Origin: an uncultured Ruminococcus sp.
Lineage (GTDB): Bacteria > Bacillota > Clostridia > Oscillospirales > Acutalibacteraceae
Assembly (NCBI GenBank): GCA_902773325.1
Contig: CACYDW010000036.1
Span: forward strand, 1 to 51,911
Direction: 5' to 3'
Length of the DNA stretch: 51,911 bases
The notes under the pieces are model-generated. The model made no database searches, had not been told where the DNA came from, and saw only the letters and a list, made by a program, of their open reading frames with translations. Below are positions 1 to 51,911 of this stretch, piece after piece (position 1 is the first letter of the stretch; each line of letters starts with the position of its first letter). The position numbers were made by a program, and so were the translations under genes.

Positions 1-11
1 AGTCAACAAAA

Positions 12-33
12 CAGTCAGCCTTGCGGCTGACTG
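12..33. repeat. Short perfect hairpin
   Basis: Nine-base arms (12-20 and 25-33) are perfectly complementary around a 4-base loop. The hairpin abuts the longer palindrome at 33-74, so the two form a tandem structured block downstream of uppP. It has no T-run after it on the plus strand. Its role is unknown. Confidence 0.7.
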
Positions 34-74
34 GCAATTCATCACCGACCTATAGAGGTCGGTGATGAATTGCC
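33..74. repeat. Long perfect palindrome, MITE/REP-like
   Basis: Two 18-base arms (33-50 and 57-74) match perfectly around a 6-base loop (tataga). Neither side has a T-run typical of an intrinsic terminator, and the structure lies beyond the uppP stop codon. The perfect symmetry suggests an interspersed palindromic repeat rather than a simple terminator, but no second copy is present in this window. Confidence 0.65.
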
Positions 75-107
75 ATATTAGGATAAAACAGTATGTAAAT
101 GAATTAT

Positions 108-132
108 ATCGGGCAGCACTCTGCTGCCCGAT
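108..132 (-). terminator. Putative terminator of uppP
   Basis: Ten-base arms (108-117 and 123-132) form a perfect GC-rich hairpin just 3 bases beyond the uppP stop codon. On the minus strand it is followed only by an A/T-rich stretch without a clear U-run, so termination may be weak. Confidence 0.5.
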
Positions 133-135
133 AAA

Positions 136-1089
136 TCAGAAATGGAGCGGAAGTCCGGTGAAAAGGTTAACGCCTGTGGCTAACTCGATAATGCTCATGA
201 TTATAATGATCAGACCGACAATTCCGGTATAGAGTATAAAAATATACATTCTGTCGGTTGAAAGAAGCCACCTGAACAGCTTGATGGCGATAAAGCCGAC
301 TACAGCCGCAAAGATCATGCCGATTACAACACAAAAGTAATCCACTGTAATGCTGCTGCCGTCTTTCGGGAACAGAACATCCTTGCATTCCAGGAGTGCT
401 GCCGCAAGAATAGCGGGCGTACCGAGCAGAAAGGAATAATCAAGGGCTACTTGCTTGTTGATACCTCTCAGTTCGCTTGCAGCAAGCGTCGTGCCCGATC
501 TCGAAAGACCGGGGAAGAGTGCTGCTGCACACTGTGCCAGACCAATCATAATGGCATCGGGCACTTTGATGCGGCGGCGGCCTTTTTTGGCATTTTTGCC
601 GTTGGCAGCAACCGAAGCCGCAACAACCTCTTTGTTCTTTCGGCCTCCCAGAAACAGCAGCACACTTGTTCCAACGAGTGCACAGCCGATAATGATGAAA
701 TAGCCGTCTTTGGTAAACAGGTCGGCAAGATCCTTGAGCTTCATGTCTGTTCCCGGAATGGGCAGGAATAACAGAAAGAGGGGGATCAGACCGATGATGA
801 TCATCATAGCAAGGTTCTTTTCGCCCCGCAGCTCACTCCATTTGAATCTGCGTGCGATAATGTCCTTGATCACTTCCACCAAGGCTTTGAAAAGCTTGAT
901 AACAAGCCTGCAATATACAGCGAGTACGGCGGCGAGCGTACCGATATGCAGCATTACCGAGAAGAACAGGTTGTTGTCGTCCATTCCGAACAGATGCTGG
1001 CATATCGTCAGATGACCGCTGCTGGATACAGGCAGGAATTCCGTTAATCCTTGAATGATGCCCTGAATGATCGCTTCAAAAACACTCAT
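136..1089 (-). CDS. uppP: Undecaprenyl-diphosphate phosphatase (UppP/BacA)
   Basis: Integral membrane phosphatase that recycles undecaprenyl diphosphate to the monophosphate carrier used for peptidoglycan and other envelope polymers; overproduction is known to give bacitracin resistance. The 317-residue protein carries both family signatures: the N-terminal GLTEFLPVSSSGH segment (residues 14-26) with the conserved Glu17, and the PGLSRSGTT motif near residue 195. Several long hydrophobic helices are visible. A basic insert (NGKNAKKGRRR) lies in a loop before the second motif. The start at 1089 is chosen because GGAGGT lies about 10 bases upstream (1100-1105); a longer in-frame reading to 1152 would place this site inside the gene. 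Confidence 0.95.
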   Translation of the reverse strand: MSVFEAIIQGIIQGLTEFLPVSSSGHLTICQHLFGMDDNNLFFSVMLHIGTLAAVLAVYCRLVIKLFKALVEVIKDIIARRFKWSELRGEKNLAMMIIIGLIPLFLLFLPIPGTDMKLKDLADLFTKDGYFIIIGCALVGTSVLLFLGGRKNKEVVAASVAANGKNAKKGRRRIKVPDAIMIGLAQCAAALFPGLSRSGTTLAASELRGINKQVALDYSFLLGTPAILAAALLECKDVLFPKDGSSITVDYFCVVIGMIFAAVVGFIAIKLFRWLLSTDRMYIFILYTGIVGLIIIIMSIIELATGVNLFTGLPLHF

Positions 1090-1248
1090 AAAGCTATGTA
1101 CCTCCATTATGATTGCGGCAGAAATGCATCTGCCGTAAAAAATATATGTCAAGAGCGGGCAAACTATTCACCCGCCGATTTTTTCGGTACAGCGATTGTA
1201 AAAATGTACCGACTGATAACTATAACGCGTCCGATCTTATCGGTTTCA

Positions 1249-1289
1249 GGAAACACGGAGTTGTCCGTGACAATGGATTCAGTGTTTCC
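1249..1289. repeat. Inverted repeat with GGAAACAC ends, overlapping the tepA 3' end
   Basis: The arms ggaaacac (1249-1256) and gtgtttcc (1282-1289) enclose a second hairpin, cacgga/tccgtg (1254-1259 and 1264-1269). The right arm supplies the last codons and stop of the ClpP-like gene. The right-hand sequence (gattcagtgtttccc, 1276-1290) is the reverse complement of a motif also found at 9908, 10065 and 30124, so this is probably a copy or remnant of a repeat family. It may also terminate the upstream minus-strand gene. Confidence 0.5.
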
Positions 1290-2073
1290 CTTGCTTTTGG
1301 GGTATCGTCTTTTTGCTTGTTGCTTTTACCTTTGCGCTCTTTTTCTTACCCGATGCTTTTTTCTGATCGATCATGGCATACAGTGACCTTACGGCATCAT
1401 TGAGATCACCAACGCTGTCGATAATACCCTCGTCAACAGCCTCCTGACCGTCCAGTATGGTACCGATGTCCATTACAAGTTCATCGGTATTCATGGCAAG
1501 CTCGTTATAGCGTTCGGCAGAAATGCGGGAATGGGCGGTAACGAAGCCGGTAATGCGCTGCTGCATCTTCTGAAAATATTCAAATGCCTGCGGAACACCC
1601 AACATCAGCCCATTCATTCGGACAGGGTGTATTGTCATGGTAGCCGATTTTGCAATAAAGGATTTTTTTGCCGCTGCCGCGATCGGAACACCGATGGAAT
1701 GACCGCCGCCCAAAACCAGTGATACGACAGGCTTTGTCATGCCTGCCACCAACTCGGCAATCGCAAGACCCGCTTCAACGTCCCCGCCGACTGTATTGAG
1801 GATAATCAGCAGCCCGTCAATGCCTGCTTCCTGTTCAACGGCGACAAGCATCGGGATAATATGCTCATATTTGGTCGTTTTATTCTGCGGCGACAGGATA
1901 TAATGTCCCTCGATCTGCCCGATGATCGTCATACATTCCACGGTATAGCCGCCGCTGTCCGTGACGATAGAGCCGGTTTCCAGAATATGATTCTGTACTA
2001 AGCCTGCGTCACTCTGAGATGGCTCTTCCTGCGGTGCTTCGGGACAGACCTCATACTCGTTTGTTGTTTTCAT
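1279..2073 (-). CDS. tepA: ClpP-like serine protease, TepA family
   Basis: ClpP/crotonase-fold protein of 264 residues related to Bacillus TepA (YmfB), described as a translocation-enhancing protease. A ClpP-like core spans about residues 45-235. The putative nucleophile is Ser126 in GGGHSIGVP and the putative catalytic histidine is His149 in TIHP; the acidic member of the triad is probably an Asp near 197-202. The N-terminal 40 residues are polar and the C-terminal 30 are very Lys-rich (ASGKKKSAKVK), which is not typical of ClpP. There is no signal peptide, so it should be cytosolic. GGGAGGT precedes the ATG. The gene stands alone behind its own promoter. Confidence 0.85.
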   Translation of the reverse strand: MKTTNEYEVCPEAPQEEPSQSDAGLVQNHILETGSIVTDSGGYTVECMTIIGQIEGHYILSPQNKTTKYEHIIPMLVAVEQEAGIDGLLIILNTVGGDVEAGLAIAELVAGMTKPVVSLVLGGGHSIGVPIAAAAKKSFIAKSATMTIHPVRMNGLMLGVPQAFEYFQKMQQRITGFVTAHSRISAERYNELAMNTDELVMDIGTILDGQEAVDEGIIDSVGDLNDAVRSLYAMIDQKKASGKKKSAKVKATSKKTIPQKQGKH

Positions 2074-2123
2074 TTTGCCGTACCTCCCGATATAATACTG
2101 AAAGGTACGGCAGCATACATTTC

Positions 2124-2152
2124 AGTATAGCATTTTTTTTATAGTTCTTCAA
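2124..2152 (-). promoter_or_regulatory. Sigma-A-type promoter of tepA
   Basis: On the minus strand TTGAAG (2147-2152) and TATACT (2124-2129) are separated by 17 bases, about 35 bases upstream of the ribosome binding site of the ClpP-like gene. Confidence 0.65.
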
Positions 2153-2260
2153 GTTGATTTAGAATATTTTTTCAAAAAAATACCAATTTTTCAAAAATAA
2201 TTTTCCATTTTCTCCAAAGCATATACTGTTTTACACAAAATGGAAGGAATCGGAGAGTTG

Positions 2261-2650
2261 TTACAGCCGAAATCGCTTTTTCAGGAAATTACACAGCATG
2301 ATGATGGGCAGAGTAAGAAATCCCCATAGAATACTGTACGGCAGACAAATCTGCCCCCGGAAGTTCATCGGCAGAGAGGAATAGTCCCATACCTCATATT
2401 TCAGCCATTTGTTGAAGATGCACCCCGACACGAATTCTACCGTAGTGATAATGCCGCTTCCGATCAGACATTTCAGGTAAACAGGGCAGAGGCTTATTTT
2501 TTTGAAAACCTTATAAAGCAGAGTAAAACAGAAGCCGCCTGTCAGCAGCATAGACCAGTGGGTATAGCTTCTCCATAGTATTTCGATCAGTCCGTAGAGC
2601 AGTCCTCCTGCCGCAAACAGAAAGCAGTTACATTTTATTCTTCTTTTCAT
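2261..2650 (-). CDS. Small membrane protein, putative ABC-transporter type IV family (PF06541-like)
   Basis: The 129-residue protein has about four hydrophobic segments. Its C-terminal half contains the block KYEVWDYSSLPMNFRGQICL followed by PYSILWGF, which matches my recollection of the PF06541 family (putative ABC-transporter type IV, CmpB-like): a W-D-Y-S motif, then RG.ICL and a tryptophan in a membrane helix. Function is not established for this family, and no ATPase partner is adjacent. It is a single gene between tepA and the plus-strand ArsC-like gene. Confidence 0.6.
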   Translation of the reverse strand: MKRRIKCNCFLFAAGGLLYGLIEILWRSYTHWSMLLTGGFCFTLLYKVFKKISLCPVYLKCLIGSGIITTVEFVSGCIFNKWLKYEVWDYSSLPMNFRGQICLPYSILWGFLTLPIIMLCNFLKKRFRL

Positions 2651-2783
2651 TTCGTACTCACCCTGTGTTATATTATCTCCAGAGCTGCAATCGATTATTC
2701 CCTGTTTGCTGTATAGTATCCGTGTACTGAAACGAAAAGCGATTTTTTTCGATAAATTTTTTTGAAAAGTTTATAAATTTGTA

Positions 2784-2812
2784 TTTTCATTCGGTTTTAT
2801 TTATGATATAAT
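2784..2812 (+). promoter_or_regulatory. Putative promoter of the ArsC-like gene
   Basis: A consensus -10 TATAAT (2807-2812) is preceded at 17 bases by a weak -35 (TTTTCA, 2784-2789). The flanking DNA is very A/T-rich. Confidence 0.5.
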
Positions 2813-2842
2813 TGCCGTAGAAAAAATGTGAGGTGCATTAAA

Positions 2843-3196
2843 ATGCTCTTTGTTAATTATCCGAAATGCACAACCTGTCAGAAGGCAAAACGCTGGCTTA
2901 CAGAAAACGGCTTTGACTTTATTGACAGAGATATCAAAGCCGACCGCCCCTGCTATGAGGAACTGAAAAAATGGATACAATCGAGCGGTCTGCCGATCAA
3001 AAGATTTTTCAACACAAGCGGTTTGCTCTATAAGTCCCTGCAGCTCAAGGACAGACTGCCTGCAATGACAGATGAAGAAAAGCTGGAGCTGCTTGCATCA
3101 GACGGTATGCTGGTAAAGCGTCCGCTGCTGATTGACGGTGAAACCGTACTTGTCGGTTTTAAGCCGGATCAGTGGGAGCAGGCTCTGAAAAAATAA
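2843..3196 (+). CDS. ArsC/Spx-family thioredoxin-fold protein
   Basis: A 117-residue member of the arsenate reductase/Spx/YffB family. Residues 1-20 read MLFVNYPKCTTCQKAKRWLT, with the family CxxC (CTTC) at the redox site, and KRPLLIDG occurs in the C-terminal half where the family has a conserved Arg-Pro. With no ars genes nearby, an arsenate-reductase role is doubtful; a general thiol or Spx/MgsR-like role is equally possible. The ATG at 2843 is preferred because the AGGTG ribosome binding site (2831-2835) would lie inside a GTG start at 2828. Confidence 0.85.
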   Translation: MLFVNYPKCTTCQKAKRWLTENGFDFIDRDIKADRPCYEELKKWIQSSGLPIKRFFNTSGLLYKSLQLKDRLPAMTDEEKLELLASDGMLVKRPLLIDGETVLVGFKPDQWEQALKK

Positions 3197-3220
3197 CGCG
3201 CTGATAACGGAGATGTTAAC

Positions 3221-5185
3221 ATGAAGGATTATCTTCCGATCTGCCGTGAGGATATGCAGAAGCGGGGCTGGGATTATGTCGATTTTGCTTTTGTGATCGG
3301 CGACGCTTATGTTGACCACCCGTCCTTCGGACCGGCCATTATCAGCCGTGTGCTGGAAGCGGAGGGCTTTCGTGTCGGCATCATCTCACAGCCGGACTGG
3401 AAGGATGCTTCCAGCATCAATGTGTTTGGTGAACCTCGTCTTGCGTTTCTGATATCCTCCGGCAATATGGATTCCATGGTGAATCACTATTCTGTATCAA
3501 AAAAACGTCGGTCAAAGGATTTCTTTACCCCCGGCGGTGTGATGGGAAAACGTCCTGACCATGCCGTTACCGTCTATGGGAATCTGATTCGGCAGACCTA
3601 TAAAGACAAGCCGGTCATTATCGGCGGCATAGAAGCAAGCTTAAGACGCATGGCGCACTATGATTACTGGGATGATACCCTGAAACGTTCTGTTTTGCTG
3701 GATTCTCAGGCAGACTTGTTGTCGTTCGGTATGGGGGAGCGTTCCATTGCTGAAATTGCTCATGCGCTTGACAGCGGTATTCCTGTCAGTGAGATCAGCT
3801 TTATCAGCGGAACCGTATTCAAGACCAGAACGCTGGAGAAAATTCCCGAATATATTACACTGCCGTCTTATGATGACCTGAAGGCGGATAAGCTGAACTA
3901 TGCCAGAAGCTTTTATATCCAGTATACCAACACAGACCCCTTTTCGGGGAAGGTGCTTGTTGAACCCTATGACGGTGTCTATATTGTGCAGAACCCCATG
4001 TCCAGACCACTTTCACAGGAGGAGATGGACAGAGTCTATGCCCTGCCGTATATGCGTTCTTACCACCCGTCTTATGAGGCGCTCGGCGGGGTAGATGCCA
4101 TCAAGGAGGTCAAATTCAGCCTTGTCAGTAACCGAGGATGCTTCGGCGGGTGCAGCTTTTGTGCTCTTACCTTTCATCAGGGCAGGATCATTCAGACCCG
4201 CAGCCACGAATCCATTATTGAAGAGGCAAAAATCATCATTGAGGATCCCGAATTCAAGGGATATATACACGATGTCGGCGGCCCTACAGCCAATTTCCGA
4301 CATACCTCCTGCGAAAAGCAGCTTACCAAGGGTGTATGCCCAAACAAACAGTGTTTATTTCCGAAGCCGTGTAAAAACCTGATCGTTGACCATTCCGATT
4401 ACCTTGAGCTGCTCCGGAAGCTCCGGGCACTTCCAAAGGTCAAAAAGGTATTTATCCGCTCAGGTATACGGTTTGACTATATTATGGCAGACAAGGACGA
4501 TACGTTTTTCAGAGAGATGTGTGAACATCACATCAGCGGTCAGCTCAAGGTTGCACCCGAGCATATTGCAGATGCGGTTCTTGCCAATATGGGCAAGCCC
4601 GAAAACAGTGTATACAAAAGCTTCTGCAAAAAATATGCCCAGATCAACAAAGAATTGGGCAAGCCGCAGTATCTTGTACCCTATCTGATGTCGTCCCATC
4701 CCGGTTCAACGGTAAAGGAGGCAATCGCACTGGCAGAATATCTCAGAGATCTGGGATATATGCCCGAGCAGGTACAGGACTTTTATCCCACACCGTCTAC
4801 CATTTCGACCTGTATGTATTATACCGGTGTAGACCCGCGCACGATGAAGCCTGTGTATGTGGCGAGGAATCCCCATGAAAAGGCGATGCAGAGAGCTTTG
4901 ATCCAATACAGGAATCCCAAAAATTATGATCTGGTCTATGAGGCTCTCACAGAACAGCACAGATATGACCTTATTGGTTTTGATAAGAAATGTCTGATCA
5001 GACCGAAGGCTACAAAGCATACGCAGATGGCTGCTCAGTCGGGTAAGCCGACAAGACAGCTTACTGAAGAAGAAAAAAAGTATGGTATTTCGTTTGAAAA
5101 ATATGATAGTATGATACGGGCATCGAAAGGGAATACTGCAAAAAAATCAGGTACAGCCCGCACCGCCAAAAAGAAAAAGCGATAG
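3221..5185 (+). CDS. YgiQ-family radical SAM protein
   Basis: A 654-residue radical SAM enzyme of the YgiQ (UPF0313) family, whose biochemical function is not established. The radical SAM cluster motif CxxxCxxC is seen as Cys307, Cys311 and Cys314 (GCFGGCSFCAL), preceded by the YgiQ N-terminal domain (PICREDMQKRGWDYVDFAFVIGDAYVDHPSF) and followed by the conserved HEDVGGPTANF-type block (here IHDVGGPTANFRHTSC). Additional cysteines after the barrel (CPNKQCLFPKPC) could hold another metal site. The C-terminus ends in a Lys/Arg-rich tail (AKKSGTARTAKKKKR). The gene follows the ArsC-like gene by 24 bases and may be cotranscribed with it. Confidence 0.92.
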   Translation: MKDYLPICREDMQKRGWDYVDFAFVIGDAYVDHPSFGPAIISRVLEAEGFRVGIISQPDWKDASSINVFGEPRLAFLISSGNMDSMVNHYSVSKKRRSKDFFTPGGVMGKRPDHAVTVYGNLIRQTYKDKPVIIGGIEASLRRMAHYDYWDDTLKRSVLLDSQADLLSFGMGERSIAEIAHALDSGIPVSEISFISGTVFKTRTLEKIPEYITLPSYDDLKADKLNYARSFYIQYTNTDPFSGKVLVEPYDGVYIVQNPMSRPLSQEEMDRVYALPYMRSYHPSYEALGGVDAIKEVKFSLVSNRGCFGGCSFCALTFHQGRIIQTRSHESIIEEAKIIIEDPEFKGYIHDVGGPTANFRHTSCEKQLTKGVCPNKQCLFPKPCKNLIVDHSDYLELLRKLRALPKVKKVFIRSGIRFDYIMADKDDTFFREMCEHHISGQLKVAPEHIADAVLANMGKPENSVYKSFCKKYAQINKELGKPQYLVPYLMSSHPGSTVKEAIALAEYLRDLGYMPEQVQDFYPTPSTISTCMYYTGVDPRTMKPVYVARNPHEKAMQRALIQYRNPKNYDLVYEALTEQHRYDLIGFDKKCLIRPKATKHTQMAAQSGKPTRQLTEEEKKYGISFEKYDSMIRASKGNTAKKSGTARTAKKKKR

Positions 5186-5306
5186 CTGTTTCCTGAAAAC
5201 AATGGAGATGTTCCGTGTGATACAGCGATAGAAGCCGGTTGTTCCGTTTCGTGAATATCTGACCGTCACACACAACACAAACATCACTTTGAAGGAGGTG
5301 AAAAAT

Positions 5307-5732
5307 ATGCTGTGGATATGGCTTGCAGTTATTGTAGTGTCGTGCCTGCTGGAATGGGCCACTCAGGTTCAGCTCATTTCAATATGGGCGGCTTTCGGCG
5401 CACTGGTTGCGCTGGTACTGGAACTGTGCAAGGTGGACTATACCATTCAGATCATCGTTTTCTTTGCTGTTACGATTGTTGCGATCGCCTTGACACGACC
5501 GATTGCCAGGAAAATGACAGAATTTGCAAAGACACCTACCAATGCAGATATGAACATTGGCAAGATCGGTAAGGTGACAAAGGTGATTGATGATAAGATG
5601 GGTATTCTCAGAGTCAGAGTTGAGAATAATGACTGGTCTGCCATCACAGAGGATAAGTCGCTTCTTCCTATCGGTACAGAGATATCGGTCAAACGCATTG
5701 AAGGCGTCAAGCTGATCATTGAGCCGGTATAA
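5307..5732 (+). CDS. NfeD-like membrane protein
   Basis: A 141-residue protein of the short NfeD type. Two or three hydrophobic helices occupy residues 1-65, followed by a soluble OB-fold domain (about 75-141, with GKIGKVTKVIDDKMGILRV). These proteins are typically encoded next to SPFH/stomatin proteins and are thought to help organise membrane microdomains; the next gene here is such a partner, 35 bases downstream. The ATG at 5307 has an excellent GGAGGTG site (5294-5300). Confidence 0.9.
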   Translation: MLWIWLAVIVVSCLLEWATQVQLISIWAAFGALVALVLELCKVDYTIQIIVFFAVTIVAIALTRPIARKMTEFAKTPTNADMNIGKIGKVTKVIDDKMGILRVRVENNDWSAITEDKSLLPIGTEISVKRIEGVKLIIEPV

Positions 5733-5767
5733 CACACACAAACAAACAAAAAGAGAGGTATTGAATT

Positions 5768-6805
5768 ATGGATCCTTTATTGATCGCTTTTATTATCGTG
5801 CTGGTTGTATTGATATTGGTAATCGTTGCCAATATCAAAGTGGTTCCGCAGGCAAACGCATACGTTATTGAACGTTTCGGCGTTTATTACAGAACATGGG
5901 GCACAGGCATTCACGTTAAGGTTCCTTTCGTAGACAGAATAGCAAGGAAGGTATCGCTCAAAGAGCAGGTTGTAGACTTTGAGCCGCAGTCCGTTATCAC
6001 ACGCGATAACGTATCCATGCAGATCGATACGGTTGTCTACTATCAGATCACGGACTCCAAGCTCTATGCATACGGTGTTGAGCGTCCGATCATGGCTATC
6101 GAAACGCTTTGCGCAACAACACTGAGAAATATTATCGGTGAGCTCGAACTGGATAATACGCTGACCTCCCGTGATAACATCAACGAAAGAATCAGAGAGA
6201 TCCTTGACGAGGCTACCGACGCATGGGGCATTAAGGTCAAGCGCGTTGAGCTGAAAAATATTCTTCCGCCCCGTGAGATTCAGATCGCCATGGAGAAGCA
6301 GATGAAGGCAGAGCGTGAGCGCCGTGCAAGAATCCTTGATGCAGAAGGTGAAAAGACCAGCCAGATTCTGGTAGCAGAAGGTCAGAAGGAAGCCGCTATT
6401 CTCCGTGCAGAAGCGATCAAGCAGACAAAGATCCGCGAGGCACAAGGTGAGGCAGAGGCTATCTATGCCATTCAGAGAGCTTATGCAGACAGCTTGATGA
6501 TGTTGAATGAAGCGGCACCTACCGATAAGGTCATCGCCCTCAAGAGCCTTGAAACCTTCCAGAAGGTTGCAGACGGCAGAGCAACCAAGATCATTATTCC
6601 CTCAGAGATTCAGTCTATGGCAGGACTTGCAACTTCTCTTAAGGAGCTTGTTGTTGACGGTGAAATGGACAGATCACCTGCCGGTGCAGTCCCCGCTGCC
6701 AATCAGGCTCAGAGGGTAGTGCCCGCCGCTAATGCTCAGGCAGACCTCAGAGCACGTGCACAGCAGATGCTCCAGCAGAATGCGCCCCAGAACGGTATGC
6801 AGTAA
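5768..6805 (+). CDS. SPFH/stomatin-like protein (QmcA/HflK type)
   Basis: A 345-residue SPFH (band 7) protein. Residues 5-24 form a single N-terminal membrane anchor, residues about 25-185 the SPFH domain (VVPQANAYVIERFGVYYRTWGTGIHVKVPF), and residues about 185-250 an Ala/Glu/Arg-rich coiled coil (EKQMKAERERRARILDAEGE). The C-terminal 50 residues are Ala/Gln-rich and probably disordered. Such proteins form large membrane-associated rings or scaffolds. It pairs with the NfeD-like gene just upstream in an apparent two-gene operon ending at the terminator at 6849. Confidence 0.92.
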   Translation: MDPLLIAFIIVLVVLILVIVANIKVVPQANAYVIERFGVYYRTWGTGIHVKVPFVDRIARKVSLKEQVVDFEPQSVITRDNVSMQIDTVVYYQITDSKLYAYGVERPIMAIETLCATTLRNIIGELELDNTLTSRDNINERIREILDEATDAWGIKVKRVELKNILPPREIQIAMEKQMKAERERRARILDAEGEKTSQILVAEGQKEAAILRAEAIKQTKIREAQGEAEAIYAIQRAYADSLMMLNEAAPTDKVIALKSLETFQKVADGRATKIIIPSEIQSMAGLATSLKELVVDGEMDRSPAGAVPAANQAQRVVPAANAQADLRARAQQMLQQNAPQNGMQ

Positions 6806-6848
6806 TCCTGCTGAGGATGCTATACATTACTATAAAGCAAATCACAAA

Positions 6849-6894
6849 AGCAGAATCCTTGAAGTGGGTAAATCCTTCAGGGATTCTGCTTTTT
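6849..6894 (+). terminator. Terminator of the NfeD-SPFH operon
   Basis: The arms agcagaatcc (6849-6858) and ggattctgct (6881-6890) are perfect complements with further partial pairing inside, and the right arm runs into TTTT. Confidence 0.85.
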
Positions 6895-6917
6895 ATGATG
6901 TTCAACAGGCTCTGAAC

Positions 6918-6948
6918 ATCAATTGAAAATTTATTTCTTCACAGTTCC
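6918..6948. repeat. 31-nt interspersed repeat, copy 1
   Basis: This segment matches 14636-14666 at 28 of 31 positions, with the common core tatttcttcacagttcc. Both copies lie in intergenic DNA next to unrelated genes. Here it sits between the SPFH terminator and the 3' end of the NYN-domain gene. Confidence 0.6.
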
Positions 6949-6955
6949 TAAGTCG

Positions 6956-8278
6956 TTATTTCTGGATTTCAAAATACATTTTTCCTTCGTCATCTGCAAC
7001 GAACCGGAGCGTCTTGATGTATTTCTTATAGAAATTGTCCATTTCATTTTGCTCGGCGGGGATTTTTGCTTCATTGTAAATTTGAGACACTAATTCCTTT
7101 CCGTTATATTGCAGCAGGTCGGGCAGATACTTTCTAAGCAGACGGCACAGAACGAATTTCTTGAACTCGTCTATTTTGCCTGTGCCGAAGTCATCCATGG
7201 CACAATAGAATATTTCATGCTGTGAAAGCGTCTGCTTGATTGCCTCGCTTACCTTTGAATACTCAAACATCATCAGAAAATGTGCATACGGCAGTGACGA
7301 CATCAGCCCCCAATAGTCAGAATCGCTTGAAAACAGCATAAAGGACGAAATCCTGTTCTGATAGTGTTCCATACAGACGGTTGCAGTCATTTTTATATCA
7401 ACAAGACTTTTTTGTTCCTTCACACGTTCCACCATGATATGCTCAACGGGAATCGGCACAAACTTTTCGATCATATCCCAGCCGGGATTGGTGTGAACAT
7501 CATCAAACAAAATGATTTTCAGAATTTTGGCGATCTCATGACGGTTAAGACCGGCAATTACACTGCACAGCTTATAGGGATTGGAGTTTTCGCAGTCAAC
7601 AACAATTTCAACACTGTCGGTTTCATTGATGAACTGATAGATTTTTTCCTTGATATCGCTGTCGGCTTCCCGATAATTGGATCTTGTGATATACACATCA
7701 TTATGAAGCCTGTAAACGACCATAAAAAACTTGGAGTCATTATACAGCATACCGCCGCAGTCATAAGGCTCCCAATGAATATATTGCTGGAACGGATAAT
7801 AATCCCTGTTTGCCATAAACTTGGCAAACTCTGCCTTGATGACCTTTTCCTGTGTAAAGCGGGGAATAATAAACAGATCCTTGATGTAATCCCAATTGAC
7901 ATATTCAGGAAACAGGTTTTTACAGTGGTTGATGTTATCACTGATATATTTATTGATGGTTTCCATATATCTGGATGAAGAGCCGTTTGATTTCAGAATC
8001 CGATAGCCCCATTCTTCCAGTTGCAGAATATTTTTGGTGTCAAACCATGGCAGCTTATCCAGATTGGTAAGGTTGGTTTTCATTTCTGTATCTGTTTTTT
8101 TGAAATTCATCATCAGATTTGTACGAAGCTTGCACAAATATCGGATGACCCGACAATCCTGATTCTCACAAAGCTGTGCAATGATCTCGGGATTCTCCTC
8201 TCCGATCTGCCTGACAATATCCATGCGTATGCCGATCATAAATGCAATCGTCGTTACTATATTTTTGGTATAGGCCAT
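6956..8278 (-). CDS. Uncharacterised protein with a putative NYN (PIN-like) nuclease domain
   Basis: I do not recognise this 440-residue protein by name. Residues about 222-330 resemble a NYN/DUF88 ribonuclease domain: a first beta strand ending in VEIVVDCENSN (Asp228, Asn231), then KIILFDD (Asp259), KSLVDIKM (Lys290, Asp294) and the C-terminal acidic strand MLFSSDSDYWGL (Asp319, Asp321). That is the acidic arrangement expected of a metal-dependent PIN-like active site. Residues 1-200 and 345-440 have no recognisable domain and look mostly helical. There is no signal peptide or membrane helix. AAGGAGGT lies upstream of the ATG. It is monocistronic between terminators, so context gives no clue to its target. 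Confidence 0.6.
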   Translation of the reverse strand: MAYTKNIVTTIAFMIGIRMDIVRQIGEENPEIIAQLCENQDCRVIRYLCKLRTNLMMNFKKTDTEMKTNLTNLDKLPWFDTKNILQLEEWGYRILKSNGSSSRYMETINKYISDNINHCKNLFPEYVNWDYIKDLFIIPRFTQEKVIKAEFAKFMANRDYYPFQQYIHWEPYDCGGMLYNDSKFFMVVYRLHNDVYITRSNYREADSDIKEKIYQFINETDSVEIVVDCENSNPYKLCSVIAGLNRHEIAKILKIILFDDVHTNPGWDMIEKFVPIPVEHIMVERVKEQKSLVDIKMTATVCMEHYQNRISSFMLFSSDSDYWGLMSSLPYAHFLMMFEYSKVSEAIKQTLSQHEIFYCAMDDFGTGKIDEFKKFVLCRLLRKYLPDLLQYNGKELVSQIYNEAKIPAEQNEMDNFYKKYIKTLRFVADDEGKMYFEIQK

Positions 8279-8439
8279 TTTTTTACCTCCTTGTTGTTAT
8301 TATTCTATTATCCTATATTTTATTCAAAATTGCAATCCATTTATGATAACAAATTTTACCACAAATTTCAAGCAAAGCCATCACAGTCATTATTCATAGA
8401 TTTCATGACGAAAGACGGCTTAATTTGTCGGATTGTCCA

Positions 8440-8468
8440 TTGACACCATTCAGATATAGTGCTATAAT
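8440..8468 (+). promoter_or_regulatory. Sigma-A promoter of the S-box-metK transcript
   Basis: TTGACA (8440-8445) and TATAAT (8463-8468) are both consensus and separated by 17 bases, placing the transcription start near 8475, shortly before the riboswitch. Confidence 0.9.
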
Positions 8469-8488
8469 ATCCCTGCAATTGAATAAAA

Positions 8489-8588
8489 AACTTATCCGGA
8501 GTGACGGAGGGAACAGGCCCTGTGAAGTCCGACAACCTGCTTTTGACAAAGTAAGGTGCCAAATCCTGCGGTATATCCGAAAGATGAG
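8489..8588 (+). ncRNA. SAM-I (S-box) riboswitch
   Basis: The leader contains the conserved S-box landmarks in order: the P1 5' strand cttatc (8491-8496), GGAGGGA and GGCCC on the P2 side (8506-8520), GAAG.CC and CAACC (8524-8537), AAGGTGCCAAATCC (8553-8566) and the P1 3' strand gatgag (8583-8588). In this family SAM binding favours a downstream terminator; here it precedes metK, so SAM should repress synthesis of SAM synthetase. Confidence 0.93.
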
Positions 8589-8597
8589 CAATATATA

Positions 8598-8630
8598 CAG
8601 CCGTTCGGTAGTACCGGGCGGCTGCTTTTC
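8598..8630 (+). terminator. Riboswitch-controlled terminator ahead of metK
   Basis: A 13-pair hairpin (8598-8610 with 8612-8624, including two G-U pairs; the terminal pairs must open to form the loop) is followed by CTTTTC. Its position directly after the S-box aptamer fits the expression platform. Confidence 0.85.
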
Positions 8631-8683
8631 ATGCTCCTGCCGATACCGGCAATCAATAATAACAAAAGAAGGGGACAAAACAA

Positions 8684-9865
8684 ATGGCACATTATTTTTT
8701 TACTTCAGAGTCCGTAACGGAAGGACATCCAGATAAGCTTTGTGATAGAATCTCTGATGCAATTCTGGACGAATATCTCAAAGGAGATCCGGATTCTCAC
8801 GTTGCCTGTGAGGTTACTGCCTGCCCCGGTCTGATACATATCATGGGGGAGATTTCATCGAAGGTAAGCGTCAACGTTGAACAGGTCGCAAGAGAAGAAA
8901 TCAGCGAAGTAGGCTATAACGCACTCGAATACGGTTTTGACAGTAATACCTGCGCCATTCTTTCTTCTCTTACATCACAATCGCCCGACATTGCAAGAGG
9001 TGTCAATAAATCCTCAGAGTATCGTGAGGACAAATCTGATTCGCTCGATAAAACAGGTGCGGGCGATCAGGGCATTATGTTCGGTTTTGCCTGTGATGAA
9101 ACACCTGAGTATATGCCGCTGCCGATCTTCTATGCACATAAGCTTGCCGAAAGACTTAGTGATGTCAGGAAAAACGGTTTGCTCGAATATCTTCGTCCCG
9201 ATGGAAAAACACAGGTTACGGTTGAGTATGACGAAAATGATGTTCCCGTCAGAATAGAAACGATTCTGATTTCGGCACAGCATTCAGAGGAAATAGGGAT
9301 GTCCTCTCTTCGCAGTGACCTTGTCAGATACGTTATCAACCCGATTATTCCGGATATGCTTATGGATGAGGATACTAAAATCCTTGTGAATCCTACCGGA
9401 CGTTTTGTACTCGGCGGTCCTGCGGCGGATACCGGTCTTACCGGCAGAAAGATCATTGTAGATACCTACGGCGGCTATTCCCGTCACGGCGGCGGTGCAT
9501 TTTCAGGCAAAGACCCGACAAAGGTAGACAGAAGTGCCGCTTATGCTGCGCGTTATGTTGCCAAAAATATAGTGGCAGCCGGTCTTGCAAAAAAGTGTGA
9601 GATCCAGCTTTCTTACGCAATCGGGGTTGCAAAGCCTATATCGGTTCTGGTGGAAACCTTCGGCACGGGCAGGGTATCTGATGATAAGCTCGCAGAAGCG
9701 GTCGATCATGTATTTGACCTCAGACCCGCAGCCATTATCAAGGAACTCCATCTCAAGAAGCCTGACTATAAAAAGCTTTCCTCATACGGACATTTCGGAC
9801 GTCCGGATACTGCATGGGAGCAGCTTGATAAAACAGAAGCACTGCTTGCATATATCAATTCTTAA
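8684..9865 (+). CDS. metK: S-adenosylmethionine synthetase
   Basis: Cytosolic enzyme forming SAM from methionine and ATP. The 393-residue length is normal. Family motifs are present: [20 protein letters not shown] near the N-terminus (His of GHPDK in the active site), [10 protein letters not shown] around residue 125 and [18 protein letters not shown] around residue 267. AAGGGG lies about 9 bases before the ATG. Expression is evidently controlled by the upstream S-box riboswitch. Confidence 0.98.
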
Positions 9866-9905
9866 TAATCGTTCAGGAATATTGTATTCGATTATACAAC
9901 GTTTT

Positions 9906-10080
9906 GTGGAAACACTGATTCAATCATGCCTTACGGCTCAGTACATCTTACGCCTGCATTTTTCGTTATTTTGCACCAGATCCGCCTGAAACCCGTCCGG
10001 TTTCCTGCGCTCATTTTTGTTACACTCTGACGAAAAAACCGGCTGTGCGGCAGGAGTACCGGATGGAATCAGTGTTTCCC
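9906..10080. mobile_element. Putative MITE-like element with 14-bp terminal inverted repeats
   Basis: The ends ggaaacactgattc (9908-9921) and gaatcagtgtttcc (10065-10078) are perfect inverted repeats bounding about 170 bases. Internally, ccggtttcctgc (9998-10009) is nearly complementary to gcaggagtaccgg (10050-10062), so the whole element can fold back. It encodes no protein of plausible size. Related end sequences occur alone at 1276-1290 and 30123-30136. No clear target-site duplication is visible. The element fills most of the 349-base gap between metK and trmB. Confidence 0.6.
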
Positions 10081-10214
10081 TTGTTTTTATGGAGAAAAAT
10101 TGCCTTTATAATTCTTTCAAAGAAAATAAATTGAACGGGTGTTTGATATAATCTATTAGTTAAGATATATTACAGAACGTGATCATCATCATTCAGAAAC
10201 AGGAACGTGAGGCT

Positions 10215-10901
10215 ATGAGAATCAGACATAAACCATGGGCAAGACCGGAGCTGGAGGCGAGCAGCTTCTTTGAACAGAACCCGGATTCTGTAAAAGGCAG
10301 ATGGAAAGAACGGTTTCAGAAGCCGCAGCCGCTTTATATTGAACTGGGCTGCGGAAAGGGCGGTTTTGTTTCGCAGGCCGCACTTGCCAATCCCGATATC
10401 AATTATCTTGCCATAGATATCAAGTACGAAATGCTCGGACTTGCCAAAAGAAATGTAGAACGTGCATTTGCATCGGCAGGCAGAGAACCTGACAATGTTC
10501 TGCTGACGGCACATAACATTGAACGGATCGATATGATGCTTGGCAGCGATGATACTGCCGACAGGCTCTATATCAATTTCTGTAATCCATGGCCGAGGGT
10601 CAAGCATAAAAAACGCCGCCTGACCCATCCGCGTCAGTTGATGCACTACCGAACTTTTCTTAAAGACGGCGGGGAAATTCACTTCAAGACAGATGATGAT
10701 GAGCTTTTTGAGGAAAGTCTGGGCTATTTCCGGGAGTGCGGCTTTGCAGTAAAATATTTGACCTATGATCTCCATGCGTCCGGTTATGAGCCTAATATCA
10801 TCACCGAACATGAAAAGATGTTTTCCGATGAAGGTATAAAAATAAAGTTTATTATCGTGGAAAAAGCCGCTGTTCCGGCACAGAATCCGGAGGAACAGTG
10901 A
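10215..10901 (+). CDS. trmB: tRNA (guanine-N7-)-methyltransferase
   Basis: SAM-dependent enzyme that methylates G46 in the variable loop of tRNAs. The 228-residue protein begins [13 protein letters not shown] as in Bacillus homologues, has the SAM-binding motif [11 protein letters not shown] at about residues 40-50, [10 protein letters not shown] after it, and the TrmB signature [19 protein letters not shown] near 125-143. The ATG at 10215 is chosen by family alignment; its AGG is closer than usual, and a GTG at 10179 would add 12 unsupported residues. The following lipoprotein gene starts 33 bases on. Confidence 0.93.
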
Positions 10902-10934
10902 CGAACCGTATGTTTCTGCGGGAGGTGAGTTTAC

Positions 10935-12332
10935 TTGATCGTCCATCACGGATATTCAAAAAAAATGACACAATGGAGAAGAACGATAGCAATACTGCTT
11001 GCGCTGACCGTGCTGCTGATTTCGTCGGGCTGTTCAGAGGCGGCTTTCAGCGAAGATGCCCTGCTCCGACCGCCGCGCCCGACAGGTGATAAAGCGGAAA
11101 TTCAGGATATCATTACAGCGGAAGCCGGCGGAAGATACACACTCAAATATCCTCAGAGCGGAGCTTATCGTTCTGCCATTACCATGAAAGAATATGAAAA
11201 TAAAGAGATATCTGTAGCACTGTATTCAAAAGAGGGAAGTCCCGAAATCTATGTATCATTGATTTCCTACAGCGATAATACCTGGAAATGTATCGGTACA
11301 TACAGCAGCAGTGCTGCGGGTGTGGACAGGCTTTTGTTTGCTGATATCAACGGCGATGGAAGCGATGAGCTGTTTATCGGCTGGAAGGCATATACCCCTG
11401 ACCAGTTTGCGCTGACTGCATATTCCCTGCTTCCCGATTCTTCCTATGAGATGGTGATCGATAATACATACACGGAACTGGTTCTGGAGGATATTACGGG
11501 TGATTCACTGCCGGAAATCATACTTCTGTCTTTGGCAAGTCAGAAAAAATCGGCAAGTGCAACTGTATACCAATATTCGGAGCAGGAAAAACGGCCGATC
11601 AGCAGATACGGTGCAGAGCTTGATCCGGAAATTACCTCCTTTACCAATGTATCTGTAGGCTATATTGACAAAAACCGAAAGGGTATTGTACTGGATGGAG
11701 AAAAAAGCGGTGACCTGATTTCCACTCAGATCCTGTACTTCAGTCAGGAAGAAAACCAGATTGTCAATCCCTTGCTCACACAGGCGGACAACGGTGTTTT
11801 TTCCAATCCTACCACCCGCAAGGACACTGTTATTTCAAGAGATGCCGATAATGACGGGATCATAGAAGTACCTGTGGTCACGCAGATGGCATCGTCTGCT
11901 GATGAAGATACCTCTGCCATTTGCAGTCTTACAACCTGGAAACAGCTCCTTACGGCAGATGATACACTTACCACCAAGCTGAGCACCGTCATCAATTATA
12001 ATGACGGCTACTATTTCGTTATGCCCGAAAACTGGAAAAACAGCTCTGTAACGGCACTGTTAAGTTCAGATACACGTCAGCTTACCTTTTACGTCTGGAA
12101 TAGTAAGACCACATCACGCGGTGACAAGCTGTTGGTGATCAGCCGCTATACCGATACAGAATGGAATGAAATGGACAAGACAGGAGCACTTCTTCTTGAA
12201 TCTGTTACCAAATCTGTCACAAACGCTGTATTTGCCGCGGAATTATGCACCACCGAATCCAGGGATTCCCTGAATCTGACAAAAAATCAAGTACTCGAAG
12301 CAGTATGTCCCCTCTGGGTCAGACAGCAGTAA
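10935..12332 (+). CDS. Lipoprotein with FG-GAP/VCBS-like repeats
   Basis: A 465-residue predicted lipoprotein of unknown function. A hydrophobic segment (about residues 15-31) ends in the lipobox LISSGC, so it should be anchored on the outer membrane face. Three Asp-rich segments resemble FG-GAP/VCBS beta-propeller repeats: LFADINGDGSDELFIG, LEDITGDSLPEIIL and SRDADNDGIIEVPVV, each with a possible Ca-binding DxDxDG-like loop. TTG at 10935 is chosen for the strong GGAGGTGA site (10921-10928) 6 bases upstream; an ATG at 10965 is the alternative. It lies directly upstream of a response regulator and kinase, so it may act as an extracytoplasmic partner of that system (inference). Confidence 0.75.
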   Translation: MIVHHGYSKKMTQWRRTIAILLALTVLLISSGCSEAAFSEDALLRPPRPTGDKAEIQDIITAEAGGRYTLKYPQSGAYRSAITMKEYENKEISVALYSKEGSPEIYVSLISYSDNTWKCIGTYSSSAAGVDRLLFADINGDGSDELFIGWKAYTPDQFALTAYSLLPDSSYEMVIDNTYTELVLEDITGDSLPEIILLSLASQKKSASATVYQYSEQEKRPISRYGAELDPEITSFTNVSVGYIDKNRKGIVLDGEKSGDLISTQILYFSQEENQIVNPLLTQADNGVFSNPTTRKDTVISRDADNDGIIEVPVVTQMASSADEDTSAICSLTTWKQLLTADDTLTTKLSTVINYNDGYYFVMPENWKNSSVTALLSSDTRQLTFYVWNSKTTSRGDKLLVISRYTDTEWNEMDKTGALLLESVTKSVTNAVFAAELCTTESRDSLNLTKNQVLEAVCPLWVRQQ

Positions 12333-12354
12333 ATCAAAAAGGAGGCACAGGCAC

Positions 12355-13056
12355 ATGAAAAACATATTGATTGCAGAAGATGAAACAGCGATCCGAGAGT
12401 TCGTTGTCATTAACCTTATACGTGCAGGATACAACGTAACCGAGGCAGAAAACGGTGCCATGGCAATTCAGAAATACGACGAAGCAAACGGCAACTTTGA
12501 TATCGTAATTCTTGATATCATGATGCCCGAAAAGGACGGCTTGCAGGTTTGCAAGGAACTGAGAAAGAAAAACGGTGACCTCGGTATCATCATGCTGTCG
12601 GCACGAACACAGGAGATGGATAAGGTATCCGGTCTGATGCTGGGAGCAGACGACTACATCACAAAGCCTTTTAGTCCTACAGAGCTGGTCGCGCGGGTCG
12701 ATGCACTTTACAGAAGAATCGCCATTGCTGAAATGCGCAGCGAAAACAACTTTCAGGAAGAGATTCACTCCGGTATTTTTACTCTGAATCTTAAAAATCA
12801 TTCTCTTGTAAAGAACGACACGCTGATCGAATTGACACAGGTCGAATTTCAGATCATGGAATACTTTTTCTCCAATCCCGGAACAGCACTTGACCGCAGC
12901 GCGATTCTCAAATATGTCTGGGGCAGTGCCTATGTCGGTGAAGAAAAAATTGTTGACGTTAATATCCGCCGGCTCAGAATGAAAATAGAGGATACCCCTT
13001 CATCTCCGAAATATATTGTCACTGTATGGGGACTTGGCTACAAGTGGGAGGCATAA
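12355..13056 (+). CDS. OmpR/PhoB-family response regulator
   Basis: A 233-residue DNA-binding response regulator. The receiver domain (residues 1-120) has the acidic pair EDE, the phosphoacceptor Asp in VILDIMMPEKDG (about residue 53) and Lys in ITKPFSP. The C-terminal winged helix (about 135-230) ends with the typical VDVNIRRLRMKIE and VWGLGYKWEA. AAGGAGG precedes the ATG. It is followed by its probable cognate kinase after about 50 bases, and preceded by the FG-GAP lipoprotein. Its target genes cannot be told from the sequence. Confidence 0.93.
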   Translation: MKNILIAEDETAIREFVVINLIRAGYNVTEAENGAMAIQKYDEANGNFDIVILDIMMPEKDGLQVCKELRKKNGDLGIIMLSARTQEMDKVSGLMLGADDYITKPFSPTELVARVDALYRRIAIAEMRSENNFQEEIHSGIFTLNLKNHSLVKNDTLIELTQVEFQIMEYFFSNPGTALDRSAILKYVWGSAYVGEEKIVDVNIRRLRMKIEDTPSSPKYIVTVWGLGYKWEA

Positions 13057-13105
13057 CAGCGGCAGCTCTGCCGTGCGCTGAAAAGCGGAATTATAGATTC
13101 GGAGC

Positions 13106-14569
13106 GTGAATGGATTGAAGGGCATTACAAAAAGATGGGTAATCAATACCTTTGGCGTTATATTTATCATTCTGTTTGTGCTGACGATTGCGCTTGCCAT
13201 TGTCGTACAGAGTTTTTATTACAATGGTATCTTTCAGGTACTGAACGGCCGCTCGTCCGAGCTTGTCAATATTTTCAGTGATTATAGTAACTTTACTGAA
13301 ACGGCAAGGGATTATGTAGAAAACTTTCCGGATAAAGAGTTAATGGAGCTGATGGTCATAGACAGCAGCGGCAGCGTTCTGATCACCTCCACCGGATTCG
13401 CGCCCGACAACGCCCAGAAGATGCCTGATTACGAAGCAGCGATCGCTGCGGGAGATGAGTATGCCGACTGGCACGGTGCATTAAGCTCGGGCGAGAATGT
13501 AATGGCTCTCACGCGGGTCATATATAACAATAACGGTGAATCCGTAGGTGCGATACGCTATGTTGTGTCGCTTGAGGCTGCCGACCGCAAGGTGTTCATT
13601 GCAATCGTTGCGGTGTGTGTGCTTGGTTTGCTGATCCTGTTTTTTATTGTTGTATCAAGTACTTATTTTTTGCAGTCGATTGTGCGCCCCGTCAGGGATA
13701 TCAGTATAACCGCAAAGAAAATAGCACAGGGAGATTTCAACGCGAGGATCAACAAGTTTTACGATGATGAGATCGGCGACCTGTGCGATACTATTAACTA
13801 TATGGCAGGTGAACTTGGCACAGCGGATAAGATGAAAAACGATTTTATTTCATCTGTTTCGCATGAGCTTCGTACCCCTCTGACAGCTATCAAGGGTTGG
13901 GCGGAAACCATGCAGCTTGATAACTGCCGTGACCCTCAGACGCTTGAAAAGGGCTTGAGCATTATTATCAAAGAAACCGAACGGCTGAACTGCATTGTAG
14001 AAGAGGTGCTGGATTTTTCCCGTATCCAGCAGGACAGAATGGTGCTGATCATGGATAAGATCGACATTCTGGCAGAGCTTGATGAATCCATTTATATGCA
14101 GCGTGACCGCGCCAATAAAGAGAATAAGCACATTGTTTATGAAGAACCCGATATACTGCCCGCTGTGATCGGCGACAGAAACCGTCTGCGGCAGGTGTTT
14201 ATCAATATTATTGATAATGCGCTCAAGTATTCCGATTCCGGAGGAGTCGTTACCATTACGGTAGAACAGACGGAAAAAAATGTCATCATTACCATAGCCG
14301 ACCATGGCTGCGGTATTCCGGCAGAGCATCTGCCAAAGGTCAAGCAGAAATTCTATAAAGCCAATCAGACAGTCAGAGGCTCCGGCATCGGTCTTGCCGT
14401 GGCAGATGAGATCATGAAGCTGCACAACGGTTCACTCGACATTGACAGCACCGAAAATGTGGGCACGACCGTCACCATTACACTGCCGCTGCTCGAAGAA
14501 GAAAAGCCTGCGGAAAGCATTTCCGACAACGGAACCGATATTTCATCCGATTCCTCTGCGGATACATAA
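13106..14569 (+). CDS. Sensor histidine kinase
   Basis: A 487-residue membrane kinase paired with the regulator upstream. TM1 covers about residues 14-36 and TM2 about 170-195, flanking an extracellular domain of roughly 130 residues. A HAMP linker follows (SIVRPVRDISITAKKIAQGDF). The H-box SSVSHELRTPLTAIKG holds the phosphoacceptor His (about residue 253), and the ATPase core shows NIIDNALKYS (N box), DHGCGIP (G1) and GSGIGLAV (G2). The start is uncertain: GTG at 13106 has GGAG only 1 base away, while TTG at 13115 has the same GGAG at a better spacing of 10. The acidic Ser-rich tail is unusual. Confidence 0.92.
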   Translation: MNGLKGITKRWVINTFGVIFIILFVLTIALAIVVQSFYYNGIFQVLNGRSSELVNIFSDYSNFTETARDYVENFPDKELMELMVIDSSGSVLITSTGFAPDNAQKMPDYEAAIAAGDEYADWHGALSSGENVMALTRVIYNNNGESVGAIRYVVSLEAADRKVFIAIVAVCVLGLLILFFIVVSSTYFLQSIVRPVRDISITAKKIAQGDFNARINKFYDDEIGDLCDTINYMAGELGTADKMKNDFISSVSHELRTPLTAIKGWAETMQLDNCRDPQTLEKGLSIIIKETERLNCIVEEVLDFSRIQQDRMVLIMDKIDILAELDESIYMQRDRANKENKHIVYEEPDILPAVIGDRNRLRQVFINIIDNALKYSDSGGVVTITVEQTEKNVIITIADHGCGIPAEHLPKVKQKFYKANQTVRGSGIGLAVADEIMKLHNGSLDIDSTENVGTTVTITLPLLEEEKPAESISDNGTDISSDSSADT

Positions 14570-14570
14570 T

Positions 14571-14666
14571 ACAGTTCAGGAACTGTTTATCAAAAGCTTT
14601 TCATTTTTTCTTGCCTATTCACTCACTGCATAAGTATCAGTTGAAAACATATTTCTTCACAGTTCC
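14571..14666. repeat. Inverted-repeat intergenic element containing 31-nt repeat copy 2
   Basis: GGAACTGT (14579-14586) and ACAGTTCC (14659-14666) are perfect inverted repeats about 72 bases apart. The right-hand 31 bases (14636-14666) match 6918-6948 at 28 positions. The left end also forms a local hairpin (acagtt/aactgt, 14571-14586) right after the kinase stop codon. This could be a small miniature element or a terminator region built from one. Confidence 0.5.
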
Positions 14667-14692
14667 CTATCAAGAAAGGAAGTACGCACAAT

Positions 14693-15736
14693 ATGAAAAA
14701 ACAGAAAACAAAGCTTGTCACTTCTATCGGCGGTCAGGCACTGATGGAGGGTATTATGATGAGGGGACCAAAAAAATCCACCGTAGCCGTGCGTAAATCA
14801 GACGGCAGCATTGAGCTTGAAGAAATTGAGCCGCTTAATCTGGTCAGAAAGTATAAGATACTGCGTATTCCGATTTTGCGCGGCGTTGCCAATATGATAG
14901 ATTCTCTCGTTACAGGCAATAAAGCTCTGATGCTTTCAGCCGATAAAGCTCTCGATGGTGAAGATGACAGCGAAGAAGAAATGAGCAAATTTGATCTCTG
15001 GCTGGATAAGCATTTTGGGGATAAAATGGTCAATATTATCATGACAGTCGCTATGATCCTTGCTATCATATTCTGTGTGGGCGTGTTCTATTTTGTTCCG
15101 ACATGGCTGTTCAATCTCACAGCTTCCGTGCCCGCATTCAGCTTTATGAACGATCACATTATCTGGCGTTCGGCATTTGAAGGTATTATCAGAATTATTC
15201 TGTTTCTTGTCTATATGGCTCTTGTAACGCTGAATAAAGATGTCAAGCGGGTTTTTCAGTATCACGGCGCAGAGCATAAAACCATTTTTTGCTATGAACA
15301 CGGACTGGAGCTGACAGTTGAGAATGTCAGAAAGCAGATCCGGTTTCATCCTCGCTGCGGCACAAGCTTCATGGTACTTATGCTGATCGTTGGAATCATT
15401 ATCGGACTGTTTATTCCCTTTACGGACGTGCTTTTGCGCTCCTGTACCAAGATTCTTCTGCTGCCTGTTACCGTGGGAATCGGCTATGAGCTGATCAAGA
15501 TCTGCGGTAAACACGATAACGCTGTGACCCGTATCATTGCTGCCCCCGGTGTCTGGATGCAGCATCTTACAACCAAAGAGCCGAAGGATGATATGATCGA
15601 GGTTGCAATTGCTGCCATGAAGGATGTTATTCCCGAAAACGGTGAAGATATCATTGAGTGCTGCTCTCAGAAGAAGAAATCCGACAGTAAGAGAATAAAA
15701 AAATCGGATTCAATCGGTGGTGAAGCATCGGAATGA
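14693..15736 (+). CDS. DUF1385 family membrane protein (YqhQ-like)
   Basis: A 347-residue protein of the DUF1385 family (Bacillus YqhQ), function unknown. The N-terminal SIGGQALMEGIMMRGPKKSTVAVR is the family signature; a central part has about four membrane helices (residues 110-140, 160-180, 225-245 and 250-270), and YHGAEHKTIFCYEHG with the following RFHPRCGTSFM segment is the conserved His/Cys block, which could bind metal. It overlaps the prmC start by 4 bases (ATGA), so the two are translationally coupled, an arrangement common in Clostridia. Confidence 0.9.
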   Translation: MKKQKTKLVTSIGGQALMEGIMMRGPKKSTVAVRKSDGSIELEEIEPLNLVRKYKILRIPILRGVANMIDSLVTGNKALMLSADKALDGEDDSEEEMSKFDLWLDKHFGDKMVNIIMTVAMILAIIFCVGVFYFVPTWLFNLTASVPAFSFMNDHIIWRSAFEGIIRIILFLVYMALVTLNKDVKRVFQYHGAEHKTIFCYEHGLELTVENVRKQIRFHPRCGTSFMVLMLIVGIIIGLFIPFTDVLLRSCTKILLLPVTVGIGYELIKICGKHDNAVTRIIAAPGVWMQHLTTKEPKDDMIEVAIAAMKDVIPENGEDIIECCSQKKKSDSKRIKKSDSIGGEASE

Positions 15737-16587
15737 CCTATCAGGAGCTTTATATCTATGCAAATCAAAAGCTGAAAGAAGCATTGTGCGATCAGGACAG
15801 CGTGCCTTATGAGGTACGCTGTCTTATATCGGATATTCTGGGAATACGGCATTACGATTTTCCGGCACTCAGAACACAATCTCCCGACAAAGACGATGAA
15901 TCACGTTTTATTATGGCTGTAGAGCGGCGTGCTGCCGGTGTGCCGCTTCAATATATTACAGGCAGACAGATTTTTATGGGGCGTGAGTATGATGTGGGTG
16001 AGGGTGTGCTGATTCCCCGCGATGATACAGAGGTTGCCGTAAGAGCGTGCATGTCTGCGCTCGGCAAAAACGATTGTCCGAAGCTTATTGACCTTTGTTC
16101 CGGCAGCGGTATTATTCCGATTACCCTTGCGGGGGATTATCCCCGCGCGGATATCACTGCATTGGAGCTTTATGATGAAGCCTTTTGCTTTCTGCAAAAA
16201 AATATTGCAGCTCATCATGCAGCGAATGTAAAGCCCCTACAGGCTGATGTTTTTTCTGCATACAATCGGTTTGAAGATGGCTGTTTTGACCTGATCGTTT
16301 CCAACCCGCCCTATATCCGATCAGATGAGCTGTCGAATCTGCAAACCGAGGTGCAGTGTGAGCCTCGCAGCGCACTTGACGGCGGTGATGACGGACTGAC
16401 CTTTTATCGAGCCATTGCAGAGCTGTGGCTCGATAAGCTCAGAAGCGGAGGAACAGTCGTGCTCGAAATCGGCGAAGAACAGGCGCAGGCAGTAAGTCGG
16501 CTGCTCATGATGAACAACATCGTCAATATTACTGTTCTTAAAGACATACAAGACCTTGATAGGGTAATAATTGGTACTAAAAAATAG
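15733..16587 (+). CDS. prmC: Peptide chain release factor N5-glutamine methyltransferase
   Basis: Methylates the Gln of the GGQ motif in release factors RF1/RF2 using SAM. In this 284-residue protein the SAM site LIDLCSGSGIIPI lies near residue 120 and the diagnostic substrate-binding NPPYIR lies near 196. The N-terminal helical domain contains the family VPLQYITGRQIFMG segment. The ATG overlaps the last codons of the DUF1385 gene. Confidence 0.95.
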   Translation: MTYQELYIYANQKLKEALCDQDSVPYEVRCLISDILGIRHYDFPALRTQSPDKDDESRFIMAVERRAAGVPLQYITGRQIFMGREYDVGEGVLIPRDDTEVAVRACMSALGKNDCPKLIDLCSGSGIIPITLAGDYPRADITALELYDEAFCFLQKNIAAHHAANVKPLQADVFSAYNRFEDGCFDLIVSNPPYIRSDELSNLQTEVQCEPRSALDGGDDGLTFYRAIAELWLDKLRSGGTVVLEIGEEQAQAVSRLLMMNNIVNITVLKDIQDLDRVIIGTKK

Positions 16588-16617
16588 AAAATTTGTTCGA
16601 TTTTTTACCGCAGCATC

Positions 16618-16647
16618 TTGAAATTTCGCAGACAAATGTAGTATAAT
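16618..16647 (+). promoter_or_regulatory. Putative recA promoter
   Basis: TTGAAA (16618-16623) and TATAAT (16642-16647) are separated by 18 bases, about 50 bases upstream of the recA start codon. No complete LexA box is apparent. Confidence 0.7.
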
Positions 16648-16696
16648 CTATTTCAGAGAGAATACAGCAAAGAAAAATCGAAAGGATTGAAATACA

Positions 16697-17848
16697 ATGG
16701 CATTTGATAAACAAAAAGCACTTGACACAGCACTTGCACAGATCGAGAAGCAGTTCGGAAAAGGCGCAGTTATGCGTCTTGGTCAGAATGCAGCCATGCA
16801 GGTGGACGCTATCCCTACCGGGTCGCTTTCCCTTGATCTTGCACTCGGCATCGGCGGTTTGCCTAAGGGAAGAATCATAGAGGTGTTCGGACCCGAATCC
16901 TCAGGTAAGACGACGCTGGCGCTTCATTGTATAGCGGAAGCACAGAAAAGCGGTGGAATTGCAGCCTTTATTGACGTGGAACACGCACTCGACCCGATAT
17001 ATGCCAAAGCGCTCGGCGTTGATATTGACGCTCTTTTGGTTTCTCAGCCGGATACAGGCGAGGATGCACTTGAGATCACCGAAGCACTTGTTCGTTCGGG
17101 TGCCATTGATATCATCGTAGTAGACTCCGTTGCCGCTCTTGCACCGAAGGCGGAGATCGAAGGTGATATGGGAGCATCACACGTTGGCTTGCAGGCACGT
17201 CTGATGTCGCAGGCACTGCGCAAATTAGCAGGTTCTATCTCTAAGCTCAACTGCGTTGCTATTTTTATTAACCAGCTTCGTGAGAAGGTAGGGGTTATGT
17301 TCGGCAATCCTGAAACGACCCCCGGCGGCAGGGCACTTAAATTCTACTCCTCCGTCCGCATCGATATCAGAAAAATCGAATCCCTGAAGGTCGGCGGAGA
17401 GGTTGTTGGTTCGAGAACCCGCGCGAAGGTTGTCAAGAATAAGATTGCGCCGCCGTTCCGTGAAGCGGAGTTTGATATTATGTATGGTCAGGGTATTTCC
17501 AGAGTCGGAGAACTGCTTGATCTGGCTGTCACGCTTGATATCATCAAAAAGAGCGGCGCATGGTTCTCCTATAATGACCAGCGAATCGCTCAGGGCAGAG
17601 ATAATGCAAAAATCTATCTCAAAGATAATCCCGATGTAGCCAAACAGATCGAGGAAGAACTGTTGGCAAACAAGGACAAGCTCTCTTTTGCTAAAGCAGG
17701 CAAGGGTTCCAAAAAGACTGCAAAATCGTCAGCGGCTGCCGACAGTGGCTCTGATGACGGCAGTGCAGCAGGTCAGGATACTCCATCTGCCGATGAAACC
17801 GGAGCTGCCCGCACCTCAGATGTGGATATTGACATTATGGTGGAATAA
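16697..17848 (+). CDS. recA: Recombinase RecA
   Basis: ATP-dependent strand-exchange protein for homologous recombination and SOS co-protease activity. The 383-residue protein has Walker [10 protein letters not shown] (residues 65-73), the conserved [10 protein letters not shown] and [18 protein letters not shown] blocks, and the [23 protein letters not shown] loop. After about residue 330 the tail is Ala/Ser/Asp-rich (roughly 50 residues), a little longer than usual and strongly acidic. The next gene, recX, begins 3 bases after the stop. Confidence 0.98.
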
Positions 17849-17851
17849 ACG

Positions 17852-18466
17852 ATGATGATCACTGCCGCCGAAGAACGCAAAAAAGGGATGACAGCTCTTT
17901 TTATTGACGGAGAATATGCTCTCAGTGTAGATACTATGACACTTCTGTCATACGGTTATCAAACCGGCTCTGAGATCACTGATGATGATCTGCACGAGCT
18001 GCTGCAAGCTTCTGATGCAAATCGTGCAAAGGAAAAAGCACTTTATCTGATCGAGTACCGTCCTCGCACCAGCAAGGAGCTTTCCGATAAGCTGATTCCG
18101 CTTTATGGTGAACAAGCTGCGGAAAGCGCCGTTCAGCGTTTGGAGGAACTCGGATTGATCGATGATGAGAGCTTTGCCCGCGAATATGCTGCGCAGCTTC
18201 TCGAAAAAAAATGCTGTTCAGTTCAGAAAACGATGTATGAGCTGCTCAAAAAGGGCATTGACCGCGATCTTGCCGAAGAAATACTGGACGAGCTGGCACC
18301 TGACCCCGTTGAACAGATCGTCCGCCTGTTGGAAACGAAGTATGCCCGCAGACTTTCCGATGAAAAAAGCAGATTAAAAACGGTTAATGCCCTCCGGACC
18401 ATGGGGTATCGTTGGTCTGACATTCAGGACGCTCTGTGTACCTTTGAGGACGAACAGGAAGGATAG
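17852..18466 (+). CDS. recX: Regulatory protein RecX
   Basis: Modulator that binds RecA and limits its filament. The 204-residue protein has the three-helix repeat organisation of the family, with AKEKALYLIEYRPRTSKELSDKL and RLEELGLIDDESFAREYAAQL clearly matching RecX. It directly follows recA (3-base gap), the classical arrangement, so the two are almost certainly cotranscribed. Confidence 0.92.
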   Translation: MMITAAEERKKGMTALFIDGEYALSVDTMTLLSYGYQTGSEITDDDLHELLQASDANRAKEKALYLIEYRPRTSKELSDKLIPLYGEQAAESAVQRLEELGLIDDESFAREYAAQLLEKKCCSVQKTMYELLKKGIDRDLAEEILDELAPDPVEQIVRLLETKYARRLSDEKSRLKTVNALRTMGYRWSDIQDALCTFEDEQEG

Positions 18467-18513
18467 ATTTGCTGACTGTTTTTTCGGATTTACAATTATA
18501 TCAGAAATTACTA

Positions 18514-18542
18514 TTGAAACATCGAATACAATTTGATATAAT
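18514..18542 (+). promoter_or_regulatory. Sigma-A promoter ahead of rimO
   Basis: TTGAAA (18514-18519) and TATAAT (18537-18542) have a 17-base spacer. Transcription would start close to 18549, at the base of the hairpin described next. Confidence 0.8.
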
Positions 18543-18546
18543 AAAT

Positions 18547-18583
18547 GGCAGTGCTTATCAGAATTTGTCTGAAAGTGCTGCCT
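18547..18583 (+). promoter_or_regulatory. Leader hairpin of the rimO transcript
   Basis: The arms ggcagtgctt (18547-18556) and aagtgctgcc (18574-18583) pair with two G-U wobbles, and tcaga/tctga (18558-18562 and 18568-18572) extends the stem to an apical 5-base loop. The stem is followed by TTTACTTTTG. It starts essentially at the predicted transcript 5' end, so it may act as an attenuator or as a 5' stabilising stem. Confidence 0.55.
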
Positions 18584-18635
18584 TTACTTTTGTTCAGACG
18601 GATCTGAAAGTTTTCTGCAAAGGAATGTGAAAGAA

Positions 18636-19976
18636 ATGGGTGTCAGAGTTGGAATGGTTAGTCTTGGCTGTGCCAAAAACAGAGTAGATGCCGAGATGAT
18701 GCTTTTTACACTAAAGGAAGCCGGATTTGAACTGGTTGCGGACCCCGCAATGTGTGAGGTTGCCATAGTCAATACCTGTGGCTTTATTGAAGATGCGAAG
18801 CAGGAAAGCATAGACGAGATTTTAGAGCTTGCCGAATTGAAAAAAGAGGGAAAAATTCGTGCGATCATTGTTACCGGTTGTCTTGCAGAGCGGTATCAGC
18901 GCGAGGTCATGAAGGAGCTTTATGAAGTGGATGCCGTGATCGGTATCGGTGCAAACAATCAGATTGCGCAGGTTGTCAATGATGTGCTTGCCAATAAGAA
19001 GCAGGAGCTTTTTCCCAATAAAGCCAACCTTGCGCTATGCGGCGGAAGAGTGCGTTCAACACCCTTTTATTATGCCTATCTCAAAATTGCCGAGGGCTGC
19101 GACAATAAATGCACCTATTGTGCGATTCCGATGATCCGCGGCAGCTTCCGCAGCCGTCCGATGGACGATATTCTGAAAGAAGCCCGGGAACTGTCCGAAA
19201 AGGGTGTCAAGGAGCTGATTCTGATTGCACAGGATACCAGCCGCTATGGTGAGGATTTTGCGGGAAAGCCAATGCTTGCCGAGCTTCTCAGGCAACTATG
19301 CAGAATTGATTCCGTAAAATATCTGCGTGTTCTGTATTGCTATCCGGAGCGCATGACGGACGAGCTGATCGATACCATTGCTGAAGAAAGCAAGATCCTG
19401 AAATACATTGATATTCCGCTCCAGCACTGCAACCGCAGAATTCTCAAACTGATGAACCGACGCGGTGACAGGGAAATTCTTACGGCGCTTATCCATAAAA
19501 TGCGCGAGCGTATTCCTGATATCACGATTCGCACCACTCTGATGACAGGTTTTCCCTCAGAAACAGAGGAGGAATTTGAAGAACTTTCACAGTTTGTCAA
19601 TGATATCCGTTTTGACAGATTAGGCTGCTTTGCATATTCTGCCGAAGAGGACACCCCTGCGGCTAAAATGAAGGGACAGCTCGATGAGAACGTCAAAAAA
19701 CACCGTCAGGAAATTATTATGGAACAGCAGCAGATGATTATGGCAGAAAATGCACAGAAATATATCGGAAAAAAGGTTAAAGTGATCTGTGAGGGATTTG
19801 ACCGCATTGCCGAATGCTTCTTCGGCAGGACAAAGGCAGATGCCCCCGAGGTTGACGGCAAGGTGTTTATCATGACCGAAGATCAGAAACCCCGTATCGG
19901 CGATGTGGTAGAGGTTCAGATCACCGATACCCTCGATTGTGACCTTGTGGGAACATATAACGGTACGGTCTGCTGA
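18636..19976 (+). CDS. rimO: Ribosomal protein S12 methylthiotransferase
   Basis: Radical SAM methylthiotransferase that modifies a conserved Asp of ribosomal protein S12. The 446-residue protein has the MTTase N-terminal domain (SLGCAKNRVDAEMM, NTCGFIEDAKQESID, VTGCLAERY, supplying three cluster cysteines), the radical SAM motif CDNKCTYC followed by AIPMIRGSFRSRP (typical of RimO rather than MiaB), and a C-terminal TRAM domain. ATG at 18636 has AAGGA at good spacing; a GTG at 18627 would be too close to it. Confidence 0.95.
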   Translation: MGVRVGMVSLGCAKNRVDAEMMLFTLKEAGFELVADPAMCEVAIVNTCGFIEDAKQESIDEILELAELKKEGKIRAIIVTGCLAERYQREVMKELYEVDAVIGIGANNQIAQVVNDVLANKKQELFPNKANLALCGGRVRSTPFYYAYLKIAEGCDNKCTYCAIPMIRGSFRSRPMDDILKEARELSEKGVKELILIAQDTSRYGEDFAGKPMLAELLRQLCRIDSVKYLRVLYCYPERMTDELIDTIAEESKILKYIDIPLQHCNRRILKLMNRRGDREILTALIHKMRERIPDITIRTTLMTGFPSETEEEFEELSQFVNDIRFDRLGCFAYSAEEDTPAAKMKGQLDENVKKHRQEIIMEQQQMIMAENAQKYIGKKVKVICEGFDRIAECFFGRTKADAPEVDGKVFIMTEDQKPRIGDVVEVQITDTLDCDLVGTYNGTVC

Positions 19977-20011
19977 CGGTATCATCAATAATTTGAAAGG
20001 AATCCTCCTTT

Positions 20012-20605
20012 ATGAATATGCCAAATAAGCTGACACTGCTCCGGCTCATTTTAGTGCCGTTTTATGTTTTCTTCCTATTGATGCCTGCTGTGCCGCATCA
20101 TTATCTGATCGCGCTTATCATTTTCAGCGTGGCAGCCTACACAGACCACCTTGACGGCAAAATTGCCAGAAAATACAACATGATTACCGATTTCGGAAAA
20201 TTTGCAGATCCCCTTGCCGATAAGGTGATGATCCTATCGGCTTATGCCTGTTTTGTGGAGCTGGGACTGACAAGTTCTGTCGCATTGATCATTATCATGT
20301 TCCGTGAGTTTCTGGTAACGTCCATTCGTCTGGTAGCTTCGGCAAAGGGAGAGGTTGTAGCAGCGAATAACTGGGGAAAAGCAAAGACAGTCAGTCAGAT
20401 GATCGCAGTAATGGTTGTGATGCTGCTGCAATATATTCTGGAACTGAACAAAATGGGAATCATTTCTATGGAGCATACAGATACTGTAACGATAGGAATA
20501 ACGATCGCTGATGAAAGCTTTATATGGCTTTCTGTGCTGCTGACCCTGATTTCGGGAGTCATTTACCTGATACAGAATTTCAGATTTATCAAAAATGCAA
20601 AATAA
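20012..20605 (+). CDS. pgsA: CDP-diacylglycerol-glycerol-3-phosphate 3-phosphatidyltransferase
   Basis: Membrane enzyme for the first step of phosphatidylglycerol synthesis. The 197-residue protein begins MNMPNKLTLLRLILVPFYV and carries the CDP-alcohol phosphotransferase motif D-G-x2-A-R-x8-G-x3-D-x3-D as DHLDGKIARKYNMITDFGKF and ADPLADK. About six membrane helices are visible. The gene follows rimO by 35 bases with its own AAAGGA site, forming a probable rimO-pgsA operon. Confidence 0.95.
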   Translation: MNMPNKLTLLRLILVPFYVFFLLMPAVPHHYLIALIIFSVAAYTDHLDGKIARKYNMITDFGKFADPLADKVMILSAYACFVELGLTSSVALIIIMFREFLVTSIRLVASAKGEVVAANNWGKAKTVSQMIAVMVVMLLQYILELNKMGIISMEHTDTVTIGITIADESFIWLSVLLTLISGVIYLIQNFRFIKNAK

Positions 20606-20619
20606 TTTTCCGGAAACTA

Positions 20620-20648
20620 TTAACATTTCCCGGATCATGTAGTATAAT
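20620..20648 (+). promoter_or_regulatory. Promoter of the T-box-cysE-cysS transcript
   Basis: TTAACA (20620-20625) and TATAAT (20643-20648) are separated by 17 bases; the transcript would start near 20655, just ahead of the T-box leader. Confidence 0.75.
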
Positions 20649-20655
20649 GTACATA

Positions 20656-20912
20656 TAAGAGGATGGCTGTGATAAGGAGAAGTAACGGAGAAGGGTTTGT
20701 TTCAGAGAGGTGCTGCATGCTGTGAAAGCACCACAAGCCGCCGTGAAATGCACCTTTGAGCTTGCGGGAGGAAAAATACCGTGTATTGATTATTCCCGTG
20801 CGGTGAGCCGCCGTTACCGGCAAATGAGGACAGTATTTCTGCTGTTGAATACGGGTGGAACCGTGCATATTACTGCACCCCGACGCTGCTGGCGCCGAGG
20901 TGCGTTTTTTTG
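20656..20912 (+). ncRNA. T-box riboswitch, probably cysteine-specific
   Basis: The leader has an AGTAACG specifier-loop 5' strand (about 20680), a long stem I, and the canonical T-box/antiterminator sequence GGGTGGAACCGTG (20853-20865) that pairs with uncharged tRNA acceptor ends. The most likely specifier codon on the 3' side of stem I is TGC (20749-20751, flanked gaaa/acc), a Cys codon, which agrees with the downstream cysE and cysS genes. Uncharged tRNA-Cys would favour readthrough. The specifier position is by inspection, not folding. Confidence 0.92.
20875..20911 (+). terminator. T-box-controlled terminator
   Basis: GCACC (20875-20879) pairs with GGTGC (20899-20903) around a GC-rich inner stem, followed by seven T (20905-20911). 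It overlaps the end of the antiterminator region, as expected of a transcriptional T-box. Confidence 0.9.
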
Positions 20913-20950
20913 TAAGGGGTATCCCTTTCCATAAGATTGTTCAAAGTGTG

Positions 20951-21589
20951 GTGATACGATTGTTCCAAAATCTGAAGGACGAACTTGATTCCATCATGAA
21001 GCGTGACCCTGCCGCAAGAAGCAGGGCAGAGGTATATTTTTTGTATTCAGGCTTCAAGGCTGTGCGGGCATACAGGCGCTCCAACTGGTTTTATCGTCAT
21101 AATATGAAGTTTATAGCGCGGCTGATTTCCCAGCGCGCCCGCTATAAAACCGGTATTGAGATTCATCCCGGCGCTACCATCGGCAAGGGACTGTTTATTG
21201 ATCACGGTATGGGTGTTGTGATCGGAGAAACAGCCGAGATCGGTGACAACTGCACCATCTATCAGAATGTGACTCTCGGCGGTACCGGTAAGGATCACGG
21301 TAAGCGACACCCGACGCTGGGCAATAATGTATTGGTCGGCGCAGGCGCAAAGATACTGGGACCCTTCCGGGTCGGGGATAATGCCAGAATTGCCGCAGGC
21401 GCGGTAGTGCTTACAGAAGTGCCTGATAATGCTACGGCTGTCGGTGTACCTGCCCGAGTAGTAAGAGTCAACGGTGTCAAGCCGGAGAATCTTGACCAGA
21501 TTCATTTTACCGACCCGCTTTATCAGGATCTGTGCCGGATAGAACGGGAGCTTCATACGATAGAAGCGAAGCTCAAAAATAAGAGTTAA
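20951..21589 (+). CDS. cysE: Serine O-acetyltransferase
   Basis: Transfers acetyl from acetyl-CoA to serine for cysteine synthesis. About 212 residues with an N-terminal helical segment (RLFQNLKDELDSIMKRDPAARS) and a C-terminal left-handed beta helix of hexapeptide repeats, including GIEIHPGATIGKGLFIDHG and VTLGGTGKDHGKRHPTLG. The start is uncertain: GTG at 20951 fits the family N-terminus, but no strong ribosome binding site is visible and GTG at 20948 or TTG at 20960 are possible. Readings starting further upstream run into the T-box terminator. Expression should respond to uncharged tRNA-Cys. Confidence 0.9.
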   Translation: MIRLFQNLKDELDSIMKRDPAARSRAEVYFLYSGFKAVRAYRRSNWFYRHNMKFIARLISQRARYKTGIEIHPGATIGKGLFIDHGMGVVIGETAEIGDNCTIYQNVTLGGTGKDHGKRHPTLGNNVLVGAGAKILGPFRVGDNARIAAGAVVLTEVPDNATAVGVPARVVRVNGVKPENLDQIHFTDPLYQDLCRIERELHTIEAKLKNKS

Positions 21590-21594
21590 ATCCG

Positions 21595-21640
21595 TCTGAC
21601 ACTGCATCGGCAGAGCATTTCTGTCGGTGCAGCGTCAGAG
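21595..21640 (+). other. Intercistronic hairpin between cysE and cysS
   Basis: Ctgac and gtcag, extended by actgca/tgcag and cggcag/ctgtcg segments, pair to form a long stem in the 130-base gap between cysE and cysS. No T-run follows, so it is more likely a processing or stability element than a terminator. Confidence 0.45.
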
Positions 21641-21719
21641 TGGTTGCTGTTATCCATCATTCCAAAGAGCATATAATGTGCTTATTATATTATTTGACAT
21701 TCAGGAGAGGAAGATTGCA

Positions 21720-23120
21720 GTGAAAGTCTACAATACGATGACAAGAAAGAAAGAGGAGCTAAAGACCATTACACCCGGAGAGGTGAAAATCTATGCCTGC
21801 GGCCCTACTGTGTATAACTACATACACATCGGCAATGCCCGTCCGATATGTGTGTTTGACACCTTCAGAAGATACCTTGAATACAGGGGAATGAAGGTCA
21901 CCTATGTACAGAATTTTACGGATATTGACGATAAGATCATCAAACGCGCTAATGAGGAAAACAGCGATTATCTTACGGTTTCACAAAAGTATATTGCTGA
22001 ATATAAAAAAGATGCGGCAGGACTTAACGTGCGTGATGCCAGCGTCCACCCGAAAGCAACCGAAAACATTGACGGTATTATTGCGATGATACAGTCACTG
22101 GAAGAAAAGGGATATGCCTATTCCACCGAATACGGAGATGTATACTTCCGCACCAACCGCTTTTCACAGTACGGCAAGCTTTCTCATCAGCCGCTTGAGG
22201 ATCTGGAAGCGGGCGCAAGAATCAGTATCGGTGAAACCAAGGAAGACCCGATGGATTTTGCATTGTGGAAGGGTGCTAAGCCCGGTGAGCCTTCATGGGA
22301 CTCCCCGTGGGGACAGGGCAGACCCGGTTGGCACATTGAGTGTTCTGCAATGGCAAAGCGTTATCTGGGCGAAACCATTGACATCCACTGCGGTGGTCAG
22401 GATCTGATTTTCCCGCACCACGAAAACGAAATTGCACAGAGTGAATGCTGCAACGGTGTACCGTTTGCGAATTACTGGCTGCATAACGGGTATATCAACG
22501 TAGATAACCGCAAAATGTCCAAATCGTTAGGAAACTTCTTTACCGTGCGCGATGTTGCCGAAAAATACGGCTATGAACCCATACGCTATCTGATGCTTTC
22601 CTCACATTACCGCAGTCCGATCAACTATTCAGTGGACATTATCGAACAGTGCAAAGCTGCTCTGGAGCGCCTTTATAACTGCCGTGACGATCTGAGCTAT
22701 CTTGCTGCTAATACACAGGCAGGAGAGAAGGACGGAGAAGAGGCTGTCAAAGCTCTACTGATTACCCATAAAGACGATTTTATCACCGCTATGGACGATG
22801 ATTTCAATACCGCAGACGCAATTTCTGCGCTCTTTGAGCTGGCAAGGGATATCAATTCCAATATCAATGCCCGTACACAGCCTTCTAAGGAGCTTTGTGA
22901 CTTTGCTCTGAGCCTTTATAATGAGCTTGCCGATGTTCTGGGACTGCTCTACACCAAAAAGAATGAGATCGCAGACGATGTGCAGCAGCTCATTGAGCAG
23001 CGCAGTGAAGCCCGTAAAAACAAAAACTGGGCAGAAGCCGACAGAATCCGCGATGAACTGAAAGCAAGAGGAGTCACCATCAAAGATACTCCACAGGGTA
23101 CAATTGTAATATCGGAGTAA
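21720..23120 (+). CDS. cysS: Cysteinyl-tRNA synthetase
   Basis: Class I synthetase charging tRNA-Cys. The 466-residue protein has the HIGN motif (YIHIGNARP) and KMSKS (DNRKMSKSLGNF); zinc-binding Cys/His residues are visible in ACGPTVYN, ECSAMAKRYLG and FPHHENEIAQSE. The GTG at 21720 is chosen because AGGAGAGG (21703-21710) lies 9 bases upstream and MKVYNTMTRKKEE is the usual N-terminus. It shares the T-box leader with cysE, which makes both enzymes respond to cysteine-tRNA charging. Confidence 0.96.
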   Translation: MKVYNTMTRKKEELKTITPGEVKIYACGPTVYNYIHIGNARPICVFDTFRRYLEYRGMKVTYVQNFTDIDDKIIKRANEENSDYLTVSQKYIAEYKKDAAGLNVRDASVHPKATENIDGIIAMIQSLEEKGYAYSTEYGDVYFRTNRFSQYGKLSHQPLEDLEAGARISIGETKEDPMDFALWKGAKPGEPSWDSPWGQGRPGWHIECSAMAKRYLGETIDIHCGGQDLIFPHHENEIAQSECCNGVPFANYWLHNGYINVDNRKMSKSLGNFFTVRDVAEKYGYEPIRYLMLSSHYRSPINYSVDIIEQCKAALERLYNCRDDLSYLAANTQAGEKDGEEAVKALLITHKDDFITAMDDDFNTADAISALFELARDINSNINARTQPSKELCDFALSLYNELADVLGLLYTKKNEIADDVQQLIEQRSEARKNKNWAEADRIRDELKARGVTIKDTPQGTIVISE

Positions 23121-23125
23121 TACCT

Positions 23126-23545
23126 ATGATGACGATCAACGAAATCAAAGGACTGATTGATCGGGCGCTTGCAGCAAGAAAACACGCATACGCACCGTAT
23201 TCCAAATTCATGGTTGGTTCCGCACTGCTTTGCGCGGACGGAAGCATCTATACGGGAGTCAATGTTGAGAACGCGTCCTATCCTGCGGGGATATGTGCCG
23301 AGCGCACCGCATTTTCCCACGCGGTGGCGGAGGGGCATAAGGATTTTACCGCCTTGGTAGTGGCAGGCGGTCCGGAGGTGGGCGGTAATGCAGTTTTGTC
23401 GCGCTACTGTTCACCGTGCGGTGTTTGCAGGCAGTTTATGTCAGAATTCTGCGGCAGAGATTTTATCGTCATTCTGGCAAAAAGCAGGGAAGAATATAAA
23501 ATGCTGAAGCTTGGAGAACTGCTTCCTCATACCTTTTCATTGTAG
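23126..23545 (+). CDS. cdd: Cytidine deaminase
   Basis: Zinc enzyme of pyrimidine salvage deaminating cytidine and deoxycytidine. The 139-residue length fits the tetrameric class. The catalytic CAERTAF motif (Cys zinc ligand and Glu proton shuttle) and PCGVCRQ (two further Cys ligands) are both intact. The ATG is 7 bases after GGAG, which overlaps the cysS stop, so translation may be coupled to cysS. Confidence 0.95.
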   Translation: MMTINEIKGLIDRALAARKHAYAPYSKFMVGSALLCADGSIYTGVNVENASYPAGICAERTAFSHAVAEGHKDFTALVVAGGPEVGGNAVLSRYCSPCGVCRQFMSEFCGRDFIVILAKSREEYKMLKLGELLPHTFSL

Positions 23546-23555
23546 CACGTTTTTA

Positions 23556-23584
23556 AAAGGCAGCGAATATGCCTTCGCTGCCTT
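23556..23584. terminator. Bidirectional terminator after cdd
   Basis: The arms aaaggcagcgaa (23556-23567) and ttcgctgccttt (23573-23584) are perfect complements with A- and T-rich flanks on both sides, so the structure can end cdd transcription and transcripts from the opposite strand. Confidence 0.8.
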
Positions 23585-23605
23585 TGATGCTATGCAGTAC
23601 ATCAG

Positions 23606-23631
23606 ACTTACTCGGAATCTTCCGAGTAAGT
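23606..23631. other. Perfect hairpin downstream of the small minus-strand ORF
   Basis: Eleven-base arms (23606-23616 and 23621-23631) pair perfectly around ATCT. It lies 18 bases beyond the stop codon of the 43-residue ORF on the minus strand. It lacks a clear U-run, but a second, T-flanked hairpin follows at 23556-23584. Confidence 0.6.
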
Positions 23632-23649
23632 TTATTCCGGTATGTCTGC

Positions 23650-23781
23650 TCAGTCGCCGTAGTAGGAATCGAATTGTTCACCACTGTCGGAATACGGCTC
23701 TTTACCGCTCTCGTGCGTGCTTTCTTCTGAGGTCTTGTGATCATCAGAATGGGCGTTGGTCTTTTTGGTTTTTTTACTCAT
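23650..23781 (-). CDS. Small hydrophilic hypothetical protein (43 aa)
   Basis: An ATG on the minus strand at 23781 opens a 43-residue frame beginning MSKKTKKTNAHSDDHKTSEE and ending EQFDSYYGD. An AAGGA lies 11 bases upstream, and the stop is followed by two hairpins. The product has a basic N-terminus and an acidic, Ser-rich remainder, with no membrane helix or recognisable domain; it would be disordered. It fills most of the 337-base gap between cdd and the methyltransferase gene. No function can be proposed. Confidence 0.5.
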   Translation of the reverse strand: MSKKTKKTNAHSDDHKTSEESTHESGKEPYSDSGEQFDSYYGD

Positions 23782-23882
23782 GGTTATCACCGTCCTTCTG
23801 CCTTTTATTATAACCATGATCTGACGGAGTATTCCGTGAGTATGAAAAATGCACTTTTTTTATTGCTATCGGAGATGAAGCT

Positions 23883-25268
23883 ATGCTTATCCTTCCAGAA
23901 CAGTTTATAGCCGAAATGCAGGAATTGCTCGGCACAGATTATTCAGAATATGCCGCGCTGAAGGATGACCCGCCATACAGAGGAGTCACCGTGAACCGTC
24001 TGAAAACAGATGCGGTGGAGCTTTGCGGATTGCTGCCCTTCAAAATGGAACAAAGCCCATTTAATCCGCTGAATTTCTACATACCGTCTGACGTGCAGGG
24101 AATCGGCAGCCACCCGCTCCACTGTGCAGGAGCATTTTATGTTCAGGAGCCGTCAGCCTCTGCTGCCGTGACACTGCTTGATGTACAGCATGGAGATCGC
24201 GTACTGGATCTTTGCAGTGCCCCCGGCGGAAAATCCGCCCAAATTGCATCCGCTCTCGGCGGTACAGGTCTGTTGTGGTCAAACGAGGTCGTCAAAAGCC
24301 GTGCACAGATTTTGCTGTCCAATTATGAGAGAATGGGTATTGCAAACGGTGTGGTTTCCTCCTGTTATCCGGAGATACTCTGTGAAAAACTGGCAGGTTT
24401 TTTTGACAGAGTATTGGTAGATGCACCGTGTTCGGGGGAGGGTATGTTCCGCAAGAACCATAATGCCGCTGCCGAATGGACGTATGAACACAAGCTGTCC
24501 TGCGCCGAACGCCAGCTTTCCATTCTGCGCTCTGCTGCCGGAGCAGTCAGAAAAGGCGGTGTGCTTGTCTATTCCACCTGTACCTTTTCACACGAAGAAA
24601 ACGAAGGTGTCATCACACGTTTTCTGGCTGAGCATCCGGATTTTGAACCATGTGAGGTTCATGAGCCGTTTGGGAGAAAAACAGAGCTTTCGTGTGCTGT
24701 CCGTATCACACCGCTCGAGGGCGGCGAAGGGCATTTTGCTGCGAAGCTGCATCGGCGTGAGGATACCAACCGTAAAGAATATGACGGCTATGCGTTATCC
24801 TCCGACGAAGCTGCCGCAAAAACAAAGAACGGCAAACGAAATACAGCCGCACGTTCCGTTTCGGCCGATAAGATGGCAGGAGATGCCTTGAACGATATTC
24901 TGATAAGCGTACCGCATGGCAGAAAGATGATCATTAACGACAAGCTGTTCCTTCTTCCCGATCAACTGCCGGACTTGAACGGACTTGGCGTCATCAGAGC
25001 GGGACTTCTTGCCGGTGAATGGAAGAAGAACCGCTTTGAGCCGGCTCACGCACTGTTTATGGCATACCGGACGGGACAATTCCATCGGGTGTTGGAACTG
25101 TCGCTTGATGACGAAAGAGTCGGCAGCTTTCTGAGAGGATATGAAATTGATAGCAATACAGATGACGGATATACGGCGGTTGCCTGCTGCGGCATGACAC
25201 TCGGCTACGGAAAATGCTCCTCCGGTCGTCTGAAAAACAAATATCCCAAGGGGTTGAGGAATCCATAA
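23883..25268 (+). CDS. rRNA cytosine-C5 methyltransferase, RsmF/NOL1-NOP2-sun family
   Basis: A 461-residue m5C RNA methyltransferase. The SAM site is VLDLCSAPGGKSAQIA at about residues 108-123; the motif IV DAPCSGEGMFRK (about 180-192) and motif VI VYSTCTFSHEENEG (about 233-246) supply the two cysteines used in catalysis. The C-terminal 150 residues resemble the RsmF C-terminal and PUA-like region (RAGLLAGEWKKNRFEPAHAL). The rRNA position modified is not deducible. GGAGATGAAGCT precedes the ATG. It converges on the next minus-strand gene with only a 3-base gap and no terminator. Confidence 0.9.
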   Translation: MLILPEQFIAEMQELLGTDYSEYAALKDDPPYRGVTVNRLKTDAVELCGLLPFKMEQSPFNPLNFYIPSDVQGIGSHPLHCAGAFYVQEPSASAAVTLLDVQHGDRVLDLCSAPGGKSAQIASALGGTGLLWSNEVVKSRAQILLSNYERMGIANGVVSSCYPEILCEKLAGFFDRVLVDAPCSGEGMFRKNHNAAAEWTYEHKLSCAERQLSILRSAAGAVRKGGVLVYSTCTFSHEENEGVITRFLAEHPDFEPCEVHEPFGRKTELSCAVRITPLEGGEGHFAAKLHRREDTNRKEYDGYALSSDEAAAKTKNGKRNTAARSVSADKMAGDALNDILISVPHGRKMIINDKLFLLPDQLPDLNGLGVIRAGLLAGEWKKNRFEPAHALFMAYRTGQFHRVLELSLDDERVGSFLRGYEIDSNTDDGYTAVACCGMTLGYGKCSSGRLKNKYPKGLRNP

Positions 25269-25271
25269 CGG

Positions 25272-26594
25272 TCATATCACTGCCATAGCGTTTCTGACCT
25301 CCTTGTTTGTGGCATTGGCTTCCAGATAATCATAGGAATAGAATACAAAGCCATCACAGCCAAGCCCGCGGATCATCTCGATCTGATTTCTGAGATTGCT
25401 GTCGCTTGACAGCCAGCTTCCGTTATCGGCATCTGTTCCTGCTTTATAGAGTCCAAGTCCGTAGAGCAGCATGACATTACTGTTTTTGACTGTTTCCTTC
25501 CACCTTACTGCCAATTCATCAAATGGTGCAGTAGGGTGGTTTTCGCTTACGTATAACTGCGGGCAGATATAATCAATATATCCTTCTGCCATACACCATG
25601 AAGCAATATCCGCACTGATTTTATCGTTGTTTTCAAAGCTGCACTGCGGTGAAATGCCAAACAGAAGCTTGTCGTTGATTGCATGCACAGCGGCATGGAT
25701 TCCCGCAATCAGCAGGTTGATGTTGGTTTTTCGCCACTCCTGTTGGGAAATCGCCTTGCTGCCGTCAGAGAGTGCTTTCACATAGCTCTCGTAATCCGCT
25801 TTGTCATAATCCGTTTCTTCCGAAGGATAGAAATAGTCGTCAAGCTGTAACCCGTCAATATCGTAGTTTGCGGCAAGCTCCCTGATACCGTCAATGATCA
25901 GTTTTCTTACAGCAGGATAGGCAGGATTGTAATAGATTGCTCCGTTATACGCAAGGGTATAGCGGTCGTTTTCCTTGCTGTCGTCATTCTTCCATACCAT
26001 GTAAGGGTTGCTGTCGGCAAGCTGCGATGGGGTTGTGCCTGTGCTGATACGAAATGGATTGACCCATGCATGAACAGCAATATGATGCTCATGTGCGGCA
26101 CTTACAATGTATTCGAGCGGGTCGTAGTCAGTGCTTTTGCCTTGTGTACCGCTGATGATATGAGAAAAGGGAAAATATACGGAAGGATAAATAGCATCTC
26201 CGAACGGACGTACCTGGATAATGACCGTATTGATTTTATGAGCTGCACAGACGGAGATAATACCGTCAATTTTAGCTTTGAATGCCTCTTCGCTCCGCTC
26301 GTTCTCTTTCAGGGTCAGCGTCATATATGGAATCCATATTCCGCGTATTTCTTCGGATACAGCGTTTGATGGCTCATTGACTTCTGCGTTTTCAGTTGAA
26401 ACTTGTCTTGTGGGTGCGGTGCTGTTTTCAGCTTCGTTGGCGGCAGAAGGAGCATTAGTGGCAACCGTATGTGCAGCAGTATCCGCATACGGCTTTTTGC
26501 CGCCTGTACCCGCAGCGGATACCACTGCTATGCACAATGCCAATACTGCCGCAGAAATACAGGGAGCAATCAATCGCTTCAATTTTATTTTCAT
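25272..26594 (-). CDS. Secreted glycosyl hydrolase-like protein (GHL10/DUF187)
   Basis: A 440-residue exported protein of the GHL10 (PF02638) family, related by fold to TIM-barrel glycoside hydrolases. Residues 1-28 form a signal peptide (MKIKLKRLIAPCISAAVLAL), followed by a Thr/Ala/Asn-rich linker and then the family domain from about residue 82: EIRGIWIPYMTL, VIIQVRPFGDAIYPS, HAWVNPFRIS, and GLQLDDYFYP with acidic residues typical of the active site. A substrate cannot be assigned; envelope glycan is likely. The ATG at 26594 matches the signal peptide; longer frames up to 26858 cross the divergent promoter and are unlikely. Confidence 0.85.
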   Translation of the reverse strand: MKIKLKRLIAPCISAAVLALCIAVVSAAGTGGKKPYADTAAHTVATNAPSAANEAENSTAPTRQVSTENAEVNEPSNAVSEEIRGIWIPYMTLTLKENERSEEAFKAKIDGIISVCAAHKINTVIIQVRPFGDAIYPSVYFPFSHIISGTQGKSTDYDPLEYIVSAAHEHHIAVHAWVNPFRISTGTTPSQLADSNPYMVWKNDDSKENDRYTLAYNGAIYYNPAYPAVRKLIIDGIRELAANYDIDGLQLDDYFYPSEETDYDKADYESYVKALSDGSKAISQQEWRKTNINLLIAGIHAAVHAINDKLLFGISPQCSFENNDKISADIASWCMAEGYIDYICPQLYVSENHPTAPFDELAVRWKETVKNSNVMLLYGLGLYKAGTDADNGSWLSSDSNLRNQIEMIRGLGCDGFVFYSYDYLEANATNKEVRNAMAVI

Positions 26595-26607
26595 ACCAAA
26601 CACAACC

Positions 26608-26636
26608 TTGATTTTAATGTTATAAATATATATAAT
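26608..26636 (+). promoter_or_regulatory. Promoter of the DUF1294 gene
   Basis: TTGATT (26608-26613) and TATAAT (26631-26636) have a 17-base spacer, 33 bases upstream of the start codon at 26670. Confidence 0.75.
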
Positions 26637-26669
26637 AGAAGCAAGGAAAAAATGACAAGGAGAATCGGT

Positions 26670-26972
26670 ATGCAGTGGTATCACGGAGCAATCATTGTTT
26701 ATCTTGCGGTTATTAACATAGCAGCTGCATGTGTCACCATACATGACAAAAAAGCTGCGGTTTCGCATCGTTGGCGTATCCCCGAAAATACACTTCTGGT
26801 TGTATCTGCGCTTGGCGGCAGTCCCGCTATGTATCTGACGATGAGGTGTATACATCACAAGACCCGAAAAGCAAAATTCATGGTCGGTATTCCTGTTATC
26901 TTTTTTCTGGAGCTGACAGCGGTAGCCGCAGTATGGCTGTGGCTTAGCGGAATACCGCTTCTGAATGTTTGA
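26670..26972 (+). CDS. DUF1294 family membrane protein
   Basis: A 100-residue protein with hydrophobic segments at about residues 5-22, 38-55 and 73-95. The segment GGSPAMYLTMRCIHHKTRK followed by KFMVGIP is the DUF1294 signature (HKT.K..F..G.P). Family function is unknown. ATG at 26670 has CAAGGAG about 9 bases upstream; an alternative ATG at 26652 would add six residues. Confidence 0.8.
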   Translation: MQWYHGAIIVYLAVINIAAACVTIHDKKAAVSHRWRIPENTLLVVSALGGSPAMYLTMRCIHHKTRKAKFMVGIPVIFFLELTAVAAVWLWLSGIPLLNV

Positions 26973-26999
26973 TGAACAGTTCCCGGGGAAAACGCAAAA

Positions 27000-27047
27000 G
27001 CTGCTCTCCGTGTCTTGCGACTGTCTGCAAGAGGAAAAGAGAGCAGC
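27000..27047. terminator. Convergent terminator
   Basis: The arms gctgctctc (27000-27008) and gagagcagc (27039-27047) are perfect, with an inner cttgc/gcaag stem; on the minus strand the stem is followed by TTTT. It separates the convergent DUF1294 and helical-bundle genes. Confidence 0.7.
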
Positions 27048-27059
27048 ATGTACGTGCTT

Positions 27060-27491
27060 TTATAAAAACTCTTTGAGTCTGTCAATATGCTTTTGCTCGG
27101 CAGCTACAAAGCCCTCTGCGAAGTCGATAACGCTTTTTTCGGCATTCTGACAGGTATTGATGTGTTTTGTCAGGTCAACGATCCCCTTGGTTGTGCCGGT
27201 AATCATCATATCCGCGATACTGTCTGCGCTGGAATCCTTAAGCGTGTGAAGCTGTATAGACCCCCACATCACTGCTTTCTGGAGCGGGTTGAGATCTTTA
27301 GGCTCATAGCCTCTTGCAAGCAGACCCTGTTCACTGGCAGCAGACGCGTCTTTATAATCGCTGTATTGTGACAGCAGCTCTTTTTTCAGACCTTCCGGCT
27401 CTGCCTTTGGAATAACGCTTTCTACAGCCTCTATGCCCGTCTGAGAAAGCTTGTAGATTCCCGACAATAATTCTGTGGTAGGATTCTCCAT
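27060..27491 (-). CDS. Hypothetical helical protein, possibly ferritin-like fold
   Basis: A 143-residue cytosolic protein predicted to be almost entirely alpha-helical. Its C-terminal helix contains EGFVAAEQKHIDRLKEFL and an earlier helix has AVMWGSIQLHTLKDSSADSI; the E..H pattern resembles ferritin-like or DUF892/DUF2383-type bundles, but the paired ExxH metal motifs of true ferritins are not complete. I therefore do not assign iron binding. The gene is monocistronic, preceded by an AAGGGAGTG site. Confidence 0.5.
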   Translation of the reverse strand: MENPTTELLSGIYKLSQTGIEAVESVIPKAEPEGLKKELLSQYSDYKDASAASEQGLLARGYEPKDLNPLQKAVMWGSIQLHTLKDSSADSIADMMITGTTKGIVDLTKHINTCQNAEKSVIDFAEGFVAAEQKHIDRLKEFL

Positions 27492-27602
27492 AATGCCACT
27501 CCCTTATAGATTTTTGATTTGCTATGATAATGACATTATTTGATTATTTAGCGTTATTTATTCCTACACTATAAAAAAAATTAAATGAAAGGAAATGATA
27601 CT

Positions 27603-28265
27603 ATGCAGCAGCTCGATATGCAGGTAATCGAAAAAACAATGGACGCGCTCAGGCGTAATAATATGCAGGCACATTTCTGTGCCTCGGCAGATGATGCCAG
27701 AGAGCTTGTCCGAAAGCTGATCCCCCCAAAGGCTACCGTTACACACGGAGGTTCCATAACACTTTCTGAATGCGGTATTCCGGATATGCTTCGGGAGGGG
27801 GATTACCATTATCTTGACAGAAAAGCCCCCGGTCTTTCTCCTGAACAGATCAAGGAGATCTATCGTGGTGCGTTTACCGCCGATGTTTTTCTTACCAGTG
27901 CGAATGCCATTACTGAAGACGGACTGCTCTATAATGTTGACGGTACCTCCAATCGTGTGGCAGCCATTCTGTATGGACCTGATAGTGTGATCGTGGTGGC
28001 AGGCTATAATAAAATCGTCAAGGATATGGACGAAGCCATGGATCGTCTGCGTACCATTGCCGCACCGCGGAATACCATACGTCTGAACTGCAATACCTAC
28101 TGTGCAAAAACCGGGAAATGTGTATCCCTCAACAATCCTGACAGCAGAATAGGGGACGGATGCAAAAGTGAACAAAGGATTTGCTGTAATTATGTCGTTT
28201 CAGCACAGCAGCGGCATATCGAACGCATAAAAGTCATCATTGTCGGCGAAAAACTGGGCTATTGA
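27603..28265 (+). CDS. LUD domain protein (LutC/YkgG-like)
   Basis: A 220-residue single-domain LUD protein. Diagnostic blocks are THGGSITLSECGI near residue 44, VFLTSANAITEDGLLYNVDGTSNRVAA near 92-118, and VAGYNKIVKD near 130. A Cys-rich C-terminal segment (CNTYCAKTGKC, GDGCKSEQRICCNY) could hold a metal cluster. LutC-type proteins act in lactate oxidation with LutA and LutB, but neither is adjacent, so the role here is open. ATG at 27603 is chosen because AAAGGA lies inside the slightly longer frame. It overlaps no gene but ends just before deoD. Confidence 0.85.
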   Translation: MQQLDMQVIEKTMDALRRNNMQAHFCASADDARELVRKLIPPKATVTHGGSITLSECGIPDMLREGDYHYLDRKAPGLSPEQIKEIYRGAFTADVFLTSANAITEDGLLYNVDGTSNRVAAILYGPDSVIVVAGYNKIVKDMDEAMDRLRTIAAPRNTIRLNCNTYCAKTGKCVSLNNPDSRIGDGCKSEQRICCNYVVSAQQRHIERIKVIIVGEKLGY

Positions 28266-28282
28266 TCAAGGAGGGGAAAGCT

Positions 28283-28990
28283 ATGTCAACACCGCATAAC
28301 AGCGCACAAAAGGGGGATTTTGCCAAAACGGTCCTGATGCCCGGTGACCCGCTCAGAGCCAGACATATCGCGGAAAAGTTTCTGACAGATGCACGGCTTG
28401 TCAATGAGGTAAGAGGTATGTATGCCTATACGGGTACCTATAAGGGAAAACCGGTTTCTGTTATGGCGAGCGGTATGGGTATGCCGTCCATGGGAATCTA
28501 TTCCTATGAGCTGTTTCAGTATTATGAAGTGGATAACATCATAAGAATCGGTACGGCAGGAGCTGTGAGTGAGAAGCTGAAGCTGCGTGATGTAGTGCTG
28601 GCAATGTCATCAGCAACCAATTCGAATTACGCAAGCCAATATGAACTGCCGGGCATACCTGCTCCGACAGCAAGCTTTGAATTGCTCAGCAAAGCATATC
28701 AAGCCGCTTCTTCTCTTGATAAAACCGTTCATGTAGGTTCGGTATTCTGCACAGACGTGTTTTATACCGAAAATGATTCTCTGATCCAATGGCGCAAGCT
28801 GGGAATATTAGCAACAGAAATGGAGAGTGCGGCACTGTATCTGAATGCGGCAAGGCTCGGAAAAAACGCACTGTGTATCTGTACGATTTCTGATTGTCCC
28901 ATTACGGGTGAAAGCACACCGCCGGAGGAGAGAGAGCAAAGCTTTGATGATATGGTTTTGATCGCCCTTGAAACTGCGGCAGTGCTATGA
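28283..28990 (+). CDS. deoD: Purine-nucleoside phosphorylase, DeoD type
   Basis: Phosphorolysis of purine (deoxy)nucleosides to free base and ribose-1-phosphate. The 235-residue protein shows MPGDPLRARHIAEKF (phosphate site), RIGTAGAVSEKLKLRDVV, the EMESAALY purine/ribose site near residue 180, and SDCPITGE with the catalytic Asp near 204. AAGGAGGGG lies 6 bases before the ATG. The LUD gene ends 17 bases upstream, suggesting a two-gene operon ending at the hairpin at 28994. Confidence 0.95.
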   Translation: MSTPHNSAQKGDFAKTVLMPGDPLRARHIAEKFLTDARLVNEVRGMYAYTGTYKGKPVSVMASGMGMPSMGIYSYELFQYYEVDNIIRIGTAGAVSEKLKLRDVVLAMSSATNSNYASQYELPGIPAPTASFELLSKAYQAASSLDKTVHVGSVFCTDVFYTENDSLIQWRKLGILATEMESAALYLNAARLGKNALCICTISDCPITGESTPPEEREQSFDDMVLIALETAAVL

Positions 28991-28993
28991 TGG

Positions 28994-29022
28994 ATACCGA
29001 AAATGCTTTTGCCGGTATTTTT
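28994..29022 (+). terminator. Terminator of the LUD-deoD operon
   Basis: ATACCG (28994-28999) pairs with CGGTAT (29013-29018) with an inner AAAA/TTTT pairing, and the stem runs into a T-run, starting 4 bases after the deoD stop. The remaining sequence up to 29180 is A/T-rich with nothing recognisable. Confidence 0.75.
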
Positions 29023-29183
29023 GTTAATTTGCACAAATGATTCCTGAATATTTTTTTTGTACGGAAATATCGGCAGTATTTTCATACAACAAAGTGATTA
29101 TCGTTACGATATTATCACAATAGTAGCGCTCTTTTTATGGTGAGAACAGTAAAAGTGCACAATTTACGTTTGATTTTCCGGTA

Positions 29184-29212
29184 GTGACTTTTATGTCGGG
29201 GTGTGATATAAT
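29184..29212 (+). promoter_or_regulatory. Extended -10 promoter of the Ig-like repeat protein
   Basis: GTGACT (29184-29189) and TATAAT (29207-29212) are 17 bases apart, and TGa precedes the -10, forming an extended -10 promoter. A leader of about 85 bases precedes the start codon. Confidence 0.65.
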
Positions 29213-29308
29213 ACCATAGGCTGTAGAGGAAGGATTTTTTCTTGCCGAAAATCGCCGCCGGATTCTGCTATCATGATTACCGGTTGAAATTGATGTTGGA
29301 GGCCGATT

Positions 29309-30022
29309 ATGAATCATACATATACTTATACGGGTAAGCCGATCGTTCCGCAGTATTCGCTGAATATTGATGGTAAGGTACTTGAAAAAGACAAGGATTA
29401 TGATGTTGTGATCACGGATAACATCAATGCCGGCACAGCAAGTGTTACCATTACGGGCAAGGGAAAATTCAAGGGCGTGATCGAGCGCAGCTTTGAAATA
29501 GAGCCTGTTGCAGCATCTGCACTTTCGTTTTTTGCTGACAGCACAGAGTTTGAATTTGACGGTACAGAGAAAACAATGCAGCTGACCATCAAATTTGGTG
29601 AGATCACATTGACTGAGGGAATTGATTATAACGTTTCATATTCAGACAATGTAATGCCGGGTAAAGCAACTGCGCTGATAACGCTATCCGGCAATTATAC
29701 CGGCACGATCAATATCGATTTTGAGATTGTCAACCACCTTCCGCCGCTTGAAAACCTTTGTGAGCTTTCAGCAGATAAAATTAAGCTCGGTGACACCGTT
29801 GAGGTAAGATCTGCTGCTGCCGGCGGCTTTGGCGAGTACCTCTATGCGGTATACTGCAAAAAGTCAAGCGATAAAAAATGGGTAGAAATACACGGCTATA
29901 ATGCCGATGAGACTGCTTCTATCAAGCCGGGAAAGGCAGTACCGTATAATGTCTGTGTAAAGGTAAAGGACGAGATCGGGACTGTACAAAAAAAGTATTT
30001 CGACATAGAAGTTGATGAATAA
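29309..30022 (+). CDS. Ig-like repeat protein without a signal peptide
   Basis: A 237-residue protein with two tandem beta repeats of about 70 residues. Repeat 1 starts with YTYTGKPIVPQYSLNIDGKV and contains YDVVITDNINAGTASVTITGKGKFKG; repeat 2 starts at EFEFDGTEKTMQL and contains IDYNVSYSDNVMPGKATALITLSGNYTG. These are the Ig-like/MBG-type repeats common in clostridial cell-surface proteins. Residues about 155-237 form a third beta domain (YAVYCKKSSDKKWVEI). Unlike typical members it has no signal peptide, lipobox or anchor, although TTGGAGG precedes the ATG at good spacing and no upstream export signal is in frame. Location and function are unknown. Confidence 0.75.
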   Translation: MNHTYTYTGKPIVPQYSLNIDGKVLEKDKDYDVVITDNINAGTASVTITGKGKFKGVIERSFEIEPVAASALSFFADSTEFEFDGTEKTMQLTIKFGEITLTEGIDYNVSYSDNVMPGKATALITLSGNYTGTINIDFEIVNHLPPLENLCELSADKIKLGDTVEVRSAAAGGFGEYLYAVYCKKSSDKKWVEIHGYNADETASIKPGKAVPYNVCVKVKDEIGTVQKKYFDIEVDE

Positions 30023-30045
30023 ACAGCCCTGCGTGATAATTGGAT

Positions 30046-30072
30046 CCGGCGGCAAAGCGGTTTTGCCGCCGG
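30046..30072 (+). terminator. GC-rich hairpin after the Ig-like gene
   Basis: The arms ccggcggcaaa (30046-30056) and tttgccgccgg (30062-30072) are perfect. No strong U-run follows, but the position 24 bases after the stop codon suits a terminator. Confidence 0.65.
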
Positions 30073-30122
30073 TTATCTGTTTATGGAACAAAGAACATTG
30101 CTGTGTATAAAATGACTTCTTT

Positions 30123-30138
30123 ATGGAAACACTGATTA
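30123..30138 (+). repeat. Solo copy of the GGAAACACTGATT repeat end
   Basis: ggaaacactgatt (30124-30136) matches the left end of the 9906-10080 element exactly. No inverted partner is found within several hundred bases, so this may be an element remnant lying just upstream of the SRP RNA promoter. Confidence 0.45.
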
Positions 30139-30177
30139 AAAAAAATTACACTGCGGTATGTTTTTTAAAAATAAGTG

Positions 30178-30206
30178 TTGCATTTTCTTTATGAATATGT
30201 TACAAT
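30178..30206 (+). promoter_or_regulatory. Promoter of the SRP RNA gene
   Basis: TTGCAT (30178-30183) and TACAAT (30201-30206) have a 17-base spacer. The start would be near 30213. Confidence 0.7.
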
Positions 30207-30212
30207 GATATC

Positions 30213-30417
30213 GTTGCCGAGATTCGGTGCTATGATAAGACAGCTTCATACCTTTGGATATACGGACGGGCAGGCCCTGTACGACAAAAACTCACGAACC
30301 ATGTCAGGCGGGGAACCGAGCAGCATTAAGTGCGTCCTTTTGTGCGATACAGACCGTCTGTTCGCCCGTATATCCAAGTGTATGATACCGTGTTCGTGCG
30401 GCTGTCTTATTTTTTTC
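30213..30417 (+). ncRNA. ffs: Signal recognition particle RNA (large, Bacillus type)
   Basis: The Ffh-binding helix 8 is clear: GAACCATGTCAGG (30296-30308), a GGAA tetraloop closed by CGG/CCG (30309-30318) and GAGCAGCATTAAG (30318-30330). Longer-range pairing of ggatatacgg (30256-30265) with ccgtatatcc (30366-30375), and of aagacagc (30238-30245) with gctgtctt (30401-30408), gives the elongated helix 5 and Alu-like part of the approximately 200-nt Gram-positive form. It ends in a T-run (30410-30417). As in Bacillus, it lies directly upstream of dnaX. The ends are approximate. Confidence 0.92.
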
Positions 30418-30455
30418 GCTTATGTTATGTATTTTGCGCTGCGGGAGGGTGTGCG

Positions 30456-32039
30456 ATGTATAAGGTATTATACAGGAAATATCGTCCTCGTTATTTTGCT
30501 GATGTGATCGGTCAGCCGCAGGTGACAGAAACACTAAAAAATGAGTTGGCATCAGACAGAATCGCCCATGCTTATCTTTTTACAGGATCACGCGGAACAG
30601 GTAAAACGACCTGCTCAAAGATTTTGTCTAAAGCGGTCAATTGTCTTGACCCGCATAACGGCGATCCCTGCGGTGAATGTGAGATCTGTCGGGGCATTGA
30701 TGACGGCAGCATCATGGACGTTGTTGAAATCGATGCTGCCAGTAATAACGGTGTAGATGATATCAGACTGCTCAGGGAAGAAGCGGATTTTACGCCTGCC
30801 AATGCCCGTTACAGAGTATATATTATAGATGAGGTTCACATGCTGTCGATCGGTGCGTTCAACGCACTTCTCAAAACGCTCGAAGAACCGCCGGCTCATG
30901 TTGTGTTCATTCTTGCTACTACCGAGGTTCATAAGCTGCCGGCAACGATTCTTTCAAGATGTCAGCGGTTTGATTTCAGAAGGATTGCACCGCAGGATAT
31001 CGCTGCAAGGCTGGAATATGTATGTGAACAGGAAAATGTCAGTATAGACAGGGAAGCAGCTTTGATGGTTGCTGCTGTTGCAGATGGTGCAATGAGAGAT
31101 GCACTGTCATTACTCGACCAGTGTATGAGCAAATCGCATACGATCACGGTTGATGTAGTACGTACAACAGCAGGACTTGCAGATCGCTCCTTTCTTTTTG
31201 ACCTTACTGAAAAAATCATTTCCAATGATGCAGCAGGAGCGGTTGAGATTATAGATTCGCTCTATCGTGAATCTAAGGATATGGCAAGATTATGCACGGA
31301 GCTGTGTGAACATTTCAGAGCCATTATGCTCATAAAAACCGTTAAAATACCGCAGAATATTCTTGTAATGTCTGAATCGGAGCTGCAAAGACTGAAAGAG
31401 CAGTCGCAAAAGCTCACTCTGGATTTTACGATCAATACGATAGAAGCACTGCAGGCATCGGCTGAAAGAATGCTTCGAGGTGCTAACCGCAGAATTGAAG
31501 CTGAAATGACTCTGGTACGCTTGTGTTCAAAAGGTTTTGGGGGCACTGCAATTCCTCAGAATATAGAGGAACGGCTGAAAACACTTGAACATGCTGTTAC
31601 ACAGATCAAAGCAGGAGGCAGTACAGGCGCAAAGCCATCACAACCGCATATATCAGTGTCGCCGCCGCAGAAGCGTCCCTCTGTCGAAGAAATGCAGAAG
31701 CTCCGCTCAGAGGCTGTTCCTATGGCGGAATGGCCGGATGTTATTGACGAACTCAAAAAGACCTCTCTCACTGTAGCCACAAGCTTTGCAGGAAGTACGG
31801 CATATATCAGCGGTCAGTATGTTTTGATCGATGCTTCAAATGATTTTTGCTTTGAACTGCTGAGAGAATCCGGTTTCCGAAAAAAAATGAGAGATGCGAT
31901 CAGACTGATAACGGGTAAAGAATATAAACTCGGCAGGTATTCTTATTCTGAAGATGATAAGCCTGCGGACGATCTTGCACGGCTTGTGTCAGATCTGAAA
32001 TCTGCCGGTATACCCGTTGAAGATAAAAACAAAAATTAA
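30456..32039 (+). CDS. dnaX: DNA polymerase III subunit gamma/tau
   Basis: Clamp-loader ATPase of the replicative polymerase. The 527-residue protein has Walker A GSRGTGKTT (residues 44-52), the zinc module CLDPHNGDPCGECEIC, the DEVHMLS Walker B and the SRC sensor segment (ILSRCQRFDFRRI). The C-terminal tau-like region is short compared with Bacillus. An A8 run (31880-31887) lies in the last tenth of the gene; losing or skipping one A would give an immediate TGA. ATG at 30456 has GGGAGGG 6 bases upstream; longer frames run back into the SRP RNA. First gene of a dnaX-ebfC-recR operon. Confidence 0.97.
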   Translation: MYKVLYRKYRPRYFADVIGQPQVTETLKNELASDRIAHAYLFTGSRGTGKTTCSKILSKAVNCLDPHNGDPCGECEICRGIDDGSIMDVVEIDAASNNGVDDIRLLREEADFTPANARYRVYIIDEVHMLSIGAFNALLKTLEEPPAHVVFILATTEVHKLPATILSRCQRFDFRRIAPQDIAARLEYVCEQENVSIDREAALMVAAVADGAMRDALSLLDQCMSKSHTITVDVVRTTAGLADRSFLFDLTEKIISNDAAGAVEIIDSLYRESKDMARLCTELCEHFRAIMLIKTVKIPQNILVMSESELQRLKEQSQKLTLDFTINTIEALQASAERMLRGANRRIEAEMTLVRLCSKGFGGTAIPQNIEERLKTLEHAVTQIKAGGSTGAKPSQPHISVSPPQKRPSVEEMQKLRSEAVPMAEWPDVIDELKKTSLTVATSFAGSTAYISGQYVLIDASNDFCFELLRESGFRKKMRDAIRLITGKEYKLGRYSYSEDDKPADDLARLVSDLKSAGIPVEDKNKN

Positions 32040-32054
32040 ATGGAGGACACAAAA

Positions 32055-32405
32055 ATGAAAGCAAGATTACCTAAAGGATATAACAACGGCGGCTCAGCAA
32101 CAAATATACAGCAGCTTGCCCGTCAGGCTCAGAAGATGCAGGAGGAAATGGATGCTGCCAATCAGGAGCTTGAGCAGAAGGAATATACCGCTCAGGCAGG
32201 CGGTGCTGTAACTGCTGTGGTTTCCGGTGCACTCGAGTTAAAGACACTCGAAATCGGCAAGGATGTTGTAGACCCTGAGGATATTGATATGCTCTCCGAC
32301 CTTGTGATCGCAGCAGTAAACGAAGCACTCAGAAAGGCTCGCGAGGAAAAGGCAGCTACAATGGACAAGATTTCTGGCGGTCTTAATGTGCCCGGACTGT
32401 TCTGA
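32055..32405 (+). CDS. ebfC: Nucleoid-associated protein, YbaB/EbfC family
   Basis: A 116-residue small DNA-binding protein that begins MKARLPKGYNNGG, the typical clostridial form, followed by the YbaB domain (QQLARQAQKMQEEMDAANQE, with VSGALELKTLEI). It forms dimers that bind DNA with little specificity. TGGAGG overlaps a nearer-upstream ATG at 32040, so the ATG at 32055 is preferred. It is sandwiched between dnaX and recR as in most Gram-positives. Confidence 0.93.
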   Translation: MKARLPKGYNNGGSATNIQQLARQAQKMQEEMDAANQELEQKEYTAQAGGAVTAVVSGALELKTLEIGKDVVDPEDIDMLSDLVIAAVNEALRKAREEKAATMDKISGGLNVPGLF

Positions 32406-32410
32406 TTCCG

Positions 32411-33025
32411 ATGGCTGAATATAGAGTACCGGCATTAGAGGAGCTGACGGAGCAGTTTGAGCGTTTGCCCGGAATCGGCCATAAGTCAGCGACCCGCCTT
32501 GCATACTATCTTATCAATTTGAGCAAAGATGATGTCAGGAAGTTCTCCGAAACAATTGTCAGTGCTCACGCAAAAATTCATTACTGTAAAATCTGCGGTA
32601 ATCTTACAGATACTGATATTTGTAGGATCTGTGATGACGATCGTCGGGATAAGTCCGTCCTTTGTGTGGTAGAAAGCTCCCGTGATGTGGCAGCCTTTGA
32701 AAAGATGAATGAATACAAGGGTCAATACCATGTTCTGCACGGTGTTATTTCGCCGATGAACGGGGTACTGCCGGATCAGTTGTGGATCAAAGAGCTTGTT
32801 CAGCGGATCAAAGATGATCACGGAACGAACTATAAGGAAATCATTCTTGCAACCAGCTCCACCATTGAGGGAGAAGCTACTGCAACTTATATTTCAAAAC
32901 TCATCAAGCCCTTTGGCATCAAGCTCACGAGAATCGCTTTTGGATTGCCGATCGGCTCTGAAATTGAATATATCGATGAGGTCACGTTATCTCAGGCCTT
33001 TGGCAACAGGAAAGAAATATGGTAA
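32411..33025 (+). CDS. recR: Recombination protein RecR
   Basis: Part of the RecFOR pathway that loads RecA at gaps. The 204-residue protein shows the helix-hairpin-helix RLPGIGHKSATRLAYYL, the zinc finger CKICGNLTDTDICRIC near residues 57-72, and the Toprim domain (VVESSRDV, ILATSSTIEGEATATYI). The gene starts 5 bases after ebfC and ends the dnaX operon. Confidence 0.96.
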   Translation: MAEYRVPALEELTEQFERLPGIGHKSATRLAYYLINLSKDDVRKFSETIVSAHAKIHYCKICGNLTDTDICRICDDDRRDKSVLCVVESSRDVAAFEKMNEYKGQYHVLHGVISPMNGVLPDQLWIKELVQRIKDDHGTNYKEIILATSSTIEGEATATYISKLIKPFGIKLTRIAFGLPIGSEIEYIDEVTLSQAFGNRKEIW

Positions 33026-33072
33026 TGAAATAGTATAATAAAGTTTGTTGAATGAAACGGGGTGAGCTTTCT

Positions 33073-33537
33073 ATGGCAAAGGAATCATTAAAAACGATCG
33101 CACAAAACCGACAGGTTCGCCATGAGTATTTTGTCATAGAAAGCTTTGAAACCGGCATAGAGCTTTTTGGCACGGAGGTAAAATCTATCCGACAGGGCAG
33201 AGTAAATCTGAAGGATTCATGGTGTACCATTGAGGACGGTGAACTGTTTGTCAAGGGAATGCATATCAGCCCTTATGAACAGGGAAATATCTTCAATAAA
33301 GACCCGATGCGTGTACGCCGCCTGCTGATGCACCGCCGTGAGATCATGAGGCTTTACGGTACAGTAAAGCAGGAGGGGTATTCACTCATACCGATATCGC
33401 TGTATTTCAAGGGTTCAAAAGTCAAGATGCAGCTCGGCCTATGTAAAGGCAAAAAGCTTTATGATAAACGTGACGATATGGCAGCACGAGCAGCAAAACG
33501 CGATATGGAGCGAGCCATTAAGATGCGTAATCGATAA
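33073..33537 (+). CDS. smpB: SsrA-binding protein SmpB
   Basis: tmRNA-binding partner in trans-translation. The 154-residue protein has the OB-fold features [37 protein letters not shown] and the basic C-terminal tail ([19 protein letters not shown]) that enters the mRNA channel. ATG at 33073 has GGGGTGAG at good spacing. Its partner, the tmRNA gene, starts 45 bases downstream. Confidence 0.96.
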
Positions 33538-33582
33538 GCTTATAAAGAAGCATTGAAACCACTCGGTGCTCTTTTGATATAT

Positions 33583-33934
33583 GGGGGCGTAAAGGTTTCG
33601 ACAGGGAGTATGAGCTTCGGCAAGCGAGCAGTGGCACTGCGGAACCACTATAAAATCCACAGAATTTCAATTAAACGACAACACTAAAACTGTTGCTCTT
33701 GCTGCTTAATTAGCGCAAGCGTTCCCGCCGGGAGGACCACGGCTCGTCGGGGGCGACGACTTAGTGGTGAAACTGAACAGAGAGTTGTCTTGATCTCTGT
33801 CAGGACTTAAAGACTACCGAAGCGCAAAGCCTGTTATTGGGCGCTGCGATGGGGGAATCCTAAAACAATAACTGCGCTCGGAGAAAACCGTTGTAAGTGC
33901 TTTTTGGACACGGGTTCAATTCCCGTCGCCTCCA
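33583..33934 (+). ncRNA. ssrA: Transfer-messenger RNA (tmRNA)
   Basis: The 5' end GGGGGCG (33583-33589) pairs with CGCCTCC (33927-33933), and the T-arm GGGTTCAATTCCC is evident at the 3' end. The tag reading frame runs from 33674 to the TAA at 33707-33709 and encodes NDNTKTVALAA, giving the degradation tag A-NDNTKTVALAA on stalled peptides. The 3' CCA is not encoded (CTT follows A33934), so it must be added after processing. Location next to smpB is common. Confidence 0.96.
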
Positions 33935-33941
33935 CTTCCTT

Positions 33942-33986
33942 AAATCCCGCATTAATACCTTGATTCGGTGTTTATGTGGGATTTTT
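33942..33986 (+). terminator. Terminator after tmRNA
   Basis: AAATCCCGCA (from 33942) pairs with TGTGGGATTT and runs into TTTTT (to 33986), 8 bases after the mature tmRNA 3' end. Confidence 0.8.
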
Positions 33987-34038
33987 GATATTCAGAAAAA
34001 ATATGCACGAATAATTCATGTCAAATTGCGATAATTTC

Positions 34039-34067
34039 TTGACAAATGTTAAAAAATAACCTATAAT
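34039..34067 (+). promoter_or_regulatory. Consensus promoter of trpB2
   Basis: TTGACA (34039-34044) and TATAAT (34062-34067), 17 bases apart, both perfect matches to the sigma-A consensus. No attenuator or T-box is seen in the short leader. Confidence 0.9.
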
Positions 34068-34120
34068 TGACTTGTCATTTTATTTTTTGCACAAAACAGG
34101 ACAAAAGGAGATAATGAACA

Positions 34121-35488
34121 ATGTCTAAAATACCCTACAGGTTTTATCTTACGGAAGACCAGATGCCAACACAATGGTATAATCTGCGTGCTGACATGAA
34201 AGAGCAGCCTGCGCCTGTGCTGAATCCTGCAACACTGAAACCGCTTACGGAAGAGGAGCTTTATCCGATTTTCTGTAAGGAACTGGCACATCAGGAAATG
34301 GACAGTGAAACCAGATATGTAGATATTCCTGAAGAGATTCTCGAAATGTACCGGATCTATCGTCCTTCGCCGCTCATTCGTGCTTATAATCTTGAAAAAG
34401 AGCTTGGTACACCTGCAAAAATCTACTATAAGTTTGAAGGAAATAACACATCCGGCAGCCATAAGCTGAATTCTGCTATCGCACAGGCTTATTATGCTAA
34501 AAAGCAGGGTCTTACCTCTCTTACCACAGAAACAGGAGCAGGACAGTGGGGCACTGCACTCTCTGAAGCTTGTGCCTACTTTAATCTGCCGCTTACGGTT
34601 TATATGGTAAAGTGTTCCTATCTGCAGAAGCCTTACAGAAAGGCTGTTATGCAGACCTTTAATGCCAATGTTGTACCCAGTCCCTCTGATACGACTGAGG
34701 TAGGAAGAAAAATTCTTGCAGATAATCCCGATACAACCGGAAGCCTTGGCTGTGCCATTTCCGAGGCAGTTGAAAAGGCAGTCACCACAGAAGGCTGCCG
34801 CTATGTTCTCGGCTCGGTTCTTAATCAGGTACTGCTCCATCAGTCCATCATCGGACTGGAGGCTGAAAAAGCTATGGAGTTGCTCGGTGAATATCCTGAT
34901 GTTGTAGTTGGCTGTGCAGGCGGCGGTTCTAACCTCGGCGGTCTGATCGCACCCTTTATGCGTGACAAGATCACTGGCAAAAAAGACGTAAGAATCGTTG
35001 CAGTAGAGCCTGCATCATGTCCGTCATTTACCAGAGGTAAATACGCTTATGATTTCTGCGATACAGGCAAGGTTACTCCCATGGCAAAGATGTACACCCT
35101 TGGCAGCAGCTTTATTCCTTCTGCCAACCATGCGGGCGGACTTCGTTATCACGGCATGTCGCCAATTCTTTCAAAGCTCTATCATGACGGCTATATGGAG
35201 GCTGTTGCATACGAGCAGACAAAGGTCTTTGAAGCTGCCACACTCTTTGCAAGGGTAGAAACGATTCTTCCCGCACCGGAGTCCTCTCATGCAATCAAGG
35301 GCGCAATTGATGAAGCTCTTAAGTGTAAGGAAACAGGCGAGGCAAAGACCATTCTCTTCGGACTTACAGGCACTGGCTATTTCGATATGACCGCTTACAG
35401 TGCTTATCACGACGGCACAATGACCGACTATATCCCGACTGATGAAGATCTTAAGAAGGGCTTTGATAATCTGCCGGTCGTTGAATAA
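34121..35488 (+). CDS. TrpB-like PLP-dependent enzyme (TrpB2)
   Basis: A 455-residue member of the TrpB2 branch of tryptophan synthase beta chains, which use indole and serine or a related amino acid. The PLP lysine is Lys115 in GSHKLNSA; ETGAGQWG and the phosphate-binding CAGGGSNLGG are intact. TrpB2 proteins are longer than TrpB1, and the N-terminal LTEDQMPTQWYNLRADM is typical. No trpA or other trp gene is adjacent, so it probably works alone, perhaps in indole salvage. AAAGGAGAT precedes the ATG, and a consensus promoter lies at 34039. Confidence 0.92.
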   Translation: MSKIPYRFYLTEDQMPTQWYNLRADMKEQPAPVLNPATLKPLTEEELYPIFCKELAHQEMDSETRYVDIPEEILEMYRIYRPSPLIRAYNLEKELGTPAKIYYKFEGNNTSGSHKLNSAIAQAYYAKKQGLTSLTTETGAGQWGTALSEACAYFNLPLTVYMVKCSYLQKPYRKAVMQTFNANVVPSPSDTTEVGRKILADNPDTTGSLGCAISEAVEKAVTTEGCRYVLGSVLNQVLLHQSIIGLEAEKAMELLGEYPDVVVGCAGGGSNLGGLIAPFMRDKITGKKDVRIVAVEPASCPSFTRGKYAYDFCDTGKVTPMAKMYTLGSSFIPSANHAGGLRYHGMSPILSKLYHDGYMEAVAYEQTKVFEAATLFARVETILPAPESSHAIKGAIDEALKCKETGEAKTILFGLTGTGYFDMTAYSAYHDGTMTDYIPTDEDLKKGFDNLPVVE

Positions 35489-35516
35489 TTCTGTATATGA
35501 AAAATATAATATCATA

Positions 35517-35551
35517 ACAAAAATCTCCGACAAAAGCTGTCGGAGATTTTT
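35517..35551. terminator. Bidirectional terminator
   Basis: The arms aaatctccgaca (35521-35532) and tgtcggagattt (35538-35549) are perfect and flanked by A- and T-runs. It serves both trpB2 and the convergent DUF711 gene. Confidence 0.92.
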
Positions 35552-35567
35552 GTTATCTGTATCTGAA

Positions 35568-36926
35568 TCAGTTTTTAAGACTTTGCATGGGAGCAGGTAT
35601 TCTTCCGCCTCTTGAAATGAACTTTGCGGGAGATTTCGGGTTGATATCCATGATCGGACCATTTCCGAGCAGACCACCGAAGTTCAGCTCTTCTCCGGCT
35701 TTTTTTCCGATAGCGGGAATCAATCTGACAGCAGTTGTTTTAGAGTTGACCATACCGATTGCCGCTTCATCTGCAATAATACCTGAAATAATATCTGCGC
35801 TTGTGTCGCCGGGAATCGCAATCATATCCAGTCCTACCGAGCATACGGCAGTCATAGCTTCCAGCTTTGTCAGCGTAAGGGTCTTGCTTCTTGCAGCTTC
35901 AATCATGCCGGCATCCTCTGTAACGGGAATAAATGCACCGGAAAGACCGCCAACATGAGAAGATGCCATAACGCCGCCTTTTTTTACAGCGTCATTCAGC
36001 AAAGCAAGGCAGGCGGTTGTGCCGTGTGCGCCGCACTGCTCCAGACCCATTTCTTCCAGAATATATGCCACAGAATCGCCGATAGCGGGCGTAGGAGCGA
36101 GTGAAAGATCCACAATACCAAACGGTACGCTCAGCCTTTTTGACGCTTCCTGTGCTACCAACTGGCCTGTACGAGTGATTTTGAATGCTGTTTTCTTTAT
36201 CAGATCTGCAACCTCGGTGATGTTGCAGTCGCCTGACTTAGCAAGTACTGCTCTTACAACGCCCGGACCTGACACACCTACATTGATTACACAGTCCGGT
36301 TCGCCTGCACCGTGAAATGCACCTGCCATAAAGGGGTTGTCTTCGGGAGCATTACAGAAAACAACAAGCTTTGCAGCACCGATGCAGTCGCGGTCTGCGG
36401 TGAGTTCGGCGGTCTGTCGGATCACCTTGCCCATTTTTGCAACAGCATCCATATTGATTCCGGCCTTTGTGCTGCCTATATTCACGGATGAACAAACCTT
36501 TTCGGTAACGGAAAGCGCTTCGGGAATACTTTCGATCAGCGCATAATCTCCCTGCGCAAAACCCTTATGTACCAGAGCGGAATAACCTCCCACGAAGTTG
36601 ACACCAACCGTGTCGGCTGCTTGATCCAGTGCTTTCGCAAACTTAACGGGGTTTTTGGTGGGACAGGCCGCTGCAAGCATGGCAATCGGTGTTACGGAGA
36701 TTCTTTTGTGAATAATCGGAATACCGTATTCCTTACTGATATCCTCACCTGTTTTAACCAAATTCTCTGCATAGCGGCAGATCTTGTCATAGACCTTTTC
36801 GCAAGCCTTGTCAATATCATCATCAATACAACTCAAAAGCGAAATTCCCATGGTAATTGTTCTCACATCAAGGTTTTCGTTATCGATCATATTGATGGTT
36901 TCCAGTATGTCGTGTGAATTTATCAT
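35568..36926 (-). CDS. PFL/UPF0210 (DUF711) family protein
   Basis: A 452-residue protein of the UPF0210 family, found structurally to resemble glycyl-radical (PFL-like) enzymes but without known activity. Recognisable blocks are MISLLSCID-like [65 protein letters not shown] and [13 protein letters not shown] at the C-terminus. It follows the ACT-domain gene by 20 bases on the same strand, the standard pairing for this family, so the ACT protein may be its regulatory partner. Confidence 0.93.
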
Positions 36927-36946
36927 GATGATTAACCGTCCTATGT

Positions 36947-37216
36947 TCAGATTTTATGCATAGCATTAAAGATATCTTCATGCATAACATGAATCTTTAC
37001 GCCCATTTCTTCGCCCTTGCTTTCAAGTGCATCTACCAGTTGTGCAAAAGGAACCGTGCATTTGGTGATGTCAACGAACATGATCATTGCAAACATTCCC
37101 TGAAGTACCGATTGCGTCACCTCAATAATATTGACGTCTACGGCAGCACATTCATTGGATACCTTTGCGAGTATTCCCACATTGTCTTTTCCCAAAACGG
37201 TAATTACAGCATTCAT
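36947..37216 (-). CDS. ACT domain protein (UPF0237)
   Basis: An 89-residue single ACT domain. It begins [20 protein letters not shown] and has the Gly-containing ligand loop GKDNVGI. Such proteins bind amino acids or related small ligands. It is the first gene of a two-gene operon with the UPF0210 gene; the ligand is unknown. GGAGGT lies upstream of the start. Confidence 0.93.
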
Positions 37217-37310
37217 TTTTTACTACCTCCGAATAGAATTGCTTTTATAACAAAATTATTATCCTATTTTTTGGGGATATTGTCAAGTGATTATCCTGCA
37301 ACATTTCAAA

Positions 37311-37346
37311 AAAACTCTCCCTTGTATGGAAACAAAGGAGAGTTTT
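37311..37346. terminator. Terminator between two minus-strand transcription units
   Basis: AAAACTCTCC with following bases (37311-37325) pairs with 37332-37346 with one mismatch and is flanked by A- and T-runs. On the minus strand it lies beyond the membrane-protein gene at 37382-37825. Confidence 0.85.
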
Positions 37347-37381
37347 GAATATAGCATGAACACTGTATCAGATGAAAAATG

Positions 37382-37825
37382 TCACCTTACAAGGCAATTC
37401 ACAAGAAATACAACACTGATGATCATATAGGCAAAGAAAAAGAATGATAATCCGAGTAATATGCCTGCAATTACCGAAACCTCCGTCAGCGTGGCAGAAA
37501 TTGCCAGTGATGCCGAAAGAATCGTTCCGAGTATGCCAAAAAACAGTCCGCCCAGATTACTTCTGACACAGCATTTTGTCCTTGAGCATCTGTCCGCAGA
37601 AAATGCAGCGATCAGGATGATTGCACCCAACACCAGTGCAGCAATCAGGAACGTAAGCACAGCAGCAAACGGGTCGGTGATCAGTGAGAATACAAACAGT
37701 AACACGCCCGCAGCAGCAAAAAGAATACCGCCGATACTACCGACCAGCACCATGATACCTGACATACAAGATGAATCACATCTTGAATCTGCTTCTCTCA
37801 GGGTATTTTCATATCCGCAATTCAT
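37382..37825 (-). CDS. Small four-helix membrane protein, unknown function
   Basis: A 147-residue protein with four hydrophobic helices, at about 23-45, 55-75, 90-110 and 118-143, separated by short loops. The first 20 residues are polar and contain three cysteines (MNCGYENTLREADSRCDSSC) and a Cys-rich loop (DRCSRTKCC) lies between helices 2 and 3. I do not recognise a family. ATG at 37825 has GGAGGT 8 bases upstream, so the TTG three codons earlier is not used. Confidence 0.7.
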   Translation of the reverse strand: MNCGYENTLREADSRCDSSCMSGIMVLVGSIGGILFAAAGVLLFVFSLITDPFAAVLTFLIAALVLGAIILIAAFSADRCSRTKCCVRSNLGGLFFGILGTILSASLAISATLTEVSVIAGILLGLSFFFFAYMIISVVFLVNCLVR

Positions 37826-37926
37826 TTTATTCAACCTCCGAAATCCAGTTTTTTCCTATGGAATGATCATTTCCATTATTATAATATGAAAATCCGGAGA
37901 AATTGATAATCATTTATTATTCCGTA

Positions 37927-37955
37927 TTTACTTTTCAGGATTAAAAGAGTATAAT
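37927..37955 (+). promoter_or_regulatory. Putative promoter of map
   Basis: TTTACT (37927-37932) and TATAAT (37950-37955) are separated by 17 bases, 42 bases ahead of the map start codon. Confidence 0.65.
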
Positions 37956-37997
37956 TGATTTGTCAGTTGAATATAAATATCGGAGAGGTAATGATCG

Positions 37998-38873
37998 ATG
38001 AGTAATAAGCTGGGGAGAAATGACCCTTGCTGGTGCGGCAGCCAGAAAAAATATAAGAAATGCCATGAGGAATTTGATGAGAGGATATCTTTTATCAAAT
38101 CTCAGGGACACGAGGTCCCGGATCACAGCATTATTAAAACGCCTGCTCAGATCGAAAAAATCAGAGAGAGTGCGAAAATTAACATTGCGGTGCTGGACTA
38201 TGTTTCCGAACACATTCATGCGGGTATGACAACACAGGAAATCGATGACCTTGTATCCTCCAAGACAGCGGAGTTGGGAGGAATTCCTGCACCGCTCCAT
38301 TACGAAGGATATCCTAAAAGTGTTTGCACCTCGATCAATGAGATTGTATGCCATGGGATTCCTTCTTCCGATGTAGTATTGAAGGACGGGGATATCATCA
38401 ATGTCGATGTATCTACCATCTATCACGGTTATTATTCCGATTCCTCCAGGATGTTTTGCATTGGCAATGTAAGCGAAGAAAAACGTCGGCTTGTGGAGGT
38501 AGTGAAGGAATGTGTTGAAATAGGTCTGGAGCAGGTAAAGCCATGGGCATTCCTTGGAGATATGGGTCAGGCAATTCATGAGCATGCCACCAAAAACGGA
38601 TACTCGGTTGTAAAGGAAATCGGCGGACATGGTGTAGGACTGGAATTCCACGAGGATCCATGGGTTAGTTATGTGTCAAAAGCGGGCGAGGAGATGCTTC
38701 TTGTTCCCGGTATGATTTTCACAATAGAACCGATGGTCAATATGGGTACAGATAAGGTGTTTGTCGATAAGGATGACAACTGGACCATTTATACTGCCGA
38801 CCGCAAGCCTTCCGCACAGTGGGAAATCATGGTTCTGGTTACTGAAGACGGTCATGAGGTGCTTGCATACTGA
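37998..38873 (+). CDS. map: Methionine aminopeptidase type I with N-terminal SEC-C motif
   Basis: Removes N-terminal methionine from new proteins. The 291-residue protein begins with a SEC-C zinc motif, RNDPCWCGSQKKYKKCH (Cys residues with final CH), which may dock it to ribosomes or other factors. The catalytic domain has the metal ligands in INVDVSTIYHGYYSDSSRMF (Asp pair), GGHGVGLEFHEDP (His) and TIEPMV (Glu). GGAGAGGT precedes the ATG. Confidence 0.96.
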   Translation: MSNKLGRNDPCWCGSQKKYKKCHEEFDERISFIKSQGHEVPDHSIIKTPAQIEKIRESAKINIAVLDYVSEHIHAGMTTQEIDDLVSSKTAELGGIPAPLHYEGYPKSVCTSINEIVCHGIPSSDVVLKDGDIINVDVSTIYHGYYSDSSRMFCIGNVSEEKRRLVEVVKECVEIGLEQVKPWAFLGDMGQAIHEHATKNGYSVVKEIGGHGVGLEFHEDPWVSYVSKAGEEMLLVPGMIFTIEPMVNMGTDKVFVDKDDNWTIYTADRKPSAQWEIMVLVTEDGHEVLAY

Positions 38874-38918
38874 ACGCAGGTGTGGAAAACAAAAATTATG
38901 ATTTATAAATGAATCAGC

Positions 38919-38947
38919 TTGACAATTCCGTAAAAATATATTATACT
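38919..38947 (+). promoter_or_regulatory. Promoter of tRNA-Pro
   Basis: TTGACA (38919-38924) and TATACT (38942-38947) are 17 bases apart, about 33 bases upstream of the mature tRNA. Confidence 0.85.
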
Positions 38948-38979
38948 AACAAGGTATTCAGAGTTGCTCTGTTTTTTTA

Positions 38980-39052
38980 CGGGGTGTAGCGCAGTTGGTA
39001 GCGCGCCTGCTTTGGGAGCAGGATGTCGGGGGTTCAAGTCCCTTCACTCCGA
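38980..39052 (+). tRNA. tRNA-Pro (anticodon TGG)
   Basis: The acceptor CGGGGTG (38980-38986) pairs with CACTCCG (39045-39051) with one G-U pair, discriminator A39052. D-arm (TAGCGCAGTTGGTAGCGC), anticodon stem CCTGC/GCAGG with loop TTTGGGA giving anticodon TGG (39013-39015), and T-arm GGGGGTTCAAGTCCC are all present. The 3' CCA is not encoded. Confidence 0.97.
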
Positions 39053-39056
39053 CTGA

Positions 39057-39090
39057 AAAAAAGTCCTGACACGAAAGTGGCAGGATTTTT
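39057..39090 (+). terminator. Terminator of tRNA-Pro
   Basis: AAGTCCTGACAC (from 39061) pairs with GTGGCAGGATTT around GAAA and is followed by TTTTT, just beyond the tRNA. Confidence 0.85.
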
Positions 39091-39175
39091 GTCTTGTGTG
39101 ATTTGTTGATTTCAGAACCGGCTTTCACGGCTTCAAATTTATTAAATTTTTTATCAAGAAAATACGTAAAAGCAC

Positions 39176-39204
39176 TTGAAATTTTATGTGAAGTGTTATA
39201 TAAT
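39176..39204 (+). promoter_or_regulatory. Promoter of a candidate small RNA
   Basis: TTGAAA (39176-39181) and TATAAT (39199-39204) with a 17-base spacer. No ORF with a ribosome binding site starts before the terminator at 39337. Confidence 0.75.
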
Positions 39205-39210
39205 ATACTT

Positions 39211-39386
39211 GTCGGTGAGAACCGACATTACTGTACATGGTATCTATCAGATACACAGAACACCCCCGGATTGTCAGTTCCGGGGGTGTTCTGTATTTAG
39301 AGCATTATTTTATACTTTCTTCTGAAAATGAATTGTCCAAAATCCTTTCAAACCTGCGGTCTGTTTGAAAGGATTTTGGCTTTTTT
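39211..39386 (+). ncRNA. Candidate structured small RNA (about 175 nt)
   Basis: After the promoter at 39176, four stem-loops follow in series: gtcggt/accgac (39211-39226), gtatct/agatac (39240-39254), a 15-bp GC-rich stem (39256-39270 with 39279-39293), and a 17-bp terminator stem (39337-39353 with 39363-39379) ending in TTTTTT. The only internal frame (ATG at 39238) lacks a ribosome binding site. I do not recognise an RNA family. The third stem could itself be a weaker terminator, giving an RNA of about 85 nt. Inference from promoter and structure only. Confidence 0.5.
39337..39386 (+). terminator. Strong intrinsic terminator
   Basis: The 17-base arms 39337-39353 and 39363-39379 pair perfectly around a 9-base loop and run into six T (39381-39386). 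It insulates the downstream lipoprotein promoter region. Confidence 0.92.
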
Positions 39387-39403
39387 GGAGATGAGCTCTT
39401 AAA

Positions 39404-39458
39404 TTCCACATAGATTCCTTATACTTTCCCTATGGTTTCCAAAATCAGGGTCTATAAT
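39404..39458 (+). promoter_or_regulatory. Four phased TTCC direct repeats plus -10 box: putative OmpR-family activator site
   Basis: TTCC occurs at 39404, 39415, 39426 and 39437, exactly 11 bases apart, within 11-mers attccacatag, attccttatac, tttccctatgg and tttccaaaatc. A TATAAT -10 (39453-39458) follows, but the -35 position (39430-39435) reads ctatgg, a poor match. Direct repeats at one helical turn with a missing -35 are typical of activation by OmpR/PhoB-type regulators; such a regulator is encoded two genes downstream (41703). Confidence 0.6.
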
Positions 39459-39509
39459 ACAGACAGTAAAAACAAAAACAAAAAAACATACCCGAAAGGA
39501 GTTTTTATT

Positions 39510-40931
39510 ATGTTAAAAAAATCAGCTTCTATTCTTTTTGCAGCCGCCCTTGTTTGTTCATCATTAGCAGCTTGTACGCAGAGTGTGTCAGATAGCCGTA
39601 TTAACGATGCTATATCTGTTGTATCTGATAGCAGAGCACTGTCTGACAATCTTTCAGACGAAGCTCAGGCTCAGGAAGCTTCGGACGTGACACAGTCAGA
39701 TACAGAATCCTCCGACACTGCACAAGCTAACACAGAATCCTCCGACACTGCACAAGCTAACACAGAATCCTCCGACACCTCACAAGCAAACACAGAGCCC
39801 TCTGATACTGCACAGGAAAGCTCCGACATCGTGAGCTACACTGTAAACATCAATGGCCATCTTGATACAAGTGACTTGTTTTCTGACCGTGATTTAAAGC
39901 AGACAGCAGATACATCAACTGCAAGAGCAATTACCGTATCCGACGGTAAAACAATTGATATCACAGAAGAAGGAGTTTATCTCATTCAGGGAACAGCCCG
40001 CAACTGTCAGATCAGAGTGGAAGCAGATAAACAGGCTAAGGTGCAGCTTGTACTTGACGGTGTCAGCATTACCAACGAAAGCACACCTGCTGTTTATGTT
40101 GTATCAGCAGATAAATGCTTCATTACAACTACCAATACCGAAAACACGCTTTCCGTTACGGGAACATTTACCGCAGACGGGGATACCAATACAGATGCAG
40201 TCATCTTCTCAAAGGATGATCTCGTACTGAATGGAACGGGTACACTTTCGGTTCTTTCATCAGCAGGAAACGGTATTTCAGGGAAAGACGATCTAAAGAT
40301 CACTGGAGGCACTTATAATATCACCAGTGCAAAAGGCGCTATCGAAGCAAATGATTCCATTGCTGTCTATAACGGAAATTTCACCATCAATTCATCCAAA
40401 GACGGTCTGCACAGCGAAAATAACGATGATGATACCGTAGGCTGGATCTATATTTACGGAGGTACCTTCCATATCACAGCGGCAAGTGATGCTGTTCAGG
40501 CAACAACTGCTGTACAGATTGACGGCGGTACTTTTGATCTGAAAGCCGCAGAAGGAATTGAAGCGACCTACGTCCAGATCAATGACGGTACGATCAATAT
40601 TTCGGCGTCAGATGACGGTATCAATGCAGCCAATAAAAGCAGATCCTACTCTACACCTACCATCGAAATCAACGGTGGATATCTGACGATCGTTGTGGGA
40701 CAGGGTGATACCGATGCAATAGATGCCAACGGAAATATTATTGTCAACGGCGGAACGATCGATATCACCGCTCAGATGTCCTCCTTCGATTATGACGGCA
40801 CAGCTCAGTATAACGGCGGAACGATCATAATCAATGGTACACAGGTGGATTCTATTCCGCAGTCCATGATGGGCGGCAGAGGAGGAATGGGAGGTATGAA
40901 CGGCGGCTTTGGAGGCAGAAACAGATGGTAA
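39510..40931 (+). CDS. Cthe_2159-type (DUF4353) carbohydrate-binding beta-helix lipoprotein
   Basis: A 473-residue exported protein. A signal peptide ends in the lipobox LAAC (residues about 18-21), followed by a Ser/Thr/Asp linker with four near-identical 10-residue repeats (NTESSDTAQA), encoded by 30-base DNA repeats. From about residue 110 a right-handed beta-helix domain begins (Cthe_2159/PF14262: GISGKDDLKITGGTYNITSA, DGLHSENNDD, YGGTFHITAASDAV, INDGTINISASDDGI), a family shown to bind acidic plant polysaccharides in Clostridium thermocellum. The C-terminus is Gly/Met-rich (MMGGRGGMGGMNGGFGGRN). AAAGGAG lies upstream of the ATG. Probably a surface lipoprotein controlled with the genes that follow. 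Confidence 0.88.
   Translation: MLKKSASILFAAALVCSSLAACTQSVSDSRINDAISVVSDSRALSDNLSDEAQAQEASDVTQSDTESSDTAQANTESSDTAQANTESSDTSQANTEPSDTAQESSDIVSYTVNINGHLDTSDLFSDRDLKQTADTSTARAITVSDGKTIDITEEGVYLIQGTARNCQIRVEADKQAKVQLVLDGVSITNESTPAVYVVSADKCFITTTNTENTLSVTGTFTADGDTNTDAVIFSKDDLVLNGTGTLSVLSSAGNGISGKDDLKITGGTYNITSAKGAIEANDSIAVYNGNFTINSSKDGLHSENNDDDTVGWIYIYGGTFHITAASDAVQATTAVQIDGGTFDLKAAEGIEATYVQINDGTINISASDDGINAANKSRSYSTPTIEINGGYLTIVVGQGDTDAIDANGNIIVNGGTIDITAQMSSFDYDGTAQYNGGTIIINGTQVDSIPQSMMGGRGGMGGMNGGFGGRNRW
39702..39816 (+). repeat. 30-base tandem repeats in the lipoprotein linker
   Basis: Units start at 39702, 39732, 39762 and 39792. The first two are identical over 30 bases and later ones diverge, which suggests recent expansion by slippage. 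They stay in frame and lengthen the linker between membrane anchor and beta helix. Confidence 0.85.
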
Positions 40932-41004
40932 TCCGTCAGCCGTTCTTGGTCATTCGGTTATCAATTATCTGATAATAAATACATTCGGAAAGGATATGAT
41001 TCAA

Positions 41005-41568
41005 ATGAAAAGCAGAAAAACAGTGATGATGTGTACCATGATGGCGGGAGCGTTGATTGCAGGCAGTTCGCTGACTGCATTTGCAGCAGATACCGTTGTA
41101 CCTGTTGCAGATGAACCTTCCGTATCAGTCAGCGAGAATACTGATGCAGAGCATGATGACTCTGAAACTGACAGCTCCACAGTTCCCGAAAAAACAAAGC
41201 GCAGCAGACATTCACGAAACACGATCGGCAATTCCGATGAGGAAAATAGTAACGCGCCGAAAACGGGTCACCACCCAACCCATTCCTCCGGGAACTCTGA
41301 TGACGTTAGTGATGATACAGCAAGTTCTCACAGACACAAGCCTCAGCAGATAGAATCCGATTCAGAAGAAAACGCTCAGGCAGCAACAGAGGAGGACGGC
41401 TCTGCAAAAAGTCGCCCGATGAAGAAGGGCAGAAGACCTCACAAATCTGCTTCTGATACTGAAACCGATACTGACAGTTCTGCAAAGAGGAACAGATCAA
41501 AGCCGTCGTCCGACAGTGAGCAGACACCGTCTGAATCAGCGGCAGATGCATCTTCAACAGTTGTCTGA
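41005..41568 (+). CDS. Secreted low-complexity disordered protein
   Basis: A 187-residue protein with a typical signal peptide (MKSRKTVMMCTMMAGALIAG, cleavage likely after LTAFA-A). The mature part has no hydrophobic core: it alternates acidic/Ser-rich stretches (DAEHDDSETDSS, DTETDTDSS) with basic His/Arg/Lys clusters (KRSRHSRN, SSHRHKPQQ, KKGRRPHKS), so it is probably disordered and polyampholytic. I recognise no family. AAAGGA at about 40989 favours ATG 41005 over ATG 40996. It lies 73 bases after the beta-helix lipoprotein and before a two-component system; it may bind surface polymers, metal or the lipoprotein (inference). Confidence 0.75.
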   Translation: MKSRKTVMMCTMMAGALIAGSSLTAFAADTVVPVADEPSVSVSENTDAEHDDSETDSSTVPEKTKRSRHSRNTIGNSDEENSNAPKTGHHPTHSSGNSDDVSDDTASSHRHKPQQIESDSEENAQAATEEDGSAKSRPMKKGRRPHKSASDTETDTDSSAKRNRSKPSSDSEQTPSESAADASSTVV

Positions 41569-41617
41569 TAAGGACAAATCCTACTCTGAGAGAGCCTTCC
41601 GGAAAAATCTGAAAAAT

Positions 41618-41666
41618 TATACGAAAACCTGCATGATTCACTTTGAAAAATGCAGGTTTTCGTATA
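41618..41666 (+). terminator. Hairpin overlapping the two-component promoter
   Basis: The arms 41618-41633 and 41651-41666 (atacgaaaacctgca and its complement) form a 16-bp stem. The right arm overlaps the -10 TATAAT of the regulator promoter. The stem could terminate upstream transcription, but it lacks a T-run, so a regulatory cruciform or operator is also possible. Confidence 0.55.
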
Positions 41667-41670
41667 TAAT
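41643..41670 (+). promoter_or_regulatory. Promoter of the second two-component system
   Basis: TTGAAA (41643-41648) and TATAAT (41665-41670) are separated by 16 bases, within the inverted repeat at 41618-41666. Confidence 0.65.
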
Positions 41671-41702
41671 AGAGCTATCAATCACAGTCAGGAGTGCATA
41701 AA

Positions 41703-42374
41703 ATGGCAAGATTACTAATTGTAGACGATGAACCGGATATTGTGGAGCTGATCAAGCGATATGCCCTTCGGGAGGGCTACGAGGTAACGTCTGTAGGGGA
41801 CGGTGCACAGGCAATTGAACTCTGTAAAAAGCGGGATTTTGATATCATCATCATGGATGTTATGATGCCTGATACGGATGGCTTTACGGCAAGCAAAAAA
41901 ATACGCGAAAGCAAGGATATTCCTATTTTAATGCTGTCGGCACGAGGCTCGGAATATGATAAGCTGTTCGGTTTTGAATCAGGTGTAGATGACTATGTAG
42001 TCAAGCCATTTTCTCCGAAGGAGTTGATGGCAAGAATCAAGGTGATCATCCGACGTCATGCGGTGAAAGCACCCAAAAATGAAGAAAGTCTCTCCTGCGG
42101 AGGAATCGAGATCGATCTGCCCGGACATGAATTGCGCATAGATGGAGAAAAAGTGGAGCTTACTGCCAAGGAATACAGCATACTTTTGTATCTGATGCGA
42201 AACAAGGGAATTGTGCTTTCAAGAGATCAGATTCTCAGCGAGGTATGGGGATATGACTATTTCGGTGATGACAGAACCGTTGACTGGCAGATCAAGCTTC
42301 TGAGAGGAAAACTCGGTAAATACAGAGAATACATTCATACCATCAGAGGGGCGGGATATAAATTTGAAGGTTAA
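41703..42374 (+). CDS. OmpR-family response regulator
   Basis: A 223-residue regulator. Receiver domain with acidic DDEP, phosphoacceptor in IIMDVMMPDTDG (about residue 52), Thr/Ser at LMLSARGS and Lys in VVKPFSP. The winged helix covers about 125-223 (VELTAKEYSILLYLMRNKG, DRTVDWQIKLLRGKLG, IRGAGYKFEG). GGAG is 8 bases before the ATG; a GTG at 41694 overlaps it. It overlaps the kinase gene, and the phased TTCC repeats upstream of the beta-helix lipoprotein are a plausible binding site. Confidence 0.93.
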   Translation: MARLLIVDDEPDIVELIKRYALREGYEVTSVGDGAQAIELCKKRDFDIIIMDVMMPDTDGFTASKKIRESKDIPILMLSARGSEYDKLFGFESGVDDYVVKPFSPKELMARIKVIIRRHAVKAPKNEESLSCGGIEIDLPGHELRIDGEKVELTAKEYSILLYLMRNKGIVLSRDQILSEVWGYDYFGDDRTVDWQIKLLRGKLGKYREYIHTIRGAGYKFEG

Positions 42375-43806
42375 GCTAAGATCGTTTAAAATGAAGCTCT
42401 GGCTGTATTTTGTTTTTTTTACTGCTCTGATTTTTACTGTATTGTGGCTGCTGCAAACGGTTTTTATTCAAAGCTTTTATAATGAAATGCTCATCAGCAA
42501 CACAAAAGCAGCGGCAGAGCAAATCGCCGTGAGTTACACAGAGGATAATTCTGCAGAAATAATTGATAAAATATCCCTGAGCAATTCTCTTCTGGTTTAT
42601 ATCGCAGACAGTAACGGAACGATCCTGTACTGTTCTGATCAGTTCAGAGGTTTATCCGGAAAAAACCACGGAAAAGAACAGAATAGCCGGCATTCTGCTG
42701 AAAGCATCAGACGTCCCGAAGAATACAGAAGCCTTCCTGATGACTTTGACCTGTTTCTGGAGTCGCTTGAAGCGTCAGAAAACCGTATTTATGAAAAAAT
42801 CGAAGATGGACTGTATATATACGGCGCTTATATAGATGGCGAAACAGAACAATCTATTTTATATATAAGTACCGTACTGGAAGCAGTTGGACCTGCGGTG
42901 GATATAATCCGTCTACAGTTGGTATGGGGAACGGTGCTGTCACTGATCATCGGATTTATTCTTGCATGGTTTATAGCAAGAGGCTTTGCACGACCCGTGG
43001 CACGGCTGACAAAAAAGGCAGAGCATATAGGAGAAGATGATTTTCCGCAAGAGTTCAGAAAGGGATTCTGTTCAGAACTGGATGAGCTGAGCGATGTGCT
43101 GGATGAAACATCCGATAAGCTGCGAAAATCAAGAGATTTTCAGAGAGAACTGCTTGCCAATGTTTCTCATGATCTGCGTACACCTCTGACGATGATCAAA
43201 GGGTATGCAGAAATGGTAAGAGATTTTTCACGGACAGATGAGCAGCAGTGCAATGACGATATTGAAGTGATTGTCCGTGAGGCAGACAGGTTATCTGCTA
43301 TGGTGAACGAGATTCTGGAGTATTCCGCAATGCAGAGTGCCGAACAGCTGCCGGCATTGGAAACAATCGATTTCAGCGCGGTTGTCCGAAGGGTATGCGG
43401 CAATTTTGACAGCCTTTACAGCAGAGAGGGAGGGCATATCCGAACAGATATCACAGAAAATATCATGGTGAACGGAAATATCGGCAGACTGGAACGGGCT
43501 GTCTATAATCTGCTGGATAATGCAGTCCGACATAACGGGGAGAATAAAGTGGTTGAGGTTGTATTGTTGAAAGAAAAGAATCAAGCGATCCTTCATATCA
43601 TCGACCAAGGCAGTGGTATTCCTCTGGAAGAAATCAACAGTATATGGGACAGATATTATACCTATCGTCAGCGAAACAAAAAAGGTGTTTCCGGACTGGG
43701 GCTTGCAATCGTCCAGCAAATTGTGCAGATGCACGGCGGTGCTTGCACAGCAGAAAGCACCATGGGCAAAGGAAGTATATTTACAATTACTCTGCCCATG
43801 ATCTGA
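42364..43806 (+). CDS. Sensor histidine kinase
   Basis: A 480-residue kinase overlapping the regulator by 11 bases. TM1 is at about residues 12-36 and TM2 at about 184-206, enclosing an extracellular domain of roughly 145 residues rich in charged residues (GKNHGKEQNSRHSAESIRRP). HAMP follows (RGFARPVARLTKKAEHIGED). The H-box is ANVSHDLRTPLTMIKG (His269), then YNLLDNAVRHNG (N box), DQGSGIPLEEI (G1) and GVSGLGLAIVQQIV (G2). TTG at 42364 is used if the overlap is correct; ATG at 42391 is the alternative. The signal sensed is unknown. Confidence 0.92.
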   Translation: MKVKLRSFKMKLWLYFVFFTALIFTVLWLLQTVFIQSFYNEMLISNTKAAAEQIAVSYTEDNSAEIIDKISLSNSLLVYIADSNGTILYCSDQFRGLSGKNHGKEQNSRHSAESIRRPEEYRSLPDDFDLFLESLEASENRIYEKIEDGLYIYGAYIDGETEQSILYISTVLEAVGPAVDIIRLQLVWGTVLSLIIGFILAWFIARGFARPVARLTKKAEHIGEDDFPQEFRKGFCSELDELSDVLDETSDKLRKSRDFQRELLANVSHDLRTPLTMIKGYAEMVRDFSRTDEQQCNDDIEVIVREADRLSAMVNEILEYSAMQSAEQLPALETIDFSAVVRRVCGNFDSLYSREGGHIRTDITENIMVNGNIGRLERAVYNLLDNAVRHNGENKVVEVVLLKEKNQAILHIIDQGSGIPLEEINSIWDRYYTYRQRNKKGVSGLGLAIVQQIVQMHGGACTAESTMGKGSIFTITLPMI

Positions 43807-43900
43807 TCAGGAAAATCTATATGAATATGTGTCATATTTTAATACAATAATTATAGTAGGGGACAAAAATATTCTTACTTGGAGTGATGTCCGAAGGGGT

Positions 43901-43925
43901 GTGGGGGCGACCGGAAAGCCCCCAC
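43901..43925. repeat. GC-rich hairpin in a possibly repetitive block
   Basis: gtgggggc (43901-43908) and gcccccac (43918-43925) pair perfectly around gaccggaaa, with no T-run. The surrounding 43861-43935 is much more G-rich than its neighbours and has no ORF. It may be a remnant of an inserted element. Confidence 0.4.
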
Positions 43926-43979
43926 AGTCAGCCTATGATTTATCAAAGTATAAAAAATAATGTCGTTTACTATAAAAGC

Positions 43980-44026
43980 AAGGACTGCACACAATGCTAA
44001 AAACACTGTGTGCAGTCCTTGTTTTA
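43980..44026. terminator. Strong bidirectional terminator
   Basis: The arms caaggactgcacaca (43980-43994) and its complement (44008-44022) form 15 perfect pairs with TTTT on both strands. It separates the convergent kinase and lipoprotein genes. Confidence 0.9.
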
Positions 44027-44080
44027 CTGTTTGTCGTTGTATACCGACAGACTGACCATGCGGGAAGATGATGAAAAAGA

Positions 44081-45313
44081 TCAGCTGAGGGTGATTCCGA
44101 GAAGCTCTTCCAGTTCTGTTATGGTACTCTTTCCGAGTGCCCAGCACTGTTTTTTTGCAAGAATGATGTAGTATGTATCTCCATCAAAAGATGTATTCAA
44201 GCATACCTTGTATATCTCCTCATTTTCATCTTTGAATTTCGCAAAAACGCCCTTTTGCGATGCCAGTTCATCAAATTCTGCCGGAAAAACCAAATCAACG
44301 GGATCTCCATTGTGTATCAGATCGGAAATGATATCTCTGAAACGATTGTATGTAGAACTGTCTGTCAGAAAAAGCTTTCCGTAATACAGAATCTGCACAC
44401 CGGTTTCCTCCAACGGGTCATGCTCCGGAGCAGCGGAGTATTCTTTGTAATTTTCAAACACAGCGCGTATTTTATCCTGATCCTTCTGAGAGATCTCATA
44501 GCTTTTCATTTGATTATATATCCCATAGCAGGCATGATTTTCGGGCAGATAAAGGTCGATCAGATCACCGTTCTCGTTATTTTTGATATGCAGATAAATT
44601 CCCTGCTGAATGACAGCATCTTCATAAGCACCGGTAATGAGCAGCGGCATTTCGGTATGATCTTCACTGACAATGCTTTTGGCAATGTCATAGAGCGTCT
44701 GAATATCCTTTTCATCGACCGCAGAAATCCCCGCCGCTTGTATCGTTATTTCTATATTTCCGGAGCGTGCAGCGTCAGGCAATACTTCTGATTCAGATAT
44801 CCAACCGGCAATTTGCTGAAGCTGCTGAGAAGTTTTTCCCGAAAGTACATGTGCACTTCCTCCATCGGAGGAAAGCCTGCCGTTGTCGGAAATAATCATT
44901 GTGATATGTTTTTCAGGCTCCTGCCGAACCGTCACATAAACGGCTATACCGTTTTGTCTGGCTTCCTGAATTTCATCATCAGACAAAAGCTGGTTAAGCA
45001 TTGTGTCAGTATGCTGAACGGATTCCAAAGCAAGATGATAGACCGATTCCTGCTGTTCATCGCTTAAAGATACTTCCTCGCCCTTAGAATAAAAGGATAT
45101 GATATAATCCGAATTGGAATGCTGTTCCTTCGTTGCTGTCGGTTGATGCTCTGAAACGGAATCGGTTTGGTTTTTTTCCTGTGAACTGCCGGCAGACGTT
45201 TGCGGCTGATCGGGAATGGATCCTACGGGTTCACTTTGCGCGGTACAGCCTGTGAGCATTGCAGTTCCTATGAGCAGTGTGCATAATAGAATGCCGGACA
45301 ATCTTGTTTTCAT
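44081..45313 (-). CDS. Putative lipoprotein, unknown function
   Basis: A 410-residue protein with a lipoprotein signal (MKTRLSGILLCTLLIGTAML, then TGC), a Ser/Gln-rich linker and a soluble alpha/beta region. Segments such as NGIAVYVTVRQEPEKHITMI and ISDLIHNGDPVDLVFPAEFD suggest two or three similar mixed domains, but I recognise no family. ATG at 45313 has GGAGTG 7 bases upstream; the frame runs further upstream without a start supported by a ribosome site. Likely on the outer membrane face. It does not adjoin a transporter gene. Confidence 0.7.
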   Translation of the reverse strand: MKTRLSGILLCTLLIGTAMLTGCTAQSEPVGSIPDQPQTSAGSSQEKNQTDSVSEHQPTATKEQHSNSDYIISFYSKGEEVSLSDEQQESVYHLALESVQHTDTMLNQLLSDDEIQEARQNGIAVYVTVRQEPEKHITMIISDNGRLSSDGGSAHVLSGKTSQQLQQIAGWISESEVLPDAARSGNIEITIQAAGISAVDEKDIQTLYDIAKSIVSEDHTEMPLLITGAYEDAVIQQGIYLHIKNNENGDLIDLYLPENHACYGIYNQMKSYEISQKDQDKIRAVFENYKEYSAAPEHDPLEETGVQILYYGKLFLTDSSTYNRFRDIISDLIHNGDPVDLVFPAEFDELASQKGVFAKFKDENEEIYKVCLNTSFDGDTYYIILAKKQCWALGKSTITELEELLGITLS

Positions 45314-45497
45314 AATAAACACTCCTATAAATAAATATACTTCAAGGTTTCGATCGGTATCGGGCTGTGCTGTTGAATGCCTCTTTGAACTTATAATCCG
45401 GATGACGGCGATTTGGTTACAGCTTTTTTTCACTGTTCCGATTGAATCTCATAGAACATTATTTTCGGTGTAATCGAAAAAACAAGCAAGGGGTGTA

Positions 45498-45527
45498 TTG
45501 ACTTTATATAAGTCAGTGTGGTATCAT
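45498..45527 (+). promoter_or_regulatory. Putative promoter of the DUF3592-GNAT genes
   Basis: TTGACT (45498-45503) and TATCAT (45522-45527) with an 18-base spacer, about 100 bases upstream of the DUF3592 start. The rest of the 314-base divergent gap (45314-45627) shows no other feature. Confidence 0.55.
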
Positions 45528-45627
45528 TAGGCAAAACATAGTGCTATTTGAACATTGATTTGCTCCTTACAAGCAGCGTGACTAAAGTGTCACCATGCAA
45601 GACTCAACCCGGGGAGGTGATAACACA

Positions 45628-46071
45628 ATGCCTCAGAAAAGTCTTTTTTCATCTTTTGTTTTACCTTTGGTACTGTTGCTTGCGGGTATTTTTGCGATAT
45701 GGCTTGGGGTTGACTACAATGATAAAAGAAATACTTATATTCAGACAACGGCTGTTATTACCAACATTTATGAAGAACACTACGATGACAGTACAGACTA
45801 TGAGGTAACGGTCACATACACAATAGAAGATCAGCAGTATACAACCATCCTTGGCGAATACATAACTGGTTTTTACGTAGGAGAAGAAATACAGATTTTC
45901 TATAACCCTCATGATCCGACAGATGTTATCGCCGATAGCTTGTTTTTACTGTGGGTTTATTGGGTTCTGGGAGGATTGATGCTTTTGGCATCTGTTTTTA
46001 TGTCCCTGCGTCTGATTATTCCGTTGATTCTCTTTTCAAGAGAGGGAAAAGCAAATAAAATGTATGAATAG
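45628..46071 (+). CDS. DUF3592 domain membrane protein
   Basis: A 147-residue protein with one membrane helix near each end (about 8-27 and 110-135) and an extracytoplasmic beta domain between (TAVITNIYEEHYDDSTDYEV, TVTYTIEDQQYTTILGEY, VGEEIQIFYNPHDPTDVIAD), as in DUF3592 proteins of unknown function. GGGGAGGTGATA precedes the ATG at 45628. The acetyltransferase gene follows by 28 bases. Confidence 0.85.
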   Translation: MPQKSLFSSFVLPLVLLLAGIFAIWLGVDYNDKRNTYIQTTAVITNIYEEHYDDSTDYEVTVTYTIEDQQYTTILGEYITGFYVGEEIQIFYNPHDPTDVIADSLFLLWVYWVLGGLMLLASVFMSLRLIIPLILFSREGKANKMYE

Positions 46072-46099
46072 TATACTTGATAACAGAAAGGAAATTAAA

Positions 46100-46561
46100 A
46101 TGAAACAGTATTCGTATGTAACTTTAAGAGAAAAACCGGAAATAAAAAACCGTGCCGCCAATTGGTTCCATGAAAAATGGGGTGTGCCGACAGAGGCATA
46201 TCTTGAATGTATGGACGCTTATCTGAACTATGAAAACGATCTGGGTTGGTATTTGTGTCTGGACGGGGAAAAAATCATCGGGGGAATGGGTGTGATCGAA
46301 AATGATTTTCACGACCGTAAAGACCTTTCGCCCAACGTTTGTGCGGTCTTTACAGAGGAAGATTATCGCTGTCAGGGAATTGCCGGCAAGCTTTTGAATC
46401 TCGTTTGTGAGGATATGGCGAAAAACGGCTTTGACACACTTTATCTTGTATCTGATCACACATCCTTTTATGAGCGCTATGGCTGGGAATTCCTGTGCAT
46501 GGTGCAGGGCGACGGAGAACCGGATATGACAAGAATGTATATTCATAAAACCGTCCGCTGA
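46100..46561 (+). CDS. GNAT-family N-acetyltransferase
   Basis: A 153-residue acetyl-CoA-dependent transferase. The central strand and P-loop are NVCAVFTEEDYRCQGIAGKL, with the acetyl-CoA-binding R/Q-x-x-G-x-A/G motif (CQGIAGKLL), followed by GFDTLYLVSDHTSFYERYGW, a C-terminal block typical of aminoglycoside- or small-molecule-type GNATs. Substrate unknown. AAAGGAAATTAAA precedes the ATG at 46100. Confidence 0.88.
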   Translation: MKQYSYVTLREKPEIKNRAANWFHEKWGVPTEAYLECMDAYLNYENDLGWYLCLDGEKIIGGMGVIENDFHDRKDLSPNVCAVFTEEDYRCQGIAGKLLNLVCEDMAKNGFDTLYLVSDHTSFYERYGWEFLCMVQGDGEPDMTRMYIHKTVR

Positions 46562-46609
46562 AATAACAGCAATACTGTTTGCAATTCACAATCGATTGCA
46601 GCGATTTTT

Positions 46610-46651
46610 AAGGTACAGAGCCGATAGAAGCCTATTGGTTCTGTACCTTTT
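46610..46651. terminator. Terminator after the GNAT gene
   Basis: aaggtacagagcc (46610-46622) pairs with ggttctgtacctt (46637-46649) with one G-U pair, followed by TTTT. It lies between convergent genes. Confidence 0.8.
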
Positions 46652-46705
46652 GTTATTGCTTTCCGGATAGCCTACGAGGTGATGCCTTCGGCTTCGGTGT
46701 AAAAA

Positions 46706-46972
46706 TCAGCAGAATTCCGAAATAAACTCTTTTCCCTTTTCAGTAATCTCTGCTGCAGTGAATTCCAGAAGTTCACTGCAACCAAAACGGGATTTTGCTT
46801 TCACCAGTCCGCTGCGGCGAAGCTCCTCAAGTGTTTTTCCTATATCTCTGACAGAGTATTTTTTGCACTGAGGTGCTCCCATCACATCGTTAAAGCTGAC
46901 GGTTTCCTGCTTACGGAGTGCATGATTCAAATACAGCATAATTGCTTTTGCACAGGCATTATTGGACATCAT
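46706..46972 (-). CDS. Small protein, probably winged-helix
   Basis: An 88-residue protein. Its pattern of helices (ACAKAIMLYLNHALRKQ, CKKYSVRDIGKTLEELRRSG) followed by a short beta wing (LVKAKSRFGCSELLEFT) and the ITEKGKEFISEF end resembles a winged-helix DNA-binding domain, but no specific family is recognised. GGAGGT lies 8 bases before the ATG. It starts 6 bases after the Nudix gene on the same strand, so it belongs to that operon. Confidence 0.6.
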   Translation of the reverse strand: MMSNNACAKAIMLYLNHALRKQETVSFNDVMGAPQCKKYSVRDIGKTLEELRRSGLVKAKSRFGCSELLEFTAAEITEKGKEFISEFC

Positions 46973-46978
46973 AAAGAA

Positions 46979-47530
46979 TTACCTCCCAATTGCATTTTTG
47001 ATCATCATTAGTTCTTCTGTTACAATACAATGAGGTATGGTGTTGCTTCGTACGCTTTCGATACAATCATCTAACCCGAACCAGCAAACACTTTCCACCT
47101 CTTCAGGTTGGAGCCGGAAGGAGCTTTCTTCCATATCCCTCCAAAGAATATACACGTGAGAAACCTGCCTGTCATGAAATTCCCTGCCATGAAATTCCTT
47201 GTCTGCAATAATGGTTCTGCTGCCGCAGAAAATCAGTTCCTCAGCAGCCGCTGTGACCCCCAATTCTTCATCAAGCTCGCGTAATGCCGATGGAATGTAA
47301 TCCACTCCCGCCGGAATATGCCCCGCACTCGAAATATCATAACAGCCCGGATAGGAAGCTTTAGACGAACAGCGTTTTTGCAGAAGGATCTGTATGCTCC
47401 CGTTTTTTTCTCTGAGCAGCCATACATGAGCGGTTCTGTGTCTGATACCCCTCAGGTGAGCTGTTTCCCTGTCTATGATCTCACCGGTAGGATTTCCCTG
47501 TTCATCAACGATATCAAGATATTCCTTCAT
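46979..47530 (-). CDS. Nudix hydrolase
   Basis: A 183-residue Nudix protein of the IPP-isomerase/YfcD-like type (RHRTAHVWLL, ILLQKRCSSKASYPGCYDIS). The Nudix box is GHIPAGVDYIPSALRELDEE followed by LGV: the REx2EE half (Arg84, Glu85, Glu88, Glu89) is intact, but position 76, which is Glu in the Gx5E consensus, is Val. Catalytic ability may therefore be altered. Substrate is unknown. It is the middle gene of a glycosyltransferase-Nudix-wHTH operon with 1- and 6-base gaps. Confidence 0.88.
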   Translation of the reverse strand: MKEYLDIVDEQGNPTGEIIDRETAHLRGIRHRTAHVWLLREKNGSIQILLQKRCSSKASYPGCYDISSAGHIPAGVDYIPSALRELDEELGVTAAAEELIFCGSRTIIADKEFHGREFHDRQVSHVYILWRDMEESSFRLQPEEVESVCWFGLDDCIESVRSNTIPHCIVTEELMMIKNAIGR

Positions 47531-47531
47531 G

Positions 47532-48290
47532 TTATTTGCCTCCGTTTAAATTCTTGTCATTATAATCATAAAACATTTTGTCAAGCAGTATGTCAAGCTC
47601 CTGTCTGTGTCCGATGGCGGCCTTGAACAATGCGTCAGAATTTTTGATCAGCAGCTTTAAGTAGAGCCAATCGCCCATATCGTCGAATTTCCTTGTGGAA
47701 TTGATGAGAAAATTATCCTGTAGGGTCGTATAGCGTTTACCGATGGATTGGCCGTACTGCTTGAGCTTTTTAGCGGTTGCAACATCCTCCATTGCTTTTA
47801 TTTCCGAAAAACCATTAACGGCTTCAAAGGTCTTTTTCTCAGCCCAGAAGATGCCGCAATAAAGACCCGTAAGTAAGAAGCCGAGTCTGCAAAGCCGGTC
47901 ATTGCAGCGAATCGGAAAGGAATACCTCTCAAATCGGATAGGAGCACCCCCGCCGATGTATTTTCCCGTTGAAAGCTTTTCCGCAATCTCACACAGTGTT
48001 CCTCTCGACATACGGTTATCGGAGTCTATCGTCACAATCACATCACCGCTTGCAGCAAATATTCCTGTATTTCTTACGGAAGCAATACATCTTTCCTCAT
48101 TATACAGAATTCTGGCTCCGCACTTTTCGGCAATCCCGGCTGTATGATCCGTACAGCGGTTACAGACCGTAATAATTTCAACTGTCCCGCCGTAATACTT
48201 TGCGGCAGCCTTGACAGAATGAATACATCGTGCGATATATTTTTCCTCATTATGTGCCGGAATAACGACTGTAAAGGTATAAGGTTTCAT
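47532..48290 (-). CDS. Family 2 glycosyltransferase
   Basis: A 252-residue GT-A glycosyltransferase without membrane helices. The nucleotide-binding start TFTVVIPAHNEEKYIARCI, the VCNRCTDHTAGIAEKCGA segment and the metal-binding DSD (VTIDSDNRMSRG) near residue 95 are clear, and the later EDVATAKKLKQYG supplies the catalytic-base ED. Acceptor and sugar are unknown. AGGAGCGAT precedes the ATG. First gene of the three-gene operon. Confidence 0.9.
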   Translation of the reverse strand: MKPYTFTVVIPAHNEEKYIARCIHSVKAAAKYYGGTVEIITVCNRCTDHTAGIAEKCGARILYNEERCIASVRNTGIFAASGDVIVTIDSDNRMSRGTLCEIAEKLSTGKYIGGGAPIRFERYSFPIRCNDRLCRLGFLLTGLYCGIFWAEKKTFEAVNGFSEIKAMEDVATAKKLKQYGQSIGKRYTTLQDNFLINSTRKFDDMGDWLYLKLLIKNSDALFKAAIGHRQELDILLDKMFYDYNDKNLNGGK

Positions 48291-48334
48291 TTTATCGCTC
48301 CTGTCATCTTATCACAGTAAAAAACTGCAAATTA

Positions 48335-49417
48335 TCAGTAGTCACAGACATCCGCTTTCAGCATTTGCCTGCTTCGTGTAATGATCAGCGGCAGAATGAT
48401 GATGCTGTTGCAGATCATCAGACTGATCAGTGATACGGGATCATAATAACACAGATACATACCGCACGGATATAATACCAGATGGTTCAGAAAATACAAA
48501 ATCAAGAAAAAGACTGCTCCGCCGCCAATCAGTGCAGCCAGATCCATCAGAAGCAGTTCACCTGCGATTTTAGCAATCATGCGGTTTTTTGAGATGCCGA
48601 TGGCACGAAATACTGCAAATTCGCAGGTTCTTCCCTGATAGACATATACAAATGCTGAATTGACGGTGACTGCCATTATAACCGAGAGAAGAAGCACAAT
48701 AAACACATAGATCACATTCATAATTTCAAACTGTTCAGAGATCTGTGTTTCAAGCGGCGCAATAATCAATACATCATCGTTTTTATTCAAGTCAAACACG
48801 ATTTTGCAAAGCTCATTTTTGCTTATACTCTTTCCGATCAGCAATGACATTTGGTCATAATTATCTTCACCTGTAATAAAATAAGAAAAATAGCCGTTTT
48901 CATTTGTCAGAGCAACAAGCTCAAACTCCATATCGGAAACGATATTTTCTTCTTTCCGATGATCGAGCTTATCGCCGATGGAATAGCCTTTATTTTTTGC
49001 CAGCATACTACTCATGACCATTGTACCCGGCTTAAGCAATGAGAAATTACAGTCAATTTCAAGATATTGACAATATCTCCTGAAATCCTCAGCATTTTTG
49101 AAGCTCAGACCGATGCTTCCGTTTTCAAATCCCATCACGGTGTTCCACAGAAGCCCATTTGATCCTGCAAGCGGTATAATATCTATTTTTCCACTTGCTT
49201 CCGCATTTTTCAAAAAGCGGTCATATCCTATGGAATTGATATTAGCCACCGTCACATAGTGATCTTCGTATTCTATAGCAGTTGTCCAGTTATCACGTGC
49301 ATTGGTAACATATAAACCGCCCAGATACACTCCGTAGCAAAGAAATATCAGAAATATCAGCGGCGCACACTTCATTCTGTTTTTGCTGATATAGTACAGC
49401 GGAGAAAAAGGATTCAT
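48335..49417 (-). CDS. ABC transporter permease, FtsX/MacB-like
   Basis: A 360-residue permease. An N-terminal membrane helix (about residues 17-36) is followed by an extracellular domain of about 190 residues, then three C-terminal helices (about 225-250, 280-305 and 325-350), the FtsX arrangement; the FAVFRAIGISKNRMIAKI segment is the FtsX coupling region. It overlaps the ATPase gene by 4 bases (49414-49417), so they are coupled. Substrate is unknown; lipid, peptide or lipoprotein transport would fit the family. Confidence 0.88.
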   Translation of the reverse strand: MNPFSPLYYISKNRMKCAPLIFLIFLCYGVYLGGLYVTNARDNWTTAIEYEDHYVTVANINSIGYDRFLKNAEASGKIDIIPLAGSNGLLWNTVMGFENGSIGLSFKNAEDFRRYCQYLEIDCNFSLLKPGTMVMSSMLAKNKGYSIGDKLDHRKEENIVSDMEFELVALTNENGYFSYFITGEDNYDQMSLLIGKSISKNELCKIVFDLNKNDDVLIIAPLETQISEQFEIMNVIYVFIVLLLSVIMAVTVNSAFVYVYQGRTCEFAVFRAIGISKNRMIAKIAGELLLMDLAALIGGGAVFFLILYFLNHLVLYPCGMYLCYYDPVSLISLMICNSIIILPLIITRSRQMLKADVCDY

Positions 49418-50091
49418 ACGGAATCACCGTGCCTTTCGGTGCTTACTGTGCCGTCCCACATCTCGATCACTCTGTCAGCTTGTTTCAGAATAGAGCGGTC
49501 GTGCGTAATTACCAATACAAGCCGCGATTCAGCATACGAGCGCATTACACTCATGACTGCAAAGGCATTTTCGTGATCCAGAGCAGCCGTAGGTTCATCT
49601 GCGAAAAGAACCTCGGGGTCGTTGATCATTGCACGTGCAATGGCTATTCTCTGACGCTGACCTCCCGAAAGCTGCGCAGGGCGTTTGTTGTACTCGCTCT
49701 TTTTCAGTCCGAAGCTTTCTAACAGAGATTTTGCTTTTTCTTTAGCCGGAACGGAATGATCTGCCGCTGCTACAATCACATTATCGACAGCAGACATATA
49801 GGGAACTAAAAAATGGCGCTGAAAAACAAACCCGAACTCATTCCTTCTCAGCTCCTCACGTTCATGATCGTTCAGATCGGTAAGCTCTTTGCCATTATAG
49901 AGAATCGAACCGTCTGTAGGTTTCTTGAGCGTAGAAAGGCAGTACATTAAGGTGGATTTTCCGGAACCGGAGGGACCTATGATGCCAATCAGTCCTTTAT
50001 CAGGCAATGTGAGATCAAAGCCGGAGAGTGCGTAGACCTTATCGGATTGTTCCATATTATAAATCATTGTGATGTTACGAACCTCAAACAT
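49414..50091 (-). CDS. ABC transporter ATPase, LolD/MacB type
   Basis: A 225-residue ATPase. Walker A GPSGSGKST, signature LSGGQRQRIAIARA, Walker B VLFADEPTAALD and the switch His (VITHD) are intact. The N-terminal EVRNITMIYN and YALSGFDLTL match the MacB/LolD/BceA exporter class. ATG at 50091 has AAGGAG 8 bases upstream. It is placed between two FtsX-like permease genes, which together form one transporter. Confidence 0.95.
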   Translation of the reverse strand: MFEVRNITMIYNMEQSDKVYALSGFDLTLPDKGLIGIIGPSGSGKSTLMYCLSTLKKPTDGSILYNGKELTDLNDHEREELRRNEFGFVFQRHFLVPYMSAVDNVIVAAADHSVPAKEKAKSLLESFGLKKSEYNKRPAQLSGGQRQRIAIARAMINDPEVLFADEPTAALDHENAFAVMSVMRSYAESRLVLVITHDRSILKQADRVIEMWDGTVSTERHGDSV

Positions 50092-50110
50092 ATTGCAATC
50101 TCCTTCCGGG

Positions 50111-51277
50111 CTAATACAAATCGTCCTCCATGGCATCAATTGTACGGATTCTTGATAGGGCATATTGAACGGGTATCTGGAGCATGCCCAGCAAAAACGA
50201 ATAGCTGCATAGAATCGTCTGAATTGAATTCATATCAAAGTATCTGCATTTTAGTCCATAGGGATCAATGGCAAAGTATTTAAGCAGTACCACAGACACA
50301 ATGATAACAGCAGTACCTGCCAATACTGCTGCTCCGAATGTAAACAGCAGTTCTCTCATAGCAGAAAGATATATACTCATTTTTGAAAAACCTATGGAAT
50401 AATATAAACACCATTCATTATGACGTTCTCTCAGATACATTGTGTATATTACCATGAGTAGCAGCAGCAGAATGATCAATACACCGCCGTACATATATGA
50501 TGTTGACGTGCTGATAGCATTCTGAATCTGATTTTGCATAATCTCTTTGCCGTAATTATAATCAAAGATCATATCACCGGTACCCGGATGTATGTTTTCT
50601 TTTTCCAGTTCGGCGGCAATATCCTTGATGTTGGAAATGAGAATAATAATTTTAATATCGGACTGATCCTCAGCGGGAATACCGCAGCCGAAATAGAGGT
50701 CGCTGTCAAGAATACCGACGATCCTGTAGGACTCCAGATAATTTGTATAATTGTAATATCCGCCCAGTTCAGAGCCGTCATTATTCATTGACGCCCTGTC
50801 GATCACAATTTCTCCGGGCTTTTCAGGCATTCTGCCCTCTACAAGAGCAGCACCCGAATAACTTAACAGAGAGGGGAGTTCTTCTTTTTCCAACAGCGGA
50901 AAAAACGTATCAGCCCGACCGATCGCAGGTGATATTTCAGCGGTTAAAAAGTTTGCGGTATATGCCGTTTGTATACCATCATGCTGAGCAAGTAATGCGG
51001 CGATTTCCTCTGTTTTTTCGTTGCGGCGCGAGATCTCTTTTTTTATTTCTGACGGATCCATTGTGGTTTTAACCCCGAGTGACTGATCAGATAAGCTGAT
51101 GAATTGCATAAACTGCGTACTTTCAAGATATACAGATGCACACGATATTTCAGTAGTAGAAAGCAAAAAACCTGTAAGATATGTAAGCACTAAGCAAAGG
51201 CATAAACTGACAACAGGGACGGCAATTCTGTGTTTGTTGTTTCTGATATACATCATAGCAGACAGACTCTGCGACAT
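50111..51277 (-). CDS. ABC transporter permease, FtsX-like (second subunit)
   Basis: A 388-residue permease with an N-terminal helix (about residues 18-38), a large extracellular domain (about 200 residues) and three C-terminal helices (about 255-275, 298-330 and 350-375). LRERHNEWCLYYSIGFSKMS is the coupling segment. ATG at 51277 has GGGAGGT upstream. It is followed by the ATPase after 19 bases. It is unrelated in length and sequence to the 48335 permease, so a heterodimeric transporter is likely. Confidence 0.88.
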   Translation of the reverse strand: MSQSLSAMMYIRNNKHRIAVPVVSLCLCLVLTYLTGFLLSTTEISCASVYLESTQFMQFISLSDQSLGVKTTMDPSEIKKEISRRNEKTEEIAALLAQHDGIQTAYTANFLTAEISPAIGRADTFFPLLEKEELPSLLSYSGAALVEGRMPEKPGEIVIDRASMNNDGSELGGYYNYTNYLESYRIVGILDSDLYFGCGIPAEDQSDIKIIILISNIKDIAAELEKENIHPGTGDMIFDYNYGKEIMQNQIQNAISTSTSYMYGGVLIILLLLLMVIYTMYLRERHNEWCLYYSIGFSKMSIYLSAMRELLFTFGAAVLAGTAVIIVSVVLLKYFAIDPYGLKCRYFDMNSIQTILCSYSFLLGMLQIPVQYALSRIRTIDAMEDDLY

Positions 51278-51325
51278 GGCACTACCTCCCTTTTGGATTC
51301 TGTGGGCAAAGCTCACAGCACCCCT

Positions 51326-51911
51326 TTATGACTTCAACACCGACACCAGCTTGGCGCGGTCATGAATCCCTGTTTTTTCATAGATCGATGAAATATAGTT
51401 TTTTACAGTTCCTTCGGATATGTATAATTCTGCTGCGATCTGTTTGTTGGTAAGTCCTTCTGAAAGCAGTGAACAGATTTCCTTTTCGCGGCTGGTCATA
51501 TCCGCAGCAAGTGAAGAGGATGTTGATTTGCCGCTCATTACAGCAGAGAGCCTTTGCATGACTCTGCTGTCGATCACATTCTGACCATTCATAAGCTGAT
51601 TGACAGCACCGATAATAGCGTTTTTTCCGCTGTCTTTCAGAAGATACCCGTCAGCACCGCCTGCAATAGCCTGTGTGATATTCTTGTCATCATAGAACGT
51701 GGTGAGAATCAATATTTTAATGGAGCTGTATCGTTTTTTGAGAATACTGATCAGCTCCAGTCCGCCCATTCCCTTCATATTCAGATCGACAAAAGCAAGA
51801 TTGCAAGCTGTTTTCTTTAATATGTCGAGTGCCTCGTAGCCGTCATGTGCAGTTGCAACTACTTCCATCTTGTTGTAGGTAAGAATGATTTCAAGGCTCT
51901 CTAAAAGAAGC
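51326..51911 (-). CDS. LuxR/NarL-family response regulator (partial, runs off window)
   Basis: The frame stays open to the end of the window, so the N-terminus is missing. The visible part has most of the receiver domain, with the phosphoacceptor Asp in LAFVDLNMKGMGG, Thr in ILTTF and Lys in LLKDSG, and a C-terminal LuxR-type helix-turn-helix (TSREKEICSLLSEGLTNKQI). An ATG at 51868 is internal to the receiver domain, so it is not the start. It is upstream of the ABC permease on the same strand, so it probably controls the exporter. Confidence 0.93.
   Translation of the reverse strand, partial: LLLESLEIILTYNKMEVVATAHDGYEALDILKKTACNLAFVDLNMKGMGGLELISILKKRYSSIKILILTTFYDDKNITQAIAGGADGYLLKDSGKNAIIGAVNQLMNGQNVIDSRVMQRLSAVMSGKSTSSSLAADMTSREKEICSLLSEGLTNKQIAAELYISEGTVKNYISSIYEKTGIHDRAKLVSVLKS

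Follow-up and report, generated by a model that had tools for sequence, protein, structure and literature searches.

The window examined in this report is a stretch of 51,911 nucleotides from an uncultured Ruminococcus sp., in which a short array of TTCC repeats precedes the genes for a predicted lipoprotein and a predicted secreted protein, with genes for a response regulator and a sensor kinase farther downstream (Table 1). The lipoprotein scores 276.6 bits against the PF14262 model (cut-off 25.8), which places it in the Cthe_2159 family, and its translation contains a lipobox-like LAAC. The charged protein encoded behind it gave no match in a Pfam search and clusters with proteins encoded near other arrays of the kind described below. 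The response regulator, referred to here by its start coordinate as 41703, is composed of a receiver and a winged-helix C-terminal domain. For the kinase, a whole-protein structure model served only for choosing the ectodomain, whose own predicted structure (pLDDT 79, pTM 0.73) gave weak fold matches to the PAS domain 3cwf (E 1.2e-3) and the WalK receptor domain 4ywz (E 2.5e-3), none of them below 0.001; the modelled ectodomain thus weakly resembles PAS domains, that of WalK among them, a likeness that names no signal.

Table 1. Features in and around the TTCC array (positions are those of the window)
Feature	Coordinates	Strand	Evidence or remark
Terminator-like hairpin with T run, just 5' of the array	39337..39387	+	fold z-score -3.8
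TTCC x4, 11-bp period (39404, 39415, 39426, 39437)	39404..39440	+	proposed operator array
-10 element TATAAT	39453..39458	+	12 bp past the last TTCC
Ribosome-binding site AAAGGAG	39495..39501	+	read from the sequence
Cthe_2159-family lipoprotein	39510..40931	+	PF14262, E 2.3e-82
Secreted low-complexity charged protein	41005..41568	+	signal-peptide-like N-terminus
Strong terminator-like hairpin between secreted-protein and regulator genes	41618..41666	+	-27.8 kcal/mol, z -8.4
Ordinary promoter-like site TTGAAA-N16-TATAAT before the regulator-kinase pair, without array	41643..41670	+	promoter scan
OmpR/PhoB-family response regulator, helix RTVDWQIKLLR; proposed array binder	41703..42374	+	PF00072 + PF00486
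Sensor histidine kinase, predicted extracytoplasmic PAS-like domain	42364..43806	+	PF00512, PF02518

The hairpin just upstream from the array has perfect arms of 17 bp with 9 nt between them, is followed by CTTTTTTG, and likely insulates the array promoter. Farther upstream, between a tRNA gene and the array, positions 39176-39305 hold a good promoter-like site (TTGAAA-N17-TATAAT) followed by three hairpins that together fold very stably (z -7.6), possibly a small RNA; an Rfam search of this stretch gave no match at the gathering score, and the intergenic DNA from 39060 to 39400 has no relative among the loci compared. The promoter-like site in front of the regulator gene overlaps the second hairpin of Table 1, with its -35 in the loop and its -10 where the stem ends.

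Since the regulator and kinase have a promoter of their own beside a hairpin, the array would here most simply control the lipoprotein and the secreted protein. The initial annotation had envisaged a self-contained regulon of surface protein, secreted protein and sensor, but the regulator and kinase have their own promoter in this genome, and the set of targets elsewhere is wider.

The array and its promoter in the window

The four TTCC starts at exact 11-bp phasing and the TATAAT at 39453 that were noted initially are confirmed by reading the sequence, and the array is far beyond chance for the window. A three-copy version of the pattern, with the 11-bp period, has two overlapping matches in the window, both being this same single array, whereas 100 dinucleotide shuffles average 0.00. 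Arithmetic under independence gives an expectation of ~2.5e-5 four-copy arrays in the window, or ~0.04 by the same arithmetic if any 4-mer at any period from 8 to 13 is allowed to count. Within the whole genome (2.1 Mb, estimated to be 94% complete) the three-copy pattern matches at the window array only, and a reversed control pattern matches once.

Hexamers located 15-19 bp 5' of the TATAAT agree with TTGACA at 0-2 of 6 positions, and a promoter scan of the window called nothing at this site. The claim that the promoter has no usable -35 holds to that extent in the window, but not for the class of arrays to which it belongs: the best hexamer at a spacing of 16-18 bp has at least 3 of 6 matches to TTGACA in 42 of the 54 related arrays described below (78%), as against 45% for positions taken at random from the window. 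In the relatives' arrays partial -35 elements exceed the background and a missing -35 is no rule of the class, which weakens the step in which the array replaces a -35; its virtual absence from the window favours activation there.

Recurrence of the array in the genus

Exact matches to the four-copy pattern number 62 and are distributed over 39 of the 64 genomes of the genus, the window's own genome counted, as compared with 3 matches to the reversed control pattern across the same 64 genomes, all of them in one genome. Seven of the 61 matches outside the window were kept out of the alignment, which takes the genomes with a match from 39 to 37 (36 others plus the window's own). Six of these, on G010 C9, G031 C174 and G039 C153, were dropped as they look like simple tandem repeats and coincide with no hits of the model introduced below; the match on G033 C321 also stands outside the alignment, although the model scores it at 50.6 bits.

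The 54 arrays from the 36 other genomes align without gaps over 70 columns to the consensus ATTCCACA-N3-ATTCC-N6-ATTCC-N7-TTCC-N12-TATAAT, where N6 is mostly AAAT plus N2 and a conserved CA lies downstream; the adenine after the first unit is conserved in 53 of the 54. A -10 element of the form TA....T stands at one fixed distance in every one of the 54, which had been chosen by the 11-bp four-copy pattern, such that the -10 distance played no part in the choice. A sequence-only model built without the window gives the window array 63.4 bits (E 3.6e-17), the third best score of the genus, and the next hit in the same genome has only 15.4 bits. The genomes from which the model was built match it by construction; hits outside the building set were obtained in G009, G027, G039 and G052.

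Random placement of the array in related genomes, which by the initial annotation was to have counted against its proposal, was looked for and not seen.

Genes behind the arrays of related genomes

By hand count, the first gene 3' of the 54 arrays is a Cthe_2159-type lipoprotein gene in 34 cases and, in 10, the start of an operon whose leading gene encodes a 2-hydroxyglutaryl-CoA-dehydratase D-type (HGD-D) protein; an ApbE or 4Fe-4S/FMN-binding protein follows in 4, the regulator in 2, a secreted protein in 1, and no such gene is in view for the other 3. In G011 and G024 the array lies directly before the regulator gene. The domain assignments of the targets rest on one example per class. That of the HGD-D class encodes two HGD-D proteins, a NapH-like 4Fe-4S protein, an activase and a DsbD_2-type membrane protein, and that of the ApbE class encodes ApbE with a Fer4_5/FMN_bind protein. 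Against the double-cubane reductase model NF040772 the two subunits at locus L094 score 140.6 and 315.2 bits, by which the predicted HGD-D proteins are related to the double-cubane reductases, yet each falls below the cut-off of 350 and they are not counted as members.

Thirteen of the 64 genomes carry the first HGD-D gene, and 12 of these have a model hit just upstream from it (ten with at least 47 bits, G012 with 33.7 and G032 with 29.2); in the thirteenth, G045, the gene starts at the contig edge. The window's own genome has no HGD-D gene at the search threshold. Array-led HGD-D operons, often with a Cys-containing secreted protein, were observed at L094, L105, L116, L120, L125, L132, L134, L135, L138 and L142, and among the literature matches listed there was no description of such an operon.

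Among 60 orthologs of the lipoprotein, 39 have an array at most 900 bp upstream and 21 do not; about 7 of the latter begin at most 510 bp from the edge where their contig starts, and several are extra copies, the other copy in the same genome having the array. Weaker sites (35.3 bits in G021, 31.1 in G053 and 25.9 in G042) precede further secreted-looking proteins.

Other TTCC-containing repeats were encountered during these comparisons. Loci L275, L276, L277 and L279 have two to three copies of TTCC/TTTC upstream of a glycosyltransferase-like gene and of another gene, whose product has a membrane anchor (labels assigned by eye); in G046 these weak repeats lie ~2.5 kb ahead of an OmpR-family regulator other than 41703; and at L278, near position 2606, a weak TTCC array precedes genes for a receiver-only protein, a kinase-like protein and a third protein that we take to be VTC-like. 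These weak repeats may mean that related motifs serve other members of the OmpR family.

Co-occurrence of the array with the regulator

A close relative of the 41703 regulator was defined by E<1e-85, a threshold that was fixed after the genus results and carried unchanged to a sample of 250 genomes of the family. Among the 64 genomes of the genus, 41 have an ortholog by this threshold and 41 have an array (at least 30 bits): 35 have both, 6 the regulator only, 6 the array only and 17 neither (Fisher 5e-6). The six with the array only (G001, G017, G028, G035, G046 and G052) are estimated to be 81-100% complete, G046 being estimated as complete, and they are assembled in 170-430 contigs, so that the regulator gene may be missing from the assemblies. 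The suggestion that another regulator with a DWQIK helix serves the array in these genomes found no support, none of the 30 other OmpR-family loci read there having such a helix.

In the family sample, where an array was accepted by the model at E<=1e-5, it was detected in 5 of the 6 genomes with a close regulator and in 0 of the 244 others (Fisher 8e-10); three of the listed genomes belong to the window's genus, and the sample is assumed to be identical in the regulator and array searches. The sixth close-regulator genome, G223, has an array matching 13 of 16 positions ~580 bp before its regulator; such matches also arise as background (4 of 33 loci examined have one that does not resemble an array), which makes this array weak by itself. 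A further 42 genomes of the family have a regulator only at E values from 1e-85 to 1e-75, and in 24 of these, whose loci were inspected, neither a DWQ helix nor a convincing array was found. By these searches the array co-occurs with the predicted orthologs of regulator 41703.

The recognition helix in more distant Clostridia

The comparison of recognition helices was made on the best 80 regulator loci of a larger number, with some contigs shared with the genus set. Loci whose helix reads RTVDWQ-K-LLR (DWQIKLLR) have an upstream array matching at least 14 of 16 positions in 28 of 38 cases, as opposed to 0 of 34 for loci with DWQIKQLR, DTHIKM or DTHIKN. These counts omit loci with less than 700 bp upstream as well as L172 (SQMKLLR, no array) and L220 (WQH, array), and they score as misses L163, with a divergent array, and L167, L201 and L208, with arrays of 13 of 16. 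Two control hits at 15 of 16 arose in this comparison and are taken to be the divergent array of L163 itself. When all 4-mers were scanned at eight periods, TTCC at 11 bp stood out, and did so in the DWQIKLLR group only (16 of 41); a search for phased k-mers that might be an alternative operator of the DWQIKQLR and DTHIK groups found none. The helix groups are largely clades, and few independent events underlie the contrast of 28/38 with 0/34; in a midpoint-rooted tree, the DWQIKLLR rows nevertheless fall into two separated parts, with arrays in both.

Among Lachnospiraceae and other Clostridia, the array precedes a small secreted protein encoded directly 5' of the regulator (15 loci, picked for having arrays), and its third TTCC unit is often degenerate. 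Small secreted proteins of this array-led kind, with repeated YSYxxGQQ-like motifs, were seen directly before the regulator at L171, L175, L183-L185, L189, L190, L193, L200, L205, L212 and L214, and might possibly be feedback partners of the kinase. Three loci of the Ruminococcus flavefaciens type (L170, L173 and L174) have no exact array; inspection by eye finds looser TTCC copies 21 bp apart with a similar -10.

A proposed mechanism and its alternatives

We consider it probable, at roughly 0.78, that regulator 41703, of the OmpR/PhoB family, has its operator in the array and would activate from it a promoter with little -35. The phosphorylated regulator would bind head to tail with one monomer for each TTCC unit, and the four units would accommodate two tandem dimers on one face of the helix. 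With the last unit just 3' of the would-be -35 and the third just 5' of it, the bound protein would cover the -35 region and would bring in RNA polymerase at a promoter whose -10 is good. In the window's genome, the lipoprotein gene would be the only target found, with the secreted-protein gene behind it, and in relatives the predicted operator would also serve the regulator gene, secreted proteins, the operon for the double-cubane-like reductase and its activase, and the ApbE or 4Fe-4S/FMN-binding membrane protein. Direct binding, activation rather than repression, and dependence on phosphorylation are what we infer from this arrangement, and the signal might possibly be a surface or redox cue received through the PAS-like domain of the kinase. 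What was proposed initially, that the neighbouring regulator has an OmpR/PhoB-type operator here, finds strong support in the comparisons, in that the -10 spacing, the shared gene set, and the association with orthologs and with one helix all point to it. Against the reading weigh the six genomes with an array and no ortholog detected, the six with the regulator alone, the array-less lipoprotein orthologs, the largely clade-bound helix groups, the partial -35 elements of the relatives and the weak repeats near another regulator in G046.

Activation and repression need to be distinguished within this scheme, as the same regulator might bind the array and block polymerase by covering the -35. 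The array does span the -35 position, many relatives retain a partial -35, and ArcA offers a precedent in the targets described for it, where, of 66 repressed targets whose start site is confirmed, 52 have ArcA sites that overlap the polymerase-bound region (PMC3798270). Repression is nevertheless unlikely in our estimation, as the window's poor -35 leaves little basal promoter to repress and a single geometry relative to the -10 throughout the aligned arrays fits an activator better. The array could also be a genuine operator whose main binder is another OmpR-family regulator, or several, with the 41703 pair being a frequent companion. The six array genomes without a detected ortholog and the weak repeats near another regulator in G046 speak for such a binder, which we regard as quite improbable in view of the family sample, the arrays directly before the regulator gene in G011 and G024, the helix association, and the fragmented state of the array-only assemblies. 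A chance or low-complexity origin of the repeats, with no regulatory meaning, might be suspected from the short AT-rich intergenic setting and from the matches in other genomes that look like simple tandem repeats; the excess over the reversed pattern in the genus, the single -10 spacing and the associations with regulator and helix reduce this to a negligible prospect.

Implications

The array is very probably where the neighbouring regulator binds, and it would mark a new regulon, a limited group of genes shared among relatives, of a type that is itself well known. Among the matches listed from the open-access literature there was no regulatory description of this gene set, for which a precise, searchable operator and a likely regulator are now available in rumen and gut bacteria that are known largely through metagenome assemblies. 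Members of the Cthe_2159 family are described in PMC6712302 as binders of cellulose and acid sugars, and their combination with ApbE/FMN and double-cubane-like proteins among the array-led targets suggests a redox link. It is conceivable, though doubtful, that in Clostridia of the rumen and gut a single two-component system ties a plant-wall-binding surface lipoprotein, by way of the shared four-unit TTCC operator, to a route of electron export; the composition of that route, an ATP-driven double-cubane-like reductase with 4Fe-4S and flavinylated membrane proteins, is put forward just as tentatively. If the coupling were true, the surface binder and the extracytosolic electron-transfer proteins would be made together once the PAS-like domain of the kinase registers a surface or redox cue. 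The tie between a cellulose- and pectin-binding family and these redox proteins makes a shared function testable, and the helices DWQIKLLR, with TTCC arrays, and DWQIKQLR, without them, provide a natural comparison of specificity.

Comparison with known regulatory systems

One class of array-led operon in relatives resembles a known system: the combination of ApbE with FMN_bind/4Fe-4S membrane proteins is like that of the extracytosolic flavinylation systems, the account of which, in the parts that deal with these systems, makes no mention of this regulator, of the array or of a link to the Cthe_2159 lipoprotein (PMC8238504). With respect to the regulator itself, 41703 scores 203.8 against the NCBIfam PhoB model (cut-off 296.2) and 202.5 against the YycF model (cut-off 340), and it reaches the cut-off of no named regulator among the matches listed (25 of 100 models). 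The pho box bound by PhoB consists of tandem 11-bp half-sites in place of the -35. The array is like it in having such half-sites over the -35 position and unlike it in its TTCC core, its kinase and its targets.

The usual sites of OmpR/PhoB regulators are described as direct repeats with an 11-bp spacing, in many cases of more than two units (PMC3798270, PMC4168254, PMC3960148), and what was found here, namely 11-bp direct repeats, a predicted two-domain regulator and fixed placement relative to the promoter, is consistent with a tandem operator of this family. The WalR/VicR site TGTWAH-N5-TGTWAH, as presented in PMC4168254, is likewise an 11-bp direct repeat recognized by a Gram-positive OmpR-family regulator, and the conserved adenine after its half-site has a counterpart after the first unit of the array; the array differs from it in having four units rather than two half-sites and a TTCC core instead of TGTWAH. 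The 21-bp spacing in the R. flavefaciens-type loci recalls the tolerance of VicR for an added helical turn described in the same source (PMC4168254), and the modelled ectodomain of the window's kinase weakly resembles that of WalK. The E. coli ArcA boxes, as characterized in PMC3798270, differ from the array in sequence, in a layout that is variable where the array has four evenly spaced units at a constant distance from the -10, and in that the sites of most repressed ArcA targets overlap the promoter. They are like it in being repeats 11 bp apart from centre to centre that are recognized by an OmpR/PhoB-family regulator, in their redox theme, and in that the basic pair is often extended by one to three further repeats (PMC3798270).
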